Part shown: positions 1 to 64,000 of the stretch, piece after piece
How positions within the stretch are numbered: the stretch's first letter is position 1
Layout of the letters: the number at the start of each line of letters is the position of its first letter
DNA from: Egicoccus halophilus
GTDB lineage: Bacteria > Actinomycetota > Nitriliruptoria > Nitriliruptorales > Nitriliruptoraceae
Direction of reading: 5' to 3'
NCBI RefSeq assembly: GCF_004300825.1
Contig: NZ_CP036250.1
Coordinates: forward strand, 1,922,001 to 1,986,000
DNA: 64,000 bases
Notes under the pieces: generated by a model
Database searches by the model: none
What the model was told of the DNA's origin: nothing
What the model saw: the letters and a program-made list of their open reading frames with translations, nothing else
Translations under genes and position numbers: made by a program

Positions 1-601
1 TGCCGTCCTCCAGGATGGTGGGCTCGAGGGGCTGGTTGCCCAGGCCTTCGGTCGCTGCCGGGAACTCCAGGATGGTGTCGTGCATCGCCGCGTCGAGCGC
101 GGCCCAGTCGGTGTCGGCACCGTGGCCGCCGTGGTCGGCGTGGCTGTCGACGGCGGCGACCGGCTCGGCGCTCACGCCGTCACCCTCGAGGATCGTCAGC
201 GTCCCGGTCATGCCGCCCGAGGCGTGGCCGGCGACCGTGCAGTGGACCTCGTAGGTGCCCGGCGCCAGGGAGGCGAGGTCCAGCGTGGCCGACTCGCCGC
301 TGTTGAGCATCGGGGTGGCCAGACCCGTGTCGACGACCTCGAGGTCGTGCGCGATGGCGCCGCCGTTGGTGACCTGCAGGACACCGCCCGCGGCGATCTC
401 GATGGCGCCCGGGGCGATGGCGAACTCGGACAGTTCGACGGCCACCTCGGCGGCCTCGTCGCTGCTGGCCGCGGCGACGGCCAGCGCCGGCCCGTCCCCA
501 CCCCTGGCCGCGGCGGTGATGAGTGCGCCAGCGCTGAGCACCAGGGCGATCATCGCGATGACTGCGACGGCGATGGCGCCGACCGTACGTTCCTCCGACA
601 T
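1..601 (-). CDS. Membrane-anchored cupredoxin-multicopper oxidase (NirK/two-domain laccase-like), truncated by window edge
   Basis: Reading leftward from an ATG at 599-601, 200 codons stay open and the frame leaves the window. Residues 8-31 form an N-terminal membrane anchor. A plastocyanin-like domain (about 50-140) follows, with all four type 1 copper ligands visible: H85, C121, H126 and M131. After a His-rich linker the next domain opens with FPAATEGLGNQPLEP, the usual entry into copper nitrite reductase or two-domain laccase-like oxidases. Such proteins act outside the membrane and pass electrons through the type 1 copper to a multicopper centre. The ligands of that centre are off-window, so nitrite reductase and laccase-like activity cannot be separated. 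AGGAGAG lies 5 bases before the ATG. Confidence 0.8.
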   Translation of the reverse strand, partial: MSEERTVGAIAVAVIAMIALVLSAGALITAAARGGDGPALAVAAASSDEAAEVAVELSEFAIAPGAIEIAAGGVLQVTNGGAIAHDLEVVDTGLATPMLNSGESATLDLASLAPGTYEVHCTVAGHASGGMTGTLTILEGDGVSAEPVAAVDSHADHGGHGADTDWAALDAAMHDTILEFPAATEGLGNQPLEPTILEDG

Positions 602-831
602 GACGTCTCTCCTCTGCACGTCCGTCCGCGGGCGTGGACCGCGGCCGTGGCGCGGTGGGCACTCCACCGTGTCGCCGTTGTCGGGAACTGTCGCTCGCGA
701 TGCCGGGCGTCGGCAGGGCGCGACGTCATCAGCCCGGGGGGACCTTGGACCCTCCTGCACCGGGACCCTTCGGCGGCACCGGACCTCGCCGGCGGCCGTC
801 GGGCGCGGTCAGGACTCCCGGACGGCGGTGC

Positions 832-1254
832 TCAGGACGCCGGGCGGCGCAACCGTCGACCGTGGACCTCGTCGGGACGCAGCCGCACGACCATCGAGCG
901 CATGGCGGTCGGCGCCGCCCAACTGTCGAGCTCGGCCACCAGGCGACGGGTCTCGGCGTCGTCGACCGGCTCGGCCGTGCCCTGCACGAGCACGCTCCAC
1001 CCGACCGACCGGGCCGGGTCGTGGTCGTCGACCTGGAACGCCACGGGACGGCCGAGCAGCAGCGCCTCGGTCTTGGCGCCCTGCAACGCCCGGAACACCA
1101 CCGTGCGGCCGTCCACGACGTGGTTGACCGGGACGATGACCGGCGCCCCCCGGTCCACGTAGGCCAACCGGCCCAGCGGGCGGGAACCGAGCAGCGTCAG
1201 ACACTCCTCGAGCGACAGCACCTCGAGTTCGTGACGATCCGTGGCGTGGTCCAT
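832..1254 (-). CDS. Pyridoxamine 5'-phosphate oxidase-fold (PPOX) protein
   Basis: 140 residues from the ATG at 1252-1254; an upstream in-frame extension looks non-coding. The pattern LGRLAYVDRGAPVIVPVNHVV, then VVFRALQGAKTEALL and VAFQVDD, is the split-barrel flavin-binding core of actinobacterial PPOX proteins, often annotated as FMN-, F420- or heme-binding. The product is probably cytoplasmic and binds a flavin or heme; its substrate is unknown. Genes of this family are frequent members of the mycobacterial DosR dormancy regulon, and here it lies just beyond the DevR/DevS-like pair. A candidate regulator site (1352-1363) sits about 100 bp upstream. Family call is good; biochemical role is open. 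Confidence 0.75.
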   Translation of the reverse strand: MDHATDRHELEVLSLEECLTLLGSRPLGRLAYVDRGAPVIVPVNHVVDGRTVVFRALQGAKTEALLLGRPVAFQVDDHDPARSVGWSVLVQGTAEPVDDAETRRLVAELDSWAAPTAMRSMVVRLRPDEVHGRRLRRPAS

Positions 1255-1351
1255 GGTCGGCCCCCGTGGGCTTGCGGGTCGGCGTCCAGCCGGGGACAGC
1301 ATGCCAATCCGAACGCCCGTGCGCCCAGGGTCGCGTGACCCACGAAGGACA

Positions 1352-1363
1352 GGACCTGTGGCC
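1352..1363. promoter_or_regulatory. Candidate DevR-type operator upstream of the PPOX gene
   Basis: GGACCTGTGGCC is a near-palindrome. Its first 11 bases recur exactly at 4361-4371 upstream of the other small gene flanking the DevR/DevS-like pair, and the layout GGACC-NNN-GGC recurs before pflB at 28281. It lies 98-109 bases before the PPOX start. That it is a DevR-type site is inference from sharing and position. Confidence 0.4.
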
Positions 1364-1396
1364 TGCCGCCGGCCCGGCGCGTGCAGCAGCCGCGGA

Positions 1397-2044
1397 TCAG
1401 ATCTCGCCGCGCTCGACCTGGGTGTAGAACACCGCGGCTTCGGTCCGCCGCTGCATGCCGAGCTTGGCGAGCAGGTTGGAGACGTAGTTCTTCACCGTCT
1501 TCTCGGCGAGGTGCATCCGCTCGGCGATCTGCCGGTTGGTGAGACCCTCGGCGATGAGCGCCAGGATGCGGCGCTCCTGCTCGGACAACGAGGTGAGCCG
1601 CGGGTCCTCCTCGTCCCCGCGACGCAACCGCTCGAGGACCTTGCCGGTGACCGACGGATCGAGCAGCGAGTCGCCGGCGGCGACCCGCCGGATGGCGTCG
1701 AGCAGGTCGGGACCGCGGACGTCCTTGAGCAGGTAACCGGCCGCACCCGCCATGATGGCGTCGAACAGCGCCTCGTCGTCGCCGAACGAGGTCAGCATCA
1801 GGCACGCGATGCGCGGGTCGCGAGCGCGGACCTCGCGGCAGACCTCGACCCCGTTGCCGTCGGGCAGTCGCACGTCGAGGACGGCGACGTCGGGCTGTCG
1901 CTGGGCGATGCCGGCCAGCGCCATCCCGGCGGTGGCGGCGTCGCCGACGACCTCGAGGTCGTCCTCGGCGTCGATCAGGTCCTTGAGACCGCGGCGCACG
2001 ACCTCGTGGTCGTCGACGAGGAAGACACGGACGGGCTCGGCCAC
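1397..2044 (-). CDS. NarL/LuxR-family response regulator, DevR/DosR-like
   Basis: 215 residues from a GTG at 2042-2044, chosen because the receiver domain begins at once (RVFLVDDHEVVRRGL) and GGAG lies just upstream. The receiver (1-120) has acidic residues in DDH, phospho-acceptor D57 in VLDVRL, then MLTSFGD and the lysine of YLLKDV. The C-terminal LuxR helix-turn-helix (about 145-210) reads LSEQERRILALIAEGLTNRQIAERM. Layout and sequence resemble mycobacterial DevR/DosR, the hypoxia and nitric-oxide regulator. It is transcribed away from the DevS-like kinase at 2172; the 127-bp gap has a palindrome (2093-2105) that could allow autoregulation. Confidence 0.85.
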   Translation of the reverse strand: MAEPVRVFLVDDHEVVRRGLKDLIDAEDDLEVVGDAATAGMALAGIAQRQPDVAVLDVRLPDGNGVEVCREVRARDPRIACLMLTSFGDDEALFDAIMAGAAGYLLKDVRGPDLLDAIRRVAAGDSLLDPSVTGKVLERLRRGDEEDPRLTSLSEQERRILALIAEGLTNRQIAERMHLAEKTVKNYVSNLLAKLGMQRRTEAAVFYTQVERGEI

Positions 2045-2092
2045 GGGCGGACTCCGGCTCGGGAGGCTCAGGGGTGACCACACTAGGGTGGC

Positions 2093-2105
2093 GGGACACG
2101 GTCCC
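2093..2105. promoter_or_regulatory. Palindrome in the divergent DevR/DevS-like promoter region
   Basis: GGGAC-ACG-GTCCC lies between the divergent response-regulator and kinase genes, just downstream of a TAGGGT -10-like hexamer (2083-2088) facing the kinase. GGGAC/GTCCC half-sites recall the mycobacterial DosR box, but the spacer is 3 rather than 4. Assignment is tentative. Confidence 0.3.
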
Positions 2106-2171
2106 GTGCAAGGTAGCGCCGTCACCCGGCACGGACGGCGGATCGGACCGGATGCCGGAAGGAAGCACGAC

Positions 2172-3764
2172 ATGGACCAGACCAGCAGCGGCCGCGCCGA
2201 CCTCCGCGCCACCCAGATCCTCGATGCGGTGTCCGCCGTGACCGCCGACCTGGAGCTCGAGTCGGTGCTCGGACGGGTGGTCGAGGCGGCCTGTGACCTG
2301 GTCGATGCCCGCTACGGCGCACTCGGGGTCGTCTCCCAGGACGGCAACGGGCTCTCCGCGTTCGTGCACCGGGGCATCGACGACGAGACCGCCGCCGCGA
2401 TCGGCCACCTGCCCGCCGGTCGGGGCATCCTCGGTCTGCTGATCGAGCAGCCCGAGCCGGTCCGGCTCGCCGACATCACGGCCCATCCGACCTCGTACGG
2501 CTTCCCCGCCCACCATCCGCCGATGCACAGCTTCCTCGGCGCCCCGGTACGGGTGCGCGGACGGGTGTTCGGCAACCTGTACCTGGCCGAGAAGCGAGGC
2601 GGTGACGTCTTCACGCAGACCGACGAGGAGGTGGTCATCGGGCTGGCCGCCGTCGCGGGCACGGCGATCGAGCACGCGCGGCTCTACGACGAACTCAGCC
2701 AGCGTGAACGCTGGCGCGACGCGGTGCTCGAGGTGACCACCTCGGCGCTGGTGGGGGCGCCGTTGGGGGAGGTACGCGAGCGGCTGGCCTCGTTCGCCTG
2801 TTCGTTGGTCGACGCCGAGGTCGGCGTCGTCGTCGGCCCGCACGAGGACGGGCTGTGGATCCTCGCCGCCAGCGGTTTGGACGCACCGCGCCACGGGTTC
2901 CTGCCGGCTCCCGAAGGGCCGGCGTGGGGAACGCTGCTCGAGGGCATCCCGGTGCGCAGCGACACCGGTCCGGTCTTCGGCGCCCGCCCCTCGCTGTGGG
3001 TCCCGCTGCGCACCGGCGAGGAGGTGGTCGCGGCCCTCGGGGTGGCCGGCGCGTCGCCGTTCGGCGACCGCGACGAGGCACTGCTCGAAGGCTTCGCCGC
3101 GCAGGCCTCGCTGGTGCTGACGACCGAACGGGCCCGTGCGGACCTGCAGCGGATGTCGCTGATCGAGGACCGCGAGCGGATCGGGCGCGACCTGCACGAC
3201 ACGGTCATCCAGCGGCTGTTCGCGACCGGGCTGTCGCTGCAGGCCACCCGCAAGCGCGCCGAGGCCGTCCCCGACGTCGTCGAGCGGCTCGACCGGGCGG
3301 TCGACGAGATCGACCTGACCGTCAAGGAGATCCGCGCCACCATCTTCGCGCTGCAGTCGAGCGGTCGCGCCGGAGGCGGCCTGCGCTCGAGCGTGCTGGA
3401 GGTCGTCGAGGAACTGACGCCGCACCTGCCACGCGCACCGCGTGTGCGCTTCGACGGACCGATCGACACCGCCGTTCCGCCCGCGGTCGGCGAGCAGCTG
3501 CTGCCGGTCCTGCGCGAGGCGCTCACCAACGTCGCGAAGCACGCGGAGGCGTCCGACGTCGAGGTGGAACTGTCCGTGGACGCCACGGGCCTGACGTTGC
3601 TGGTCAGCGACGACGGTCGCGGCATCCCGGACCGTCCGGGACAGGGCCTGGGGCGCCGCAACCTCGACGAGCGCGCGAGCCGGCTCGGCGGCGAGGTGCA
3701 CTGGACACCCGGCGCCGGCGGCCGCGGCACGCAGGTGCGCTGGCGGGTCCCGCTGGCGGGCTGA
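2172..3764 (+). CDS. DevS/DosS-like two-GAF histidine kinase with conserved heme-ligand residues
   Basis: 530 residues from ATG 2172, preceded by GGAAGGA. GAF-A spans about 20-155, GAF-B 170-320. A HisKA_3 dimerisation region follows with phospho-acceptor H342 in RDLHDTVIQRLF, then a HATPase with LREALTNVAKHA and DDGRGI. From memory, M. tuberculosis DevS binds heme in GAF-A through H149, with Y171 shaping the gas pocket, in HPPMRTFLG and LYL. Here H115 in HHPPMHSFLG and Y137 in NLYLAEK keep the same 22-residue spacing and context. This is therefore likely a soluble heme sensor of O2, NO, CO or redox state that phosphorylates the DevR-like regulator encoded divergently. Confidence 0.88.
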   Translation: MDQTSSGRADLRATQILDAVSAVTADLELESVLGRVVEAACDLVDARYGALGVVSQDGNGLSAFVHRGIDDETAAAIGHLPAGRGILGLLIEQPEPVRLADITAHPTSYGFPAHHPPMHSFLGAPVRVRGRVFGNLYLAEKRGGDVFTQTDEEVVIGLAAVAGTAIEHARLYDELSQRERWRDAVLEVTTSALVGAPLGEVRERLASFACSLVDAEVGVVVGPHEDGLWILAASGLDAPRHGFLPAPEGPAWGTLLEGIPVRSDTGPVFGARPSLWVPLRTGEEVVAALGVAGASPFGDRDEALLEGFAAQASLVLTTERARADLQRMSLIEDRERIGRDLHDTVIQRLFATGLSLQATRKRAEAVPDVVERLDRAVDEIDLTVKEIRATIFALQSSGRAGGGLRSSVLEVVEELTPHLPRAPRVRFDGPIDTAVPPAVGEQLLPVLREALTNVAKHAEASDVEVELSVDATGLTLLVSDDGRGIPDRPGQGLGRRNLDERASRLGGEVHWTPGAGGRGTQVRWRVPLAG

Positions 3765-3812
3765 TGCGCCGCCGCGGCCGGCCGCTCGTTGGCGACCGCC
3801 GACGGTCCGGTC

Positions 3813-4286
3813 TCAACACCCCGCCGGGGTCGGCACCGCCGTCTGCAGGTTCTCCGCGAGGTCCTCGAGGTAGCGCTCGAGACTGCGCTGGGCGACGCGG
3901 CCCAACGCGACGCCGTCGAGCGCGGCGCCGACCGAGCGACCCGGCGGGACGTAGCGCCCGTCGAGGATCAGGGTGACGCGTCCGGGTCCGAGCACGTGCA
4001 GGCCGAGCTCGCCGTCGAAGGCGGGCAGCAGGCGCTCGGGGCGGCCGTCGTCCTCGTTGATCGGGTCCCAGCGCAGCGAGCGCCAGTGGGTCGAGCCCAC
4101 CACCCAGGGACTGCCGACCTGGACCAGGACCGACTTCGCCATGCCGCCGGCACGCAACGTCGACACCAGGCCACGCTCGTGCCGGCGGCCCTGCGGCAGC
4201 CACCGCAACGGCTCGTCCAGGAAGGCCGTCAGGGACGGCTGCGGGTCGCCCGGCAAGGGCAGGAACAGTCGAACGGTGCGCTCCAT
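3813..4286 (-). CDS. Conserved small protein of unknown function, possibly SRPBCC-like
   Basis: 157 residues from ATG 4284-4286 with a strong GGAGGTGG ribosome site. No signal peptide, membrane span or catalytic motif is seen. Alternating strands ending in a long basic amphipathic helix (VALGRVAQRSLERYLEDLAENL) resemble the SRPBCC/START layout, where a C-terminal helix covers a ligand cavity; this is a weak structural guess. A candidate regulator site lies about 75 bases upstream, shared with the PPOX gene on the other side of the DevR/DevS-like pair, so it may belong to the same response. It converges on the kinase gene, with 48 bases between stops. Confidence 0.55.
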   Translation of the reverse strand: MERTVRLFLPLPGDPQPSLTAFLDEPLRWLPQGRRHERGLVSTLRAGGMAKSVLVQVGSPWVVGSTHWRSLRWDPINEDDGRPERLLPAFDGELGLHVLGPGRVTLILDGRYVPPGRSVGAALDGVALGRVAQRSLERYLEDLAENLQTAVPTPAGC

Positions 4287-4359
4287 GATTCCACCTCCAC
4301 GTCGCAGGACCGTACGGCCGCGACCAGGAGGCGCAGCAGGGCTCAAGGTCCCGAGTCCT

Positions 4360-4373
4360 GGGACCTGTGGCAC
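4360..4373. promoter_or_regulatory. Candidate DevR-type operator upstream of the 3813-4286 gene
   Basis: GGGACCTGTGGCAC shares 11 identical bases with the site at 1352. It also forms the right arm of a larger inverted repeat, GGTCCC (4347-4352) / GGGACC (4360-4365). The site is 74-87 bases before the start of the small gene. The same GGGACC-NNN-GGCA layout precedes pflB at 28280. Confidence 0.4.
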
Positions 4374-4464
4374 ACCGGCGCCCGGGCCGGCCAGCCGCGT
4401 CGGGCGACGTGGGGGCGCCGCGACGGGCACCGCGGCCGCCGGGGACCCGGCGGCCGCGGTGGGA

Positions 4465-7203
<2,739 letters not shown>

Positions 7204-7340
7204 GATCCTCCGAACGTCGGGAGCTCGTAGCGGGCGGGAGCGGGACTGCCGAGGCTAGTGATCACGGCGCGTCCGTCGGGACCGCCCGCCCCGCCGACGG
7301 GGGCACCGCCCGTCGGCGCGCGTCCACCGGTGCGCGGCGC

Positions 7341-7862
7341 TCACGTCTCGGTGCCCAGTGGTCCCTCGCCTGGAGGACACAGCCGGACCTCGTCCCCGAC
7401 GTGGACGGTGCCCGGCGTCAGCACCCGTGCCGTGACGCCGCCGTGACCGCGCACGGCCTGGTAGCCGCCCGGGCCGAGCTCCTCCTCCATCCGGGAGCAC
7501 GGATGGCACGGCCCGGTGGTCTCGAAGTCGACCTCGCCGATGGTGAAGCGACGACGACCGAGCGCGGCGAGGTTGATCCCGGCCACCAGCAGGTTGCGTC
7601 GCAGTCGTGCCGGGTCGATCCGGTCGGCCCCGACCAGGGCCGCCACGACCGGCAGGTGCTCGGCCTGCAGCAGCGTCACCTGCCGCTTGCTGCGCAGGTC
7701 GGGACGCGGGCGGGTCGCCCGACGGTCACCGAGCAGCCCGCGTCCGGGTACGGCCTCGGCGGCCTGGGGCGTGACCATCGGACCTCGGCGTTCGGTGCGC
7801 AGGCCGATCCAGGCCAGCCGGCCGGGTTGCGGCACGGTCGCGAGCAGGGAACGGACGTCCAT
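7341..7862 (-). CDS. MOSC-domain protein
   Basis: 173 residues. The ATG at 7860-7862 lies exactly 7 bases after a TACGCT -10 box (7870-7875), so the mRNA is probably leaderless. MOSC features include PGRGLLGDRR near the start, LRRNLLVAGINL in the middle, and the cysteine of ETTGPCHPCSRME, the position that carries sulfur in this fold. MOSC proteins, the relatives of the molybdenum-cofactor sulfurase C-domain and of YiiM, deliver sulfur or reduce N-hydroxylated compounds with molybdenum cofactor; the substrate here is unknown. The gene diverges from the DsbA-fold gene at 7904, and the two -10 boxes overlap. Confidence 0.8.
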   Translation of the reverse strand: MDVRSLLATVPQPGRLAWIGLRTERRGPMVTPQAAEAVPGRGLLGDRRATRPRPDLRSKRQVTLLQAEHLPVVAALVGADRIDPARLRRNLLVAGINLAALGRRRFTIGEVDFETTGPCHPCSRMEEELGPGGYQAVRGHGGVTARVLTPGTVHVGDEVRLCPPGEGPLGTET

Positions 7863-7903
7863 GGTCGGCAGCGTAGGCTGGCCGGAGCGGCACGACGACG
7901 GGT

Positions 7904-8467
7904 GTGGCCTTGCTGACGCTCTACTTCGACTATCCCTCCGCGGCCAGCGTCGTGGCGGTGCTGCGGTTGCAGCGTCTGGCCGACGACGGCCTGCCGGTCG
8001 TCTTCGAAGGGTTCGACACGCTGGGACTCGACACGTCCCTGCCGGTGACGCTGGACCAGTACGAGGACCTCGAGCGCAACGGCGCCCGCGCGGCCGAGCT
8101 CGGGATGCCCCTGCGGCGTCCGTCCCGGCGGCCGCCGACGATCGGTGCCCACCTCGTCGGTGCGCTCGCCACCGAGACGGGACTCGGCGCCTCGTGGCGC
8201 ACCACGTGTCTGCGCGCCTACTGGACCGAGGACGCCGATCTGAGCGAGGCCGAGGTGCTGTCGGCACTCGGGGAACGGGCGGGGCTCGACCCGGACGCCT
8301 GTCGGACCGCGCTCGAGGACCGCAGGGCCCGCCTCCGGCTGCGTCAACGGATGGTGGCGCTGCGCGGCCGGGGGATCGGTGGCGTACCGGTGCTCGAGGT
8401 CGCCGGCGGGACGTTGCTGTCACCGGACGTGCCGGACGCCGATCTGCGGGCGCTCGCCGGGAGTTGA
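7904..8467 (+). CDS. DsbA-family (thioredoxin-fold) protein without CxxC
   Basis: 187 residues from GTG 7904. The strand LTLYFDYPSAASVVAVLRL and the closing GIGGVPVLEVAGGTLLSP match the DsbA/FrnE/2-hydroxychromene-2-carboxylate isomerase superfamily; the VPVLE segment is the cis-proline loop. The usual CxxC is absent (FDYPSA occupies that place), so it is probably not a disulfide oxidoreductase and may be nearer to the glutathione-S-transferase kappa or isomerase branch. No signal peptide is seen, so it is cytoplasmic. A TAGGCT -10 box at 7874-7879 faces this gene. Confidence 0.65.
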   Translation: MALLTLYFDYPSAASVVAVLRLQRLADDGLPVVFEGFDTLGLDTSLPVTLDQYEDLERNGARAAELGMPLRRPSRRPPTIGAHLVGALATETGLGASWRTTCLRAYWTEDADLSEAEVLSALGERAGLDPDACRTALEDRRARLRLRQRMVALRGRGIGGVPVLEVAGGTLLSPDVPDADLRALAGS

Positions 8468-8556
8468 CGCGCCGACCCGCCTGGGGACAGTGCGCGGGAG
8501 ACGTCACCGGTGCCTCCTACGCTGGTCACCGGCCGGCGACCGGCCGTGCGCCCGTC

Positions 8557-8598
8557 GTCGGTGGAGCGCCGTCGGTGGAGCGCCGACGGTGGAGCGCC
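8557..8598. repeat. Three tandem 14-bp repeats in the nuclease gene leader
   Basis: GTCGGTGGAGCGCC occurs at 8557-8570 and 8571-8584 and with one change at 8585-8598. The repeats lie between a TACGCT -10 box (8518-8523) and the nuclease start, so they would be transcribed in its 5' leader. Confidence 0.8.
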
Positions 8599-8613
8599 GG
8601 GGGAGGAGCGTCG

Positions 8614-9603
8614 ATGGGTGACGAGCTCGTGCTGGACCATCCGGCCAGGCGTCGACTGGCCGAGGACCTGCTGGGCTGGGGACAGCCGCGGCCGCCCGAC
8701 GACCCCCAGTTGGTCGCCGAGTTGCGTGCGACGCTCGAGGACGGACTCGGGACCTTCGGCGACGCACTGGCCCGGACGGCGGCGCAGCGGCGCGGACGGC
8801 TGCTGGTCACCAAGTCGGCACTGGACCGGCTCGCCTGTGACGGCTGGCAGCTCGAGCCCAAGCCCTACGAGCACGCGTGGGCCAACGTGCGTGGCACCCT
8901 GACGCACCTCGCGGTGGAGCGGGACTTCGCCGAGGAACGTGGCGACGACGCGGCGGCCGTCGTCTCCCGGGTGTGGCACGCCGAGGCCACCCGGCGTCCG
9001 GGCGACCCGGCGTCGCTGTCACGCTGGCTCAACGAGCGCTCCACCGCCGATGCCGCACAGCTGTGCGAGGAAGTGGCCGGGCTGCTCTCCGGCTTCCGGG
9101 AGGTGTGGCCGCCCCTGCCGCGGCGTGCCGTGCGTGCGCGGGTCGAGCGACCGGTCGAGGTGTCGTTGGGCGACGGCTCGGTCGTGCTGCGCGGGGTGCC
9201 CGACCTGGTGTTGGTCAGTCCGCGTACCGATGATCGCGCCCGCACGCTGGTCGTCGACCTCAAGACGGGCCGTCCCCGCCCGGAACACGATCGTCACGAA
9301 CTGCGCTTCTACGCCCTGCTCGTGGCCCTCGCGACGGGCCGACTGCCGTTCCGGTGGGCCACCTACTACGTCACCGAGGGGCGTGCCGAGGTGGAGTCGC
9401 TGCGCGCCGACACCCTGCACGTGACGGTGCGTCGCGTGCTCGACGGCGTCCGCCAACTGGTGCGCGTCACCGGAGCGGCGGAGGCGGACCTGCGGCTGCA
9501 GGGTGGTTCCTGGTGCCGGTTCTGCCGTCGGGAGGACCGGTGCGACACCGCCGCGGAGGCCCGGCGGCTGCACCTGCTGTCACACCCGTCCGGCAGCTTG
9601 TGA
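8614..9603 (+). CDS. PD-(D/E)XK superfamily nuclease, RecB/Cas4-like with C-terminal cysteines
   Basis: 329 residues from ATG 8614, with GGGGGAGGAG upstream. The nuclease core lies in the second half: GVPDLVLVSPRT supplies the metal-binding aspartate, TLVVDLKTGRPRP supplies the D...K pair, and HELRFYALLVAL is the helical QxxxY-like motif. A C-terminal WCRFCRREDRC resembles the cysteine cluster that binds Fe-S in Cas4/AddB-type nucleases, but only three cysteines are in that cluster. It would cut DNA, probably in repair or defence. The HIRAN-domain gene starts 2 bases after its stop, so they are surely co-transcribed. No helicase or cas genes adjoin. Family assignment is firm; role is open. 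Confidence 0.8.
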   Translation: MGDELVLDHPARRRLAEDLLGWGQPRPPDDPQLVAELRATLEDGLGTFGDALARTAAQRRGRLLVTKSALDRLACDGWQLEPKPYEHAWANVRGTLTHLAVERDFAEERGDDAAAVVSRVWHAEATRRPGDPASLSRWLNERSTADAAQLCEEVAGLLSGFREVWPPLPRRAVRARVERPVEVSLGDGSVVLRGVPDLVLVSPRTDDRARTLVVDLKTGRPRPEHDRHELRFYALLVALATGRLPFRWATYYVTEGRAEVESLRADTLHVTVRRVLDGVRQLVRVTGAAEADLRLQGGSWCRFCRREDRCDTAAEARRLHLLSHPSGSL

Positions 9604-9605
9604 CC

Positions 9606-10100
9606 ATGACCGACCTGCGCCACACCGCCGCCGCCTCGGCACCGTCCATCGGTGCCGCCCTGCGGGCGTTCCGGACCCCGGTGCGCGGGCACGCCTTCGC
9701 CGCGCGCCCGCCGGAGGCAGCACCGCTGCAGCCCGGACGCCGTCTCGCCCTCCGGCGGGAACCGGACAACCCGGTCGATCCGCTCGCGGTCGCGGTCTGG
9801 ACGTCGCCCGCCGACGGCGAGGCCGCGACGGCCTGGCGGGTCGGCTACCTCGACCGTCAGGTCGCGGCGCGCCTCACCCCGCGCCTCGACGCGGGCCTGC
9901 GCGTCGAGGCCCGGCTCGACGGCTGGATCGCCGAGCCCCAGGGCCGGTGGCGCCGCCCGGTCGTGCTGCTGCGGCCGGGTACGGCCGCGACACCGCCGCT
10001 CGAGGCACCGAGCCGGCCTCGCTCCGTGCGTGCGCTGCCGGCGGACCGTCCCGGGTTGTGGGGGCGGCCCCCCGGCGTGCGCATCCGTCCCGTGAACTGA
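9606..10100 (+). CDS. HIRAN-domain protein
   Basis: 164 residues from ATG 9606, two bases after the nuclease stop. The segment VRGHAFAARPPEAAPLQPGR, then LRREPDNPVDPLAVAVW and VGYLDRQVAARLTPRLDAG, is the HIRAN pattern: a small beta-barrel with the N-P-x-D-x-x-A-V core and a VGYL strand. In eukaryotic HLTF the HIRAN domain grips 3' DNA ends at stalled forks; bacterial copies occur alone or fused to nucleases and helicases. No other domain is evident, and the C-terminus is basic and proline-rich. As translational neighbour of a PD-(D/E)XK nuclease, it may deliver that enzyme to DNA ends. This functional link is inference. Confidence 0.75.
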   Translation: MTDLRHTAAASAPSIGAALRAFRTPVRGHAFAARPPEAAPLQPGRRLALRREPDNPVDPLAVAVWTSPADGEAATAWRVGYLDRQVAARLTPRLDAGLRVEARLDGWIAEPQGRWRRPVVLLRPGTAATPPLEAPSRPRSVRALPADRPGLWGRPPGVRIRPVN

Positions 10101-10255
10101 GTGGTCGGTACCGGTCCCACGCGCAAGCACGCAACGGGACCCGACCGCCTGCTCCGTGGTGATGCTTGCGACGACCGACGTTCCCGCACCTAGCCTGTCC
10201 ACGACCGCGCCAGCGTGGCCGGCTGCCCGCGCCGACCACCGTCGATGGGAAGGGC

Positions 10256-11845
10256 ATGTCGACCGACTTCGCCGCGCTCGACGCCCGCTCACCGCTGCCA
10301 CCGGACGAGCTGCCCCGCCAGTGGGTGCTCCGCCGCGACGGCGGCCCGCTTCCCGAGGGCTGGCAGCACCGCATGCACCACGGTTGGCACCTCGCGGCTC
10401 ATCCGGACGCGCACGTGTGCGAACTGACGGGTGTCGACGGGAACCGGCTGGGTTGGCTCCTCGAGCCGCAGGTTCGACTCGGCGGCGAACGCGACGGCGT
10501 GGTCGGCGAGTCGCTCGTGCTCGATCTGACCGCGGCGTGCGGACCCGAGGAGATCGAGCGCGCGTTGTACGGCCGTGACCGACGCGGTCACACCGACGGT
10601 GACGGCGTCGAGGGCACCTGGGTCGCCGTCGTCGTGGCCGGCGCCGGCCCCAACGCGCTGCGCCGGGTGTACGTGGGCGCGATGCACTCGATCGTCTTCA
10701 GCGCCGAGGCCCGCGTGGTCGCCACGACCGCCAACCTCGTCCCGGATCTCCGACGCGACGAGGCACTCAGCCACGCCTTCGACCCGCTTGCCACGAATGC
10801 CTCCTACACGTTCGGCCTGACGGCGCACCGCGGCGTGCGTCGACTGTTGCCGAACCACTACCTCGATCTCGACGATTTCGAGGCCCGCCGGCACTGGCCC
10901 GTCGCCGCGCTCCCGCCGCTCGACGACGGGAGGGCTGCGGCGATGGCCGTGGTGGAACACGGACGGCGTCTGGTCCGGGCGCTGGCGACGGCGCACCGGG
11001 AGTACCGGGTGTTCCTCTCGGCGGGTCGGGACAGTCGGGCCGTGCTGGCACTGCTGCGACCGTTCGTCGCCGAAGGTGTCGTCGACGTCCGGCTGTCGAC
11101 CACGACCAGCGACGACCTCGGCCGTCGGACCGACCTCCAGGCGGCACGGCGGCTCGCCCGCATGACGGGCCTTGCCCACGACGTCGACCGCCGGCAGGCC
11201 CACGACGCCTCCGACGTCGAGGTGCAGCGCATGTTCCTGCGCATCGGTGAGGCGAAGGCCGGTCCCGTCCTGTCCACGCCGGCCCTCGTCGCCGGCGAAC
11301 AACGCGACACCGGGCGGTTCAAGCTCGCGGGCATGGCGGGCGAGACCGCACGGGGCTTCTACTGGGGGCCGCCGGACCGGCACGGGGTGCGCACGCCGCC
11401 GCCGCGGGTCGACGCCGATCTCCTGCTCGAACGCACCGAGTCGCCGCGTACCCCGACGACGCTGACGGCCGCCGACGCGTGGCTGCAGGGACTGCCCGCC
11501 GGCCTGCGTGACCGTCCGGCCGACGTGCTCGATCTCGCCTACGTCGAGCAACGGCTCGGTTGCTGGGAAGCGCCGTCGAGGTACCTGTGGCCCGGCCGAC
11601 CGCTGGTCAGCAGCCCGATGGCGGCCTGCCGCAACCTCGAGTTGATGCTGCGGCTCCCGATCGACCACCGTGCCCGGGGGCGGCTGCAACACGACATGGT
11701 CGCGTTCGCCTGGCCGGAGTTGCTGCGGGTGCCGTTCAACCGGCCCACCGGGTGGCTGGCCCTGCCTGGTCGTGCGCGCCGGTTGGCTCGGGCGCCGCGT
11801 GCCGTGCGTCGGCGGGTGTCGGAGCGGCGCGAGGCACGGCGCTGA
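10256..11845 (+). CDS. Asparagine synthase-related protein lacking the amidotransferase cysteine
   Basis: 529 residues from ATG 10256, preceded by GGGAAGGG. The C-terminal half has the PP-loop of the asparagine synthetase ATP-pyrophosphatase domain as VFLSAGRDSRAVLALL (family SGGxDS), so it may adenylate a carboxylate. The N-terminal part resembles the glutaminase scaffold (YVGAMHSIVFSAEARVVATT, GVRRLLPNHYLDL) but has no N-terminal Cys, so glutamine hydrolysis is unlikely. Related proteins amidate glycans or natural products; no glycan cluster adjoins. The arginine-rich tail (RRVSERREARR) is unusual. It is separated from the HIRAN gene by 155 bases containing TAGCCT (10193-10198), so probably has its own promoter. 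It converges with the VanW gene. Confidence 0.65.
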   Translation: MSTDFAALDARSPLPPDELPRQWVLRRDGGPLPEGWQHRMHHGWHLAAHPDAHVCELTGVDGNRLGWLLEPQVRLGGERDGVVGESLVLDLTAACGPEEIERALYGRDRRGHTDGDGVEGTWVAVVVAGAGPNALRRVYVGAMHSIVFSAEARVVATTANLVPDLRRDEALSHAFDPLATNASYTFGLTAHRGVRRLLPNHYLDLDDFEARRHWPVAALPPLDDGRAAAMAVVEHGRRLVRALATAHREYRVFLSAGRDSRAVLALLRPFVAEGVVDVRLSTTTSDDLGRRTDLQAARRLARMTGLAHDVDRRQAHDASDVEVQRMFLRIGEAKAGPVLSTPALVAGEQRDTGRFKLAGMAGETARGFYWGPPDRHGVRTPPPRVDADLLLERTESPRTPTTLTAADAWLQGLPAGLRDRPADVLDLAYVEQRLGCWEAPSRYLWPGRPLVSSPMAACRNLELMLRLPIDHRARGRLQHDMVAFAWPELLRVPFNRPTGWLALPGRARRLARAPRAVRRRVSERREARR

Positions 11846-11860
11846 GCAGGCCGGGGCGAC

Positions 11861-13654
11861 TCAGCAGGCCCCGCGCTCGACGATGCGGTTCTGCGGGGAG
11901 TACACCGTCCGGATCGTCTGCTGGTCGCTGCCGCCACCGATCCGTTCGACGGTCCGTACCACCTCGACGGTGAAGCCCTCGTTCTGTCCCTGGATCTCCC
12001 GCTCCTGGCCACAGGCCAGGTCGTCGACGGTGCGGGTCTGCGTCTCGGGGGCGACCCGGTCGGTGGGGCTGCCGTGTTGCGCACGGACCGTCTCGGCCAC
12101 CGGCTGTCCGTAGAGCGTCACGGTGATCGCTCCGGAGGTGTAGGAGGTGCGCACCACGATGGCCCCGTCGGTGTCGTTGGTGAAGCGCACGTCGAGCGTC
12201 GGGTACGACAGCGTCGCTTCCCGCCCCATCGGGTAGCGCGAGATGTAGAACGAGTGCGCCTGCCACTGGTCGAGCTGCACACCGGCGAAGAAGGCCGCGT
12301 TGAAGGTGGTGGTGCCGAACTGCGACACCCCGCCCCCGCAGGTGTCGACCAGCTCTCCCTGGACGATGGTCCCGGCCTCGACGTAGCCGCGTTCACAACG
12401 TCGCTCGCCGGAGAGCTCGTTGATGGAGAACTGCTCGTCGGGCAGCACCAACGTGTCGTCGACCACGTCGGCCAGCCGCTGGATGTTCTGCACCCGGGGT
12501 TGCCCGCCGGTGTAGTAGGTGGTGAACGTCCCGATCACGTGGGTCGGTCGCAGCTCCTCGGCGCGCGCCGTGTCCAGGTCCGGGTCGACGACCTCGACCT
12601 CGAGCTCGGCCTCGCGCACGTTGTCGGCGAACAACTGCTCGAGCTGGTCGGCGGCAGCCTCGGGGTCGAACCGGCTGCCGGGCTGACCGCCCGCGACGTC
12701 GACCGAGACCTCGACGGGGGAGAAGCTGGTGGATCCTTGCGGGTCGAAGCGACTGGGCGGTGCGCGATCGGTGACGAAGCTCGCGTCCTGGGGCGGGGTG
12801 TCGAAGCGGTCGACGGTGTCGCCGAGTACCTCCTCGAGCCGTTGCGGTGTCACCTCGATGGCCAGCGTGGACGGCGCGCCGTCGTCGCCGTCCGGCTGGG
12901 GCGTGACCTCGATCAGACGGGCGATCGTGCCCGGCTCGAGGGTCAGCTGCTCACCGGCCGCCTCCAGGATCAGTGGCGCCGCCACGGCGCCCTCGACCTG
13001 GGTCGCCACCTGCTCGAGGTCCTCGTCGGCCACCGGTTGGGGCGTGGTGTCCACCGGCAGGTCGAGCTCGTCGGGTCCGGCCTCGAGCATCGCCTCGGTC
13101 AGCACGGTGGTCAGCTCGTCGCGCCGCACGCTCGCCCGTCCCTGCGCCGGTTCGACGCTGACCTCGAGGGTGTCGGGGTCGGCGACCACGTCGCCCGGGA
13201 ACTCCTCCCGGTCCACTTCGGTGGCGATCTCGTCGACCCGGGCGGCCAGGGCCTGCTCGTCATGGCGCTCCCGCAGCGGGTACTCGCGTTCGGTCCACAG
13301 GCTGCGGACCCGTTCGAGCGCGTCACCGGGCAGCCCGTCGCGGCCACGGCTCGCCGCGGCCGCGACCGTCGCCGCAACGTCGACCTCGAAGCCGACGTCG
13401 GCCGGTGCGACGACGAACTGCCGGTCCTCGAACGCGAGCGTCACGGTGTCGCGACGTCGCTGTTCCACCACGTCCTGGAGCTCGCCGGTGGCCTCCTCGG
13501 GCGCGAGCCCGCCGAGCTCGACGCCTGCCACGGTGGTGTTGGGCAGGATCTCGCCGCCCTGCGCGAGCCACAACCCGCCCAGGACGAGCAGCACGAGACC
13601 CACGACGGCACCGACCACGGCACCGACGACCACGGGCAGGTTGCGTTCAGCCAT
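11861..13654 (-). CDS. VanW-family protein with YoaR-like peptidoglycan-binding repeats
   Basis: 597 residues from ATG 13652-13654. An N-terminal membrane span (about 8-32) anchors a long extracellular part. Two PG_binding_4/YoaR-like modules (about 75-190 and 210-330) precede the VanW domain (about 375-520), recognised by IGTFTTYYTG, then LPDEQFSINELSGERR and CGGGVSQFGTTTFNAAFFAGV. VanW proteins occur in Gram-positive wall clusters and in some vancomycin-resistance operons, but their reaction is unknown; the conserved cysteine and Ser/Thr-rich loops suggest a catalytic surface. It diverges from the M23 peptidase, which fits a wall-related function. Cysteines near the C-terminus could form disulfides. 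Confidence 0.85.
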   Translation of the reverse strand: MAERNLPVVVGAVVGAVVGLVLLVLGGLWLAQGGEILPNTTVAGVELGGLAPEEATGELQDVVEQRRRDTVTLAFEDRQFVVAPADVGFEVDVAATVAAAASRGRDGLPGDALERVRSLWTEREYPLRERHDEQALAARVDEIATEVDREEFPGDVVADPDTLEVSVEPAQGRASVRRDELTTVLTEAMLEAGPDELDLPVDTTPQPVADEDLEQVATQVEGAVAAPLILEAAGEQLTLEPGTIARLIEVTPQPDGDDGAPSTLAIEVTPQRLEEVLGDTVDRFDTPPQDASFVTDRAPPSRFDPQGSTSFSPVEVSVDVAGGQPGSRFDPEAAADQLEQLFADNVREAELEVEVVDPDLDTARAEELRPTHVIGTFTTYYTGGQPRVQNIQRLADVVDDTLVLPDEQFSINELSGERRCERGYVEAGTIVQGELVDTCGGGVSQFGTTTFNAAFFAGVQLDQWQAHSFYISRYPMGREATLSYPTLDVRFTNDTDGAIVVRTSYTSGAITVTLYGQPVAETVRAQHGSPTDRVAPETQTRTVDDLACGQEREIQGQNEGFTVEVVRTVERIGGGSDQQTIRTVYSPQNRIVERGAC

Positions 13655-13946
13655 GACGTCTCGAGGGCCCGGAAGCAGCGACAGCAGCGACGGCTCCGCA
13701 CGACCGGAACCGGCCCGCGAGCGTACCGCCGGCGACGACCCGGTCGACGACCGTGACCCGCCGGACGGTGCCCGCGCGCCGTCCCCAGGTGGTGGTCGAA
13801 GGTGCATCCGCCGAGGTCGTGGGCTAGCTTGTCTGGCCGTCCGCCGCGCCGGCCGTCGACGGGACGCCCCCATCCCGAGGCCAGCTCCGGCGGGCAGGCG
13901 CGTGCGTGCACGCACCGGTACGGCGCCGCCGATCCCGGAGGAACAG

Positions 13947-15239
13947 TTGCGGTCTCGATTCCTGCGCGTGGTGGCCCTGGCGACGGCGGTCGCCCTGGGC
14001 ACGGTCGTGCCCACCGCCGGTGCCCAACAGGCCGAACAGCGCCAACTCGAGGAGGCGCATGCGCGGCTCGATGCCCTGGGGCGCGAGATCCGCCAGGCCG
14101 AGCACCGTGCCGACGACGCCGAGGCCGAGCTCGCCGACGCCGACGAACGCCTGGCCGAGGTCGAGGCGGTGGTCAACGAGGTCGCCGCCGCGGTCGAACG
14201 GCAGCGCGGCGCCGTGCGGGAGGCCGAGGAGCGCCTGGAGCGCGTCGAGGCCGAGGCCGCCGAGGTGGCCGACGCGTTCGCGGACCGGGCGGCACGCATG
14301 TTCAAGGAGGGCCCGAGCGTGCCGTTCCAGCTGCTGTTGGACGCCGACGGCGCGCAGGAGGCGATGACGCGTACCTCCTACCTCCGGGTCATCACGCAGG
14401 CCGACCGGGTCACCATCGAGAGCCTCGAGGCGGCACAGACCGCCGTGGAGGCCGAGCGGGAGCGGTTCCAGGCCGAACAGGACCGGCTCGAGGCCATGCT
14501 CGCCGAGCAGCAGGAACTGCTGGACGAGGTCGAGCAGTTGCGCCGAAGTCGCGCCCTGGCCGCCGCCGCTGCCCGCGACGAGCTCGCGCGGCTCGAGTCG
14601 GAGCACGACGACCTCGAGCAGGACGCGGCCGCGCTCGAGGTCCTGATCCGCGAGCAGCAGGAGCTCGCCCGGCGGCAGGCCGAGGCCGACGAGCGCCGCC
14701 GTGCCGAGGCCGCGGCCAGCCGCGCCGCCGACCGGTCCACGGCCAGCCGGAGCAGCACGAGCGGTGGCGAGCGCCGCCGCGCCGCGGACGGCACCTCCGC
14801 AGCCGGCAACACGACGGCCGGTTCGGCAGGAGGCGCGGCACGCGGCTCGGCACCGTCGTCGTCGGGCTTCGCCTGGCCGCTGTGCGCCCCGGTCACCTCC
14901 GAGTTCGGCCCGCGCTGGGGGCGGCTGCACGCCGGGATCGACCAGGGCGCCCGGACCGGCAGCCCGATCGGTGCGGCCAAGGCCGGCACCGTCATCTTCG
15001 CCGGATGGCAGGGCGGGTACGGCAACCTCGTGCTCATCGATCACCACGACGGTGTCGTCACCGCCTATGCCCACCAGAGCTCGATGACGGTCGGTCGCGG
15101 TCAGTCGGTGTCGCAGGGACAGACCATCGGCTACGTCGGCAACACCGGCAACTCGACCGGCCCCCACCTGCACTTCGAGACCCGCGTCAACGGCTCGGCG
15201 GTCAACCCGCGCCAGTACCTCTCCGGTGGTCCCTGCTGA
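13947..15239 (+). CDS. Secreted coiled-coil M23 peptidase (EnvC/NlpD-like)
   Basis: About 430 residues, starting most likely at TTG 13947 because GGAGGA sits just upstream and a signal peptide (FLRVVALATAVALGTVVPTAGA) follows immediately. Residues 30-270 are a long charged coiled coil, then a Ser/Gly/Ala linker, then a C-terminal LytM domain with the zinc site: HAGID (HxxxD) and HLHF (HxH). The fold is that of proteins which cut peptidoglycan cross-bridges or activate amidases during separation. All metal ligands are kept, so it should be active. The 292-base gap to the divergent VanW gene shows no other gene. Confidence 0.88.
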   Translation: MRSRFLRVVALATAVALGTVVPTAGAQQAEQRQLEEAHARLDALGREIRQAEHRADDAEAELADADERLAEVEAVVNEVAAAVERQRGAVREAEERLERVEAEAAEVADAFADRAARMFKEGPSVPFQLLLDADGAQEAMTRTSYLRVITQADRVTIESLEAAQTAVEAERERFQAEQDRLEAMLAEQQELLDEVEQLRRSRALAAAAARDELARLESEHDDLEQDAAALEVLIREQQELARRQAEADERRRAEAAASRAADRSTASRSSTSGGERRRAADGTSAAGNTTAGSAGGAARGSAPSSSGFAWPLCAPVTSEFGPRWGRLHAGIDQGARTGSPIGAAKAGTVIFAGWQGGYGNLVLIDHHDGVVTAYAHQSSMTVGRGQSVSQGQTIGYVGNTGNSTGPHLHFETRVNGSAVNPRQYLSGGPC

Positions 15240-15308
15240 CCGGCTCGGGCGGGCGGCCCGGACCGTCCGGACTGTGCTCGGCGTCGGCCAGCGCGTACGC
15301 TTCGCCGC

Positions 15309-16034
15309 ATGCGGGGAGAGCACGAGCGGTACGAGGAGTTGGCGGTCGGGCACGTGCTCGGCGGTCTCGACGCGGGCGACGCCGCCGACTTCCGCAGCCA
15401 CCTGCTCGGTTGCCGGGACTGCCGGCTGCGGGTGGCGGAGTTGCGCGACCTGGCCGCCGACCTCGCCGCCGCCGAACGTGAGGAGCGTGCGCGCGCCAAG
15501 GTGCGGACCGAGGTCGTGCGGCGTGACGACGTCGAGGATCCGGAACCGGCCGCGGCGACGTCCCGGATCGGTATCCGGCACGTGACGGTCGCGACCATCG
15601 CGGTGTTGTTGCTCGCGGGCGCGATGGGGTTCTGGAACCTGCACCTGCGCACGGCCGCGGCGGCCTATGCGCAGGCGGCCACCTACCGGGGTGAGACGTT
15701 GCGCCTGCTCGCCGGCGGGGTGTCCGTGCCCGTCGACGTGGCCGAGGACGTCACCGCACTGGTGATCGTCGACGGCGAACGCGTGGCGTTCACCGTGCGG
15801 GACCTGCCGTCGCTCGCGGAGGGGGAGCGGCTCGAGGTGTGGCTGATCGACGGCGACGAGGTCGTGCGGGCCGGCCCGCCGGTCACGGAAGCCGACCTCG
15901 ACGACGGGGCGCTGGCCGGTCACGTGGACGACGCCGATGCGGCCACCCTCGTGGTCTCGCGGGAGACCGGGCCCTACGTGGGCCGTCCCGCAGGCCCGGA
16001 ACTCGTGCGGGCACGGTTGCTGGCCCCGGCCTGA
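15309..16034 (+). CDS. RskA-type anti-sigma factor with zinc-finger N-terminus
   Basis: 241 residues. ATG 15309 is 7 bases after TACGCT (15296-15301), so probably leaderless. The N-terminal anti-sigma domain carries HLLGCRDC, the H-x3-C-x2-C zinc signature. One membrane span (VTVATIAVLLLAGAMGFWNL, about 95-115) follows. The outer C-terminal half is an anti-sigma-K (RskA) sensor domain ending in a barrel with LEVWLIDGDEVV. Such proteins hold an ECF sigma factor at the membrane until a signal causes release or proteolysis. No sigma gene is adjacent; the only ECF sigma gene in the window is on the island at 52.4 kb and has its own membrane partner. Confidence 0.82.
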   Translation: MRGEHERYEELAVGHVLGGLDAGDAADFRSHLLGCRDCRLRVAELRDLAADLAAAEREERARAKVRTEVVRRDDVEDPEPAAATSRIGIRHVTVATIAVLLLAGAMGFWNLHLRTAAAAYAQAATYRGETLRLLAGGVSVPVDVAEDVTALVIVDGERVAFTVRDLPSLAEGERLEVWLIDGDEVVRAGPPVTEADLDDGALAGHVDDADAATLVVSRETGPYVGRPAGPELVRARLLAPA

Positions 16035-16056
16035 CCGGAGCCGCGGCGGCGACCGG

Positions 16057-16728
16057 TCAGGTGCGGTCCTCGGGGTCCTCGTCGAAGTAGTCCAGGCGGT
16101 CGACGGGGACCACCACCGCGGACAGCACGTTCATCAGGTGGGCGACGATGCGCTTGAGATAGCGGAACATCAGCGCCCGGGCGACCGCACCGGGGGACTG
16201 GTCCTCGCCACGCACCAACGCCGAGACCCGGTCGTCGCAGTCGTCGAGCAGTTGGTCGCCCCGCATCAGCACGTCCCGGGCGCGTTCGGTGTCGCGGGCA
16301 CCGAACACGTCGCCGGCGTCGGAGACCAGCCGGGACACCTCGAAGCGCAGCTCGTTGAGCTCGTCGATGTCTCCGGCGGTGTCGAGCCGGGCGCCGTCGG
16401 CCGCCAGGTCGTAGAGGTTCTTGGCGTAGTCGCCGATGCGCTCGACGTCCTTGACGATCGACATGTAGATCAGGATCGCCGGCGTGTCGATTCCCCCGTG
16501 GACGCTGGCATGGACGACCAGTTCCCGGCGGATCTCCCGCTCCGCCTCGTTGACGCGGTGGTCGGTCGCGCGCAACTCGGCGCCGACGCTGTGCGGCGCT
16601 GCGCCGCCGAGCAGCGCCGACATCGCGAGGTCGAACGCGTGACGGTCGTCGGCGAACATCCGCTGCAGCGTGGCCTCGATCCGGTCGAGCCGGTCGGTGC
16701 CGTCGTCACGCAGGAAGCCGAACGGCAT
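16057..16728 (-). CDS. PhoU-domain protein
   Basis: 223 residues from ATG 16726-16728. All-helical, with the PhoU signature MSIVKDVERIGDYAKNLYDLA around residues 90-115 and a second repeat-like bundle with FRYLKRIVAHLMNVL. PhoU proteins bind metal clusters through E/D-rich helices and restrain phosphate uptake or PhoR signalling. The gene lies 33 bases after the Na/phosphate transporter, so the two are one operon; here PhoU probably gates that transporter rather than a Pst system, none of which is in the window. Overlapping stop regions with the anti-sigma gene are 22 bases apart and convergent. Confidence 0.85.
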   Translation of the reverse strand: MPFGFLRDDGTDRLDRIEATLQRMFADDRHAFDLAMSALLGGAAPHSVGAELRATDHRVNEAEREIRRELVVHASVHGGIDTPAILIYMSIVKDVERIGDYAKNLYDLAADGARLDTAGDIDELNELRFEVSRLVSDAGDVFGARDTERARDVLMRGDQLLDDCDDRVSALVRGEDQSPGAVARALMFRYLKRIVAHLMNVLSAVVVPVDRLDYFDEDPEDRT

Positions 16729-16761
16729 GGGAACCCCCTTGGGTCTGGACGGGCGAGGTCA

Positions 16762-17907
16762 CTACGGGATCAGGAAGACGCCCAACAGTGGTACGACGAG
16801 GAACAGGCCCAGGACGTAGCCGAACACGACCGAGCGGCGGCGTACGGCCAGGTCGGCGAGCCGCTCGGCGAGTCGCACCGGCACGAGCCTCAGCTTGGGC
16901 ACCGGGTAGACGACCGCGAGTGCGAGCAGGTTGAACAGCGTGTGCACGAGCGCGATCGTGAGGCCCTCGGGCCGAAGGACGGCCAGCGATGCGAGCAGCG
17001 CGGTGATGGTCGTCCCGACGTTCGCGCCCAGCGTGATCGGATAGGCGTTGGGCAGGGTGAGGATCCCGGCGGCCACCAACGGCACCAGGATCGAGGTGGT
17101 GATCGTGGAGGACTGCACGGCGACCGTGACCGCGATGCCCACCAGGATGCCCATGGCGCCACCACCACGGCCGACGAGCCGGTTCATGGCCCGCTCGACG
17201 CCGCCGGCCACCAGCTCGCGCATGTTCCGCGTGATGAGCCCGAGCGCGAGGAAGATGAGCGCGAGCCCGAGCGTGAGGTAGATCACGCCGGCGAAACGGC
17301 CACCCAGCGGATCACCGTCGAAGAGCCCCTCGACCAGCTCCACCGGGAACTTGACCGCGGTACGGATCGGACTGGTGCCGACCTCGGCCACCTCGGTCCC
17401 GCGCAGGCGCACGGTGAGCCACTCGGCCGTCTCGGCGAGGAACCCGGTGGCGAGCTCGATCGGCAGCAGCACCGCCACCGCGAGCACGTTGAAGAAGTCG
17501 TGCATCGTCGCCCCGGCGAAGCCGCGGCGGAACTCGTCGGAGCGACGGATGTTGCCCAGCGACGCCAGCGTGTTCGTGACCGTCGTGCCGATGTTGGCAC
17601 CCATGATCATCGGCACCGCGAGCGGCACGGACAGCGTGCCGGCCCCCACCAGGCCCACGATGGTCGAGGTCGACACCGACGACGACTGCACCAGGACGGT
17701 GAACAGGATCCCGGCGAACAGCCCGGAGACCGGGTTGGCCACGTTGGTGAGCAGGCCCTCCTGGAAGCCGTCGCCGAGCGCGGCGATCCCCGATTCGAGC
17801 AGGCCGACACCCGCCAGGAACGCGTACAGCAGCGCGACGACCAGCAGCGCGCGCAAGGGCGTCGGCAGGTCCCGACGTGCCGCGGCGCGCGACGACGACT
17901 CGGCCAC
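16762..17907 (-). CDS. Na+/phosphate cotransporter family protein (NptA/PNaS)
   Basis: 381 residues with about nine hydrophobic helices arranged as two inverted repeats. Each repeat carries the signature QSS motif: TVLVQSSSVSTSTIVGLV and VAVQSSTITTSILVPLV. These also show GANIGTTVTN and GANVGTTITA, the paired substrate-site loops of the NptA/SLC34-like family. It should import phosphate with sodium, consistent with a sodium-rich habitat. Unlike many bacterial members it lacks a fused C-terminal PhoU domain; the separate phoU-like gene 33 bases downstream supplies that part. The start at 17905-17907 has weak ribosome-site match. Confidence 0.88.
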   Translation of the reverse strand: MAESSSRAAARRDLPTPLRALLVVALLYAFLAGVGLLESGIAALGDGFQEGLLTNVANPVSGLFAGILFTVLVQSSSVSTSTIVGLVGAGTLSVPLAVPMIMGANIGTTVTNTLASLGNIRRSDEFRRGFAGATMHDFFNVLAVAVLLPIELATGFLAETAEWLTVRLRGTEVAEVGTSPIRTAVKFPVELVEGLFDGDPLGGRFAGVIYLTLGLALIFLALGLITRNMRELVAGGVERAMNRLVGRGGGAMGILVGIAVTVAVQSSTITTSILVPLVAAGILTLPNAYPITLGANVGTTITALLASLAVLRPEGLTIALVHTLFNLLALAVVYPVPKLRLVPVRLAERLADLAVRRRSVVFGYVLGLFLVVPLLGVFLIP

Positions 17908-18050
17908 GACCAGGTGCCTCGCGTTCGCTGGGTACAGGGCGGGCGGAGCCTATCGGCCGAGGAACGGGCGGGGGACGCCCGGCGTCCCGGCCGCCGGGCC
18001 ACGTGAGTCGTGCCGGGGAGGTCGGTGACACGCGCGCACAGGCAGGCGAA

Positions 18051-18078
18051 GAGGGGCGCGCCGTTCGGCGCGCCCCTC
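18051..18078 (-). terminator. Perfect 12-bp hairpin terminating the candidate RNA
   Basis: GAGGGGCGCGCC (18051-18062) pairs fully with GGCGCGCCCCTC (18067-18078) around a 4-base loop. There is no U tract on either strand, as is common for actinobacterial terminators. It could also stop leftward or rightward read-through in this gap. Confidence 0.7.
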
Positions 18079-18290
18079 TCCTGCTGGTGGAACCTCTGGC
18101 ACCGCTTCCGCAGGCTGGACGACCAGCCCCGGAAACGTCAGGCGGGACGAGTTCCCGACCGGCGCTCAAGTGGCGGTGCATCGGTTGGATTCCGCCGGAC
18201 GAACCAGCGACGACCTAGCGGCCGTGCACCTCCAGGGTCCCGTAAGAACTACTGCTATCCAAACGGACCACCTCCTTCCTCTGGTGCGGA
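18051..18290 (-). ncRNA. Candidate structured RNA of about 230 nt ending in a perfect terminator-like hairpin
   Basis: This 462-base gap (17908-18369) has no convincing protein gene. The minus strand reads as a compact RNA. P1 pairs GGTCC (18265-18269) with GGACC (18236-18240). A hairpin pairs GGCGG (18192-18196) with CCGCC (18172-18176). Their loops can kiss through TTGGAT (18257-18262) and ATCCAA (18185-18190). Further hairpins are CGGGA/TCCCG and GGCTGG-TCGT-CCAGCC. It ends in a perfect 12-bp hairpin. The 5' end has AAGGAGGTGGTCC (18265-18277), complementary to the 16S rRNA tail over 13 positions with one G-U pair. Size and pseudoknotting recall raiA-type RNAs, but I cannot verify any family. 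A 15-codon TTG reading frame after the GGAGG is an alternative. Confidence 0.5.
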
Positions 18291-18369
18291 CAGCGTGCCA
18301 TACGCGTCAAGTCACCGCGCGTGGTGCCGCCTGCCGGCCGATGGAAGGGCGGCGGCCTACCATGCTCGC

Positions 18370-19044
18370 ATGACTTCACCACCCCGCATCCTGCTGGTCG
18401 AGGACGACACGACCCTGCGCGAGTCCGTTGCCGTGGCCCTCCGCGGCGAGGGCTACGAGGTGGTCGCTGCGGCCGACGGCGCGCAGGGAACCGACCAGGT
18501 CGACGCCTTCCGGCCGGATCTCGCCATCCTCGACGTGCGCCTCCCCGGCGGGCCCGACGGGTTGGAGCTGGCACGGACCATCCGCGCCCGCGGGGACGCG
18601 CCGATCATCTTCGTCACCGCACTCGGCGACGAGGGGGACCGGCTCGCCGGCTTCGAGGCGGGGGGTGACGACTACGTCACCAAGCCGTTCTCGACCCCCG
18701 AGCTACTGGCACGCGTGCAGGCGTTGCTGCGGCGTGCGGGTCGGCTGGAGTCACAGGCCTGGCAGATCGACGACCTCGTCGTCGACGAGGCGGCACGCAC
18801 CGCGGTGCGCGACGGTGTCCCGGTCGAGCTGACGCGGACCGAGTTCGACCTGCTGATCACGCTGGGGCGCAACATCGGCACGGTCGTGTCCAAGAGCCGG
18901 CTGCTGGCGCTGGTATGGGGCTTCGAGAGCTACGACGAGAACCTCGTCGAGGTCCACATCAGCGCACTGCGTCGCAAGCTCGAGGCACAGGGGACCCGGC
19001 TGATCCACACCGTCCGCGGTGTCGGTTACGTCCTGCGCGGCTGA
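18370..19044 (+). CDS. OmpR/PhoB-family response regulator
   Basis: 224 residues from ATG 18370; TACCAT at 18358-18363 is 6 bases upstream, so the mRNA is probably leaderless. The receiver (1-120) shows LVEDD, phospho-acceptor Asp in AILDVRLPGG, TALGD and YVTKPFS. A winged-helix DNA-binding domain follows (about 130-224) with LTRTEFDLLITL and the recognition-helix region VEVHISALRRKLEAQGTRLIHTVRGVGYVL. Its stop overlaps the start of the histidine-kinase gene (TGATG), so the two form an operon and a cognate pair. Downstream targets are unknown. Confidence 0.92.
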   Translation: MTSPPRILLVEDDTTLRESVAVALRGEGYEVVAAADGAQGTDQVDAFRPDLAILDVRLPGGPDGLELARTIRARGDAPIIFVTALGDEGDRLAGFEAGGDDYVTKPFSTPELLARVQALLRRAGRLESQAWQIDDLVVDEAARTAVRDGVPVELTRTEFDLLITLGRNIGTVVSKSRLLALVWGFESYDENLVEVHISALRRKLEAQGTRLIHTVRGVGYVLRG

Positions 19045-20294
19045 TGCTGCTGCGCTCGCTGCGGCACCGGCTGGTGCTGTTCACGCTCACCATCGTCGCC
19101 ATCGTGATCCTCGCCAGCGACATCGCGATGTCCCTGACGTTGCGCGAGGAGTTGCAGGGTTCGATGGCCCGGGCACTGGCTGCCCGGGTGGCCCTGGTGG
19201 AGGAGCTCGACGGGATCCCCGGGTCCGAACTGCACGAGGTGCTGCTGCGGCGTTCGGTCCCCGCGGTGATCGACACGCCGCAGGGGGAGCGACTGGTGTC
19301 CCGCCCGGAGGTCGTCGCGGATCCGGGCATGAGCGAGGTGGTCGAGCTCGAGGACGGTTCGCGGGTCGAGGTCCTCGTCCGTGCCACCGGTGGGGACGGG
19401 GCCCTCCAGCGGGTCCGGTTCGCGATCCTCGCGGGCTCGCTCGTGGCCGTGCTCACCGCGCTGGTGCTGCTCGGGGTGTTCGCGCACCGGGTGCTGCGGC
19501 CGCTCGACGACATGGTGGAGACGGCCCGGGCCATCACCCGCGGGCGCACCGGCGCGCGCCTGGGACCCGGTGACCCGCGTACGGAGATCGGTCGGCTCGC
19601 CAGCGCGTTCGACGAGATGCTCGACGCCCAGGAACGCGCGTTGCAGACCGCCCGCGAGGCGGAAGTGCGCAGTCGACGGTTCCTCGCGGACGCCGCCCAC
19701 CAGCTGCGGACCCCGGTCGCCGGGCTGCGGGCGGCCAGCGAGGCCCTGCTGCACAGCCCGTCGCCGGCGGAGCAGGACACCCTGGTCGGCAACCTGGCCC
19801 GCGAGTCGGCGCGTACCGGCCGGCTGCTCGACGCGCTGCTACGCATGGCCCACCTCGACCGCGGGGAGGACCCGCCCCGGCTGGACACGGACCTGGTGCC
19901 GCTGCTCAGTGAGGAGATCGAGCGGCAGCGGGGTCTGGCGCCCTCGCTCGCGATCGACCTCCACGCGCCGGACACCCTCGTGGTACCGCTGGACGCCAAC
20001 GGGCTGCGTGAGTCCGTGGCGAACCTGCTCGACAACGCCCGCCGACACGCCCGCGCCACGATCGAGGTCGAACTGCGACCGTCGCCGGACGGTGCGCGGC
20101 TGCGCATCCGCGACGACGGTCCCGGGTTGGAGCCCGGGACCGAGGAGGCGGTGTTCGACCGGTTCGTGTCGCTCGACGACCGGGGCGGCTCGGGACTCGG
20201 GCTGGCGATCGCCCGTGCGTACGCGCGGGCGCACGACGGTGATGTCGTCTGGCGGGACGGGGCCTTCGAGCTGACCGTGCGCGCGCCGGCGTGA
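19044..20294 (+). CDS. Sensor histidine kinase paired with the upstream OmpR regulator
   Basis: 416 residues from ATG 19044, overlapping the regulator stop. Two membrane spans (about 8-30 and 134-157) bracket a roughly 100-residue extracytoplasmic sensor. HAMP follows (RPLDDMVETARAITRG). Phospho-acceptor His is in FLADAAHQLRTPVAGLRAAS, N box in SVANLLDNARRHA, G1 in IRDDGPGL and G2 in GGSGLGLAIARAYARAH. It is a complete transmitter. The sensor domain has no recognisable family, so the signal is unknown. The protein should autophosphorylate and transfer to the preceding regulator. Confidence 0.92.
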   Translation: MLLRSLRHRLVLFTLTIVAIVILASDIAMSLTLREELQGSMARALAARVALVEELDGIPGSELHEVLLRRSVPAVIDTPQGERLVSRPEVVADPGMSEVVELEDGSRVEVLVRATGGDGALQRVRFAILAGSLVAVLTALVLLGVFAHRVLRPLDDMVETARAITRGRTGARLGPGDPRTEIGRLASAFDEMLDAQERALQTAREAEVRSRRFLADAAHQLRTPVAGLRAASEALLHSPSPAEQDTLVGNLARESARTGRLLDALLRMAHLDRGEDPPRLDTDLVPLLSEEIERQRGLAPSLAIDLHAPDTLVVPLDANGLRESVANLLDNARRHARATIEVELRPSPDGARLRIRDDGPGLEPGTEEAVFDRFVSLDDRGGSGLGLAIARAYARAHDGDVVWRDGAFELTVRAPA

Positions 20295-20343
20295 CCCCGG
20301 TTGGCCTCCGGGCGTCCGCGGCGGTACGTTGCGCGCCGCCCAG

Positions 20344-20415
20344 GGGCACGTAGCTCAGTGGGAGAGCGCTGCCTTCACACGGCAGAGGTCGGAGGTTCGA
20401 TACCTCCCGTGCCCA
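20344..20415 (+). tRNA. tRNA-Val (anticodon CAC)
   Basis: 72 bases fold as a cloverleaf. The acceptor stem is GGGCACG/CGTGCCC, the D arm GCTC...GCGC, the anticodon stem CTGCC/GGCAG with loop TTCACAC, and the T arm GGAGG-TTCGATA-CCTCC. The anticodon CAC reads GUG, a valine codon used heavily in this GC-rich genome. CCA is not encoded. A terminator follows at once. Confidence 0.96.
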
Positions 20416-20426
20416 CCCGGACGACG

Positions 20427-20467
20427 ACACCCCGCCGGCCTGCGAGACGCAGGAACCGGCGGGGTGT
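20427..20467 (+). terminator. Strong hairpin terminator after tRNA-Val
   Basis: ACACCCCGCCGG (20427-20438) pairs with CCGGCGGGGTGT (20456-20467), and the interior CCTGCG-AGA-CGCAGG (20439-20453) extends the stem. An AA bulge is the only interruption in an 18-bp helix. It may also serve the converging gene whose stop is at 20530. Confidence 0.85.
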
Positions 20468-20529
20468 TCGCGTTCGACCTGTCGGCGGGCGGTGAGCCGT
20501 GACGTCCGGCACCGCCCGCGCCGGTCTCC

Positions 20530-22113
20530 TCAGCCGTAGCGGTCGACCAGTTCGTCCTTGGTGAGCGCCTCGGCGTCGTCGCGCTCGTGGCCCTGGTGGA
20601 CGGCGAAGTCGACCCAGTCGGACTTGCGGTCGTTGCGGTTGGGACGACCGGCGTAGCGTTCGATCAGCTCGGCCTTGGTCAGGCGTTGTGCCTCGTCGCG
20701 GTCGAGCCCGCGGGCGACGGCGTGGTCGACCCACTCGCCCTTCAGGTCGTCGAGGCGGGGCGGCACCTCGGGGTTCCGGCGCTGGCTGCCGGAGCCGTCC
20801 GTGTCTCGCTCGCCGCCGTCGGTCACGGCGCGGGCGTCGTCCTCGTCCCCGTAGCGGTCGATCAGTTCGTCCTTGGTGCGCGCCTCGGCGTCGTCGCGCT
20901 CGTGGCCCTGGTGGACGGCGAAGTCGACCCAGTCGCTCTTGAGGTCGCTGCGGTTGGGACGACCGCCGAAACGGTCGACGAGTTCGGCCTTGGTCAGGCG
21001 TTCGGCCTCGTCGCGTTCCATGCCCCGGGCAACGGCGTGGTCGACCCAGTCGGGCTTGAGATCGGTGAGCCGGGGCGGCCGATCCGGGTCGGCGGACGTG
21101 CTGGCGGTGGTGCCGGCCGTCGAGTCGTCGAACCGGTCGATCAACTCGTCCTTGGTCAGCGACTCCGCGTCTTCGCGGTCGAGCCCGTGCCGGATGGCGT
21201 AGGCGACCCAGTCGGCCTTGAGGTCGCCGCGGTTGGGGCGCTCGCCGGCGTCGCGCACGTCGTCGACGTCGCCGTCCTGGTCCTGTGCCTCGTCGGCGAC
21301 CGGGGTCTCGGCCACCGGCGTCTCGTCGGCGACAGGCGTCTCGTGGGCGACGGGCGTCTCGTGGGCGACGGGTGTCTCGTGGGCGACGGGCGTCTCGTCG
21401 GCGACCGGCGTCGTCAGCCTGTCGGGCACGTTCCCGCCGTGCGAGGCCTCGTCCCCACGGGTGTCGTCCCCACGGGGTCGCGGCAGATCGGTGCCGTCGC
21501 GCTCCCCGGCGTCGCGGTCCTCGACGTCGCGGTCCCGCGCTCGCTCGTCGCGGTCGCGCTCTCCGCGCTCGAGGGCCGCCCGGGCCGAGCCGAGCAGGCC
21601 GCCGATCTCTGCGGCAGGTCGGGGCGTGTGCGTCTGCGTGGCGGCAACGTCCCCGCCGGCGCCCGGTCCCGCGGTGCGTGCGGCGGTTCCCAGCTCGATC
21701 GTTCGCGCGCCCTCGGGTGCCCCGGTGCCGTACCCGGTGTCCGACGGCCGGGTCGGCGGCGAGGCCAGGGCCGCGGGAGCGGCGGGTCGCTCCCGGATGG
21801 CCGCGCGGAGCGTGCCGAAGACCGCTCCGGCGGCGACGACGATGACGCCCGTGGCAACGGGATGCTCGCGGACGGCATCGGCAACCGGACGCAGGGGACC
21901 GTCGTCGCTGGACGGCCCGTCCGGCGTGCCCATGGTCTGCACGCGCAGGTCGTGCAGTCGTCGTCGCATGCCGGCAACGGCGCGACGCCGTACTTCACTC
22001 GGCTGCGCACGGGTGCGCAGTTCCTCGACGGTCGCGCCGAGATCGGCACGGGTCTCGTCGATGTCCTCTCGGAGACCGCCGTCGGGCGGGGATGCGGTGG
22101 ACGATGTGGACAT
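20530..22113 (-). CDS. DUF3618 membrane protein with five C-terminal SAP-like repeats
   Basis: 527 residues. The N-terminus (about 10-110) matches DUF3618: LREDIDETRADLGATVEELRTR, then a membrane span VATGVIVVAAGAVFGTL. A charged low-complexity middle follows, including five 6-residue units of the type AHETPV. The last 230 residues hold five copies of a roughly 38-residue module, each DLKxDWVDxAVxxGxxRDEAExLTKxELxDRxG. These read like SAP motifs: two helices with the K-x-E-L-I-D-R second helix. SAP motifs usually bind DNA, so a membrane-to-nucleoid link is conceivable, but the repeats are acidic. DUF3618 function is unknown. Two repeat subtypes alternate (RPNR-type and PPRL-type), implying pairwise duplication. 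Confidence 0.75.
   Translation of the reverse strand: MSTSSTASPPDGGLREDIDETRADLGATVEELRTRAQPSEVRRRAVAGMRRRLHDLRVQTMGTPDGPSSDDGPLRPVADAVREHPVATGVIVVAAGAVFGTLRAAIRERPAAPAALASPPTRPSDTGYGTGAPEGARTIELGTAARTAGPGAGGDVAATQTHTPRPAAEIGGLLGSARAALERGERDRDERARDRDVEDRDAGERDGTDLPRPRGDDTRGDEASHGGNVPDRLTTPVADETPVAHETPVAHETPVAHETPVADETPVAETPVADEAQDQDGDVDDVRDAGERPNRGDLKADWVAYAIRHGLDREDAESLTKDELIDRFDDSTAGTTASTSADPDRPPRLTDLKPDWVDHAVARGMERDEAERLTKAELVDRFGGRPNRSDLKSDWVDFAVHQGHERDDAEARTKDELIDRYGDEDDARAVTDGGERDTDGSGSQRRNPEVPPRLDDLKGEWVDHAVARGLDRDEAQRLTKAELIERYAGRPNRNDRKSDWVDFAVHQGHERDDAEALTKDELVDRYG
21319..21410. repeat. 18-bp tandem repeats coding AHETPV-type units
   Basis: About five 18-base units (core CGTCTCGTGGGCGACGGG) lie inside the DUF3618 gene and encode 6-residue units ADETPV or AHETPV. 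Units are nearly identical, so the array may vary in length between strains without frameshift. Confidence 0.8.
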
Positions 22114-22319
22114 GGAAGCTCCCGGTGTCTTTGCGTTTCCTCAGACTGCATCGCAGCGATCGCGCCGGTGGACCCGGACGATGTGGACGCACGCTGGCAT
22201 CTGGCCCATTCGCTCCGGTCGGTCACCTGGCCGGGTGACCGGGTCATCTGCCCGGACGCACGAGGCCGGTCGCAGCTCCCGGCGTGCTTGGGCCCGACAG
22301 CGCGCACGCTGGAGCACGG

Positions 22320-24800
<2,481 letters not shown>

Positions 24801-24921
24801 GTTCGGACCTCCGCCGACGACGAACGTAGGTCGGCAGGGTCCGGGCTCCGCGGTCCCCTCGGCCCGCCGTGCCCCGGTCGAAGGGGCGTCGGATCGTGCC
24901 CGACCCGTGGCCCGACGTCCG

Positions 24922-25287
24922 TCAGCCGAGGCGGCGGCGCAACCAGCCGCCGAACGCGGCTCCTGACGCGGCCATCACCACGACCAGGCCGCGCGTGCGG
25001 TCCGTGCGCCCTCCGAGGAGGGTCGCGGCACCGTCGGCGAGGTCGGCGACGATGCCCGCCTCCACCCAACGGCGCAGATCGGTGTGGTCGTCGCCGATGG
25101 CGGCCAGCATGCCGACACCGAGCGCGACGTCGCGCGCGCCCAGGGCCCGGACCGCGGTCGCCGCGCCGTTGCTCCCGGCGTCGTCGCCGATCCAGCCGCG
25201 GGCGGCACGCTCCGGTGCGAGGAAGAGGGCGAGGCCCAGCCCGATGCGCGTGGCGGCGAGACAGCGGGCGGCGAAGTGGACGTCCAC
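24922..25287 (-). CDS. Small membrane protein of unknown function
   Basis: 121 residues from GTG 25285-25287, chosen because GGAG lies upstream and the conserved-looking part starts there. Hydrophobic stretches at about 8-25 ([16 protein letters not shown]), 45-65 ([19 protein letters not shown]), 75-95 ([14 protein letters not shown]) and 100-117 suggest four short helices. No charged catalytic motif is seen. Arrangements like ARDVALG-LG-A-ADLAD are common in small actinobacterial membrane proteins of unknown role. It diverges from thrS. Confidence 0.6.
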
Positions 25288-25343
25288 GAGCGGCTCCTGC
25301 GGGAAACGACGATCGGCGGGAGGCACCCTAGGAGCCGTCGCCA

Positions 25344-25378
25344 GCGGGCGCGCCCGATGTCGCCGGCGGGCGCGCCCG
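25344..25378. promoter_or_regulatory. Two identical palindromes 22 bp apart in the thrS divergent region
   Basis: GCGGGCGCGCCCG occurs at 25344-25356 and 25366-25378. Each contains the 10-bp palindrome GGGCGCGCCC. The centres are 22 bp apart, two helical turns. They lie between the divergent membrane-protein gene and thrS (TACGCT -10 box at 25430-25435). A dimeric repressor site or stacked hairpins are both possible. Confidence 0.4.
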
Positions 25379-25460
25379 CGGTGCCGGACGGGTGAGCTGC
25401 CGCCGGCCGTGCGCGACACGGTCGGCGAGTACGCTTCGCTCGAGCCAGAGGAGACCCGTA

Positions 25461-27494
25461 GTGACCTCGACCATCACCGTGCGCCACGGCGACGCGACCA
25501 CCGAACTCGATGCCGGCGCGACCGCCATCCAGGCCCTCAAGGCCCTCGAGGCCGTCCGCGGCCAGATCGTCGCCGCCCGCGTCACGGTCGGCTCCCGACC
25601 GCCCCAGCCGTGGGACCTCGACCGCGAGGTGCCCGACGGTGCCGAGTTGGAGGGCATCCTCGCCGACTCGGAGGAAGGTCGGGCGATCCTGCGGCACTCG
25701 ACCGCCCACGTGATGGCGCAGGCCGTCACCGACCTGTTCCCGAACGCCAAGTGGGCGATCGGCCCGCCGATCGAGAACGGCTTCTACTACGACTTCGACG
25801 TCGAGCGGCCGTTCACGCCGGAGGACCTCGACAAGATCGAGGCGCGGATGGCCGAGCTGCTCCAGGAGAAGCAGCGCTTCGTGCGCGAGGAGGTCGCCCG
25901 GGAGGACGCCCTCGAGGAGTTCGCCGAGCAGCCCTACAAGACCGAGATCATCGAGCTCGTCGGCGACGGCACGATCACCACCCCGGTCGAGGCCCCCGAC
26001 GCGCCGGAGATCGGCGAGGGCGGCGAACCGACCTTCACCGTCTACCGCAACGTGCGACCGGACGAGTCGGTGGCCTGGTCCGACCTGTGCCGTGGTCCCC
26101 ACGTGCCCTCGACCGACCGCATCCCGGCCTTCAAGCTGCTGCGTTCGGCCGGTGCCTACTGGCGGGGGCGTGAGGACCAGCCGATGCTGCAGCGCATCTA
26201 CGGCACCGCCTGGGAGTCGAAGAAGGCCCTGACCAAGCACCTGCAACTGCTCGAGGAGGCCAGGAAGCGCGACCACCGCAAGCTCGGCCGTGAGCTCGAG
26301 CTGGTGCACTTCCCGGACGAGCTCGGGCCGGGCCTGTCGATCTTCCTGCCCCACGGTGCCATCGTGCGCAAGCAGATGGAGGACTGGATCCGCGACGAGA
26401 CCCTGCGTCGCGGCTACCAGCCGGTCTACACGCCCCACATCGCCAAGGAGGACCTCTGGCGGATCTCGGGGCACCTGGAGAACTACGGCGAGCTGATGTA
26501 CCCGGGCATGGAGCTCGACGACGCCGGCGGGGCGGCGTACCGGCTCAAGCCGATGAACTGCCCGTTCCACATCCTGGCGTTCACGTCGCGGACCCGTTCC
26601 TACCGTGAGCTGCCGGTGCGGATCTCGGAGCTCGGCACCGTGTACCGCTACGAACGCTCCGGCGTGGTCAACGGGATGCTGCGGGCCCGCGGCTTCACCC
26701 AGGACGACAGCCACATCTTCTGCCGACCCGACCAGGTCGTCGACGAGGTGGCCGCCTGCGTCGAGTTCGCCCGGGACCTCTATCGTGCCTTCGGGCTCGG
26801 CGAGCCGTCGCGGGTCGCGATCTCCACCCGCCCGGAGAAGTCCATCGCCGGCCACGACGACTCGTGGGAGGCCGCTGAGCAGGCACTCATCGAGGCGGTG
26901 AAGCAGACCGGGCTCGACTACGAGATCGACCCCGGCGAGGGGGCGTTCTACGGACCCAAGATCGACATCCACGCCCGTGATGCGATCGGCCGGGAATGGC
27001 AGCTGACCACCGTGCAGGTCGACTTCAACCTGCCGGAGCGCTTCGACATCACCTACGTCGGTGACGACGGTGCCAAGCACCGGCCCTACATGGTGCACCG
27101 GGCCCTGTTCGGGTCGATCGAGCGGTTCTTCAGCGTCATGGTCGAGTCGTTCAACGGCGCGTTCCCGACCTGGCTCGCGCCCGTGCAGGCCACGGTCGTT
27201 CCCATCGCCGACGAGTTCGACGGTTACGCGGGCGAGGTCGCCGACGCCCTGCGGGCCCGCGACCTGCGGGTGGAGGTCGACCTCACCGACGACACGCTGG
27301 GCGCCAAGATCCGTCGGGCACAGACCTCGAAGGTGCCCTACGCGTTGGTGGTCGGTGGTGCCGAGCGCGAGGCGCGGACGGTCGCCGTGCGGCCCTACCG
27401 GGGCGAGCAGCGCAAGGACGTGGCGCTCGACGCCTTCGTGGACGAGATCACGGCCGAGGTGGCCGAGCGGCGCGCCGAGGCGGCCGCCGGATGA
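25461..27494 (+). CDS. thrS: Threonyl-tRNA synthetase
   Basis: 677 residues from GTG 25461, with GAGGAGA upstream; the TGS domain begins directly (VTSTITVRHGDATTELDAG). The editing domain shows HSTAHVMAQAV and the metal/active segment CRGPHVPSTDRI. Class II motifs 1-3 include MNCPFHILAF with the zinc-site cysteine, then ISELGTVYRYERSGVVNGMLR and FTQDDSHIFC. The C-terminal anticodon-binding domain begins near VQATVVPIAD. It charges tRNA-Thr in the cytoplasm. No T-box-like element is seen in the short leader. The methyltransferase gene overlaps its stop by 4 bases. Confidence 0.98.
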   Translation: MTSTITVRHGDATTELDAGATAIQALKALEAVRGQIVAARVTVGSRPPQPWDLDREVPDGAELEGILADSEEGRAILRHSTAHVMAQAVTDLFPNAKWAIGPPIENGFYYDFDVERPFTPEDLDKIEARMAELLQEKQRFVREEVAREDALEEFAEQPYKTEIIELVGDGTITTPVEAPDAPEIGEGGEPTFTVYRNVRPDESVAWSDLCRGPHVPSTDRIPAFKLLRSAGAYWRGREDQPMLQRIYGTAWESKKALTKHLQLLEEARKRDHRKLGRELELVHFPDELGPGLSIFLPHGAIVRKQMEDWIRDETLRRGYQPVYTPHIAKEDLWRISGHLENYGELMYPGMELDDAGGAAYRLKPMNCPFHILAFTSRTRSYRELPVRISELGTVYRYERSGVVNGMLRARGFTQDDSHIFCRPDQVVDEVAACVEFARDLYRAFGLGEPSRVAISTRPEKSIAGHDDSWEAAEQALIEAVKQTGLDYEIDPGEGAFYGPKIDIHARDAIGREWQLTTVQVDFNLPERFDITYVGDDGAKHRPYMVHRALFGSIERFFSVMVESFNGAFPTWLAPVQATVVPIADEFDGYAGEVADALRARDLRVEVDLTDDTLGAKIRRAQTSKVPYALVVGGAEREARTVAVRPYRGEQRKDVALDAFVDEITAEVAERRAEAAAG

Positions 27495-28258
27495 GCGGCG
27501 GGCGCGTGCGATCCCTCGACGACGCGGTCGGCTACCACGACCTCGCCGCCTGGTACGACGCGCTCTACGACGCCCGCGGCAAGGACTACCGCGCCGAGGC
27601 GCAGGCCCTGCTCGGCGTCGCACGCGAGGACGGGCGTGAGGTGGGCAGCCTGCTCGACGTCGCCTGCGGCACCGGCCGGCACCTGGCGGTCTTCGCCGAC
27701 GAGGTCGGGGAGCTGGCAGGCCTCGACGGCTCGCCCGAGATGCTGGCGGTCGCCGCCAGCCGCCTCACCCGCGAGGTCCCGCTGGTCGAGGGCGACCTGC
27801 GTGCCTTCGACCTCGCACGCACCTTCGATGTCGTGACGTGTCTGTTCTCCTCCATCGGTCACGTCGCCGACGCCGACGAGCTGGACGCCGCGGTGGTGGC
27901 GATGGCGCGCCACGTCGCCCCCGGGGGCAGCCTGCTGGTGGAACCGTGGCTGACGCCCGAACGGGTCCGCGACGAGGGCGTGCGCGACCTGGTGACGGCC
28001 GAGAACGCCGACGGCGTGGTCGCGAGGGCGGCCAGCTCCCACCGCGACGGGGACGTCCTGGTCCTGCAGTTCGCGTGGGCGGTCGCGACCGCCGGTGGGG
28101 TCGCCACCGCGGAGGAGACCCATCGGATGCCGCTGTTCACGGCCGAGCGCTATGTCGCGGCGGTGGAGCGGGCCGGACTGGTCGGGGAGTGGCGCGACGA
28201 GGTGGCGGGGCTCGGCATGGGGCGTGGCCTGCTCGTCGGCCGGCGCGGGACCTCGTAG
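27491..28258 (+). CDS. Class I SAM-dependent methyltransferase
   Basis: 255 residues, ATG 27491 overlapping the thrS stop (ATGA), so translationally coupled. The Rossmann methyltransferase signature is clear: motif [17 protein letters not shown], motif II acid in [11 protein letters not shown], then VEGDLRAF and the post-motif [14 protein letters not shown]. Overall it resembles N,N-dimethyltransferases of the DesVI/TylM1 type ([16 protein letters not shown] near the N-terminus), which act on amino sugars, but no sugar-biosynthesis genes are near. The substrate is therefore unknown; coupling to thrS does not define it. Confidence 0.8.
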
Positions 28259-28263
28259 GGCCG

Positions 28264-28309
28264 GTCGGTCCGCGAAGTCGGGACCGACGGCAGCACCGCC
28301 ACGGTGCTG
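28264..28309 (+). promoter_or_regulatory. Two hairpins and a candidate DevR-type site upstream of pflB
   Basis: GTCGGTCC (28264-28271) pairs with GGACCGAC (28281-28288), and CAGCACCG (28291-28298) pairs with CGGTGCTG (28302-28309). Within this, GGGACCGACGGCAG (28280-28293) repeats the GGGACC-NNN-GGCA layout seen at 4360. The hairpins may end the thrS transcript; the site lies 64-77 bases before pflB and may control it. Confidence 0.4.
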
Positions 28310-28356
28310 ACGGTCCGACACTGGGAACAGCCTCCCCACCGCAGAGGACCGCCCAG

Positions 28357-30603
28357 ATGTCGACGCCCGTCCCCACCCCCTCCGCCTGGCACGGCTTCGT
28401 CGGCCGGGCCTGGCGGCAGTCCATCGACGTCGCCGCGTTCGTACGCGACAACGTCACGCCCTACACGGGCGACGCGGCGTTCCTCGCCGGCCCGACCGAG
28501 CGCACCACCCGGCTGTGGAAGGAGTTGGCCGAACTGCTCCTCGAGGAACGCGAACGCGGCGGGGTGCTCGACGTCGACACGGCCACGCCGGCCGGCATCA
28601 CCGCGCACGAGCCCGGCTACGTCGACCGCGACCTCGAACTCGTCGTCGGGTTGCAGACCGACGCGCCGCTCAAGCGGGCGATCATGCCCTACGGCGGCCT
28701 GCGGATGGTCGAGCAGGGGTGCGAGGCGTACGGCTTCCGGCTCGACCCGGACGTCGCCGAGTTCTTCCGCCGTCACCGCAAGACCCACAACGACGGGGTG
28801 TTCGACGCCTACACCCAGCGGGTGCTGGCCGCTCGTCGTGCCCACCTGGTCACCGGCCTGCCCGACGCCTACGGCCGCGGACGGATCATCGGTGACTACC
28901 GGCGGGTGGCGCTCTACGGCGTCGACCGGCTGATCGAGGCCAAGCGCACCGACAAGCTCGCGCTCGACCGGCGCCCGTCCACCGAGGCGGTCATCCGCCT
29001 GCGTGAGGAGGTCGCGGAGCAGATCCGGGCGCTCGACGAGCTGGTCGCGATGGCCGCCGGCTACGGCTGTGACGTCCGTCGACCGGCCGAGACCGCCCAC
29101 GAGGGCGTGCAGTGGCTCTACCTGGCCTACCTCGCCGCGGTGAAGGAGCAGAACGGCGCCGCGATGTCGCTCGGGCGCACCTCCACGTTCCTCGACGTCT
29201 TCCTGCAGCGCGACCTCGCGGCCGGGCGGATCGACGAACAGCAGGCGCAGGAACTGGTCGACGACCTGGTCATGAAGCTGCGGATCGTGCGTTTCCTGCG
29301 GACCCCGGCCTACGACGAGCTGTTCTCCGGCGACCCGACCTGGGTCACCGAGTCGCTCGGCGGGATCGCGACGGACGGGCGCCCGCTGGTGACCCGCACG
29401 AGTTTCCGCTACCTGCAGACGCTCTACAACCTCGGCCCGGCACCCGAGCCGAACCTCACCGTGCTGTGGTCGCCGGACCTGCCGGTCGGCTTCCGTCGGT
29501 TCTGCGCTCAGGTGTCGATCGACACCAGCTCGATCCAGTACGAGTCCGACGAGCTGCTGCGTCCCCGTTTCGGTGACGACACCGCGATCGCCTGCTGCGT
29601 CTCGGCCGCGCCGGTCGGCAAGCAGATGCAGTTCTTCGGTGCCCGCGTGAACCTCGCCAAGGCGCTGCTGTACGCCGTCAACGGCGGTCGCGACGAGCTG
29701 ACCGGCGAGCAGGTCACGCCGCCCAGCGCACCGATCACGTCCGACGTGCTCACGTACGGCGAGGTGATGGCCGCCTTCGACCCGATGCTGGACTGGCTGG
29801 CCGAGACCTACGTCGAGGCGCTCAACATCATCCACTACATGCACGACAAGTACGCCTACGAGCGGCTCGAGATGGCGCTGCACGACACCGACGTCGTGCG
29901 GACCATGGCGTGCGGCATCGCCGGGCTGTCGGTCGTGGCCGACGCGCTGTCGGCGATCCGCTTCGCGCGCGTCGAGGTGGTCCGCGACGAGAGCGGCCTG
30001 GCCGTCGACTACCGCGTCCACGGCGAGTACCCCGCCTTCGGCAACGACGACGACCGGGTCGACGCGATCGCCAGCGACCTCGTCGCCCGGTTCATGGCCA
30101 AGCTGCGGGCGCAGCCGACCTATCGCGACGCGACCCCGACCCAGTCGGTGCTCACCATCACCTCCAACGTCGTCTACGGCAAGGCCACCGGGAACACGCC
30201 CGACGGCCGACGCGCCGGGGAACCGTTCGCCCCGGGCGCCAACCCGATGAACGGCCGCGACCGGCACGGCGTGGTCCCCGCGGCGCTGTCGCTGGCGAAG
30301 CTGCCCTTCGCGCACGCCGAGGACGGTCTGTCCTGGACCGCGTCGCTGACGCCGGGGAGCCTCGGACGCAGCCGGGAGGAGCGCATCGACTCACTGGTCG
30401 GGATCCTCGACGGGTACGTCGACGCCGGTGGCTTCCACATGAACGTCAACGTCCTCGACCGCGACACGCTGCTCGACGCGATGGACCACCCGGAGCGCTA
30501 CCCGCAGCTGACGGTGCGGGTCTCGGGCTACGCGGTCAACTTCGTCCGGCTGACCCGTGAGCAGCAGCTCGACGTGGTCCATCGCACCTTCCACGACCGA
30601 TGA
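28357..30603 (+). CDS. pflB: Pyruvate formate-lyase (formate C-acetyltransferase)
   Basis: 748 residues from ATG 28357. It converts pyruvate and CoA to acetyl-CoA and formate by a glycyl-radical mechanism, in the cytoplasm without oxygen. The adjacent catalytic cysteines C413-C414 lie in [13 protein letters not shown] (E. coli C418-C419), and the radical glycine G724 in RVSGYAVNF near the C-terminus. Length matches true PflB rather than the longer diol dehydratases. The activase gene overlaps its stop by 4 bases. Oxygen-sensitive PFL points to a fermentative, hypoxic phase of life. A possible DevR-type site and hairpins precede it. Confidence 0.97.
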
Positions 30604-31364
30604 GCGCCGCCCTGGCGCTCGCGGCGGCGCCGGACACCGTGTCCGGCGCCGTCCACTCCTGGGACGTCTCGACCAACGTCGACGGCCCCGGGACGCGGTT
30701 CGTGGCCTTCCTGGCCGGCTGCCCGCTGCGCTGTCTCTACTGCCACAACCCCGACACGTGGTCCCGGCGGTCGGGAACGCCCACCACCGCCGAGGACCTG
30801 CTCGCCCGCATCGACCGCTACCGCCGGTTCATCGACGTGGCAGGAGGCGGCGTGACCCTCTCGGGTGGGGAGCCGCTGCTGCAGCCTGCCTTCGTCGAGG
30901 CGGTCCTTCGCGGCTGCCGGGAACGGGGGCTGCACACCGCGCTCGACACCGCCGGCTCGGTCGGCCACCTCGCGTCCGACGCGTTGCTCGACCAGGTCGA
31001 CCTGGTGTTGCTCGACATCAAGTCGTGGGGTTCGCCGTCCTACGCCGAGCTGACCGGTGGGCGGCTCGCGCCGACGCTCGCGTTCGCCCGCCGGCTGGCC
31101 GCCCGCGGGCAGCGCACCTGGCTGCGGTTCGTGGTCGTCCCGGGGCACACCGACCGTGACGACGTCGTCGAGGGAGTGGCCGGGTTCGCCGCGTCGCTCG
31201 GCTGCGTGGAACGCGTCGACGTCCTGCCGATGCATCGGCTGGCCACCGCCAAGTACGAGGCGCTCGGCCTCGACGACCCGATGGCGGACGTCGAACCGCC
31301 GTCCCCCGAGACCGTCGCGCACGTCCGTGAGATCTTCACGTCCCACGGTTTGCACGCCGTCTGA
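30600..31364 (+). CDS. pflA: Pyruvate formate-lyase activating enzyme (radical SAM)
   Basis: 254 residues, ATG 30600 overlapping the pflB stop (ATGA). The radical-SAM cluster motif CPLRCLYC (CxxxCxxC) sits near residue 41, followed by [14 protein letters not shown], the SAM-binding GGE region, then DTAGS and LLDIKSW. It uses SAM and a 4Fe-4S cluster to abstract hydrogen from the PflB glycine. Late [16 protein letters not shown] is typical of PflA. The tight overlap implies fixed stoichiometry. No formate channel (focA) or formate dehydrogenase is in the window. Confidence 0.96.
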
Positions 31365-31390
31365 CCACGGCGCGAACCTCGGCAGCAGTG

Positions 31391-31723
31391 TCAGCCGAGC
31401 CGGTGGACCTGCGCCAGGGCCGCCGCGGCGGTGGCGACCGCGCCACGCAGGTCGCCCGCGGGTGCCGGGTCCGGACCGTCCGGCGTCGGGGGACGGTCCT
31501 CGTCGCGACGACCGGTGTCGTAGCCGGCCCGCTCGTTCGCCGCGACCTCCACGGCGCGGTGCCGGCGACGCCCGCCGCGGACGGTTCGCGCCACCCGCCC
31601 GGACGACGTCACGGGACCGGTCGACCCGTGGCGAGCGACGGGCCTGGCGGCGGCAGCGGAAGAGGCGAACATGGCTCGAACCGAAGTTCGGGTCAGCGTG
31701 GGGGCAAGGACCACGGGATGCAT
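31391..31723 (-). CDS. Hypothetical protein, weakly supported
   Basis: 110 codons from ATG 31721-31723 on the minus strand. The C-terminal half (AVEVAANERAGYDTG ... LRGAVATAAAALAQVHRLG) looks protein-like: a polar linker and an Ala-rich helix. The first half is Arg/Ala/Thr-rich and no ribosome site precedes the start. It converges with pflA. Nothing else coding is evident in the 500-base stretch between 31365 and 31864, where I see no repeat or RNA. Confidence 0.3.
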   Translation of the reverse strand: MHPVVLAPTLTRTSVRAMFASSAAAARPVARHGSTGPVTSSGRVARTVRGGRRRHRAVEVAANERAGYDTGRRDEDRPPTPDGPDPAPAGDLRGAVATAAAALAQVHRLG

Positions 31724-31864
31724 CGCTGTGGATGGTGCGGACGACGTTCCACAGCCCCGCACACCGCGCGGGAGCCGCGGTCTGCCGTATCCCGGCTGCA
31801 CCTGCGGCCACCGGGGCCGACAAGGCGTCTGTGTGCCGTAGCCTGGCGGCGCCCGGGGGGACCA

Positions 31865-32158
31865 ATGGTGAGCAGATCGAAGCGGGGTGACGGAGCCGGC
31901 CGTCATCGCAGCCGGGAAGCCCGCGGTCGGAAGCGCTCCCTGTTCCCGCCGGAGCCCCCTTACCCGGAAGCGGAACGTCGACCCTCGATCCCTCCAGGTG
32001 CCAGCTGGACGGAGCACTACGAGGCCGCGGTCGAAGCCGAACAGCGGTTCCTCGAGCAGTTGCCGGATCGCCGGATGCAACGTTTCCGGGCATCGGTCCC
32101 GCTGATCGGTCTCGGGTTCGGGCTCCTCCTCATGCTTCTCGGGCTCTTCCTCGGATGA
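31865..32158 (+). CDS. Small C-tail-anchored membrane protein
   Basis: 97 residues from ATG 31865, with GGGGGGA upstream and a TAGCCT hexamer further up. A basic N-terminus (SKRGDGAGRHRSREARGRKR) and a proline-rich segment (FPPEPPYPEAERRPSIPP) precede an amphipathic charged helix. The last 20 residues are one hydrophobic span (LIGLGFGLLLMLLGLFLG). No family recognised. A short basic head with C-terminal anchor suggests a membrane-associated structural or nucleic-acid-near role, but that is only topology. Confidence 0.55.
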   Translation: MVSRSKRGDGAGRHRSREARGRKRSLFPPEPPYPEAERRPSIPPGASWTEHYEAAVEAEQRFLEQLPDRRMQRFRASVPLIGLGFGLLLMLLGLFLG

Positions 32159-32357
32159 GCGCGCGAGTGCGAGGCGCGAGGGCGGTGGTGCCACCGACGC
32201 GCTGCGTCCTCGCCGAACGTCGGGCGGCCCCGAGGTGCATCGTGACGGCGACCGGCGCCTGCCGGCTGCCCGGACGCGGAACGGAACGACGGCCACGACC
32301 ACGTACGCTCATGGCCTCACGCATCCGCCGACACGCGACGCTGGAGCCGACACGCCC

Positions 32358-32951
32358 GTGGACGAGTTCACCGACTCGGTCGGCCAGGTCGGCCGCGACG
32401 CCCGCCACGACCAGCCGGGGCTCGGCGCCGACGACCTGCAGCGGCTGTGGGCACCGTGGCGCTTCGGCTACGTCGCCGGTGCGGAGCCCATCGAGGGTTG
32501 CCCCTTCTGCGTCATCCCCGAGCGCGGCAGCGAACGCGACCGCGAGAGCCTGATCCTGCACCGCGGCCGCCACTGCTTCGTGATCTTCAACGCCTATCCG
32601 TACAACCCCGGACACCTGATGGTGGTGCCCTACCAGCACCTCGCCGACCTCGAGGACCTCGAGGAGGAGGCGGCGATCGAGCTGTGGTCCCTGGCCCGTC
32701 GCGCCGTGCGGGTGCTCAAGGAGCAGGTCAACGCGCAGGGCGTGAACCTCGGGATGAACCTCGGCGCCGCCGGCGGCGCCGGCATCGCCCAGCACCTGCA
32801 CCTGCACGCCGTCCCGCGCTGGGCCGGCGACACCAACTTCATCTCGGTCGTCGGTGCCGCGCGGGTCCTGCCACGCGCCCTCGAGGAGATGTGGGACGAG
32901 CTCGCCCCCGGCTTCGACCGCGACCCCGACGACCACGGGGAACGGCCGTGA
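32358..32951 (+). CDS. HIT-family diadenosine tetraphosphate phosphorylase-like protein
   Basis: 197 residues from GTG 32358; other in-frame starts upstream are possible. The HIT triad is AQHLHLHAVPRW (H-x-H-x-H-x-x), with RLWAPWRFGYV and GCPFCVIPE as in actinobacterial Ap4A phosphorylases (Rv2613c type, similar length). It should split Ap4A to ADP and ATP, limiting alarmone build-up. In M. tuberculosis, as I recall, this gene is next to thrS; here thrS is 5 kb upstream, with pflBA between, suggesting an old neighbourhood opened by insertion. The next gene overlaps by 4 bases. Confidence 0.85.
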   Translation: MDEFTDSVGQVGRDARHDQPGLGADDLQRLWAPWRFGYVAGAEPIEGCPFCVIPERGSERDRESLILHRGRHCFVIFNAYPYNPGHLMVVPYQHLADLEDLEEEAAIELWSLARRAVRVLKEQVNAQGVNLGMNLGAAGGAGIAQHLHLHAVPRWAGDTNFISVVGAARVLPRALEEMWDELAPGFDRDPDDHGERP

Positions 32952-33340
32952 GTCGCCCACTGGACCCCACCGGCACCGACGGTGACGTGGTCGACCTCGG
33001 CGGCTGCTCGGGGTGTTCGCTGGGCTGCGCCGTCGCCTGTTCCGACGGGCGCGAGGACACGGCGGCGGACGCACGCCGGACGTTGATCGCCTCCGGCGTC
33101 GCCGTCGTGCTGCTGTCGGTCGTACCCGGCCTGGTCGCCGGTGCCGCGATCGTGACCGCCCTGGCCGTCGCCGCCGCGGTGTGCGGGGCGGCGACCGGAC
33201 TCGCGGCCGGCGTGGCCGTCCGCCGCGGGCGTCCGACGGGCGATGCCGCGGCGCGCCTGGCCTACCGGGCCCTACCGGCCGGGACCGGACTGATGGTGCT
33301 CAGCTGGCTGGGAGCCGTCGTGTCCCGGCTCGTGCGCTGA
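32948..33340 (+). CDS. Cys-rich N-terminus membrane protein of unknown function
   Basis: 130 residues, GTG 32948 overlapping the HIT gene stop (GTGA). The first 35 residues carry CSGCSLGCAVAC, a dense cysteine set that could bind metal or be lipidated, then two to three hydrophobic spans (IASGVAVVLLSVVPGLVAGAA, IVTALAVAAAVCGAATG, GTGLMVLSWLGAVVSRLV). It lacks a signal-peptide charge pattern before the cysteines. No family recognised. Coupling to the HIT gene suggests co-expression only. Confidence 0.5.
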   Translation: MSRPLDPTGTDGDVVDLGGCSGCSLGCAVACSDGREDTAADARRTLIASGVAVVLLSVVPGLVAGAAIVTALAVAAAVCGAATGLAAGVAVRRGRPTGDAAARLAYRALPAGTGLMVLSWLGAVVSRLVR

Positions 33341-33416
33341 GCGGTCCCGGCACCTCGAACCGTCGCGGTCTACGCTCCGCCGCGCCGACCCGCCCCCGTT
33401 CCAGGACGTCTCCTCG

Positions 33417-34448
33417 ATGGTCTCCCGCATCGGCATCCTGACCGGCGGTGGCGACTGCCCCGGCCTCAACGCCGCGATCCGTGCCGTCGTCCGTCGCGCC
33501 GACCAGGCCAACGTGATGACCTTCGGGTTCGCCGCCGGTTGGCGAGGCGTGCTCGACGCATCGGTCGAGCAGCTGACGCTGTCGTCCACCCGTGGGTTGC
33601 TGCACCGCGGGGGCACCATCCTGGGCACCTCGCGCGTCGACCCGTACCGCGAACCCGACGGGGTCGCCCGCATCGCGCAGGCGCTGGACGTGCATCGCCT
33701 CGACGGCCTGGTGGTCATCGGGGGCGAGGGCACGCTGTCGGCCGCGACCCGCCTCGCGGACGAGGGCATCCCGATCGTGGGCATCCCCAAGACGATCGAC
33801 AACGACGTCGCCGCGACGGAGTTGACCATCGGCTTCCTGACCGCCGTGCGCACCGCCACGGAGGCCGTCGACCGCCTGCACTCCACGGCGGAGTCGCACA
33901 ACCGCGTGATGGTGCTCGAGGTGATGGGCCGCCACGCGGGATGGATCGCCACCTATGCGGGCATGGCCGGGGGCGCCGACGCCATCCTCGTGCCCGAGGT
34001 CCCGTTCGACATGGAGGCCGTCGGCCGGCACCTGCGGCACCGGGCCGGGTCGGGACGCGACTTCTCGATCGTGGTCGTGGCCGAGGGGGCGCTGCCGCGT
34101 GAGGGCACCATGGAGGTCCCCGAACCGCCCAAGGACGAGTTCGGACGTCCGCGGCTGGGCGGCATCGGCCACGCCATCGCGCACGAGATCGAGCACCGCA
34201 CGGGCTTCCCGGCGCGGGTCACGATCCTCGGTCACGTCCAGCGCGGTGGTTCGCCAACCCCGATGGACCGGGTGCTGGCCACCCGGATGGGGGTGGAGGC
34301 CGCCGAGCTCGCGATGGCGGGGACGTGGGGCCGCATGACCGCCTTCGAACACCACGAGGTGGTGCCGGTCGCGCTCGCCGACGCCACGGCGGAGCTCAAG
34401 ACCGTGCCCGCCTCCCTGTACCGCGTCGCGGAGACCTTCTTTGGCTGA
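33417..34448 (+). CDS. pfkA: 6-phosphofructokinase
   Basis: 343 residues from ATG 33417; a TACGCT -10 box lies upstream at about 33371. It phosphorylates fructose 6-phosphate in glycolysis. Motifs: ILTGGGDCPGLNAAI (nucleotide loop), GGEGTLSAA, PKTIDNDVAAT with catalytic Asp, MGRHAGW, and LGHVQRGGSP. The phosphoryl-donor positions read Gly (E. coli G104, in GGEG) with Lys in PKTIDND. The Gly favours ATP; Lys at the second site is usual in PPi enzymes but also found in actinobacterial ATP enzymes. So ATP is the likelier donor. The downstream gene overlaps it by 8 bases. Confidence 0.93.
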   Translation: MVSRIGILTGGGDCPGLNAAIRAVVRRADQANVMTFGFAAGWRGVLDASVEQLTLSSTRGLLHRGGTILGTSRVDPYREPDGVARIAQALDVHRLDGLVVIGGEGTLSAATRLADEGIPIVGIPKTIDNDVAATELTIGFLTAVRTATEAVDRLHSTAESHNRVMVLEVMGRHAGWIATYAGMAGGADAILVPEVPFDMEAVGRHLRHRAGSGRDFSIVVVAEGALPREGTMEVPEPPKDEFGRPRLGGIGHAIAHEIEHRTGFPARVTILGHVQRGGSPTPMDRVLATRMGVEAAELAMAGTWGRMTAFEHHEVVPVALADATAELKTVPASLYRVAETFFG

Positions 34449-35280
34449 CCGACCCGACCTGTCCGTCCTGCGCGACCTCGCGGTCGACACCGCCCGGGCC
34501 GCCGGAGACACGTTGCGCCGCTTCGCCGACCGGCACGCCGCCGGTGACGACCTCGGCTTCGGTACCAAGTCGACGATCACCGACCCGGTGTCGGAGGCCG
34601 ACCGCGCCGCCGAGCGCCTCATCGCCGAGCGGCTCACGGCGGCCCGGCCCGACGACGGGCTGCTGGGGGAGGAGGGGCAGGCCGAACGCCGCGGCACCAG
34701 CGGGCTGCGCTGGGTGGTCGACCCGCTCGACGGCACCGTCAACTTCCTGTACGGCCTTCCGGCCTGGTGCGTCTCCGTGGCCTGCGAGGACGACGCCGGC
34801 TCGCTGGTCGGCGTCGTGCACGACCCGAACCGGGACGAGACGTTCGTGGCCGTGCGCGGCGGTGGCGCCACGTGCAACGGTCGGCCGACCGAGGTCGGCT
34901 CGGCCGGGACGCTCGAGCGCACCCTGGTCGCCACCGGCTACGCCTACGCCGTCACCACCCGACGGGACTGGGCGGCCGACGTGGCCGACCTGCTGGGCCA
35001 CGTGCGGGACGTGCGACGTGGTGGTGCCGCTGCCCTGGACCTGGCCTGGACCGCCGCCGGACGCTTCGACGCCTACCTCGAGTTCGGTCTCTCGCCGTGG
35101 GACTGGGCCGCCGGACGGTTGCTGGTCACCGAGTCCGGCGGCACCGTCACCACGCCGGAACGGGTCCTGGGAGGGGAGCGGCGCACCGGGGTCCTGGCCG
35201 GCGGCGCCACCGCCTGCGACGCCCTGGGGGCCTGGCTGGCCGAACGACCCCCGCACCGACCTGCCGAGGACACGCCGTGA
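34441..35280 (+). CDS. Inositol monophosphatase-family phosphatase
   Basis: 279 residues from TTG 34441, overlapping pfkA; GGAG lies 5 bases upstream. The metal-dependent phosphatase signatures are complete: LGEEGQAE (first metal Glu), WVVDPLDGTVNFLYGLP (DPxDGTxNF) and SPWDWAAGRLLVTESGG (WDxAAG). Substrate could be inositol 1-phosphate, histidinol phosphate or fructose 1,6-bisphosphate; actinobacterial families are alike. Its position directly between phosphofructokinase and threonine aldolase is compatible with a sugar-phosphate role but does not choose one. Confidence 0.9.
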   Translation: MADRPDLSVLRDLAVDTARAAGDTLRRFADRHAAGDDLGFGTKSTITDPVSEADRAAERLIAERLTAARPDDGLLGEEGQAERRGTSGLRWVVDPLDGTVNFLYGLPAWCVSVACEDDAGSLVGVVHDPNRDETFVAVRGGGATCNGRPTEVGSAGTLERTLVATGYAYAVTTRRDWAADVADLLGHVRDVRRGGAAALDLAWTAAGRFDAYLEFGLSPWDWAAGRLLVTESGGTVTTPERVLGGERRTGVLAGGATACDALGAWLAERPPHRPAEDTP

Positions 35281-36302
35281 TCGACCTGCGCTCCGACACC
35301 GTCACCCGCCCGACCGAGGCCGTGCGCCGGGCGATGGCCGCCGCCGAGGTCGGTGACGACGTCTACCGCGAGGACCCCGAGGTCGAGGCCCTGCAGGAGG
35401 AGGTCGCCGACCGCTTCGGGCGCGACGCCGCGCTGTTCGTCCCCTCGGGGGTGATGGGCACGCTGGTGCTGCTGCGCGCCCTCGTCGAGCCCGGCGCCGA
35501 GGTGGTGTGCGAGTCCGACGCGCACGTGGTCGCCTACGAGGCCGGCGCCGGGGCCCTGCACGCCGGGGTGCAGTTCCGCACCATCGACGGCGAGCGCGGC
35601 CGACTCGACGTCGACCTGGTCCGCCCGCGCCTGCGGCCGCCGACGTTCCCGTACACGGCCGTCGGTGCCATCAGCGTCGAGGAGACGACCAACCGCGGCG
35701 GTGGGGCGATCCACGGGCTCGAGCGGCTGCGGGCGCTGCGTGCGCTGGCCGACGAGCGCGGCGTCCCGCTGCACGGTGACGGCGCCCGGCTGTTCAACGC
35801 CATCGTGGCGGCGGGGACCGACCCGCGCGAGTACGGCGAGGTGTTCACCGCGTTCAGCTTCTGCCTGTCCAAGGGGTTGGGTGCGCCGGTCGGCTCGCTC
35901 GTGGTCGGTGACGCGGACGTCATCGACGCCGCGCGCGCGTGGCGGCGGCGCTTCGGTGGGGCGATGCGCCAGGTCGGCGTGCTCGCCGCGGCGGGACGTC
36001 ACGTGCTGGCCCATCACGTCGAGCGACTGGCCGACGACCACGCCAACGCCCGCACGATCGCCGCCACGCTCGCCGACGCGGTGCCCGGCAGCTGCGACCC
36101 CGACGAGGTCGAGACCAACATCGTGTACGTCGACACGGCGTCGCGGCCGGCGGCCGAGGTCCTGGCACGACTGCGCGACGCAGGCGTGCTGGCCGGTGCG
36201 ATGGGGGAGCACCTCGTGCGGCTGGTGACGCATCTCGACGTCAGCGCCGACGACGCCGAGCGTGCAGCGGTGCTCCTGGCCACGGTGTTGACGGACAAGT
36301 GA
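35277..36302 (+). CDS. ltaE: Low-specificity threonine aldolase
   Basis: 341 residues from GTG 35277, overlapping the previous stop (GTGA). A PLP fold-type I enzyme that splits threonine or allo-threonine to glycine and acetaldehyde. IDLRSDTVTRPTEAVRRAMA is the classic N-terminus, HGDGARLFNA holds the PLP-aspartate, and SFCLSKGLGAPVGS holds the Schiff-base lysine. Third gene of a tightly overlapped pfkA-phosphatase-aldolase operon. The order is unusual but the overlaps (8 and 4 bases) make co-translation likely. Confidence 0.93.
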   Translation: MIDLRSDTVTRPTEAVRRAMAAAEVGDDVYREDPEVEALQEEVADRFGRDAALFVPSGVMGTLVLLRALVEPGAEVVCESDAHVVAYEAGAGALHAGVQFRTIDGERGRLDVDLVRPRLRPPTFPYTAVGAISVEETTNRGGGAIHGLERLRALRALADERGVPLHGDGARLFNAIVAAGTDPREYGEVFTAFSFCLSKGLGAPVGSLVVGDADVIDAARAWRRRFGGAMRQVGVLAAAGRHVLAHHVERLADDHANARTIAATLADAVPGSCDPDEVETNIVYVDTASRPAAEVLARLRDAGVLAGAMGEHLVRLVTHLDVSADDAERAAVLLATVLTDK

Positions 36303-36401
36303 CCGGTCGGACCCGGTGGGCGTACCGGCCGCCCTCGGGAAGTGGGGAGACTCGCGCCAGCCGCCATCTCCCGCCGACCGGTGGCTGACAGGAGCAACTG
36401 C

Positions 36402-39400
36402 ATGGTCCTCGGACCCCTGCGCCAGGCCGCGTCACTCACGTGGTCGGTCGCCACCATGCCGGCCCGCATCGCCGGTGAGGCCTTCGCGCCGGAGACCGGC
36501 GGAGCGGTCGAGCCGACGGGGGCGGACGATCGTGCCGGGGACACGGTGCCGGTCGGCGGGAACGGGAACGGGGCCGGGCCCGCGTCCGACGCTGCTCCGG
36601 CGAGCACCACGAACGGCGACGAACAGCGGCACGTCGACCCCGGGTCGCTGTTCGATGTCGACCCCGGGTCGCTGTTCGACGTCGACCTCGGGTCGCTGTT
36701 CGATGTCGACCTCGGGTCGCTGTTCGATGTCGACCTCGGGTCGCTGTTCGACGTCGACCTGCCGGCGTGGTTCGACGAGCACACCGCGATGCCCGACCTG
36801 CATCTCGACGAGATGCGCGGCTTCTTCGAGGACGGCGCGGAGTGGGTCGGCGATGCCGTCGGCGAAGGCGTCGAGCTCGTCGGTGACGCGTTCGGCATGC
36901 ACCGACGGGTGTGGGAGGACGAGGACCACGACCACGCCCAGATCGAGGTCCACGGGCTGTGCGACCCCTCCGCCGTCGGCTACCGACGGCGGCTGGCCAC
37001 CGCGCTCTCGCGGCTCGACGACGTCCGGTGGGCGGAGGTCAACGCCATCACCGGCCGGGTCGCCGTCGCCTTCGACGGGGGACAGCCGACCCTGCAGACC
37101 CTGGTCGACCTGATCGAGTCGGTCGAGGACGCCCACGGCGTCCGGCGCGGCCCGACCACGTCGGCCGCCTGGGACACCAGCGACCGTGCCGAGCACCCCT
37201 CCGACGACGAGCCGGTGCACCGCGTGCTGGCCATCATGGCCGGGGACGCGCTGGCCGTCGGCTGGTCGCTGGCGGCCCGCCTGGCACGCGTCCGCCGTCT
37301 GCCGGTGGAGATCGGCGGGCTGGTCGCGGTCGTCGACAACAACCCGTGGCTGCGTCTGCAGGCCGAACGGGTGCTCGGGCGACGCGTGACCGCGCTGGTC
37401 CTGCCGCTGGGCTCCGCGGTCGCCAGCGGGCTCTCGCAGGGTTCGCTCGGGGCGCTGCTCGACCTCGCACACCAGGCGACCGTGCTCGGCGAGGTCCGTG
37501 CGCGGCGACACGTCTGGCACCAGCGCGAGCCCGAGTTCTACGCCATCCACAGTGACGAGCCGATCGAGCCGCCCGACCTCGAGCCGCGGCCGGTCCGCCT
37601 GCCCGACGGGCCCGTCGAGCTGGCCGGTCGCCGGCTCGGCCAGCTCTCCATGGCCGGTTTCGGCGGCACCCTGCTGGCCACGCGCGATCCGCGTCGGGCG
37701 GCCGACGCGTTCCTCGTCGCGACGCCCAAGGCGGCGCGTCTGGGACGCGAGGGGTTCGCCGCGCACCTGGGACGCACCCTGGCCTACCGCGGCATCGTGC
37801 CGCTCGACGCCTCGGCGCTGCGTCGCCTCGACCGGGTCGACACGGTCGTGCTGGACGCCGACGTGGTGCGCCGTCCGCGGTGGGAGGTCCGGGGGGCGTG
37901 CACGCCGTCCGGCGAGGGCGTGCCGCTCGAGCTGCGTGACCGCGCCGAGCGGCTGCTCGACGCCGACGACGTCGAAGCCGACCGCCGGCGATCCGGCTGG
38001 CGACTCGCGCCGCTGGCGGCCGTGGAGGCCGACGCCGACGTGCACGTCCCGCGAGGTACGAAGGCCCGCGGTCGGGAGATCACGGCGCGCGGCGGTCGGG
38101 TGTTGGGACTGGTCTCCGACGGCCAGGTCGTGGCCGTCGTCGACGTGGTCGACCAGCTCGACGCGGGTCTCGACGCCGTCGTCGACGCCGTGCGTGCCGC
38201 CGGTCACCGGCTGTACGTCGCCGGCCGTGCCGGTCGCGTGGCGGACCGCATCGACGCCGACGGGACCCTGCCGGGCGGTCGGGCGCTCGGTGAGGCGGTG
38301 CGGGAGTTGCAGGCCGACGGCGCCGTCGTGCTGGTGATCGGCCGCCAGGGCCACCGCGGCCTGGCCGCCGCTGACGTCGGCGTCGGGGTCGTCTCCGACA
38401 CCGGACGCCCGTCATGGGGCGCCGACCTCATCCTCGGTCGCGAGCTCGCCGATGCCGCCACGTTGGTGCAGGCGACGACGGTCGCCCGGGAGGTCTCGCA
38501 GCGCTCGGCGCGCTTCGCCGTGGGTGGTTCGGCGCTCGGGGCGCTGGTCGCCGGCACCGGTCCGCGGGAGGCGGCCGGGTCGCGCGGTCTGGCGATGGTC
38601 AACGGGGCGGCCGCGGCCGCGCTGGCCGCCGGCACCTGGGCGGCGGTGCGTCTGGCACACCGTCCCCGGCCCTACGTGCCCGACCGGGTCCGGTGGCACA
38701 CGCTGACGGCCGATCGTGCGCTGGAACTGCTCGACAGCGACGCCGAGCAGGGCCTGAGCGTCCAGGAGGCACGGCAGCGCCGCACGGTGTCCGCGGCGGG
38801 CGGCGCCGAGGTCTCGCCGGGTGAGCCCTTCCTCGCCGAGCTCGCCAATCCGCTCAACCCGATCCTCGGCGTGGGCGCCGGGCTGTCGGCGACGACCGGC
38901 TCGATGACCGACGCCGGTCTGGTCGTCGGCCTCATCGGGATCAACAGTCTCGTGGGTGGGCTGCAGCGCCTGCGGGCCGACCGCACGGTGCGCGGCCTGC
39001 TGGAACGCGACGTCGAGGAGGTCACGGTCGTCCGCGACGGCCGCGAGCACCGGGTGCGCGAGGACCGCCTGGTACGCGGCGACGTGATCGTGCTGCACGC
39101 CGGCGACGCCGTCCCCGCCGACGCCCGCGTGCTCGCCGGCGACGGCTGCGAGGTCGACGAGTCGAGCCTGACCGGCGAGTCGCTGCCCGTGGTGAAGTCG
39201 GCCGAACCCTGCCCGGAAGCGGCCATCGGCGACCGGGCCTGCATGCTCTACGAGGACACCACGATCTCGAGCGGCACCGTCCGCGCCGTCGTGGTCGCGA
39301 CCGGCGAGCACACCGAGGTGGCCCGCAGCCTGGCGCTGGCCGGTCCGCCGCCGCCGACCGGGGTGGAGCTGCGGCTCGAGGAGCTGACCAAGCGGCTGCT

Positions 39401-41288
39401 GCCGGCGGCGTTGGCGACCGCGGCGGGAACGGCCGGCGTCGGGCTGCTGCGCCGGTGGCCGCTGCGCGACGTCGCCTCGACGGCGACCAGCCTCGCGATC
39501 GCCTCGGTCCCCGAGGGGTTGCCGTTCGTGGCGACCGCCGGCCAGTTGGCGGGGGCACGGCGATTGGCCGCCAACAACGCGGTGGTCCGCAACCCCCGCA
39601 CCGTGGAGGCGCTGGGGCGCATCGACACGCTGTGCGTCGACAAGACCGGCACGCTGACGGAAGGTCGCGTGCGGTTCACCGGGGTGTCCGACGGACGGCG
39701 CACGGTCCACCGCCGGGAGACCGACGACCCGTTGCTGCACCGGATCCTGGCCGCGGGACTGCGCGCCAGCGCGTCGCGCGATGCCGAGGGCAACGGTGTC
39801 GACGAGACCGACGAGGCTCTGCACGTGGCCGCCGACCGGCTCGGGGTCACCCCGGCCGACGGGCGTCCGGGGTGGCAGGTCGTGGCCGACCTGCCGTTCG
39901 ACTCCAGCCGCGGCGTGCACGCCGTGCTGGGACGGGAGCGTCGCCAGCACTACCTCGTCGTCAAGGGGGCGCCGGAGGTCGTGCTCGAGGCCTGCACCAC
40001 CTGGCGCAACGAGGGCGGCGAGGACGTCGCACTCGACGACGACGCCCGCACCGAGGTGCTCGCCTCGGTCGACGCGCTGGCCGGACGGGGCCACCGGTTG
40101 CTCGCCGTGGCCGAGCGTGAGGCGTCCTCGCGACCGGAACTGGAGGAGGAGCGGCTCGAGCGGCTGCGGCTGATCGGCCTCATCGCGCTCGCCGACCCGG
40201 TCCGCGAGACCGCGGCCCAGGCCGTGCAGGGCATCGCCGAAGCCGGGGTGCGCACGATCATGGTGACCGGCGACCATCCGGAGACCGCCCTGCACATCGC
40301 GGCCGAGCTCGGGCTGCCGGGCGAGCGGGCGCTGACGGGCGCGGATCTCGACGAACTCGACGACGAGGCGCTCGCCGCCGCGCTCGACGAGGTCGCGGTC
40401 GTCGCGCGCGTGACCCCGGCCCACAAGCTGCGGGTCGTGCAGACGCTGCAGGGCAACGGGCACGTGGTGGCCATGACCGGTGACGGGGCCAACGACGCGG
40501 CGGCGATCCGGCTCGCGGAGGTCGGTGTCGCGCTGGGCGAGCGTTCGTCGCCGGCGGCGCGCGACGCCGCCGACATCGTGGTCACCGACGACCGCATCGA
40601 GACGCTGATCGACGCGATCGCCGAGGGCCGCGCCCTGTGGGGCTCCGTGCGCGAGGCGTTGGCGGTGCTGGTGGGTGGCAACCTCGGCGAGATCGGGTTC
40701 ACGTCGATCGCGTCGCTGTTCAGCCGGTCGGCCCCGCTGGACCCGCGCCAGTTCCTGCTGGTCAACCTGTTCACGGACCTCGCGCCGGCGGTCGCGATCG
40801 CGGTGCGTCCACCGGAGGACGTCTCGACGGAGACGTTGCTGAAGGAGGGCCCCGAGGCGTCGCTGGGCAGTGCGCTGCGGCGCGACGTCGCGATCCGCGG
40901 CACGGCGACGGCGCTGGGCGCGAGTGCGGCCTGGGCCGCGGCCAAGACGACCGGTACCGCACGCCGCGCCAGCACGGTCGGACTGGTCGCCCTGGTCGGT
41001 ACCCAGCTGGGGCAGACCGTGGCCGCCGGTGGGTGGAAGCGTCCGACGACGTTGCTGACGGGGCTCGGATCGGCCGCCGGGCTGGCCGCCGTCGTGCAGA
41101 CGCCCGGCGTCAGTCAGTTCTTCGGCTGCCGGCCCCTCGGGCCGTTGGGTTGGGCCCAGGCCACCACGGCCGCCGCGGTCGCCACCGCCGGGTCGCAGCT
41201 CGCGTCGCGGGTGGTGGAACGCTCGACGCCGGGCGACGGGTCCGCCGTGGGCGTCGGGAGCGGCGGCGACGCGGACGGTGACGCGTGA
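36402..41288 (+). CDS. Giant CtpI-like P-type cation ATPase with a degenerate N-terminal half
   Basis: 1628 residues from ATG 36402, with AGGAG upstream; length is close to M. tuberculosis CtpI (1632 by memory). The C-terminal half is a full pump: TGES (near 924), catalytic D1080 in DKTGTLTEGRV, KGAPE, and MTGDGANDAAAIR (about 1360). The N-terminal half holds five 8-residue repeats (VDPGSLFD/VDLGSLFD, residues 78-117), an HMA-like domain without CxxC (about 180-255), then a second P-type-like module. There the phosphorylation loop reads VVLDADVV in place of DKTGT (about 483) and the hinge region is recognisable but not catalytic. So one active pump follows an inactive pseudo-pump. Transported ion unknown. 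Confidence 0.85.
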   Translation: MVLGPLRQAASLTWSVATMPARIAGEAFAPETGGAVEPTGADDRAGDTVPVGGNGNGAGPASDAAPASTTNGDEQRHVDPGSLFDVDPGSLFDVDLGSLFDVDLGSLFDVDLGSLFDVDLPAWFDEHTAMPDLHLDEMRGFFEDGAEWVGDAVGEGVELVGDAFGMHRRVWEDEDHDHAQIEVHGLCDPSAVGYRRRLATALSRLDDVRWAEVNAITGRVAVAFDGGQPTLQTLVDLIESVEDAHGVRRGPTTSAAWDTSDRAEHPSDDEPVHRVLAIMAGDALAVGWSLAARLARVRRLPVEIGGLVAVVDNNPWLRLQAERVLGRRVTALVLPLGSAVASGLSQGSLGALLDLAHQATVLGEVRARRHVWHQREPEFYAIHSDEPIEPPDLEPRPVRLPDGPVELAGRRLGQLSMAGFGGTLLATRDPRRAADAFLVATPKAARLGREGFAAHLGRTLAYRGIVPLDASALRRLDRVDTVVLDADVVRRPRWEVRGACTPSGEGVPLELRDRAERLLDADDVEADRRRSGWRLAPLAAVEADADVHVPRGTKARGREITARGGRVLGLVSDGQVVAVVDVVDQLDAGLDAVVDAVRAAGHRLYVAGRAGRVADRIDADGTLPGGRALGEAVRELQADGAVVLVIGRQGHRGLAAADVGVGVVSDTGRPSWGADLILGRELADAATLVQATTVAREVSQRSARFAVGGSALGALVAGTGPREAAGSRGLAMVNGAAAAALAAGTWAAVRLAHRPRPYVPDRVRWHTLTADRALELLDSDAEQGLSVQEARQRRTVSAAGGAEVSPGEPFLAELANPLNPILGVGAGLSATTGSMTDAGLVVGLIGINSLVGGLQRLRADRTVRGLLERDVEEVTVVRDGREHRVREDRLVRGDVIVLHAGDAVPADARVLAGDGCEVDESSLTGESLPVVKSAEPCPEAAIGDRACMLYEDTTISSGTVRAVVVATGEHTEVARSLALAGPPPPTGVELRLEELTKRLLPAALATAAGTAGVGLLRRWPLRDVASTATSLAIASVPEGLPFVATAGQLAGARRLAANNAVVRNPRTVEALGRIDTLCVDKTGTLTEGRVRFTGVSDGRRTVHRRETDDPLLHRILAAGLRASASRDAEGNGVDETDEALHVAADRLGVTPADGRPGWQVVADLPFDSSRGVHAVLGRERRQHYLVVKGAPEVVLEACTTWRNEGGEDVALDDDARTEVLASVDALAGRGHRLLAVAEREASSRPELEEERLERLRLIGLIALADPVRETAAQAVQGIAEAGVRTIMVTGDHPETALHIAAELGLPGERALTGADLDELDDEALAAALDEVAVVARVTPAHKLRVVQTLQGNGHVVAMTGDGANDAAAIRLAEVGVALGERSSPAARDAADIVVTDDRIETLIDAIAEGRALWGSVREALAVLVGGNLGEIGFTSIASLFSRSAPLDPRQFLLVNLFTDLAPAVAIAVRPPEDVSTETLLKEGPEASLGSALRRDVAIRGTATALGASAAWAAAKTTGTARRASTVGLVALVGTQLGQTVAAGGWKRPTTLLTGLGSAAGLAAVVQTPGVSQFFGCRPLGPLGWAQATTAAAVATAGSQLASRVVERSTPGDGSAVGVGSGGDADGDA
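36633..36776. repeat. 24-bp tandem repeats coding VDxGSLFD, five units plus one degenerate
   Basis: Units start at 36633, 36657, 36681, 36705 and 36729, with a degenerate sixth (VDLPAWFD) at 36753. The unit is GTCGACCTCGGGTCGCTGTT plus 4 bases. Near-identity means recent expansion; copy number could vary between strains. It lies in the N-terminal region of the CtpI-like ATPase. Confidence 0.95.
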
Positions 41289-42217
41289 TGGCCCCACTCC
41301 CCGCCGACCGACCGCTCGAGCTGTTGGTGACCGGTGCCAGCGGGTTCGTCGGCGGCGCACTCGTCCCGGCGCTGCTGGCCGGCGGCCACCGGGTCCGCTG
41401 CCTGGTTCGCGAGCCGGACCGCCTGCGGGCGCCGTGGCGCGACCGCGTCGAGGTCCTGCAGGGCCGCGCCGAGGACCGACAGGCCGTCTGGCGGGCCGGG
41501 GACGGCTGCGACGCGGCGTTCTACCTCGTGCACGGGATGGAGGGCCGACTGCGCGGCCTGGTCGACCGCGAGCGGCGCACGGCGGCCGCCTTCGCCGAAG
41601 GCGCCTCGGCCGCCGGCATGCGCCGTATCGTCTACCTCGGTGGCATCGTCGACGAGTCCCGCCTGGCCTTCGTGTCCGACCACCTCTACGCGCGCCACCA
41701 GGCTGGCGTGGAACTGCGCGAGGGTCCGGTGCCGGTCACCGAGCTGCGGGCGGGCATCGTGCTCGGCGCCGGGAGCACGTCGTTCGACCTGCTGGTCGCG
41801 GCCGCCACCGCCCCGTTCGCTCTCGACACGCCCTGGAACCGCTCACGCGTGCAACCGATCGCCGTCAGCGACCTGCTGACGGTCCTGGGGCGCGTCCTCA
41901 CCGATCCACGGGCGGCCGGGGAGGTGCTCGAGGTCGGCGGACCCGACACCTTGAGCTACGCGTCGCTGGTGGAGCTCGTCCGCGAGGAACTCGGGCGGCG
42001 ACCGGCCCGGCGGCTGCGTGTGCCCTACCTGCCGCCGGAGGCCACGGCCCTGGGCGCCGCGGCGCGCGCCGGCACGGACCCGGTCCTGACGTTGGCGCTG
42101 CTGCAGTCGGTCGAGGAGGACGCGGTCGTCCGCGACCCGCGGGGTCGGCGTCGGTACGGCGAACTGTTGGGCACCCCGGTGCGCGCGGCGGTCCGGGCGG
42201 CGCTCGCCGCGCGCTGA
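41288..42217 (+). CDS. NAD(P)-binding Rossmann protein (atypical SDR, NmrA/NDUFA9-like)
   Basis: 309 residues from ATG 41288 (TGATG overlap with the ATPase stop; GTG at 41285 also possible). [21 protein letters not shown] is the nucleotide-binding glycine motif of extended/atypical SDRs. The usual YxxxK active site is not clear, as in NDUFA9- and NmrA-like members that bind NAD(P)H as sensors or chaperones. [21 protein letters not shown] resembles the family's HSM region. Substrate unknown. Coupled to the ATPase, so co-expressed. Confidence 0.78.
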
Positions 42218-42263
42218 GCGTCGTCGGTCCGTGGGCACCGGCGCTCCGGCGGGCCGTGCCCGT

Positions 42264-44492
42264 TCAGCCCCGCGCGTCCGGGAGCGCCCGCTCGCGCAGG
42301 GCATCGACGAGCTGGTCGAGCCCGCGACGGGGTCGCTCGTGCCAGTCGACCGACTGCCACGACTCCCAGGCGTAGCCGGCGGTCACCGCGGCCGGTTCGT
42401 CACCGACGACCACCTGCATCCCGAGCCGTTCCACCGTTCCGGTCGTCGGCTCGCCGTCGGCGTCGGGGACGAGGAACTGCCGCGACGAGGGGTCCGCGAA
42501 GCCGAGCATCCCCCAGGGCAGGGCGAGTTCGACGACGCCGGGACCGGCGTGCCAGGTGGCGTGGGCGTCGAACGCCGTCGCCGTCGGATCGGTCGTGCCG
42601 CGCACCAGCGGGTTGACCTCGTGCCACTCGGCGGGTGCCCGGGCACCGGTCGCGGGCAGGTGCATCGGACGGTTCACCAGCTGACGGACCGGCACCCACG
42701 CACCGGAGCCCGGCCGCAGGTCGGCAGGATCGGCCGGCGGGTAGCCGGCGAGGCCCCCGAGGCGGCGGGTGTCGAGGTCGAGCGAGGCGCGCGCCAGCAG
42801 CCTCGCCTCGCCGTCGGCCAGCGTGAGCAGCACGTCGGCGTCCGCGACCGTCGTCGACGTCGAGGGCAGCGGGCCGCCCCCTTCGCCGGGCACCGCGTCG
42901 AAGGCGATGGTGACGCCACGCCCGTCCTCCCAGGGGGAGCCCTCGAGCAGCACGCGCAGGTACAGCCGCTCGGCGTCGTGGATGGCCCGGACCTCGGCGA
43001 CCGGCCCCGTTCCCTCGTGGATCGCCTGCGTGGTGGTCGGTGCGAACGCCCGACCGGTGCCGTCGATGGTGACGACCCGGCCGTCGGCGCCGGGTTCGAC
43101 CGCCAACAGCCCGAAGTACGACTCGTTGGTGAGCGCGTTGTGCCACATCGCCCGCCGGTCGGCCGGCAGCTCGCGGTCGGCGGTGTTCCAGGTGTGCTTG
43201 AACCACTCGTCGGCCCAGGCGAACAGGAAGGTTCCCGACCATCCGCTGCGGTCCACGACGTCGACCAGGTCGGTCAGGTGCGCCATCGCCTCCGGCTCGG
43301 TGTGTCCGCCCTGGTCGCGGCCGAGTGGGCCGGCGTGGGCGCTGCCGATCGAACTCGGGACCCCGGTCTCGAGCACCACCACCGGCTGGGAGGCGTGGTG
43401 CTCGCGCAGGGCGGCCAGGTATCCCGCATACGGGTCCACCTCGCCGTCGAGTTCGAAGGTGGCGTACTCGTAGCGCTGGAAGTCGGGGTAGTAGGGGTAG
43501 GCGTGGAAGCTCGCGTAGCGGCCGCCGGGCCAGGCGTCGGTGGTGACCACGTGCTCGGCGTCGATGCCGACGAGGTCCTCCTCGGGCAAGGGTTCGCCCG
43601 GGTGGACCAGCGGGTCGGTGGTGGGCCAGTTCGTGAACGTCAGTGGCATCGTGCGGCCGCGCGCCGCCTCCTGGCCGGCCAGGAGGTCCAACATCCGGGC
43701 CAGCCACGTCTCGGTCGGCGACGCGTCGGCGGTGGAGCGGACGTAGGTGCCCGCATGGGCCGGACGTCCGGCATTGTGGCGGTCGGACGCGAGGGTGGCG
43801 GCGGGGTCCAACTCGACGCCCAGCGCCCAGGACACCAGCCAGGGCGAGACGTCGGCGCGGTAGGTGCCCGACGCGAATCCCGGCCGGGGCGGCAGCGTCG
43901 CCTGCCCGTGGACCACCGCGACGGCGGCGGACACGTCCGCCTCCATCCGCTGGACCACCTCGTCCGACCACAGGTCGCGCGAGGACAGGAACTCCTCCTC
44001 GGGGATCCACACCCCGTGCACCAGGTAGAGCGGCCGGTCCGGGTTCGCCTCGTTGAAGGCGAGCAGTTCCTCGTAGAAGTGCGGCGGCAGGATGGTGTAG
44101 ACGCGCACCGCGTGGACACCGGTACGGGCGATCAGCTCGAACCAGCGGACCCACGTCGGCCGGTCGACGGCCAGCTCGCCGGGGGCGTGACCCGGCACGG
44201 TCGCGCCGACGTTGACGCCGGTCAGGTAGTCGACCTCTCCGGAGGCGGTGCGCAGCACCAGGCGCTCGGGACCGTCCTGGTGGGCGATCCGGGTCAGCCC
44301 GTCGACCACCTCGGGATCGGGGGCCAAGGAACCCGGTGGCGTCCAGGACGGCAGGGCCGCCCACGGGTCGACGGCGGCGGCCGCGGCGGCCGCCGGTGCG
44401 ACCTCGGGGCCGTCCTGGGCGCCGCAGCCGGTGAGGAGCGCACACGCGGCGAGCAGTGCGGCGAGCGGGCGACGGTGCACGGCGGTTCCCAC
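42264..44492 (-). CDS. Putative glycoside hydrolase-like lipoprotein with C-terminal domain
   Basis: 742 residues from GTG 44490-44492 (GTG at 44478-44480 also fits). A lipobox LLTGC marks a secreted lipoprotein. Residues 70-430 look like a TIM barrel of GH2/GH5/GH72 kind: [52 protein letters not shown] and [13 protein letters not shown], where the Glu could be the nucleophile, then [14 protein letters not shown]. The last 250 residues form a separate beta-rich domain reminiscent of carbohydrate-binding or surface modules. The exact family is not recognised and catalytic residues are guesses. It probably trims or remodels a glycan at the cell surface. Confidence 0.6.
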
Positions 44493-44584
44493 GGCAGGGC
44501 ACGTGCCCGGGCGACACGCGTCGCCGGTCCGCGTCGGCCGACGACCGGCCGACTACAGCGGTCGGCCGGTCGTCGTCGGCGGGC

Positions 44585-45652
44585 TCACGCCGAGGCGGAG
44601 CGCCCCCAGGCGCCGCTGCGGTGGTCGACGTTGGGCGCGGCGACCTCGCGTCCCATGGCGCCGGCGAACCGGGTCACCGACTCGCGCAGCGGGAGGATGT
44701 CGTCGCGCACCAGCGCCTGCGGCCCGTCGCACAGGGCGAGCTCCGGGCGCGGGTGGACGTCGACGATGATCCCGTCCGCACCCGCAGCGATCGCCGCACG
44801 GGTGAGCGGCAGCACCAGGTCCCGCTTGCCACCGGAGTGCGACGGGTCGACCACCACGGGCAGGTGGGTGAGCGACTGGGCGACGGGCACGGCCGAGACG
44901 TCGAGCGTGTTGCGGGTCATCGGCTCGTAGGTGCGGATACCCCGTTCGCACAGCACCACCTGCAGGTTGCCGGTGTGGGCGATGTACTCGGCCGCCATGA
45001 TCCACTCGTCGATGGTGGCGGTCAGGCCCCGCTTGAGCAGTACCGGCTTGCCGGCCATCCCGACTTCCTTGAGCAACTGGAAGTTCTGCATGTTGCGGGC
45101 GCCGACCTGGAGCATGTCCGCCTTGGCCGCGACCGTCTCCACGTCGGCGGGGGTCACGACCTCCGTGACGAACGGCAGACCGATGTCGCGCGAGACCCCG
45201 TGCAGGATGTCGAGACCGGCCTCGCCGAGTCCCTGGAAGGCGTAGGGCGACGTGCGTGGCTTGTAGGCGCCGCCCCGCAGGATCGACGCGCCGGCCTCCT
45301 TGGCCATTCGGCAGGCGGCGTCGGTCTGGTCCTCGGTCTCCACCGCACAGGGACCGGCGATCAACGTGACCGTGTCCCGACCGATGGGGGTGTCCCCGAC
45401 CCAGACGGTCGACGGACGCGGATGGGTCTCGACGCTGACGAGCTTGTAGGGCTTGCTGACGCGGATGACGTCCTCCACGCCCGGGAAGGCGTGCAGTGGC
45501 AGCTCGGTGAACTGCGTCAGGTCGCCGACGAGTCCGATGATCGTCTGGTGCTTGCCGCGGGAGACGAACGCGTCGCCCCCGAGCTCGTCGATCGCCTTGA
45601 CGACCTTGTCGACGTCGGTGTCGCTCGCGCCGGAGCGCATGACCACGACCAT
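44585..45652 (-). CDS. aroF: 3-deoxy-7-phosphoheptulonate (DAHP) synthase, type I beta with regulatory N-domain
   Basis: 355 residues from ATG 45650-45652, with AGAGGA upstream. It condenses PEP and erythrose 4-phosphate, the first step to Phe, Tyr and Trp. The barrel shows [53 protein letters not shown], and [11 protein letters not shown] with the metal ligands. An N-terminal ferredoxin-like domain (about 1-70, [20 protein letters not shown]) is the type that confers Tyr/Phe feedback inhibition in Thermotoga-like DAHP synthases. A short aromatic leader peptide and a hairpin lie upstream (45717-45851), implying attenuation by aromatic amino-acid supply. Confidence 0.94.
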
Positions 45653-45716
45653 CGTGGTGTCCTCTCTGGTCACTGACCCGCTCCCCGGTCGCTGGATCCA
45701 CCTCCGAAAACGTCTG

Positions 45717-45743
45717 AGCCCCGGAGGCGGCGTCCCCGGGGCT
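45717..45743 (-). terminator. Candidate attenuator hairpin between leader peptide and DAHP synthase gene
   Basis: On the minus strand AGCCCCGG (complement of 45736-45743) pairs with CCGGGGCT (complement of 45717-45724), extendable by two pairs, followed six bases later by TTTT. It lies 24 bases beyond the leader stop and 64 bases before the synthase start: the place expected for a transcription attenuator. Confidence 0.6.
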
Positions 45744-45767
45744 TCGAGTCTTGGTGCGGTGGTGGTG

Positions 45768-45851
45768 CTAGTGGCCGACCGCAGCACGCCCGATCCCGGG
45801 CCCGGGAAACACCCGGCCCTGGAACCAGAACAGATACGTCGTGTGCGGCAT
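45768..45851 (-). CDS. Aromatic-rich leader peptide upstream of DAHP synthase
   Basis: 27 codons from ATG 45849-45851 to TAG. Residues 5-11 read TYLFWFQ: Tyr, Phe, Trp and Phe within five positions, plus one more Phe at 15. The ATG is exactly 7 bases after TACGCT (45859-45864 complement), so the transcript likely begins at the start codon and needs no ribosome site. Downstream GC-rich palindromes (CCCGGGCCCGGG inside the gene) and the hairpin at 45717-45743 could form alternative structures. Stalling of the ribosome at aromatic codons would then control the synthase. Sequence shows the peptide and hairpin; attenuation is inference from the classical trp/phe logic. Confidence 0.75.
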   Translation of the reverse strand: MPHTTYLFWFQGRVFPGPGIGRAAVGH

Positions 45852-46025
45852 GGACGGGAGCGTAGCAGCGCCTCGGTGAGGTGGGTGCTCGGTCCACGCA
45901 CCCGCACGCCGGCGTGCGCGGCGAGTCGCTGCCGCCGCGCCTAGGCTGTCGATCAGTGGGTGCGCGCCCACCCGTCCGGAGGCCCGGCGCGCCCGTTCCC
46001 TCTGCCCGCGGCTCTGCGAGATCCC

Positions 46026-47183
46026 GTGACCAGCGACGCCGGTGAGGCCACCGACCGCGTGGCGTGCCAGCACTGCGGCACGCTGGCCGGCGCCGGTGCA
46101 CGGTTCTGTCGCGCGTGCGGCGTGGCGTTGGCCGACGCCACGGCCGAGCACACCGCCTCCGGGGACACCGGCGTGCTCGACGGCGGCCGTGACGCCGACG
46201 GCGGGCGACGGGGCCACACCCGCGGGAGCGGGTCGTCCCCGGACCGCTCGGGACGGCGCGCTCGTCGCCGCAGCACCGAGGAGCAGACCACCGGGGAACT
46301 CGACCGTGCCGCCCGGCCCGGCATCGCGATCGGGGTCGACGGTGACGGCGCGGCGCTGCGGCCGTGCCCCAGCTGCGGCGGGCCCAACAGCGTCCAGCGG
46401 GAGCTGTGCGGCCGCTGCGGTGCCGACCTGGACTCCGGCGCGTCGTTGCCACGTGCCGACGCGGGGCGCGCGACCTCCGGCCGTCCCGGTGAGGAGGACG
46501 AGGTCCGCCGCTCCCGTCTGGGCCCGCTGTTGGCCCTGCTCGGCGTGGTCGGTGCGGCGGTCGCTGGCGTCGCGGTGGCTGGCGCCGGGCCCTTCGGACC
46601 GCCGGGAACGACCGTCCCGGCGGTCGAGTTCGACCCGCTGGGCTACCCGGGCGAACCGGTGCGGCTGCCGGTTGCCGAGATCGCGACCCTGACCACCCTG
46701 CCGCCGCAGGGCAACGAGGTCTACACGGCCGCGCAGATGGTCGACGACGACCCGACCACGGCCTGGAACTCCGACGGCGCCGCCGCCGACACCGAGCACG
46801 GCGTCGGTGAGCGGATCGAACTCGTCCTGGAGCAACCCGGCTGGGTCGACCGGTTGGTGCTGCGCAACGGCGACCAGCGCGACGCCGATGCCTACGCGGC
46901 CAACGCCCGGATCCAGCGGGCACAGCTGACGCTGGACGGTGACGCGGTGGTGATCGTCAACCTGCTCGACGAGGGCCTGGCCGCGCAGGCCGTCGAGTTC
47001 GACGAGCCGGTCCTGACCTCGGCCGTCAGCATCGAGGTCCTCGACACGTTCCCGGGCGACACGCATCCCGACCTGGCCGTGTCCGACCTCGAGCTGCAGG
47101 GCTGGCTCGCTCGCGGCGGGGACGTGGAGGTGGCGCGGGAGCGCGCGTCGTCCGCGCCGGCCATCGGTGGGTCCGACCGCTGA
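46026..47183 (+). CDS. Zinc-ribbon membrane protein with extracytoplasmic discoidin-like domain
   Basis: 385 residues from GTG 46026 (start uncertain; a TAGGCT -10 box lies at 45942-45947). Two zinc ribbons, CQHCGTL...CRACGV and CPSCGGP...CGRCGAD, flank a basic disordered linker. One membrane span (LGPLLALLGVVGAAVAGVAVAG, about 165-190) leads to an outer beta-sandwich (about 215-370) with AAQMVDDDPTTAWNSDG and IELVLEQPGWVDRLVLRNGD. That is the discoidin/NADase-type glycan-binding pattern. The topology (zinc ribbon inside, carbohydrate-binding fold outside) is common beside PASTA kinases in actinobacteria. Function unknown; a substrate or partner of the neighbouring kinase is a guess. It converges with that kinase. 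Confidence 0.65.
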   Translation: MTSDAGEATDRVACQHCGTLAGAGARFCRACGVALADATAEHTASGDTGVLDGGRDADGGRRGHTRGSGSSPDRSGRRARRRSTEEQTTGELDRAARPGIAIGVDGDGAALRPCPSCGGPNSVQRELCGRCGADLDSGASLPRADAGRATSGRPGEEDEVRRSRLGPLLALLGVVGAAVAGVAVAGAGPFGPPGTTVPAVEFDPLGYPGEPVRLPVAEIATLTTLPPQGNEVYTAAQMVDDDPTTAWNSDGAAADTEHGVGERIELVLEQPGWVDRLVLRNGDQRDADAYAANARIQRAQLTLDGDAVVIVNLLDEGLAAQAVEFDEPVLTSAVSIEVLDTFPGDTHPDLAVSDLELQGWLARGGDVEVARERASSAPAIGGSDR

Positions 47184-47215
47184 CGCACCGCCGCGTCACG
47201 CGGGGCCGGTGGCCG

Positions 47216-49237
47216 TCACTCGTCGTAGGCGTACAGGATCACCGTCTCGCCGGGTAGCAGGTCGCTCGCGGGGCCGGGGTCCTGCTCGAACACGCGGTTG
47301 GGTCGCAGCCAGGACCCGAAGCCACCCCGTCGGTCGACCTCGACGCTCAGGCCGAGTTCCTCGAGGACGATCGTGGCCTCGTCGACCAGCATGTTGCGCA
47401 CGTCGGGGACCTCGACCGGTGCCGGGCCCAGGGACACCACGACGTCCACCGTGTCCCCGCGGTGAGCGGTCGTGTCGAGTGGGTCCTGCTGCACGACGGT
47501 GCCGGGTGCCGAGACGTCGTGGACGCGCCCGGTGATCGCCATGCCGAGCTCGGCGCCGTCGAGTTCGGCCGCGGCGGCACCCTCGTCGAGCCCACGCACG
47601 TCCGGGACGTCGATCGGCTCCGGACCGAGGCTCACGGTCAGGGTGACGGCGCTGGTCTCGTCGAGGACCTCGGCAGCCGCCGGATCGGTCCGCACGACGA
47701 GCCCGGCGGCGACCTGCTCGTCGTGGGCCTCGGTGGTCTGTGGACGCAGGCCCGCGTCGGCGAGGCGTTGCTCGGCGAGTTCGCGGGTGTCACCCACCAC
47801 GTCGGGGACGGTGACCTGGCGGGGACCACCGGACAGCACGAGCGTGATGGTGGCGCCCCGGCGGGCGTCACCGTCCCGGTCCTGATCGAGCACGTGGTCG
47901 GCGGGCACCTCCAGGTCGTTGGGTCGGTCCTGGGCGACACGCACGTCGAAGCCGGCCTGTTCAAGGTCGGCGACGGCCGCGCCGTGGGCCTCACCGACCA
48001 CGACGGGGATCGGGGTCACCGGGGCCAGTACCCGGTCCCACACCAGGTAGCCACCCGCGGCGGAGGCGGCCAGCAGCGCCAGCACCACCAGCAGGACGAG
48101 CCAGCCCCGGCTGCGCCCCCCCGGGCCGTCGTCGACACCCTGGTCGACGTCGTCCGCGGATTCGTCGCCGACGTCGTCGAGGTGGGTCCGGGTGGACGCC
48201 GCGACGTCGACGTCGCGATCGTCGATCCGTCGTGTCCCGGTCGATCCGGGCGGCGCCGGCGGCCCCGGTCGGCCGCTGACGACGGTGGTCGGATCGCCGG
48301 GCGCGAGTGCGACGGTGCTGCCCCGCGCTGCCGGGCGGGACGGGACCACGGTGTCGCCCAGCAGCCCGTCGAGTGCCAGCGGTTCCATGCCACCCGGGAC
48401 GGCGAGCGCGAGCTCCCGGGCGAACACCGTTGCGTCCTCGGGGCGCTCGTCGGGCTCGTGTGCCGTCGCGGCCACCACCAGTCCGTCGAGCTCCGGCGGG
48501 ATGCCCGGTACGAGCGTGGACGGTGGCGGCACCCGCTGGGAGGTGTGCGCGACCGCGGTCGCGAACGGCGAGTCACCCTCGTGTGGCGGTCGCCCGGTCA
48601 GGCACTCGAACAGCACGACCCCGAGGGCGTAGACGTCGGCGCGCGGATCCAGTGGCCGACCACGGACCGCCTCGGGGGAGAGATAGTGCGGCGAGCCGAC
48701 CAGCACGTCCGCCCCGAAGGTGGAGGTCGCGCTCGCAGCCGCGCGCGCGAGTCCGAAGTCGGTGACGTGGACCTGGCCGTCCCCGCTCAGCAGGAGGTTC
48801 TCCGGCTTCACGTCGCGGTGGACCAGACCGGCGCGGTGGGCCGAGCCGAGCCCGGCGGCGGCGGGGGCGAGCACCCCCAGCGCCTGCGACGGCGAGAGCC
48901 GACCCCGGCGGCGCAGCACCTCCCGCAGGGACGGTCCCTCGATCAATTGCAGCACCAGGTAGGCGCCATCGTCGGTCTCGCCCCAGTCGTGGACGGCGAC
49001 GACGTTGGGATGCGCCAGTGCGGCGGCGGACCGGGCCTCCCGGCGGAAGCGGTCGAGGAAGGCCGGGTCGGTGGCGAGATGGGCGTGCAGCAGCTTGACC
49101 GCGACCTCGCGCTCCAGCACCTCGTCGACGGCCCGGTGCACCGTCGCCATCCCGCCTCGTCCGAGCTCCCCGCGCAGCAGATAGCGCCCACCGACACGGG
49201 TGGGACCGGCATCACGGGACGAGTGCGACGTCGACAC
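47216..49237 (-). CDS. PASTA-domain serine/threonine protein kinase (PknB-like)
   Basis: 673 residues from GTG 49235-49237; TACCAT (49245-49250 complement) is 7 bases upstream, so probably leaderless. Hanks kinase motifs are complete: GELGRGGMATVH, AVKLL, HRDVKPENLLL, VTDFGLA, SPEAVRG and DVYALGVVLFECLTG. A single membrane span (LVLLVVLALLAASAAGGYLVW, about 425) is followed by four PASTA repeats (start near IPVVVGEAH, VTVPDVVG, IDVPDVRG, VEVPDVRN), which bind peptidoglycan fragments. It should sense wall state and phosphorylate division and wall enzymes. Unlike the classical PknB locus, no PP2C phosphatase, FHA or FtsW/PBP genes adjoin. Confidence 0.95.
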   Translation of the reverse strand: MSTSHSSRDAGPTRVGGRYLLRGELGRGGMATVHRAVDEVLEREVAVKLLHAHLATDPAFLDRFRREARSAAALAHPNVVAVHDWGETDDGAYLVLQLIEGPSLREVLRRRGRLSPSQALGVLAPAAAGLGSAHRAGLVHRDVKPENLLLSGDGQVHVTDFGLARAAASATSTFGADVLVGSPHYLSPEAVRGRPLDPRADVYALGVVLFECLTGRPPHEGDSPFATAVAHTSQRVPPPSTLVPGIPPELDGLVVAATAHEPDERPEDATVFARELALAVPGGMEPLALDGLLGDTVVPSRPAARGSTVALAPGDPTTVVSGRPGPPAPPGSTGTRRIDDRDVDVAASTRTHLDDVGDESADDVDQGVDDGPGGRSRGWLVLLVVLALLAASAAGGYLVWDRVLAPVTPIPVVVGEAHGAAVADLEQAGFDVRVAQDRPNDLEVPADHVLDQDRDGDARRGATITLVLSGGPRQVTVPDVVGDTRELAEQRLADAGLRPQTTEAHDEQVAAGLVVRTDPAAAEVLDETSAVTLTVSLGPEPIDVPDVRGLDEGAAAAELDGAELGMAITGRVHDVSAPGTVVQQDPLDTTAHRGDTVDVVVSLGPAPVEVPDVRNMLVDEATIVLEELGLSVEVDRRGGFGSWLRPNRVFEQDPGPASDLLPGETVILYAYDE

Positions 49238-49274
49238 GGCCACGATGGTAGGGCAGCACGTCCGGTGCGCCCCG

Positions 49275-49736
49275 TCAGCCCTGCTGCATCCGGTCGACCC
49301 GGTCGCGCAGGGTCGCGTACAACGTGCGCAACTCGTCGGTCTCGCCCTGCGCCTGGTCGAGCCGCCCCTGCAGGTCCGCGAGCGTCGCGCGCAGGTCGGA
49401 TGCCGCGGTGGCCGCGTCCTCGGCCACGGTCTCGCGCGCTCGGACCTCGCGCTCGAGCCGTTCGTCGAGTGCGGCGATCGACTCGGCCAGCGAGCGCAAC
49501 GACGCGTCGGTCCGCTCGAGCCGTTCGTCCGCCGAGCGGTCGCCCCGCAGACCGTCGAGCTGGGACTCGAGCGCCTCGACGCGTGCCGACAGCGCCGTCT
49601 CGGTCTCGCTGCGGGCGGCCAGCTCCGCACGCAGCTCGGCGACCGCGTCGTCCTGCCCGGCGTCGCCGGGCGGCGAGCAGCCGCCGACGACGAGCAGCAG
49701 GGCGACGAGTGGGACGGGCCAGCGGCGCAGGGACAT
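49275..49736 (-). CDS. Coiled-coil lipoprotein
   Basis: 153 residues from ATG 49734-49736, exactly 7 bases after TAGGCT (49744-49749 complement), so leaderless. Signal peptide with lipobox LLLVVGGCS, then an almost unbroken charged coiled coil (AELRAELAARSETETALSARV ... DELRTLYATLRDRVDRM) to the C-terminus. No enzyme domain. Likely a periplasm-like spacer or structural lipoprotein; the kinase start is only 37 bases from its stop, but both have their own -10 boxes. Confidence 0.75.
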   Translation of the reverse strand: MSLRRWPVPLVALLLVVGGCSPPGDAGQDDAVAELRAELAARSETETALSARVEALESQLDGLRGDRSADERLERTDASLRSLAESIAALDERLEREVRARETVAEDAATAASDLRATLADLQGRLDQAQGETDELRTLYATLRDRVDRMQQG

Positions 49737-49804
49737 GCCGAGCAGCCTAAGCCGTCGTCCCCGGCGATCCGAGTAGCGTGCACCGCACCGGCGAGGAGCG
49801 ACGC

Positions 49805-50155
49805 ATGTCGGGCAACGGTGGGGCACCCGGGACCTTCGACGACGAGCTCGAGGCGCTCGGCTTCCGCACGCAGGGGTTCTCACGACGCGGTGGCCGGATG
49901 TGGACGCTGCCGTTCAACCGGCACCTGACCTTCATGCTGCACGACTACCACGACGCGATCGTGCTCACCTGGTCGTTCTCGCTGGGGGAGTACCTGCTCG
50001 AACGTGGCTGGCAGGTCAGCACCACCGACACGTCCGCGACCGAGCTGTACCCGCAGCACGATGTCCGGCTGCCCCTGGACGTCGAGGCGCTGCACGGGGA
50101 GATCACCCGCGTGCTCACGACGTTGCGACTCGACCTCGGGGACCCGACGCTCTGA
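49805..50155 (+). CDS. Conserved small protein of unknown function
   Basis: 116 residues from ATG 49805 with GAGGAG upstream; TAGCGT (49774-49779) is a plausible -10 box. The middle is rich in aromatic residues (RRGGRMWTLPFNRHLTFMLHDYHDAIVLTWSFSLGEYLLERGW). No signal or membrane span; likely a small alpha/beta cytoplasmic protein. It is the last core gene before the island: the island repeat begins 5 bases after its stop, so insertion occurred in its 3' flank without cutting it. Confidence 0.6.
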   Translation: MSGNGGAPGTFDDELEALGFRTQGFSRRGGRMWTLPFNRHLTFMLHDYHDAIVLTWSFSLGEYLLERGWQVSTTDTSATELYPQHDVRLPLDVEALHGEITRVLTTLRLDLGDPTL

Positions 50156-50159
50156 CGGT

Positions 50160-50176
50160 CTGTAGCCGATTACCTC
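50160..50176 (+). repeat. Left 17-bp terminal inverted repeat of the island
   Basis: CTGTAGCCGATTACCTC. Its exact reverse complement is at 58285-58301. Inward sequences differ after 17 bases. No matching target duplication is seen outside (ACGGT before, GGCGT after the right copy). Confidence 0.85.
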
Positions 50177-50362
50177 GGTCACAGCGGGTTCCCCTTGACC
50201 GCCGGTAGCGGTGGTTTGGTTCCCGTGGGATCCGCACCGGTGTCAGATGCGGCCCTTCCGACTTCGTCGCTTCCGGTTTCGCACCGCCCGCGAGGGTGGT
50301 GCCAGAGCCGGATGCTCCATCGGCGCGTCCCCGCTACCTGCGGGTGAGGACCCGTGCGTGGA

Positions 50363-50584
50363 TCAGGCGGCCGCTACGAGCGGCAGCGTCTCCTCCTGGT
50401 TCTCGACTAGGGCGGTCCAGCGTGCGAGGTTGACCGCGGCGTTCTCGTCGCGGTCATGGCGGTGCCCACACTGCTCGTCCGCGCACCAGAAGACCGGCTC
50501 GCGAGCCATCTGCTCGTTCTTGGTCCCGCACGCCGAGCACGTCTTCGAGCTGGCGTACCGCACCACCGGCGTGTCCATTGGCAT
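50363..50584 (-). pseudogene. TnpB (IS200/IS605-family) C-terminal remnant
   Basis: Only the last roughly 65 residues of a TnpB remain: YASSKTCSACGTKN, then FWCADEQCGHRHDRDENAAVNLARW, the zinc ribbon and the final catalytic-domain Asp motif (DRDxNAA). The RuvC body and N-terminus are missing. The break coincides with the 34-bp direct repeat at 50561-50594, which supplies the first residues (MPMDTPVV). Sequence past its stop, toward the left repeat, contains a small hairpin region and TTGA, perhaps a relic of the element's right end and guide-RNA region; I cannot confirm this. The protein cannot be active. Confidence 0.85.
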
Positions 50585-50594
50585 AGCGGGCGTT
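50561..50594 (+). repeat. 34-bp direct repeat, copy 1
   Basis: Identical to 54232-54265 in the same orientation. This copy forms the broken 5' edge of the TnpB remnant. The two copies bracket 3.6 kb with the ECF sigma operon and three other genes. Confidence 0.95.
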
Positions 50595-50653
50595 GTGCCT
50601 ACCTGGGGTCGGCATCTGCTCTCGCGTCTGGGTCTCGGTCTCGGACGGTGCTG

Positions 50654-52417
50654 CTACGGCCCCTCGTTGAACGGCGCCGCGTCGTCGCTGAACGCGAAGT
50701 GTTCGGCGATGAGCCACACGTTGGTATCGCGCCCGTCGTAGCGTTCCTCTGCAAAGAGGGGGAACCCCGTGGCCAGGTGAGCAATCCCTCGTGCGGCGTT
50801 GGCGTCGTCTGGGGCGCAGAGGTCGAGCGGGCCGTCACATCCAGCCACGTTCGGGGTTGCGTAGGCCTCGACCTCATCCTGTGTGAGCCCGAGCGAGGCG
50901 ATCAAGTCTTGCCCTCCGGGCATCTGGTCGAGGGGAACTACGACACGCTGGACGAGGCCGACCGCGGTTCGCCATTCGGGGTGCAGTTCTGCTGAGACTC
51001 CTCGCCATTGGGTGCGGTCGTCGACCCAGGTGTCGGAAGTGTCGAAACCTGGACCTCCCGGAGAGGACCATTGACCTGACGGGAGGGGACCGTCGTCGGT
51101 CACGTTCGACTCGATGGTCCATGCTGCCCAGGAGGTGCCACGGAACCGCCTGCGCAGTTCGGTCTCGGGGGTGGCATTCGGGAACGTGTAGATCAGTTCG
51201 ACCGGCCAGTGCTCGGCTGCCGTGCCAGCGTCAGGGGCACGCTCTGCGGTGGTGTGGTCGAGCTCGGCGGGATAGTTCGTGACGGACACTCCGGTCAGGT
51301 CTTGCATCGGCAGCCGCCCGGGATCGGGGAGGCGTTCGCGGTCTACGGCGATCAGCATCCGGTAGGGCACCTGGTGGCCAGAGCAGTTCTCGTGGGGGTT
51401 GTCTTCGATGACACCGTCTGCAGCAGCGACCCCTCGCCTGACCTCGAGCCAACTGCCGTCACCTTCGACATCGGCTGCCCACCCGGGGCAATCGGACCAT
51501 TGCCGCGAGGACCACACAGCGAGCGCGTGGGTGTCGAAATCGACATCCTCCAACGTGGCGTAGATGCCGGGGTCTGTCGGGGTACCTGCGACGTTCGCGA
51601 GCCCTGCTGGGGTGTTGTCCTGCCAGGCGCGTTCGGCCGTCTGACGATCGAACGCGATCTCGAGGACGGAGACGACCGTTGCCGGCTGCAACTCCTCTCG
51701 CCAGCCATCGACCTTCATCAACGGCATGGCCGCCGACGAGGTTGCTGCTCCTGCGGTCGGGGCGGCGCCGGCACCAGGTGTCTCGCGGAAGGCGAGGGTC
51801 AGTCCGCCGGCCCTGAGTACGAGACGTCCGTCACGTAGCTCCCACGCCGGACCGGACCGGAAGAACTCATCAACCCACCGGTCCTGTGCGTCCTGTTCGT
51901 CGCTCGTGCAGAGCATCAGAGTCGTGTGGCCGAAACCGCCGAACTCGAAGCGGCCGTTGGTGAGGTAGAGCTGAGAATGGCTGCGGTTGCAGCCCGCTTG
52001 CCAGGTCGCGAACCCGTCTGCGTCTGGATCCACCAGCTGTCCGCCGTCGGCGTCGCGCACGGGTGGTTCGCGTTGGAGGGTCAGCTCGATGCTGGTTCCA
52101 TCCACCAGGTCGCGAGGTGTGCCGTTCTCGATCACCTCGCTTGAGACGTAGGTCCGGTTCCAGAGCTGCTCAGCATCGGATCGCTCGCCGGTGGGCAGCT
52201 CGCTGGGTCGCTCGGCGATCTCAAGCTCCTGGTCGATCCCGACGACCGACGGCACGAGCAGGACCGCCGCCACGAGGACCGCGACACCACCGAGCCCCGC
52301 TGCGAGCCGGCCCGCAAGCACCTGCCGCCGGGCACGGTGCACCAGCGCTCCCGTATCGAGTGGCCGGGTCGGTTGCGGTGCCGTGTCGCGCAGCAGCTCC
52401 TCGAGATCACTGACCAT
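50654..52417 (-). CDS. META-domain membrane protein downstream of ECF sigma factor (putative anti-sigma/sensor)
   Basis: 587 residues, overlapping the sigma gene by 11 bases. A short cytoplasmic N-terminus (MVSDLEELLRDTAPQPTRP ... LVHRARRQVLAGR) precedes one membrane span (LAAGLGGVAVLVAAVLLVPSVV, about 37-58). Outside, residues 80-215 form a META/HslJ-like domain with the typical W...GCNRSHSQLYLTNGRFEFG and ...LMLCTSDEQDAQDRWVDEFF. A long C-terminal region with cysteines (DCPGW, ENCSGH, GCDGPLDLCAPDD) has no known family. Gene order, overlap and topology fit the class of single-span regulators co-encoded with SigE-type ECF factors, although no zinc anti-sigma motif is visible. Sensor role is inference. 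Confidence 0.65.
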   Translation of the reverse strand: MVSDLEELLRDTAPQPTRPLDTGALVHRARRQVLAGRLAAGLGGVAVLVAAVLLVPSVVGIDQELEIAERPSELPTGERSDAEQLWNRTYVSSEVIENGTPRDLVDGTSIELTLQREPPVRDADGGQLVDPDADGFATWQAGCNRSHSQLYLTNGRFEFGGFGHTTLMLCTSDEQDAQDRWVDEFFRSGPAWELRDGRLVLRAGGLTLAFRETPGAGAAPTAGAATSSAAMPLMKVDGWREELQPATVVSVLEIAFDRQTAERAWQDNTPAGLANVAGTPTDPGIYATLEDVDFDTHALAVWSSRQWSDCPGWAADVEGDGSWLEVRRGVAAADGVIEDNPHENCSGHQVPYRMLIAVDRERLPDPGRLPMQDLTGVSVTNYPAELDHTTAERAPDAGTAAEHWPVELIYTFPNATPETELRRRFRGTSWAAWTIESNVTDDGPLPSGQWSSPGGPGFDTSDTWVDDRTQWRGVSAELHPEWRTAVGLVQRVVVPLDQMPGGQDLIASLGLTQDEVEAYATPNVAGCDGPLDLCAPDDANAARGIAHLATGFPLFAEERYDGRDTNVWLIAEHFAFSDDAAPFNEGP

Positions 52418-52928
52418 CGGAGATCTCCTCTGTTGTCACCGAGCTCGGTCGCAGCTGCGAGCGCAACCGCTCCACCGCCCGATGCGTCCTCGCCCGTACC
52501 GCACCTGGGGTCGTGCCAAGCACGTCTGCCGCCTGCTCTGCCGACAGATCCAGGAGGTAGCGCAAGATCACGGCCTCCCGTTGCTCGACAGAGAGTTCGC
52601 GAAGCGCGGAGCGGACCCACAACTGATCCTCCACCGGGTCGGGATCGACGACCGTTCCCGAGGGACCGTGCCGTTCACGGGCGCGCCGCTGGGCTCGTCG
52701 ACGACGCCAGGCGCTGTTGGCCAGGTTCACCGCCACGCGGTAGGTCCACCCTTCCGGCGACTCCAACGTCGACACGTGCGACCAGCGGCGGCACGCCCGT
52801 AACAGTGCCTCCTGGACCAGCTCTTCGGCCACGTGCACGTCACCGCAGTAGTGCGCCATCGCGCCGACCAGCCGTGGCCAGGCAGCCGCGCAGAAGCGCT
52901 CTTGCGCTTCAAGCGCCTCACCCACCAC
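52407..52928 (-). CDS. ECF-type RNA polymerase sigma factor (SigE family)
   Basis: 173 residues from GTG 52926-52928 with GGAGG upstream. Region 2 reads AHYCGDVHVAEELVQEALLRACRRW ... SPEGWTYRVAVNLANSAWRRR, region 4 reads LRELSVEQREAVILRYLLDLSAEQAADVLGTTPGAVRARTHRAVERLR. No extra SnoaL or C-terminal domain. It directs RNA polymerase to its own promoter set. The META-domain membrane gene overlaps its 3' end by 11 bases and probably controls it. The upstream 212 bases (52929-53140) hold no gene; no ECF-type GGAAC -35 is obvious. Confidence 0.92.
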   Translation of the reverse strand: MVGEALEAQERFCAAAWPRLVGAMAHYCGDVHVAEELVQEALLRACRRWSHVSTLESPEGWTYRVAVNLANSAWRRRRAQRRARERHGPSGTVVDPDPVEDQLWVRSALRELSVEQREAVILRYLLDLSAEQAADVLGTTPGAVRARTHRAVERLRSQLRPSSVTTEEISDGQ

Positions 52929-53140
52929 GCGCCTCCGGTCCAGTCAGGGAGTGTCCCTCAACGAGTACACGCACGAGCGACCTCGCGCGTTACGCACCTC
53001 CGCACAAGACGCCTCCGTCACAGCACGGCGACCACGAAAGCCCTACCGAGTGCGGGCGTTTCCGCACGGTCCTACACCACCGCCCTCGCATCTCCGGGCG
53101 CTACAGACCGTCGCGGTCACAACTGCTGACACCTCACGCG

Positions 53141-53524
53141 CTATGACCGAGGATGGACGTACTCGTGCAGCCGCTGAGGTGACATCTTTAGCGCCGTCGA
53201 AACGAACTCAGCAGCGTCCTGCCGTCGGTGGACCCCCGGCAACGCCGTGGCGTGGAGTCGGACGACGGCGCCACTGTGCAACTGGACCTCCAGCATCGGA
53301 ACGATGGAACCCGAGGCTGGCCAGTACCACGGCAGGCTGTCGGCCCTGCCGATCCGATCGACGTCTCGTCTCGCGATACGCCGCGTTGACCACAGGTTGC
53401 GCACCTCGATTTCGCCGTCCTGGCGTGACAAGGCAATCCTCCAGGTGGCCGCGACCCAAGTCAGGGCGACGGCCAAGGCAACCACGACACCAGCCTCAGG
53501 GGCGCCGGCTGCCACCAGCGGCAT
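53141..53524 (-). CDS. PH-domain-like membrane protein, possibly frameshifted at its 5' end
   Basis: 127 residues from ATG 53522-53524. One membrane span (EAGVVVALAVALTWVAATW) precedes a bacterial PH-like domain (RIALSRQDGEIEVRNLWSTRRIARRDVDRIGRA ... LHATALPG). Proteins of this kind usually have two spans before the domain. In the -1-related frame just upstream another hydrophobic segment (RLVMLAQTFPLPVLFGAVV) is open, so a frameshift around 53530 may have split a longer gene; the 256 bases upstream to 53780 hold no other supported gene. Function unknown. Confidence 0.55.
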   Translation of the reverse strand: MPLVAAGAPEAGVVVALAVALTWVAATWRIALSRQDGEIEVRNLWSTRRIARRDVDRIGRADSLPWYWPASGSIVPMLEVQLHSGAVVRLHATALPGVHRRQDAAEFVSTALKMSPQRLHEYVHPRS

Positions 53525-53780
53525 CGCACCACCGCTCCGAACAAGACGGGTAGCGGGAACGTCTGAGCCAGCATGACGAGGCGGCTCGCGAACGGCGCGA
53601 AGGTGGTACCTACGGCTCCGGAAGCCATCACCGCTCCTGCCGTTCCCGCGTCGGTACCAACTCCCGGCACCGTACCGCCACCGGTCACAGGTGAACGCTC
53701 CGACGCGTGCACAACCACCGCATCGACCGTCGGCAACCGGGCGTTACTTCTCGACGAGCAGCAGGCGCGAGCGCCGTTGG

Positions 53781-54188
53781 TCAGAGCGTGTGCTCGCTCG
53801 ACTTCGGCCACTGCCAGGACCATCGGATCGAGCGCTGCCGGGCGAGCGAGAAGGCCTCGTCCTCCGACCGGGCCTCGCTGAACGGCGGGGCGGGGCACCA
53901 GCCGCAGACGTCGATGCAGCCGACTGCGTGCTCGAACTCGAGCCATGCCGCACGGCGCTCGCAGATCTCGCAGGTTCCGTGGGGGATGCCATCGGTCCAC
54001 CAGCCGATCTCCCAGCGCTCGTCCAAAGCAGCCGAGAGCTTGGCCAGTTCGCACTCCCACCACCGGGGCATCCACATGGTGGCCTTCACCACGGCGGGAC
54101 GGTAGAGCACGTCATCAAACAGCTCGCAGGTTCGTCCGAGGCCGTGAACGACCAGACGCCTCGCCGCGCGACCTGCTCCAGAACGCAT
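53781..54188 (-). CDS. Hypothetical protein with two CxxC motifs
   Basis: 135 residues from ATG 54186-54188; weak ribosome site. Rich in Trp (about nine, e.g. MWMPRWWECELA and WEIGWWTDG). Two cysteine pairs, CEICERR and CIDVCGWC, may form a zinc site. No family recognised. It ends 43 bases before the second 34-bp repeat. Composition (Trp/Cys-rich, near-cytoplasmic) suggests a small nucleic-acid or metal-binding protein, but this is only composition. Confidence 0.45.
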   Translation of the reverse strand: MRSGAGRAARRLVVHGLGRTCELFDDVLYRPAVVKATMWMPRWWECELAKLSAALDERWEIGWWTDGIPHGTCEICERRAAWLEFEHAVGCIDVCGWCPAPPFSEARSEDEAFSLARQRSIRWSWQWPKSSEHTL

Positions 54189-54231
54189 GGATCCCCCTCA
54201 ACGATGCAACTGGCGCGGGTAGGTCATCATC

Positions 54232-54265
54232 CACCACCGGCGTGTCCATTGGCATAGCGGGCGTT
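54232..54265 (+). repeat. 34-bp direct repeat, copy 2
   Basis: Same sequence and orientation as 50561-50594, 3.67 kb away. It lies just outside the MazF-type toxin stop at 54268. Confidence 0.95.
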
Positions 54266-54267
54266 TG

Positions 54268-54585
54268 TTACTGAAGGTCTAGGACGGTCTCGAGGGCGAG
54301 GTCGACACCCCACTGTTCCTCGGGCGAGAGGTGGCCGCGCTGGTCGCCGAGCCTGCTCACGTCGATAGCACCCATCTGCTCCACCAGCACGCGCGTTATG
54401 GTTCCGTCGATTTCGATCTCGGGGCGGAACGAAGCCCCTCGTGCGGCAGTCGAGGTCGGCGCAATCAGCACCGTCGACAACCGCATCAGGGCATCCGATT
54501 GCACGATCACGCCGTAGCGGACGCCAGATTGCTCGTGCCCTTGGCGACGTCCCAGGCGAAGCCGGAAGACGTCACCGCGCCGCAC
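54268..54585 (-). CDS. MazF/PemK-family mRNA interferase toxin
   Basis: 105 residues from ATG 54583-54585, overlapping the antitoxin gene by 14 bases. RRGDVFRLRLG, then GHEQSGVRYGVIVQSDALMRLSTVLIAPTST and a final VEQMGAIDVSRL match MazF toxins: Arg in the R-(P/Y)-G-V segment and Ser/Thr in the second strand are the RNA-cleavage residues. It should cut mRNA at short sequence sites when released. The antitoxin is encoded upstream in the normal order. Confidence 0.9.
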   Translation of the reverse strand: MRRGDVFRLRLGRRQGHEQSGVRYGVIVQSDALMRLSTVLIAPTSTAARGASFRPEIEIDGTITRVLVEQMGAIDVSRLGDQRGHLSPEEQWGVDLALETVLDLQ

Positions 54586-54811
54586 GGAGATCCTCCATCA
54601 TCGCCGCCACCTCGGCTGCTTCCATCCGGTCGGCCTCATCCGAGGCGAGCTCGGCCACCTCGTCGATGAGGCGCTGCCGGTCGCGTAGCCGTAAGGCGGC
54701 GGCGACCAGGCCACGTCGGACCGCCTCAGAGCGGGAAAGGCCGGTGGCCTCGAGTTCGGCAAGGGCACGTTGTGCCTCGTCGTCGAGTCGTACGGAGATG
54801 AGATCACTCAT
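54572..54811 (-). CDS. Ribbon-helix-helix antitoxin partner of MazF
   Basis: 79 residues from ATG 54809-54811; TACAGT (54818-54823 complement) is 6 bases upstream, so leaderless. The N-terminal ribbon-helix-helix reads LISVRLDDEAQRALAELEATGLSRSEAVRRGLV. The acidic C-terminal helix (DEVAELASDEADRMEAAEVAAMMEDL) would bind and neutralise the toxin. It should repress its own promoter; TACTGTA around the -10 box may form part of the operator. Antitoxin precedes toxin, with overlap, as in MazEF9-like pairs. Confidence 0.88.
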   Translation of the reverse strand: MSDLISVRLDDEAQRALAELEATGLSRSEAVRRGLVAAALRLRDRQRLIDEVAELASDEADRMEAAEVAAMMEDLRAAR

Positions 54812-54985
54812 GCCGGTACTGTATCACGGAACGTCGGACAGTAGCGAGGCCGCCCCTGGCACCTCAATCTCGAGTAGGCGACACGGGCGTGGTGATGCGG
54901 ATCGTGAACGCCGGCTCTGCGTTGCTCCTGACGATGGGGGGCTGGGTCCAGCCCGTTCCAGAGTCCACGTAGGATCGGGGCGGGG

Positions 54986-55861
54986 GTGACCATGCGACGA
55001 GTCGAGCTTCGGGGGTCGTTGGTCGACCGGGTCACGCAGCGGTGGGTCATCGCGACCGGGCGAAGGGTCGACCTGGTCGGCGGGCAGGGGTGGCTCGACG
55101 GTCCCGTTGGCGACCCCGGAGGCATCGGTGACCGGTGGGTCGAGGCGCACGCGGCACGTCACCGGGCGGACGTGGTGGAGGGACCGGAGCAAGGACTGTT
55201 GCCGAGGTTCGCAGCGCTGACCCCGTCGCTCGACGTCGCCGCCGTGTCGCCGCATATCGCGGCCTTCTACGAGACAACGGCCGCGTGGTCGGTCGATGTG
55301 TCGTCGCGGTGGGCGCGCTGGGCCGAGCCGGGCGGGAGGCTCATCAACGCGGTGTTCGCGCGCCGGCTGCGACAGCTGAGTCTCCCACTCGATCCTCTGG
55401 ACGTGGCCCAGGGGATGGACAGCCGTGTCGCGGCGATCGTCGCCCCCGACGGCGACCACCTCGGCACGGTCTGGCAGCGCACCCTGCGGGCGACCGGCGC
55501 GACGGTGTTCGGCGGCTTCTACGGCGCGTGCACGCTGCCCGGCGCTGCCGGCCCATCGGTGCGCGTGGTCTTCCCGCTGCCCAACGGCAGCTTGACGGTG
55601 TTCCTGCGTCCCGAGGCGACGCCCGACAGTGGCCTCGTGCTGAGCTCAAAACGAGGCCGCTTCGGCGAAGACGGCGCCTACCTGGTGGTGCGGCCCGGGG
55701 CGGCCGACCAGGGGTGGGCGCGCCGGGTCCCGCTGCACGAGCGGTTCGCGCTGTCCGCCGGACGCGACGGCTCCGTGCGATGCGACCACCGGCTAGACCT
55801 CGGACCGCTCGAACTCCTGCGGCTCCGCTACCGCCTTCGACGCCACCCCACGGGGGACTGA
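54986..55861 (+). CDS. Conserved hypothetical protein, partner of the spheroidene-monooxygenase-like gene
   Basis: About 291 residues from GTG 54986 (or ATG 54992); TAGGAT lies at 54971-54976, so leaderless start is likely. No signal or span. The region ALTPSLDVAAVSPHIAAFYETTAAWSVDVSSRWARWAEPGGRLIN is followed by SRVAAIVAPDGDHLGTVWQRT and a Ser/Gly-rich barrel-like part ending in RLRYRLRRHPTGD. I do not recognise a family. Only 3 bases separate it from the next gene, so the two are one operon. GC content is near the flanking genome, unlike other island genes. Confidence 0.55.
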   Translation: MTMRRVELRGSLVDRVTQRWVIATGRRVDLVGGQGWLDGPVGDPGGIGDRWVEAHAARHRADVVEGPEQGLLPRFAALTPSLDVAAVSPHIAAFYETTAAWSVDVSSRWARWAEPGGRLINAVFARRLRQLSLPLDPLDVAQGMDSRVAAIVAPDGDHLGTVWQRTLRATGATVFGGFYGACTLPGAAGPSVRVVFPLPNGSLTVFLRPEATPDSGLVLSSKRGRFGEDGAYLVVRPGAADQGWARRVPLHERFALSAGRDGSVRCDHRLDLGPLELLRLRYRLRRHPTGD

Positions 55862-55864
55862 ACG

Positions 55865-56581
55865 ATGGCCTTCAGCTTCCACCTGCTCGAGACCTCAACC
55901 CTGACCGCAGTCCGGCTGCTGCTGCAACGATGGTCGCGGACGCAGCCAGTTGGTCTCCACCGTGCCGAGCCGATGGCCGCGATGGAGCTCGGCACGCCGA
56001 TCGTCTCGACGCGACGGTTCCGTCCGGGTCGGGTCGCGCTGTTCGCGGCGTGGGAGTCGTTCGACGACCTCGACGCGTGGCTCGCCGAGGACGCCGTGGG
56101 TCGACGCTGGGCGAAGGGCTGGCACGTGCGGCTCGAGTTCCTCCGACGTTGGGGCCACGTCGCCGCGTTCGACGGTCTCCTGGCACAGGCCGGCGATCAC
56201 GACCCATCGGAACCCGTCGTAGCGGTGACCCTCGCCCGGCTCAAGCTGCCGCAGGTCCCACGGTTCATCCGCTGGGGACGCCCGGTCGAGGCCCAGGTGC
56301 GAGACGATCCGGGACAGGTGCTCGCCCTCGCCGCAGGAGCACCACCGCGGACGGTGTCAACCTTCACCGTGTGGCGCAGTGCGCAAGCCATGACCGACAT
56401 GGTCGCGGGACGGTCCGACGCCCCCGGCGCCCACCGACACATCGAGGCGATGCAGGAGCGCCGCCGTGTGGACTTCCACCGCGAGTTCACCACCCTGCGC
56501 TTCCGCTGCCTGGAGGAGCACGGGTCGTGGCAAGGCCGCACCGGCATCGTCCCCACGCGACCGAGCCCGCCTGGTTCATGA
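55865..56581 (+). CDS. Spheroidene monooxygenase (CrtA)-like protein
   Basis: 238 residues from ATG 55865, 3 bases after the previous stop. The central pattern VVAVTLARLKLPQVPRFIRWGRPVEAQVRDDPGQVLALAAGAPPRTVSTFTVWRSAQAMTDMV resembles CrtA, a heme-dependent carotenoid oxidase, with its R-F-x-R-W-G and T-x-S-x-W-R-S elements. The N-terminal half (HRAEPMAAMELGTPIVSTRRF, AAWESFDDLDAWL) fits the same fold. No carotenoid genes adjoin, so the substrate is probably something else; the family also includes small unknown oxidases. Only the family likeness is claimed. Confidence 0.6.
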   Translation: MAFSFHLLETSTLTAVRLLLQRWSRTQPVGLHRAEPMAAMELGTPIVSTRRFRPGRVALFAAWESFDDLDAWLAEDAVGRRWAKGWHVRLEFLRRWGHVAAFDGLLAQAGDHDPSEPVVAVTLARLKLPQVPRFIRWGRPVEAQVRDDPGQVLALAAGAPPRTVSTFTVWRSAQAMTDMVAGRSDAPGAHRHIEAMQERRRVDFHREFTTLRFRCLEEHGSWQGRTGIVPTRPSPPGS

Positions 56582-56694
56582 GCGCGGGTACGCCGGAAGT
56601 GCTCCACGACGCGGGTGGAGCCGTGAAGATCATCCGTCCTCCGACGCCCCCGTGTGGACATGAACCGCCGGTATGGACCGTGCGGATGCGGGCG

Positions 56695-57111
56695 TTAGGC
56701 GGAGTTCGCCAGGTGATCTTGCTTCTCGATCTGGGAGACCCGCGACGGCGTCACGCCGAGGAGTTGCGCGACATCGCGCACGGTCAGCCCCGCCGCCCGG
56801 AGTTCGGCGACCGCGGCAGGGGTCCGGCGGCGCGCTCGGTCGCTCAGCTCGGCCAGGGCACGACGCAACTCAAGCGCCTCGAGCGTGTCGTCGGACACGT
56901 CGACGCGACGGAGGTCCGGGGAGATGTCGACCTCGAACGCATCACCGTCGATGTCGAGGACCAGCGCGATGGCCTCGCGGATCGCGGCATCCGCCTGGTC
57001 GAGCCGGCGTGACTGCGAGGCGACCTCGCGGCCCTCGACGTCGTACGCCACGAGCGACCACCAGTCGCCGTCACGGGTTGCGGTGACGCGGTAGGTGCTC
57101 ACCTCCACCAC
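56695..57111 (-). CDS. hicB: HicB-like antitoxin with C-terminal HTH
   Basis: 138 residues from ATG/GTG 57109-57111, overlapping hicA by 13 bases. N-terminal half is the partial RNase H-fold HicB domain (YRVTATRDGDWWSLVAYDVEG ... VASQSRRLDQADAAIREAIALVL). The C-terminal half ends in a helix-turn-helix (AAGLTVRDVAQLLGVTPSRVSQIEKQDH) that should bind the hicAB promoter. It neutralises HicA. Toxin first, antitoxin second, as in most hicAB operons. Confidence 0.85.
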   Translation of the reverse strand: MVEVSTYRVTATRDGDWWSLVAYDVEGREVASQSRRLDQADAAIREAIALVLDIDGDAFEVDISPDLRRVDVSDDTLEALELRRALAELSDRARRRTPAAVAELRAAGLTVRDVAQLLGVTPSRVSQIEKQDHLANSA

Positions 57112-57311
57112 TCCTCTCCGAGCTTGGCTGCCGCCTGCCGCATGATCGATCGGGCGGTGCCTTCGGCGATCTCGCGGTGGTTCGGGATCGGGATGCGTAG
57201 GCCGTCGAGTGAGAAGACCTCGTGACCGCCGGCGTTGCGCAACGACGCGAACTCAAGACCCGCGTCGTTGGCCGCGTCGCGGAGCTGTCTGATGAGGTCA
57301 CGTCGCTTCAT
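57099..57311 (-). CDS. hicA: HicA-family mRNA interferase toxin
   Basis: 70 residues from ATG 57309-57311, exactly 7 bases after TACACT (57319-57324 complement), so leaderless. The double-stranded-RNA-binding-like fold is complete: MKRRDLIRQLRDAA, catalytic His in GGHEVFSLDG, IPIPNHREIAEGTARSIMRQA. It would cleave mRNA when HicB is degraded. The sequence upstream is one of the AT-richest parts of the window. Confidence 0.9.
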   Translation of the reverse strand: MKRRDLIRQLRDAANDAGLEFASLRNAGGHEVFSLDGLRIPIPNHREIAEGTARSIMRQAAAKLGEEWWR

Positions 57312-57453
57312 GAGCGTAAGTGTAGAAGCTGAACGAAGTCAAGTGCAGGCGATGAACTTACCTGTGCACAACCGCCGTGATGACCCGCTCGAGGTGTGAC
57401 TTCTTCTCAACGCAATCACACCGGGGGACACGGCAGTCCCGCGCCGTTGCCCC

Positions 57454-58250
57454 TCAGGCGGCGAAGGCGAGTTGGCGTGAGCGCAGCCGTCCGGCGAGCA
57501 GCCCGATGCAAGCGACCTGCAGCCACGCGGTCGCACCCGCCTGCGACCCTTCGAAGCAGCGCGACAGCCGTCGCCACGCACCGAGCCGGGCGAAGCAGTC
57601 CTCCACACGCCACATCGGTTTGATCGGCTTGAACCCCTCCGGCGGGCGTTCGTCCCAGCCGCGCACCTCGAACATCACCCCTGTGTGCTTGCGACGTGAT
57701 GGCCAGCAGCGCGGTAGCCGCGATCGGCCAAACCCAGCCCCACACGCGGGAGATGCGGGAGCGCATCGTCGAGCAACAGCTTGCCCGCCCGGCTGTCGTG
57801 CGGCCGGGCGGAGTCGGCGCGGGCCGCGACCGGCAGTCCAAATGTGTCCACCACGATGCTGCGCTTGGTGCCGCGGGTCCGGCCGCCAGCGCCGCCCTTC
57901 TCGTGGAATCCCGGACCGGCACGCCACCCGCGGGTGGTCTGTGCGTCGATGATGACCACGCTCGGCTGCGGATCGCGACCTTCCGCCTCGCGGACGGCGG
58001 CGTCGAGGCGGCGCATCGCCTCATCCCACACGCCCTTGTCACGCCACCGTCGCCACTGCGACCACACCGCCGACCAGGACCCGTACCGGTCAGGCCGCTC
58101 GCGCCACTGCGCGCCGGTCCGGGCCAGCCACAGGATCGCCTCGACGATCTGGCGGCGGGGCACGGATGCGCGGGGTCCGCGACGGACGGGCGGGTCGAAC
58201 AGGTCGGAGACCAGTTCCCACGCTTCGTCGGTCAGTTCGTAGGCAGCCAT
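57454..58250 (-). CDS. IS5-family transposase in two frames, joined by a -1 frameshift at GGGG
   Basis: First part, ATG 58248-58250 to TGA 57675: MAAYELTDEAWELVSDLFDPP, then VVIIDAQTTRG (first catalytic Asp) and GLGLADRGYR (second Asp). The catalytic Glu is missing there. It lies in the second frame (to 57454) in FKPIKPMWRVEDCFARLG. The frames meet at GGGG directly before the TGA. A one-base backward slip on GGG would give TQG-VMFEVRGWDE, an ordinary join for this family, and a product of about 265 residues, normal for IS427-group elements that use programmed frameshift. So it may be intact rather than broken. It sits 35 bases inside the right inverted repeat. Confidence 0.85.
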
Positions 58251-58284
58251 GCCGAGCTACGTCGACCGGCCGCCTCGAACTCGA

Positions 58285-58301
58285 GAGGTAATCGGCTACA
58301 G
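58285..58301 (-). repeat. Right 17-bp terminal inverted repeat of the island
   Basis: GAGGTAATCGGCTACAG, exact reverse complement of 50160-50176. It lies 34 bases upstream of the transposase start and is probably the left end of the IS5-type element. Confidence 0.85.
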
Positions 58302-58491
58302 GGCGTGAGTCGGGTCGAGCTCGGGGCGCGTACGGCGGGGGCCACCGGGCCGGTGACCGCGGTGGGGACCGTTCAGGGGGATCGTCGGGCTGTCACAACC
58401 GTTCGTGCAGGCACGGCCGGGGCCGGGGTGGGAGCCGGTGCCGACCATGGCCGTCGAAAGCGTTTCGTACCCAACCGTAAGGAGCCACCAC

Positions 58492-59052
58492 ATGGCCAGC
58501 ATCGACGGTGCCCGCGTCGCCTTCCTCGTCGCCACCGAGGGCGTCGAACAGGTCGAGCTCACCCAGCCCTGGGCGGACATCCAGCGGGCCGGTGGTTCGC
58601 CGGTCCTGGTCTCGACCGGCGACGGGCCGGTCCAGGGATTCGACCACCTCGACAAGGCGGACACGTTCGACGTCGACGAACTCGTCGGCGACGTCTCCGT
58701 GGACGACTTCGACGCCCTGGTGCTGCCCGGCGGCGTCGCCAACCCGGACCAGCTGCGCATGCACGAGCAGGCCGTCGGGTTCGTGCGGGACTTCGTCGCG
58801 TCCGGCAAGCCGGTGGCGGCCATCTGCCACGCCCCCTGGTCGCTGGTCGAGGCCGACTGCGTCGGGGGTCGCACGCTGACCTCCTGGCCGAGCCTGCAGA
58901 CCGACATCCGCAACGCCGGTGGCACCTGGGTCGACGAGGAGGTCGTCGTCGACGACAACGGCCCCGGCCCGCTCGTCACCAGCCGCAAGCCTGACGACCT
59001 CGAGGCCTTCGACCGGGAGACCATCGCGCTGATCGAGAAGGCCCGCGGCTGA
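58492..59052 (+). CDS. PfpI/DJ-1-family (class I glutamine amidotransferase-like) protein
   Basis: 186 residues from ATG 58492 with AAGGAG upstream. The nucleophile elbow AICHAPWSLVEA carries Cys with the following His, and ALVLPGGVANPDQL supplies the Glu/Asp-like partner region of PfpI intracellular protease and YhbO/YraA-like stress proteins. By family it hydrolyses peptides or detoxifies glyoxal-modified molecules. Cytoplasmic; no signal peptide. First core-like gene right of the island. The 190-base gap before it (58302-58491) holds no other gene. Confidence 0.88.
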   Translation: MASIDGARVAFLVATEGVEQVELTQPWADIQRAGGSPVLVSTGDGPVQGFDHLDKADTFDVDELVGDVSVDDFDALVLPGGVANPDQLRMHEQAVGFVRDFVASGKPVAAICHAPWSLVEADCVGGRTLTSWPSLQTDIRNAGGTWVDEEVVVDDNGPGPLVTSRKPDDLEAFDRETIALIEKARG

Positions 59053-59206
59053 CGGTCGCGTCCGCTCGTCGACGGGGACCGTGCCACGGCGTGGTCCCCG
59101 TCGCCGTCGCGCGGGCGTGCCGGGCCGCGGCGGGCCGTCTGCGATGCAACCGCGGGTCGACGGCCTGTGCCGGTATCCTCCGCCGACCCGTCGACGAGGC
59201 GTCCGT

Positions 59207-59563
59207 GTGACCGCAACCGATCCCCGACCGGTGCCCCCCGGTGCCCATCGGACGCCGGTGGACGCCGCGCCGATCGTCGACTGGTCCCGCACCGCCCGAC
59301 GCCTGCGCCGGCAGCTGACCGTCATCGCCGGCCTCGTGGTGGGTGCGTGGCTGGTCCTCGGACTGTCACGGAGCGCACTCGAGGTCGCACTGCTCGCCGA
59401 GCTCGCGGGTCTCGGGATCCTGCTGGCGTTCGTGGCCGAGGTCGTCGTGGTCGGCGGCTCGGCCGTCCGGGGCCTGTTGGCCGCCGGTGAACGCGGTGAC
59501 CGCCTCGCCGCCGCCGACGTGTCGATCCTGCCGCCGCAGGTGCGTCGGCGAGGTCGCCGCTGA
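59207..59563 (+). CDS. Small two-span membrane protein
   Basis: 118 residues from GTG 59207, after TATCCT (59174-59179). Two hydrophobic helices, RRQLTVIAGLVVGAWLVLGL and VALLAELAGLGILLAFVAEVVVV, and basic ends. No family recognised. Its stop (59561-59563) lies inside the first of three 24-bp repeats. Confidence 0.5.
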   Translation: MTATDPRPVPPGAHRTPVDAAPIVDWSRTARRLRRQLTVIAGLVVGAWLVLGLSRSALEVALLAELAGLGILLAFVAEVVVVGGSAVRGLLAAGERGDRLAAADVSILPPQVRRRGRR

Positions 59564-59618
59564 CCGGTGGGGCGAGGTCGCCGCTGACCGGTGGGGCGAG
59601 GTCGCCGCTGATCGGTGG
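59547..59618. repeat. Three tandem 24-bp repeats between a membrane-protein gene and aconitase
   Basis: GGCGAGGTCGCCGCTGACCG plus 4 bases repeats at 59547, 59571 and 59595 (third copy has one change). Each unit holds the near-palindrome GGCGAGGTCGCC. The array begins inside the stop region of the upstream gene and ends 82 bases before the aconitase start. Confidence 0.9.
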
Positions 59619-59700
59619 GACGGGGCCTCGGCCGACCGGCCGAGCCGGAAGGGCCTCCGACTCCTAGGGTCGTCCACGTCGTCGTGGACAGGAGTTCGTC

Positions 59701-61698
59701 GTGGGCGAGAACGTCGCACGCAAGGTGATCGCGGACCACCTCGTCGAGGGCGAGATGACGCCCGGCACCCCCATCGGGCTGCGCATCGACCAGACGCTGA
59801 CGCAGGACGCCACCGGCACGCTGGTGATGCTGGAACTCGAGGCCATGGGACTCGACCGCGTCCGCACCGAGGTCTCGGTCCAGTACGTCGACCACAACCT
59901 CATCCAGGAGGACCACAAGAACCCGGACGACCACCTGTTCCTGCGCTCCGCCGCCGCGCGCTTCGGGCTGTGGTACTCCAAGCCGGGCAACGGCATCAGC
60001 CACCCGGTGCACCAGGAACGGTTCGGGCGGCCCGGCGCCACGATGGCCGGATCCGACTCGCACACCCCGGCTGCCGGCGCACTCGGCATGCTCGCGATCG
60101 GCTCCGGTGGCCTCGACGTCGCGATGGCGATGGCCGGCGAGCCGCTGCGGCTGCGCATGCCCCGGATCTGGGGCATCGAGCTGGTCGGGGAGCTGCCCGA
60201 CTGGGTCTCCGCCAAGGACGTGATCCTCGAGCTGCTGCGCCGGCACGGCGTCGACGGCGGCAGTGGGCGCATCCTCGAGTACCACGGTGAGGGGCTCGCC
60301 GGTCTGTCGTCGATGGATCGGCACGTGATCTGCAACATGGGCGCCGAGCTGGGCGCGACCACCTCGATCTTCCCCGCCGACGACGAGGTGCGGCGGTTCC
60401 TGCGCTCGCAGGGGCGCGAGGACGACTTCACCGAACTCGTCGCCGATGCCGACGCCAGCTACGACGACACCGAGCGCATCGACCTGTCGGAGCTGGTCCC
60501 GCTGATCGCCCGGCCGAGCTCGCCCGGGGACGTCGTGCCGGTCAGCGAGGTCGCCGGCGCCCCCATCGCCCAGGCCTACCTCGGTTCGTCGGCCAACCCC
60601 GGCTACCGCGACTTCGCCGTCGCCGCCGAGATCGTGGCGGCCGTCGGCGAGCCGGTCAGCGACCAGGTCTCGTTCGACGTCAACCCGTCCAGCCGGCAGA
60701 TCCTGGGCAACCTCATCCGGGACGGGCACCTGCTCTCGCTCGTCACCGCCGGTGCCCGGATCCACCAGGCCGGCTGCAACGGCTGCATCGGTATGGGACA
60801 GGCGCCCGCCACCGAGGAGATCTCGCTGCGCACGACACCGCGCAACTTCCCCGGCCGGTCGGGTACGCGAGAGGACAAGGTCTTTCTCTGCTCACCCGAG
60901 ACCGCGACCGCCAGCGCCATCACCGGGGTCATCACCGACCCCCGTGACCTCGCCGAGACCCATGGCATCACCTATCCGCGCGTGGCCGAGCCGACCGAGC
61001 TGCTGATCGACACGGGCAACCTGGTCGCACCGTTGCCGCCCGACGAGGGGGGCCACGTGGCGCTGCGCAAGGGGCCCAACATCGCGACGTTGCCCGACGT
61101 CGACCCGCTGCCCGACGACCTCGAGCTGCCGGTCGTGCTCAAGATGGGCGACGACGTCTCCACCGACGAGATCCTCCGGGCCGGCGCCGAGGTGCTGCCC
61201 TACCGGTCCAACATCCCCGAGATCGCCCGGTTCGCGTTCGACCGCATCGACGAGACCTATCACGACCGGGCCATGGAGTGGCGCGACGGGGACGGCCACG
61301 CCGTCGTCGGTGGCCGCAACTACGGCCAGGGCAGCTCCCGCGAGCATGCCGCACTCGCTCCCCGCCACCTCGGTCTGCGCGTGGCGCTGGTCAAGGAGTT
61401 CGCCCGCATCCACGCCCAGAACCTGGCCAACTTCGGCGTGGTCCCGCTGCGTTTCGTCGACGAGGACGACTGGAACGCGATCGAACAGGACGACGTCCTG
61501 CGCTTCACCGGGCTCCGTGACGCCCTGCGGGCCGGTGCGGCTGTCGAGGTGGTCAACGTCACCCGCGGTACGACGCTGCAGGCCCGCCACGAGCTCTCGC
61601 CCACCCAGGTCGAGCGCGTGCTGTCGGGCGGCGTGATCCGCTTCATGAAGCAGCGCCTCGACAACGCCGAGGTCGACGCCGCCGACCGGCCGGTCTGA
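59701..61698 (+). CDS. acn: Aconitate hydratase, short (Aquifex-type) form
   Basis: 665 residues from GTG 59701 with AGGAG upstream. Fe-S ligand cysteines are in VICNMGAELGATTSIFPADD and HQAGCNGCIGMGQAP. GSDSHTPAAGALGML is the substrate loop, and the C-terminal swivel domain shows GRNYGQGSSREHAALAPRHLG. It is shorter than typical AcnA (about 890) and matches the compact aconitase/homoaconitase-like type found in deep-branching bacteria. It isomerises citrate to isocitrate in the TCA cycle. Stands alone; upstream 24-bp repeats may regulate it. Confidence 0.95.
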   Translation: MGENVARKVIADHLVEGEMTPGTPIGLRIDQTLTQDATGTLVMLELEAMGLDRVRTEVSVQYVDHNLIQEDHKNPDDHLFLRSAAARFGLWYSKPGNGISHPVHQERFGRPGATMAGSDSHTPAAGALGMLAIGSGGLDVAMAMAGEPLRLRMPRIWGIELVGELPDWVSAKDVILELLRRHGVDGGSGRILEYHGEGLAGLSSMDRHVICNMGAELGATTSIFPADDEVRRFLRSQGREDDFTELVADADASYDDTERIDLSELVPLIARPSSPGDVVPVSEVAGAPIAQAYLGSSANPGYRDFAVAAEIVAAVGEPVSDQVSFDVNPSSRQILGNLIRDGHLLSLVTAGARIHQAGCNGCIGMGQAPATEEISLRTTPRNFPGRSGTREDKVFLCSPETATASAITGVITDPRDLAETHGITYPRVAEPTELLIDTGNLVAPLPPDEGGHVALRKGPNIATLPDVDPLPDDLELPVVLKMGDDVSTDEILRAGAEVLPYRSNIPEIARFAFDRIDETYHDRAMEWRDGDGHAVVGGRNYGQGSSREHAALAPRHLGLRVALVKEFARIHAQNLANFGVVPLRFVDEDDWNAIEQDDVLRFTGLRDALRAGAAVEVVNVTRGTTLQARHELSPTQVERVLSGGVIRFMKQRLDNAEVDAADRPV

Positions 61699-61810
61699 TT
61701 CGGCTGCCGCGGCTTGCTCGTGGGCGTGGTGGGGGAGCGGGCGGGGGCGTGAGCCGGACTGGTCAGCCGCGGCGGGCGGTTCCTGCCGTGTGGCGGAGGG
61801 GGTGCGCTGC

Positions 61811-62938
61811 TCAGTCCTCGACGAGGTCGTCGGCGGGGGTGCCCTCGGCGCGGGGCGGGATCGCCGGCAGTGCGTCCAGCTCCGCCTCGAGCTCGGCGAC
61901 GTCGAGGACGTTGTCCCAGCGGGCGGCGATCCGACCGTCCTCGCCCACGAGGAAGGTCCACGGCTCGTTGCCGCCGGTCTCGGTCTGGATCCACTCGGCG
62001 GCTGCCGCGTTGAGGCGCTGCTCGTCGAAGTCCTCCCACACCTCGACCATCACGAAGTCGGCACGCTCGGCGTAGCGGTCGGCCAGGTCCTCGATGGTCT
62101 CCACGAGCGGGCCGCAGAACCGGCTGACGCAGTAGACCGGGGTGGAGAAGATCGCGACGACCGGCCGTCCCTGCTCGACGGCCTCGGCGATGGTGGTCCG
62201 GTGCAGCTGTGGGGAGGGGACCTCGCCGTCCTCGATCGCCCGTGAGTCGAGGGACTCGGGCTCGGCGGTGCCGGCCTCGACGTCGGCCAGCGTCAGGTTC
62301 TCGATGGCCGGTGCCTCGTCGCCGACCGCGGGGACCCCGGGCTCCTCGTGGACCTCGAACGTCGCCTGGCCCTCGTGCACGGAGCCGTCGGCCAACTGCG
62401 CGGTCACCCGCAGGCCCCAGTACCCCGGCTGGTCCAGGTCCACCTCGGCGGCGTACACACCGGTGCCGTCCTGGGCCGACATCACGGTCGGCTGTGCGGC
62501 GTCGCCCTCCGGCTCGGCGCCCGGCACCGGCAGGAACGCGGCCGTGGCGCGCTGGGTCAGCTCCGTCTCGCCACCGGCCGCGTCCCCGAGGTGGCCGAGG
62601 TCGAACGTGACCTCACCGAACCCGAGCAGTTGCCGCTCCTGGGTGTACAGGCCAGCCAGCAGCCGCTGCGACTCGCCGACCGCGAGGTCGAAGCTGGCGA
62701 CGGCGACGGCCAGCTGCAGGTCGTCACCGTCGGCGGCGGTCGCGTCCGGCTCGGCCTCGGCTGGCGCGCCCGCAGGGTCGTCCTCGGTGTCGCCGGTGTC
62801 GCCGGTGTCGCCGGCCCCGCCGTTGCAGGCGGCGACGAGCGCGGCGGTCAGCAGTGCGGCGACGAGGGAGCGGCCGCGTCGTCGGCGACCTGCCGTCGAC
62901 ACCGGCGCGGACGGGAGCGGAGCGGAGAAGGTCTGCAT
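61811..62938 (-). CDS. Lipoprotein with thioredoxin-fold domain
   Basis: 375 residues from ATG 62936-62938, exactly 7 bases after TACACT (62946-62951 complement), so leaderless. Signal peptide and lipobox (LLTAALVAACNGG), then a TGD repeat and acidic linker. A beta-sandwich part (about 85-200, LRVTAQLADGSVHEG) leads to a thioredoxin-like C-terminal domain: VVAIFSTPVYCVSRFCGPLVETIEDLADRY, with CxxxxC instead of CxxC, and PWTFLVGEDGRIAARWDN. Likely an extracytoplasmic redox or copper-handling protein. Substrate unknown. Confidence 0.78.
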   Translation of the reverse strand: MQTFSAPLPSAPVSTAGRRRRGRSLVAALLTAALVAACNGGAGDTGDTGDTEDDPAGAPAEAEPDATAADGDDLQLAVAVASFDLAVGESQRLLAGLYTQERQLLGFGEVTFDLGHLGDAAGGETELTQRATAAFLPVPGAEPEGDAAQPTVMSAQDGTGVYAAEVDLDQPGYWGLRVTAQLADGSVHEGQATFEVHEEPGVPAVGDEAPAIENLTLADVEAGTAEPESLDSRAIEDGEVPSPQLHRTTIAEAVEQGRPVVAIFSTPVYCVSRFCGPLVETIEDLADRYAERADFVMVEVWEDFDEQRLNAAAAEWIQTETGGNEPWTFLVGEDGRIAARWDNVLDVAELEAELDALPAIPPRAEGTPADDLVED

Positions 62939-63027
62939 GGCGGGCAGTGTACGACGGCACGGGGGTGGCATCGCACGCACGCCGGGCGTCGTCGGCGGGA
63001 CCCGGGGCGATGTGGCAGCCTGGGCGG

Positions 63028-64000
63028 GTGCGTCGCTGGCTGTGTCTGCTCCTGATCCTGTTCGCCTGCACCTCGCAGGTGGACACCGGCGTGCCGGCGG
63101 GCAGCGACGACGTCGCCACCGGGGATCTGTCGCCACTGCGCATCGCCAGTGGCCCCGAACTCGAGACCCGCGTGCTGGCACACACCGTCCAGCGGCTGCT
63201 GGAGCTGGCGGGACAGCCGACCCGGATCGTGGTGTTCGGCGACGGTCGGGACGCGCGGCAGGCGATGGAACTCGGGGACGTCGACGTGCAGGCCGGCTAC
63301 ACCGGCGAGACGTGGCTCGAGACCCTGGGCCGCGCCGACCCGCCGGGGGACCCGCGCGCGAGCTTCGTGGCGGTGCGCGACCACGACGAGCCCGAGGACC
63401 TGGTCTGGCTGCGGCCGCGGTTCGGGGACGGCAGCCTCGACCAGCCGCCCGCGAACGCCACGTTCGCCTTCGTGGTGCAGGGCGCGGCGGGACCGGGCGC
63501 CGACCTGCGCACGCTGTCGGACCTGGCCCGTCGTCTGTCCGAGCAGCCCGACGCGCTGGTGTGCGTCGACCGGGAGTTCGGCACCCGGGTCGACGGCCTG
63601 CGGGCGGTGCTCGAGGCGTACAGCGTCCGCAGCGACCGGGCGTTCCTGGCCGCTGATCCCGAGGAGGCGGTCCGGGGGGTCGCGGCGGGGGACTGCCTGG
63701 CGGGGTTGACGACCACGACCGACGGGGCGGCGTGGGGCGCGGGACTGCGGCCCCTGGTCGACGACCTGCGGGTGTTCCCGGCGTTCGTGCCGCTGCCGCA
63801 GATCCGGGCCGAGGTGATCGAGGAGCGACCGACCGTGCGGGTCGCACTGGGCCCGATGGCGGCCCAGCTGACCACGGCACTGCTCGGCAGCGCCAACGCC
63901 CGTGTCACGGCGGGTGAACCGGTCGAGCAGGTCGCCGACGAACTGGCCCGTGAACTGCTCGTGCTCGCCCGGCGCACGCTGCCCGAGGACGTCGAGGGCT
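63028..64000 (+). CDS. OpuAC/ProX-like substrate-binding lipoprotein, truncated by window edge
   Basis: 324 visible residues from GTG 63028 (an ATG at 63010 is in frame and also possible). Lipobox LLILFACTS marks a lipoprotein. Features of the glycine betaine/choline-type binding fold: LRIASGPELETRVLAHTVQRLLELAGQPTRIVVFGD, then GDVDVQAGYTGETWLETLG, and VCVDREFGTRVDGLRAVLEAY. In an organism that may live in salt, compatible-solute uptake fits, but the ligand is not proved and no ABC permease is within the window. Confidence 0.75.
   Translation, partial: MRRWLCLLLILFACTSQVDTGVPAGSDDVATGDLSPLRIASGPELETRVLAHTVQRLLELAGQPTRIVVFGDGRDARQAMELGDVDVQAGYTGETWLETLGRADPPGDPRASFVAVRDHDEPEDLVWLRPRFGDGSLDQPPANATFAFVVQGAAGPGADLRTLSDLARRLSEQPDALVCVDREFGTRVDGLRAVLEAYSVRSDRAFLAADPEEAVRGVAAGDCLAGLTTTTDGAAWGAGLRPLVDDLRVFPAFVPLPQIRAEVIEERPTVRVALGPMAAQLTTALLGSANARVTAGEPVEQVADELARELLVLARRTLPEDVEG

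Follow-up and report, generated by a model that had tools for sequence, protein, structure and literature searches.

The RNA locus and its neighbours

In the 64,000-nucleotide stretch of the Egicoccus halophilus genome analysed here (the window), positions 18051-18290 carry a structured RNA on the minus strand. Its 5' end lies near 18290-18285 and its 3' end is formed by a terminator-like stem. The element is flanked on the plus strand by a response-regulator gene starting near 18370, and on the minus strand by a Na/Pi cotransporter gene (16762-17907) followed by a PhoU-domain gene. The RNA is single-copy in its own genome. The fold of minus strand 18290-18051 beats 200 of 200 dinucleotide shuffles (z -3.3; -3.5 in a repeat). 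A blastn search with this stretch finds matches in 31 of 61 relatives, down to E 1e-72 outside the own genome, and our broad covariance model R3 matches 18290-18129 with E 4.6e-27. The near-invariant blocks in the relatives are ACCAGAGRARGGAGGUGGUCC, GGGACCCUGGAGGU and GGCCGCU, plus a GUCCCGCC hairpin. Thus the coordinates, the strand and the structured nature of the RNA, all proposed in an earlier note, hold. That note had also placed the RNA in a gap without a protein gene, which is not quite correct, since a conserved ORF of 15 codons lies inside the RNA.

The terminator-like stem, GAGGGGCGCGCC-GAAC-GGCGCGCCCCUC (18051-18078, minus strand), is read from the sequence and its fold. It is a perfect 12-bp GC stem, pairing 18078-18067 with 18062-18051, as the earlier note had it. 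Only UU follows it, with no U tract, and scans for a consensus terminator and for a Sigma70 promoter were both empty at the locus. Between hairpin P4 (see below) and the stem, a conserved 3' block, GCGGUGCCAGAGGUUCCACCAG (18106-18083), is specific to the family and was not seen in other classes. The own terminator-like stem and the lack of conserved neighbours outside the family would fit a stand-alone gene; within the family one neighbour is conserved. In many family members (L006, L007, L009, L012, L016 and others), the place held by the response-regulator gene in the window is taken by a divergently oriented tRNA-Val(CAC) gene just upstream.

A divergent homologue of Ms_IGR-5

The RNA is, with near certainty, a divergent homologue of Ms_IGR-5 (Rfam RF02471), a small RNA of mycobacteria. 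An Rfam scan of the window returned no family over its threshold except tRNA elsewhere, and RF02471 was not reported; the window copy does not reach the gathering threshold of 45 bits. In the relatives, RF02471 matches 7 of 20 sequences at 18-24 bits, below threshold, over the full length and in the same register. To avoid circularity, the reverse comparison used a model, R1, built from 20 own-family sequences only. R1 recovers every Ms_IGR-5 locus from other actinobacteria (L021-L036) in register, nearly all with E between 1e-5 and 1e-10. The weakest of these matches (L029) has E 3.5e-4, and chance hits start at 0.066. Bona fide members, scoring 160-176 bits by RF02471, are detected by R1 at E 6e-8 to 4e-9, again in the same register. 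The two families therefore match in both search directions. They share the 5' AAGGAGGUGGUCC, the order of the elements, helix P2, the GCGAAUCC motif and a micro-ORF ending in E-V-x-x-x-stop. They differ in the middle hairpins, which are shorter in the window RNA, and in P1a, of type CCAG/CUGG in the window and CACGAG/CUCGUG in Ms_IGR-5. In addition, the structure line in Rfam assigns the Shine-Dalgarno region of Ms_IGR-5 to pairings other than the helices supported in this work.

The earlier note had suggested a ribosome-related non-coding RNA, either raiA-like or of an unknown class, and a search of Rfam for raiA, 6S and others. A structured, conserved and probably ribosome-related RNA is indeed present, but it is a relative of Ms_IGR-5 and neither raiA nor 6S. 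Searches for raiA gave no match, either in the window (E up to 10) or in the 20 relatives (E up to 5), and 6S RNA matched in neither set at any threshold tried. For comparison, raiA, 6S and Ms1 are free-standing structured RNAs of bacteria, about 200-300 nt long and with links to the ribosome or RNA polymerase (PMC9130861, PMC4191392). Ms1, considered for its length and phylum, was rejected: it is described as a long hairpin with a central bubble, in a different gene neighbourhood. Hits to mir and STnc320 in Rfam are due to the GC-rich terminator stem. A Guanidine-II hit is weak (22.3 bits, threshold 32) and lies on the plus strand, opposite the P4 hairpin region.

CC2171 (RF01867), an alphaproteobacterial sRNA, shows a similar layout: immediately behind AAAGGAGGUGAUC comes a conserved short ORF, and after it a terminator-like stem. 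Its ORF (MSHC..., 24-26 codons) has a conserved N-terminus and, unlike that of the window family, lacks the E-V-x-x-x-stop ending. An R3 search over 7.4 kb yielded no better than E 0.006-0.2 and so does not support homology. These loci (L250-L255) come from Methylobacterium, Azospirillum, Skermanella and Sphingobium plasmid records. CC2171 appears to be another RNA built along these lines, unrelated to the first.

Distribution of the RNA

Within the phylum, R3 matches 116 of 296 near-complete actinomycetote genomes, in 82 of 192 genera, almost always as one copy. Three small genomes (G014, G025 and G029; 1.7 Mb, 96-97% complete), all from genus g12 within the same family, lack the RNA. Blastn matches in other classes at E about 1e-4 were discarded as chance; the model places the true locus elsewhere (for example in G055, at 5455678 and not at the blastn position 5309736).

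A pattern search was made with two conserved RNA motifs and with no condition on a start or stop codon. It retrieved at least 120 loci in named genomes. Outside the phylum, it hit one genome labelled Spirochaetia and another labelled Acidobacteria. R3 searches of the corresponding phyla gave matches in 7 of 149 genomes for the Spirochaetia label and in 24 of 119 for the Acidobacteria label, many of the latter weak. RF02471 also matches several of these loci, with E from 5e-8 to 3e-5 and once above threshold. Labels of metagenome assemblies can be wrong; the hits nonetheless span many genomes of differing base composition. The RNA thus occurs beyond Actinomycetota, in Spirochaetia- and Acidobacteria-labelled genomes, and is therefore far older than the Rfam entry suggests. 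A phage or plasmid origin was rejected, with no real match; five pattern hits in viral contigs have no ORF and were taken as chance.

Helices and long-range pairing

Covariation supports helices P1a, P2 and P4 as well as a long-range pairing. The earlier note had named a lack of conservation or covariation in relatives as refuting; both were found. P1a pairs CCAG (18281-18284) with CUGG (18232-18235). Among 114 distinct loci, Watson-Crick pairs occur in 96, 93 and 89 cases at three of its positions, as compared to 40, 44 and 45 expected (0 of 2000 shuffles); other registers are much weaker or null. In alignment A3, 98.7% of its cells are paired. P1b joins GGUCC (18265-18269) to GGACC (18236-18240). 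It is 100% paired but invariant in the family, and 90.7% of its cells are paired over 97 loci; because it is nearly invariant, its own covariation support is small. P2 (18222-18230 with 18175-18184, one base bulged) is supported by compensatory changes in alignments A1, A2 and A3. Two hairpins complete the fold: P3, CGCUGG...CCGGCG (18193-18209), with 86.6% of cells paired and double changes at all pairs over the 97 loci, and P4, GUCGGG...CCUGAC (18137-18159), with the loop AACUCGUCCCG and double changes at 6 of 6 pairs. Over the whole structure, 91.0% of the cells of the 97 aligned loci pair; double-change cells number 482 (147 in shuffles), and the covariation score is 0.412 as compared to at most 0.067 for slid structures. 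As this alignment was made to fit the structure, it is biased in its favour; A1 and A2, built earlier from sequence alone, give the same picture.

The P4 loop offers GUCCC (18144-18148) to a mid-strand GGGAC (18237-18241) that overlaps P1b. The flanks of this long-range pair covary, in 54 of 109 loci as compared to 26 expected on one side and in 43 of 109 as compared to 22 on the other (0 of 10000 shuffles). These shuffles ignore relatedness; swapped controls, which share it, show no covariation. Rare variants changed on both sides also exist (GUGACC/GGUCAC, GCGACC/GGUCGC and UCGACC/GGUCGA). Because P1b and the long-range pair use the same bases, they are mutually exclusive. Their use as a switch is about as likely as not. 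As for the loop-loop pairing proposed in the earlier note, a UUGGAU/AUCCAA match (18262-18257 with 18190-18185) does exist, but it is kept only in the genus; the conserved pairing that covaries is the one described here.

An extended Shine-Dalgarno sequence and a conserved micro-ORF

The bulge between P1a and P1b contains most of AAGGAGGUGGUCC (18265-18277), which is near-invariant in 20 relatives. This sequence is complementary to the 16S tail GGAUCACCUCCUU at 13 positions, one of them a G-U, as previously noticed; allowing a second G-U lengthens the match to 16 bases (18280-18265). The tail was taken from a congener, the own genome's tail having escaped a pattern search. AAGGAGGTGRTCC occurs once in the 3.98-Mb genome. 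Four other RAGGAGGTGRTCC sites read GAGGAGGTGGTCC and lie in contexts resembling coding sequence.

Downstream, GGUCC is followed by two bases (GU), a UUG start, 14 further codons and a UAG stop. The resulting micro-ORF (18215-18262, minus strand; UUG GAU AGC AGU AGU UCU UAC GGG ACC CUG GAG GUG CAC GGC CGC UAG) has 15 codons and encodes MDSSSSYGTLEVHGR. In the own family, the spacer between UCC and UUG varies by single bases, and length changes after UUG are whole codons. The same rule applies to the loci of the pattern search. In each of the 120, the extended Shine-Dalgarno is followed at 1-6 nt by an in-frame start candidate, and the stop lies exactly three codons after GAG GUG (five codons after GAG); the spacing before the start is free, and the distance from start to GAG is always a whole number of codons. 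In the two other frames, a start and a stop coexist in 4 and 0 loci. The start candidates are UUG (55), AUG (45), CUG (10), GUG (8), ACG (1) and AUC (1), the last two being weak calls. The stop codon interchanges between UAG, UGA and UAA. Outside the phylum, the ORF, with its stop three codons behind GAG GUG, was found in 7 of 7 Spirochaetia-phylum loci and 9 of 9 newly fetched Acidobacteria-phylum loci read, with products such as MQFNIRRTSEVAER, MNQRLWMTGEVAER and MSSNHSEVAET. The start, the frame and the stop expected of a dual-function or translated small RNA are all conserved. The anti-16S stretch is thus the predicted Shine-Dalgarno of this micro-ORF rather than a free 16S-binding element.

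Some features of the codons deserve mention. UAG is generally rare as a stop in GC-rich actinobacteria; here it ends 92 of the 120 micro-ORFs (L061-L180) and lies in or beside a helix. IF3 discriminates against CUG, AUU, AUC and ACG start codons. Apparent starts of these kinds stand behind a perfect Shine-Dalgarno in L032, L034, L035, L038, L039, L056, L057 and L059. In L060, a locus found by the model (about 2506-2671, next to a tRNA-Glu gene), start and stop are kept and the GAG-GUG (E-V) frame is lost, possibly marking a degenerating copy or an exception.

The GAGGUG inside the ORF (18227-18232) is a candidate second Shine-Dalgarno. It was part of the search pattern, so its invariance among the pattern loci is partly by construction; every locus read from the Spirochaetia and Acidobacteria phyla has it. 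By the spacing in the sequence, a ribosome with the stop codon in its A site would have this motif six bases ahead of its P-site codon. This is the ideal distance for a Shine-Dalgarno.

The residues encoded before E-V evolve as if neutral. Between close pairs drawn from 172 ORFs filtered for stop position, N-terminal codons changed 415, 467 and 352 times at positions 1, 2 and 3, and 134 changes were synonymous as compared to 129 expected under neutrality; as the pairs are not independent, these counts are descriptive and not a calibrated test. Amino-acid selection on the N-terminal part is thus unsupported. The simplest reading is that the act of translation, rather than the peptide, looks to be under selection.

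A proposed translation-operated RNA and its alternatives

Taken together, the universal micro-ORF, its neutral residues, its fixed stop and the covarying alternative pairing argue that translation probably belongs to the working of the RNA. We propose, with a probability of about 0.6, that the RNA is a free-standing gene of the Ms_IGR-5 superfamily in which initiation, transit and termination of a ribosome on the micro-ORF operate a trans-acting switch. Established knowledge makes translation of the micro-ORF highly likely, the weakness of UUG as a start codon counting against it. In the proposed order of events, the extended Shine-Dalgarno would be presented in the P1a/P1b bulge and the start codon in the apical loop. 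The 3' part of the Shine-Dalgarno is also the 5' strand of P1b. Pairing of the 16S tail with AAGGAGGUGGUCC would break P1b and free the mid-strand GGAC, which would pair with the P4 loop instead. This long-range pairing involves codons before GAG, and the translating ribosome would then open P1, P2 and the long-range pair. It would terminate at one fixed point, five codons after GAG, where GAGGUG, at its Shine-Dalgarno distance, may hold it. The folded or ribosome-bound state of the RNA would putatively act in trans. We consider action in trans rather than in cis fairly likely, a cis role being unlikely in general because the neighbours differ between loci.

Three other explanations were weighed. 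The RNA could be a plain mRNA for a micro-peptide, the peptide of 11-19 residues being the product and the structure merely stabilising the message. The start, frame and stop kept everywhere fit this idea, as does a threonine found two codons ahead of E-V in 166 of 172 ORFs. However, the conserved residues T, E and V fall on bases under constraint in the RNA itself (GGAC, GAGGUG), the N-terminal residues change in a near-neutral manner and the N-terminus is wholly different between phyla, which makes this explanation unlikely.

Alternatively, the RNA could be a ribosome-binding non-coding RNA, a 30S trap or dormancy factor, whose anti-16S stretches bind the 30S subunit while translation is incidental. 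The 16-base complementarity with its two G-U pairs, the second GAGGUG and the weak start codons (UUG, CUG, AUC, AUU) would suit such a role. Ribosome footprints were also observed on Ms_IGR-5 in M. abscessus and M. smegmatis, in a study that itself cautions that many non-coding RNAs yield footprints (PMC4974804); the footprints also count in favour of the translation-operated reading. Binding to 30S leaves the conservation of start, frame and fixed stop across phyla unexplained, however, and we regard this explanation as quite unlikely.

Finally, micro-ORF and terminator could form, in a classical leader-peptide design, a cis-acting attenuator of the gene behind, here the Na/Pi cotransporter. 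In nearly all own-family members this gene comes next on that strand (about 64-90% identical), and it begins about 140 nt after the terminator-like stem. This explanation is quite unlikely, as outside the family the cotransporter adjoins the RNA in 0 of about 218 loci and downstream genes are unrelated or convergent (convergent more often, 66 as compared to 44) while RNA and ORF are unchanged. The conserved downstream target of an attenuator is thus found within the own family only; the RNA may have a cis role there, the cotransporter following nearly everywhere.

Returning to the translation-operated switch, it is tempting, if doubtful, to view the RNA as an ancient device shared by three or more bacterial phyla. 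A ribosome paired near-completely through its 16S tail, and stopped at one fixed codon under a second, internal Shine-Dalgarno, would set the state of a regulatory RNA mechanically, and the peptide would be irrelevant. If true, this would be a general sensor of translation state or of ribosome recycling working in trans.

Homologues of Ms_IGR-5 are transcribed in Streptomyces lividans and S. avermitilis (PMC8079986, PMC8780764), and Ms_IGR-5 was detected in M. smegmatis under cold stress. In the open-access literature searched, it is mentioned only as an sRNA and no description of its micro-ORF was found; the micro-ORF, the spread beyond Actinomycetota and the switch appear to be undescribed there. 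Ms_IGR-5 has been catalogued as a non-coding actinobacterial sRNA with no assigned function, and the present findings make translation a probable part of its mechanism. An orphan sRNA thereby becomes a directly testable system in laboratory actinobacteria such as Streptomyces coelicolor and Mycobacterium smegmatis.
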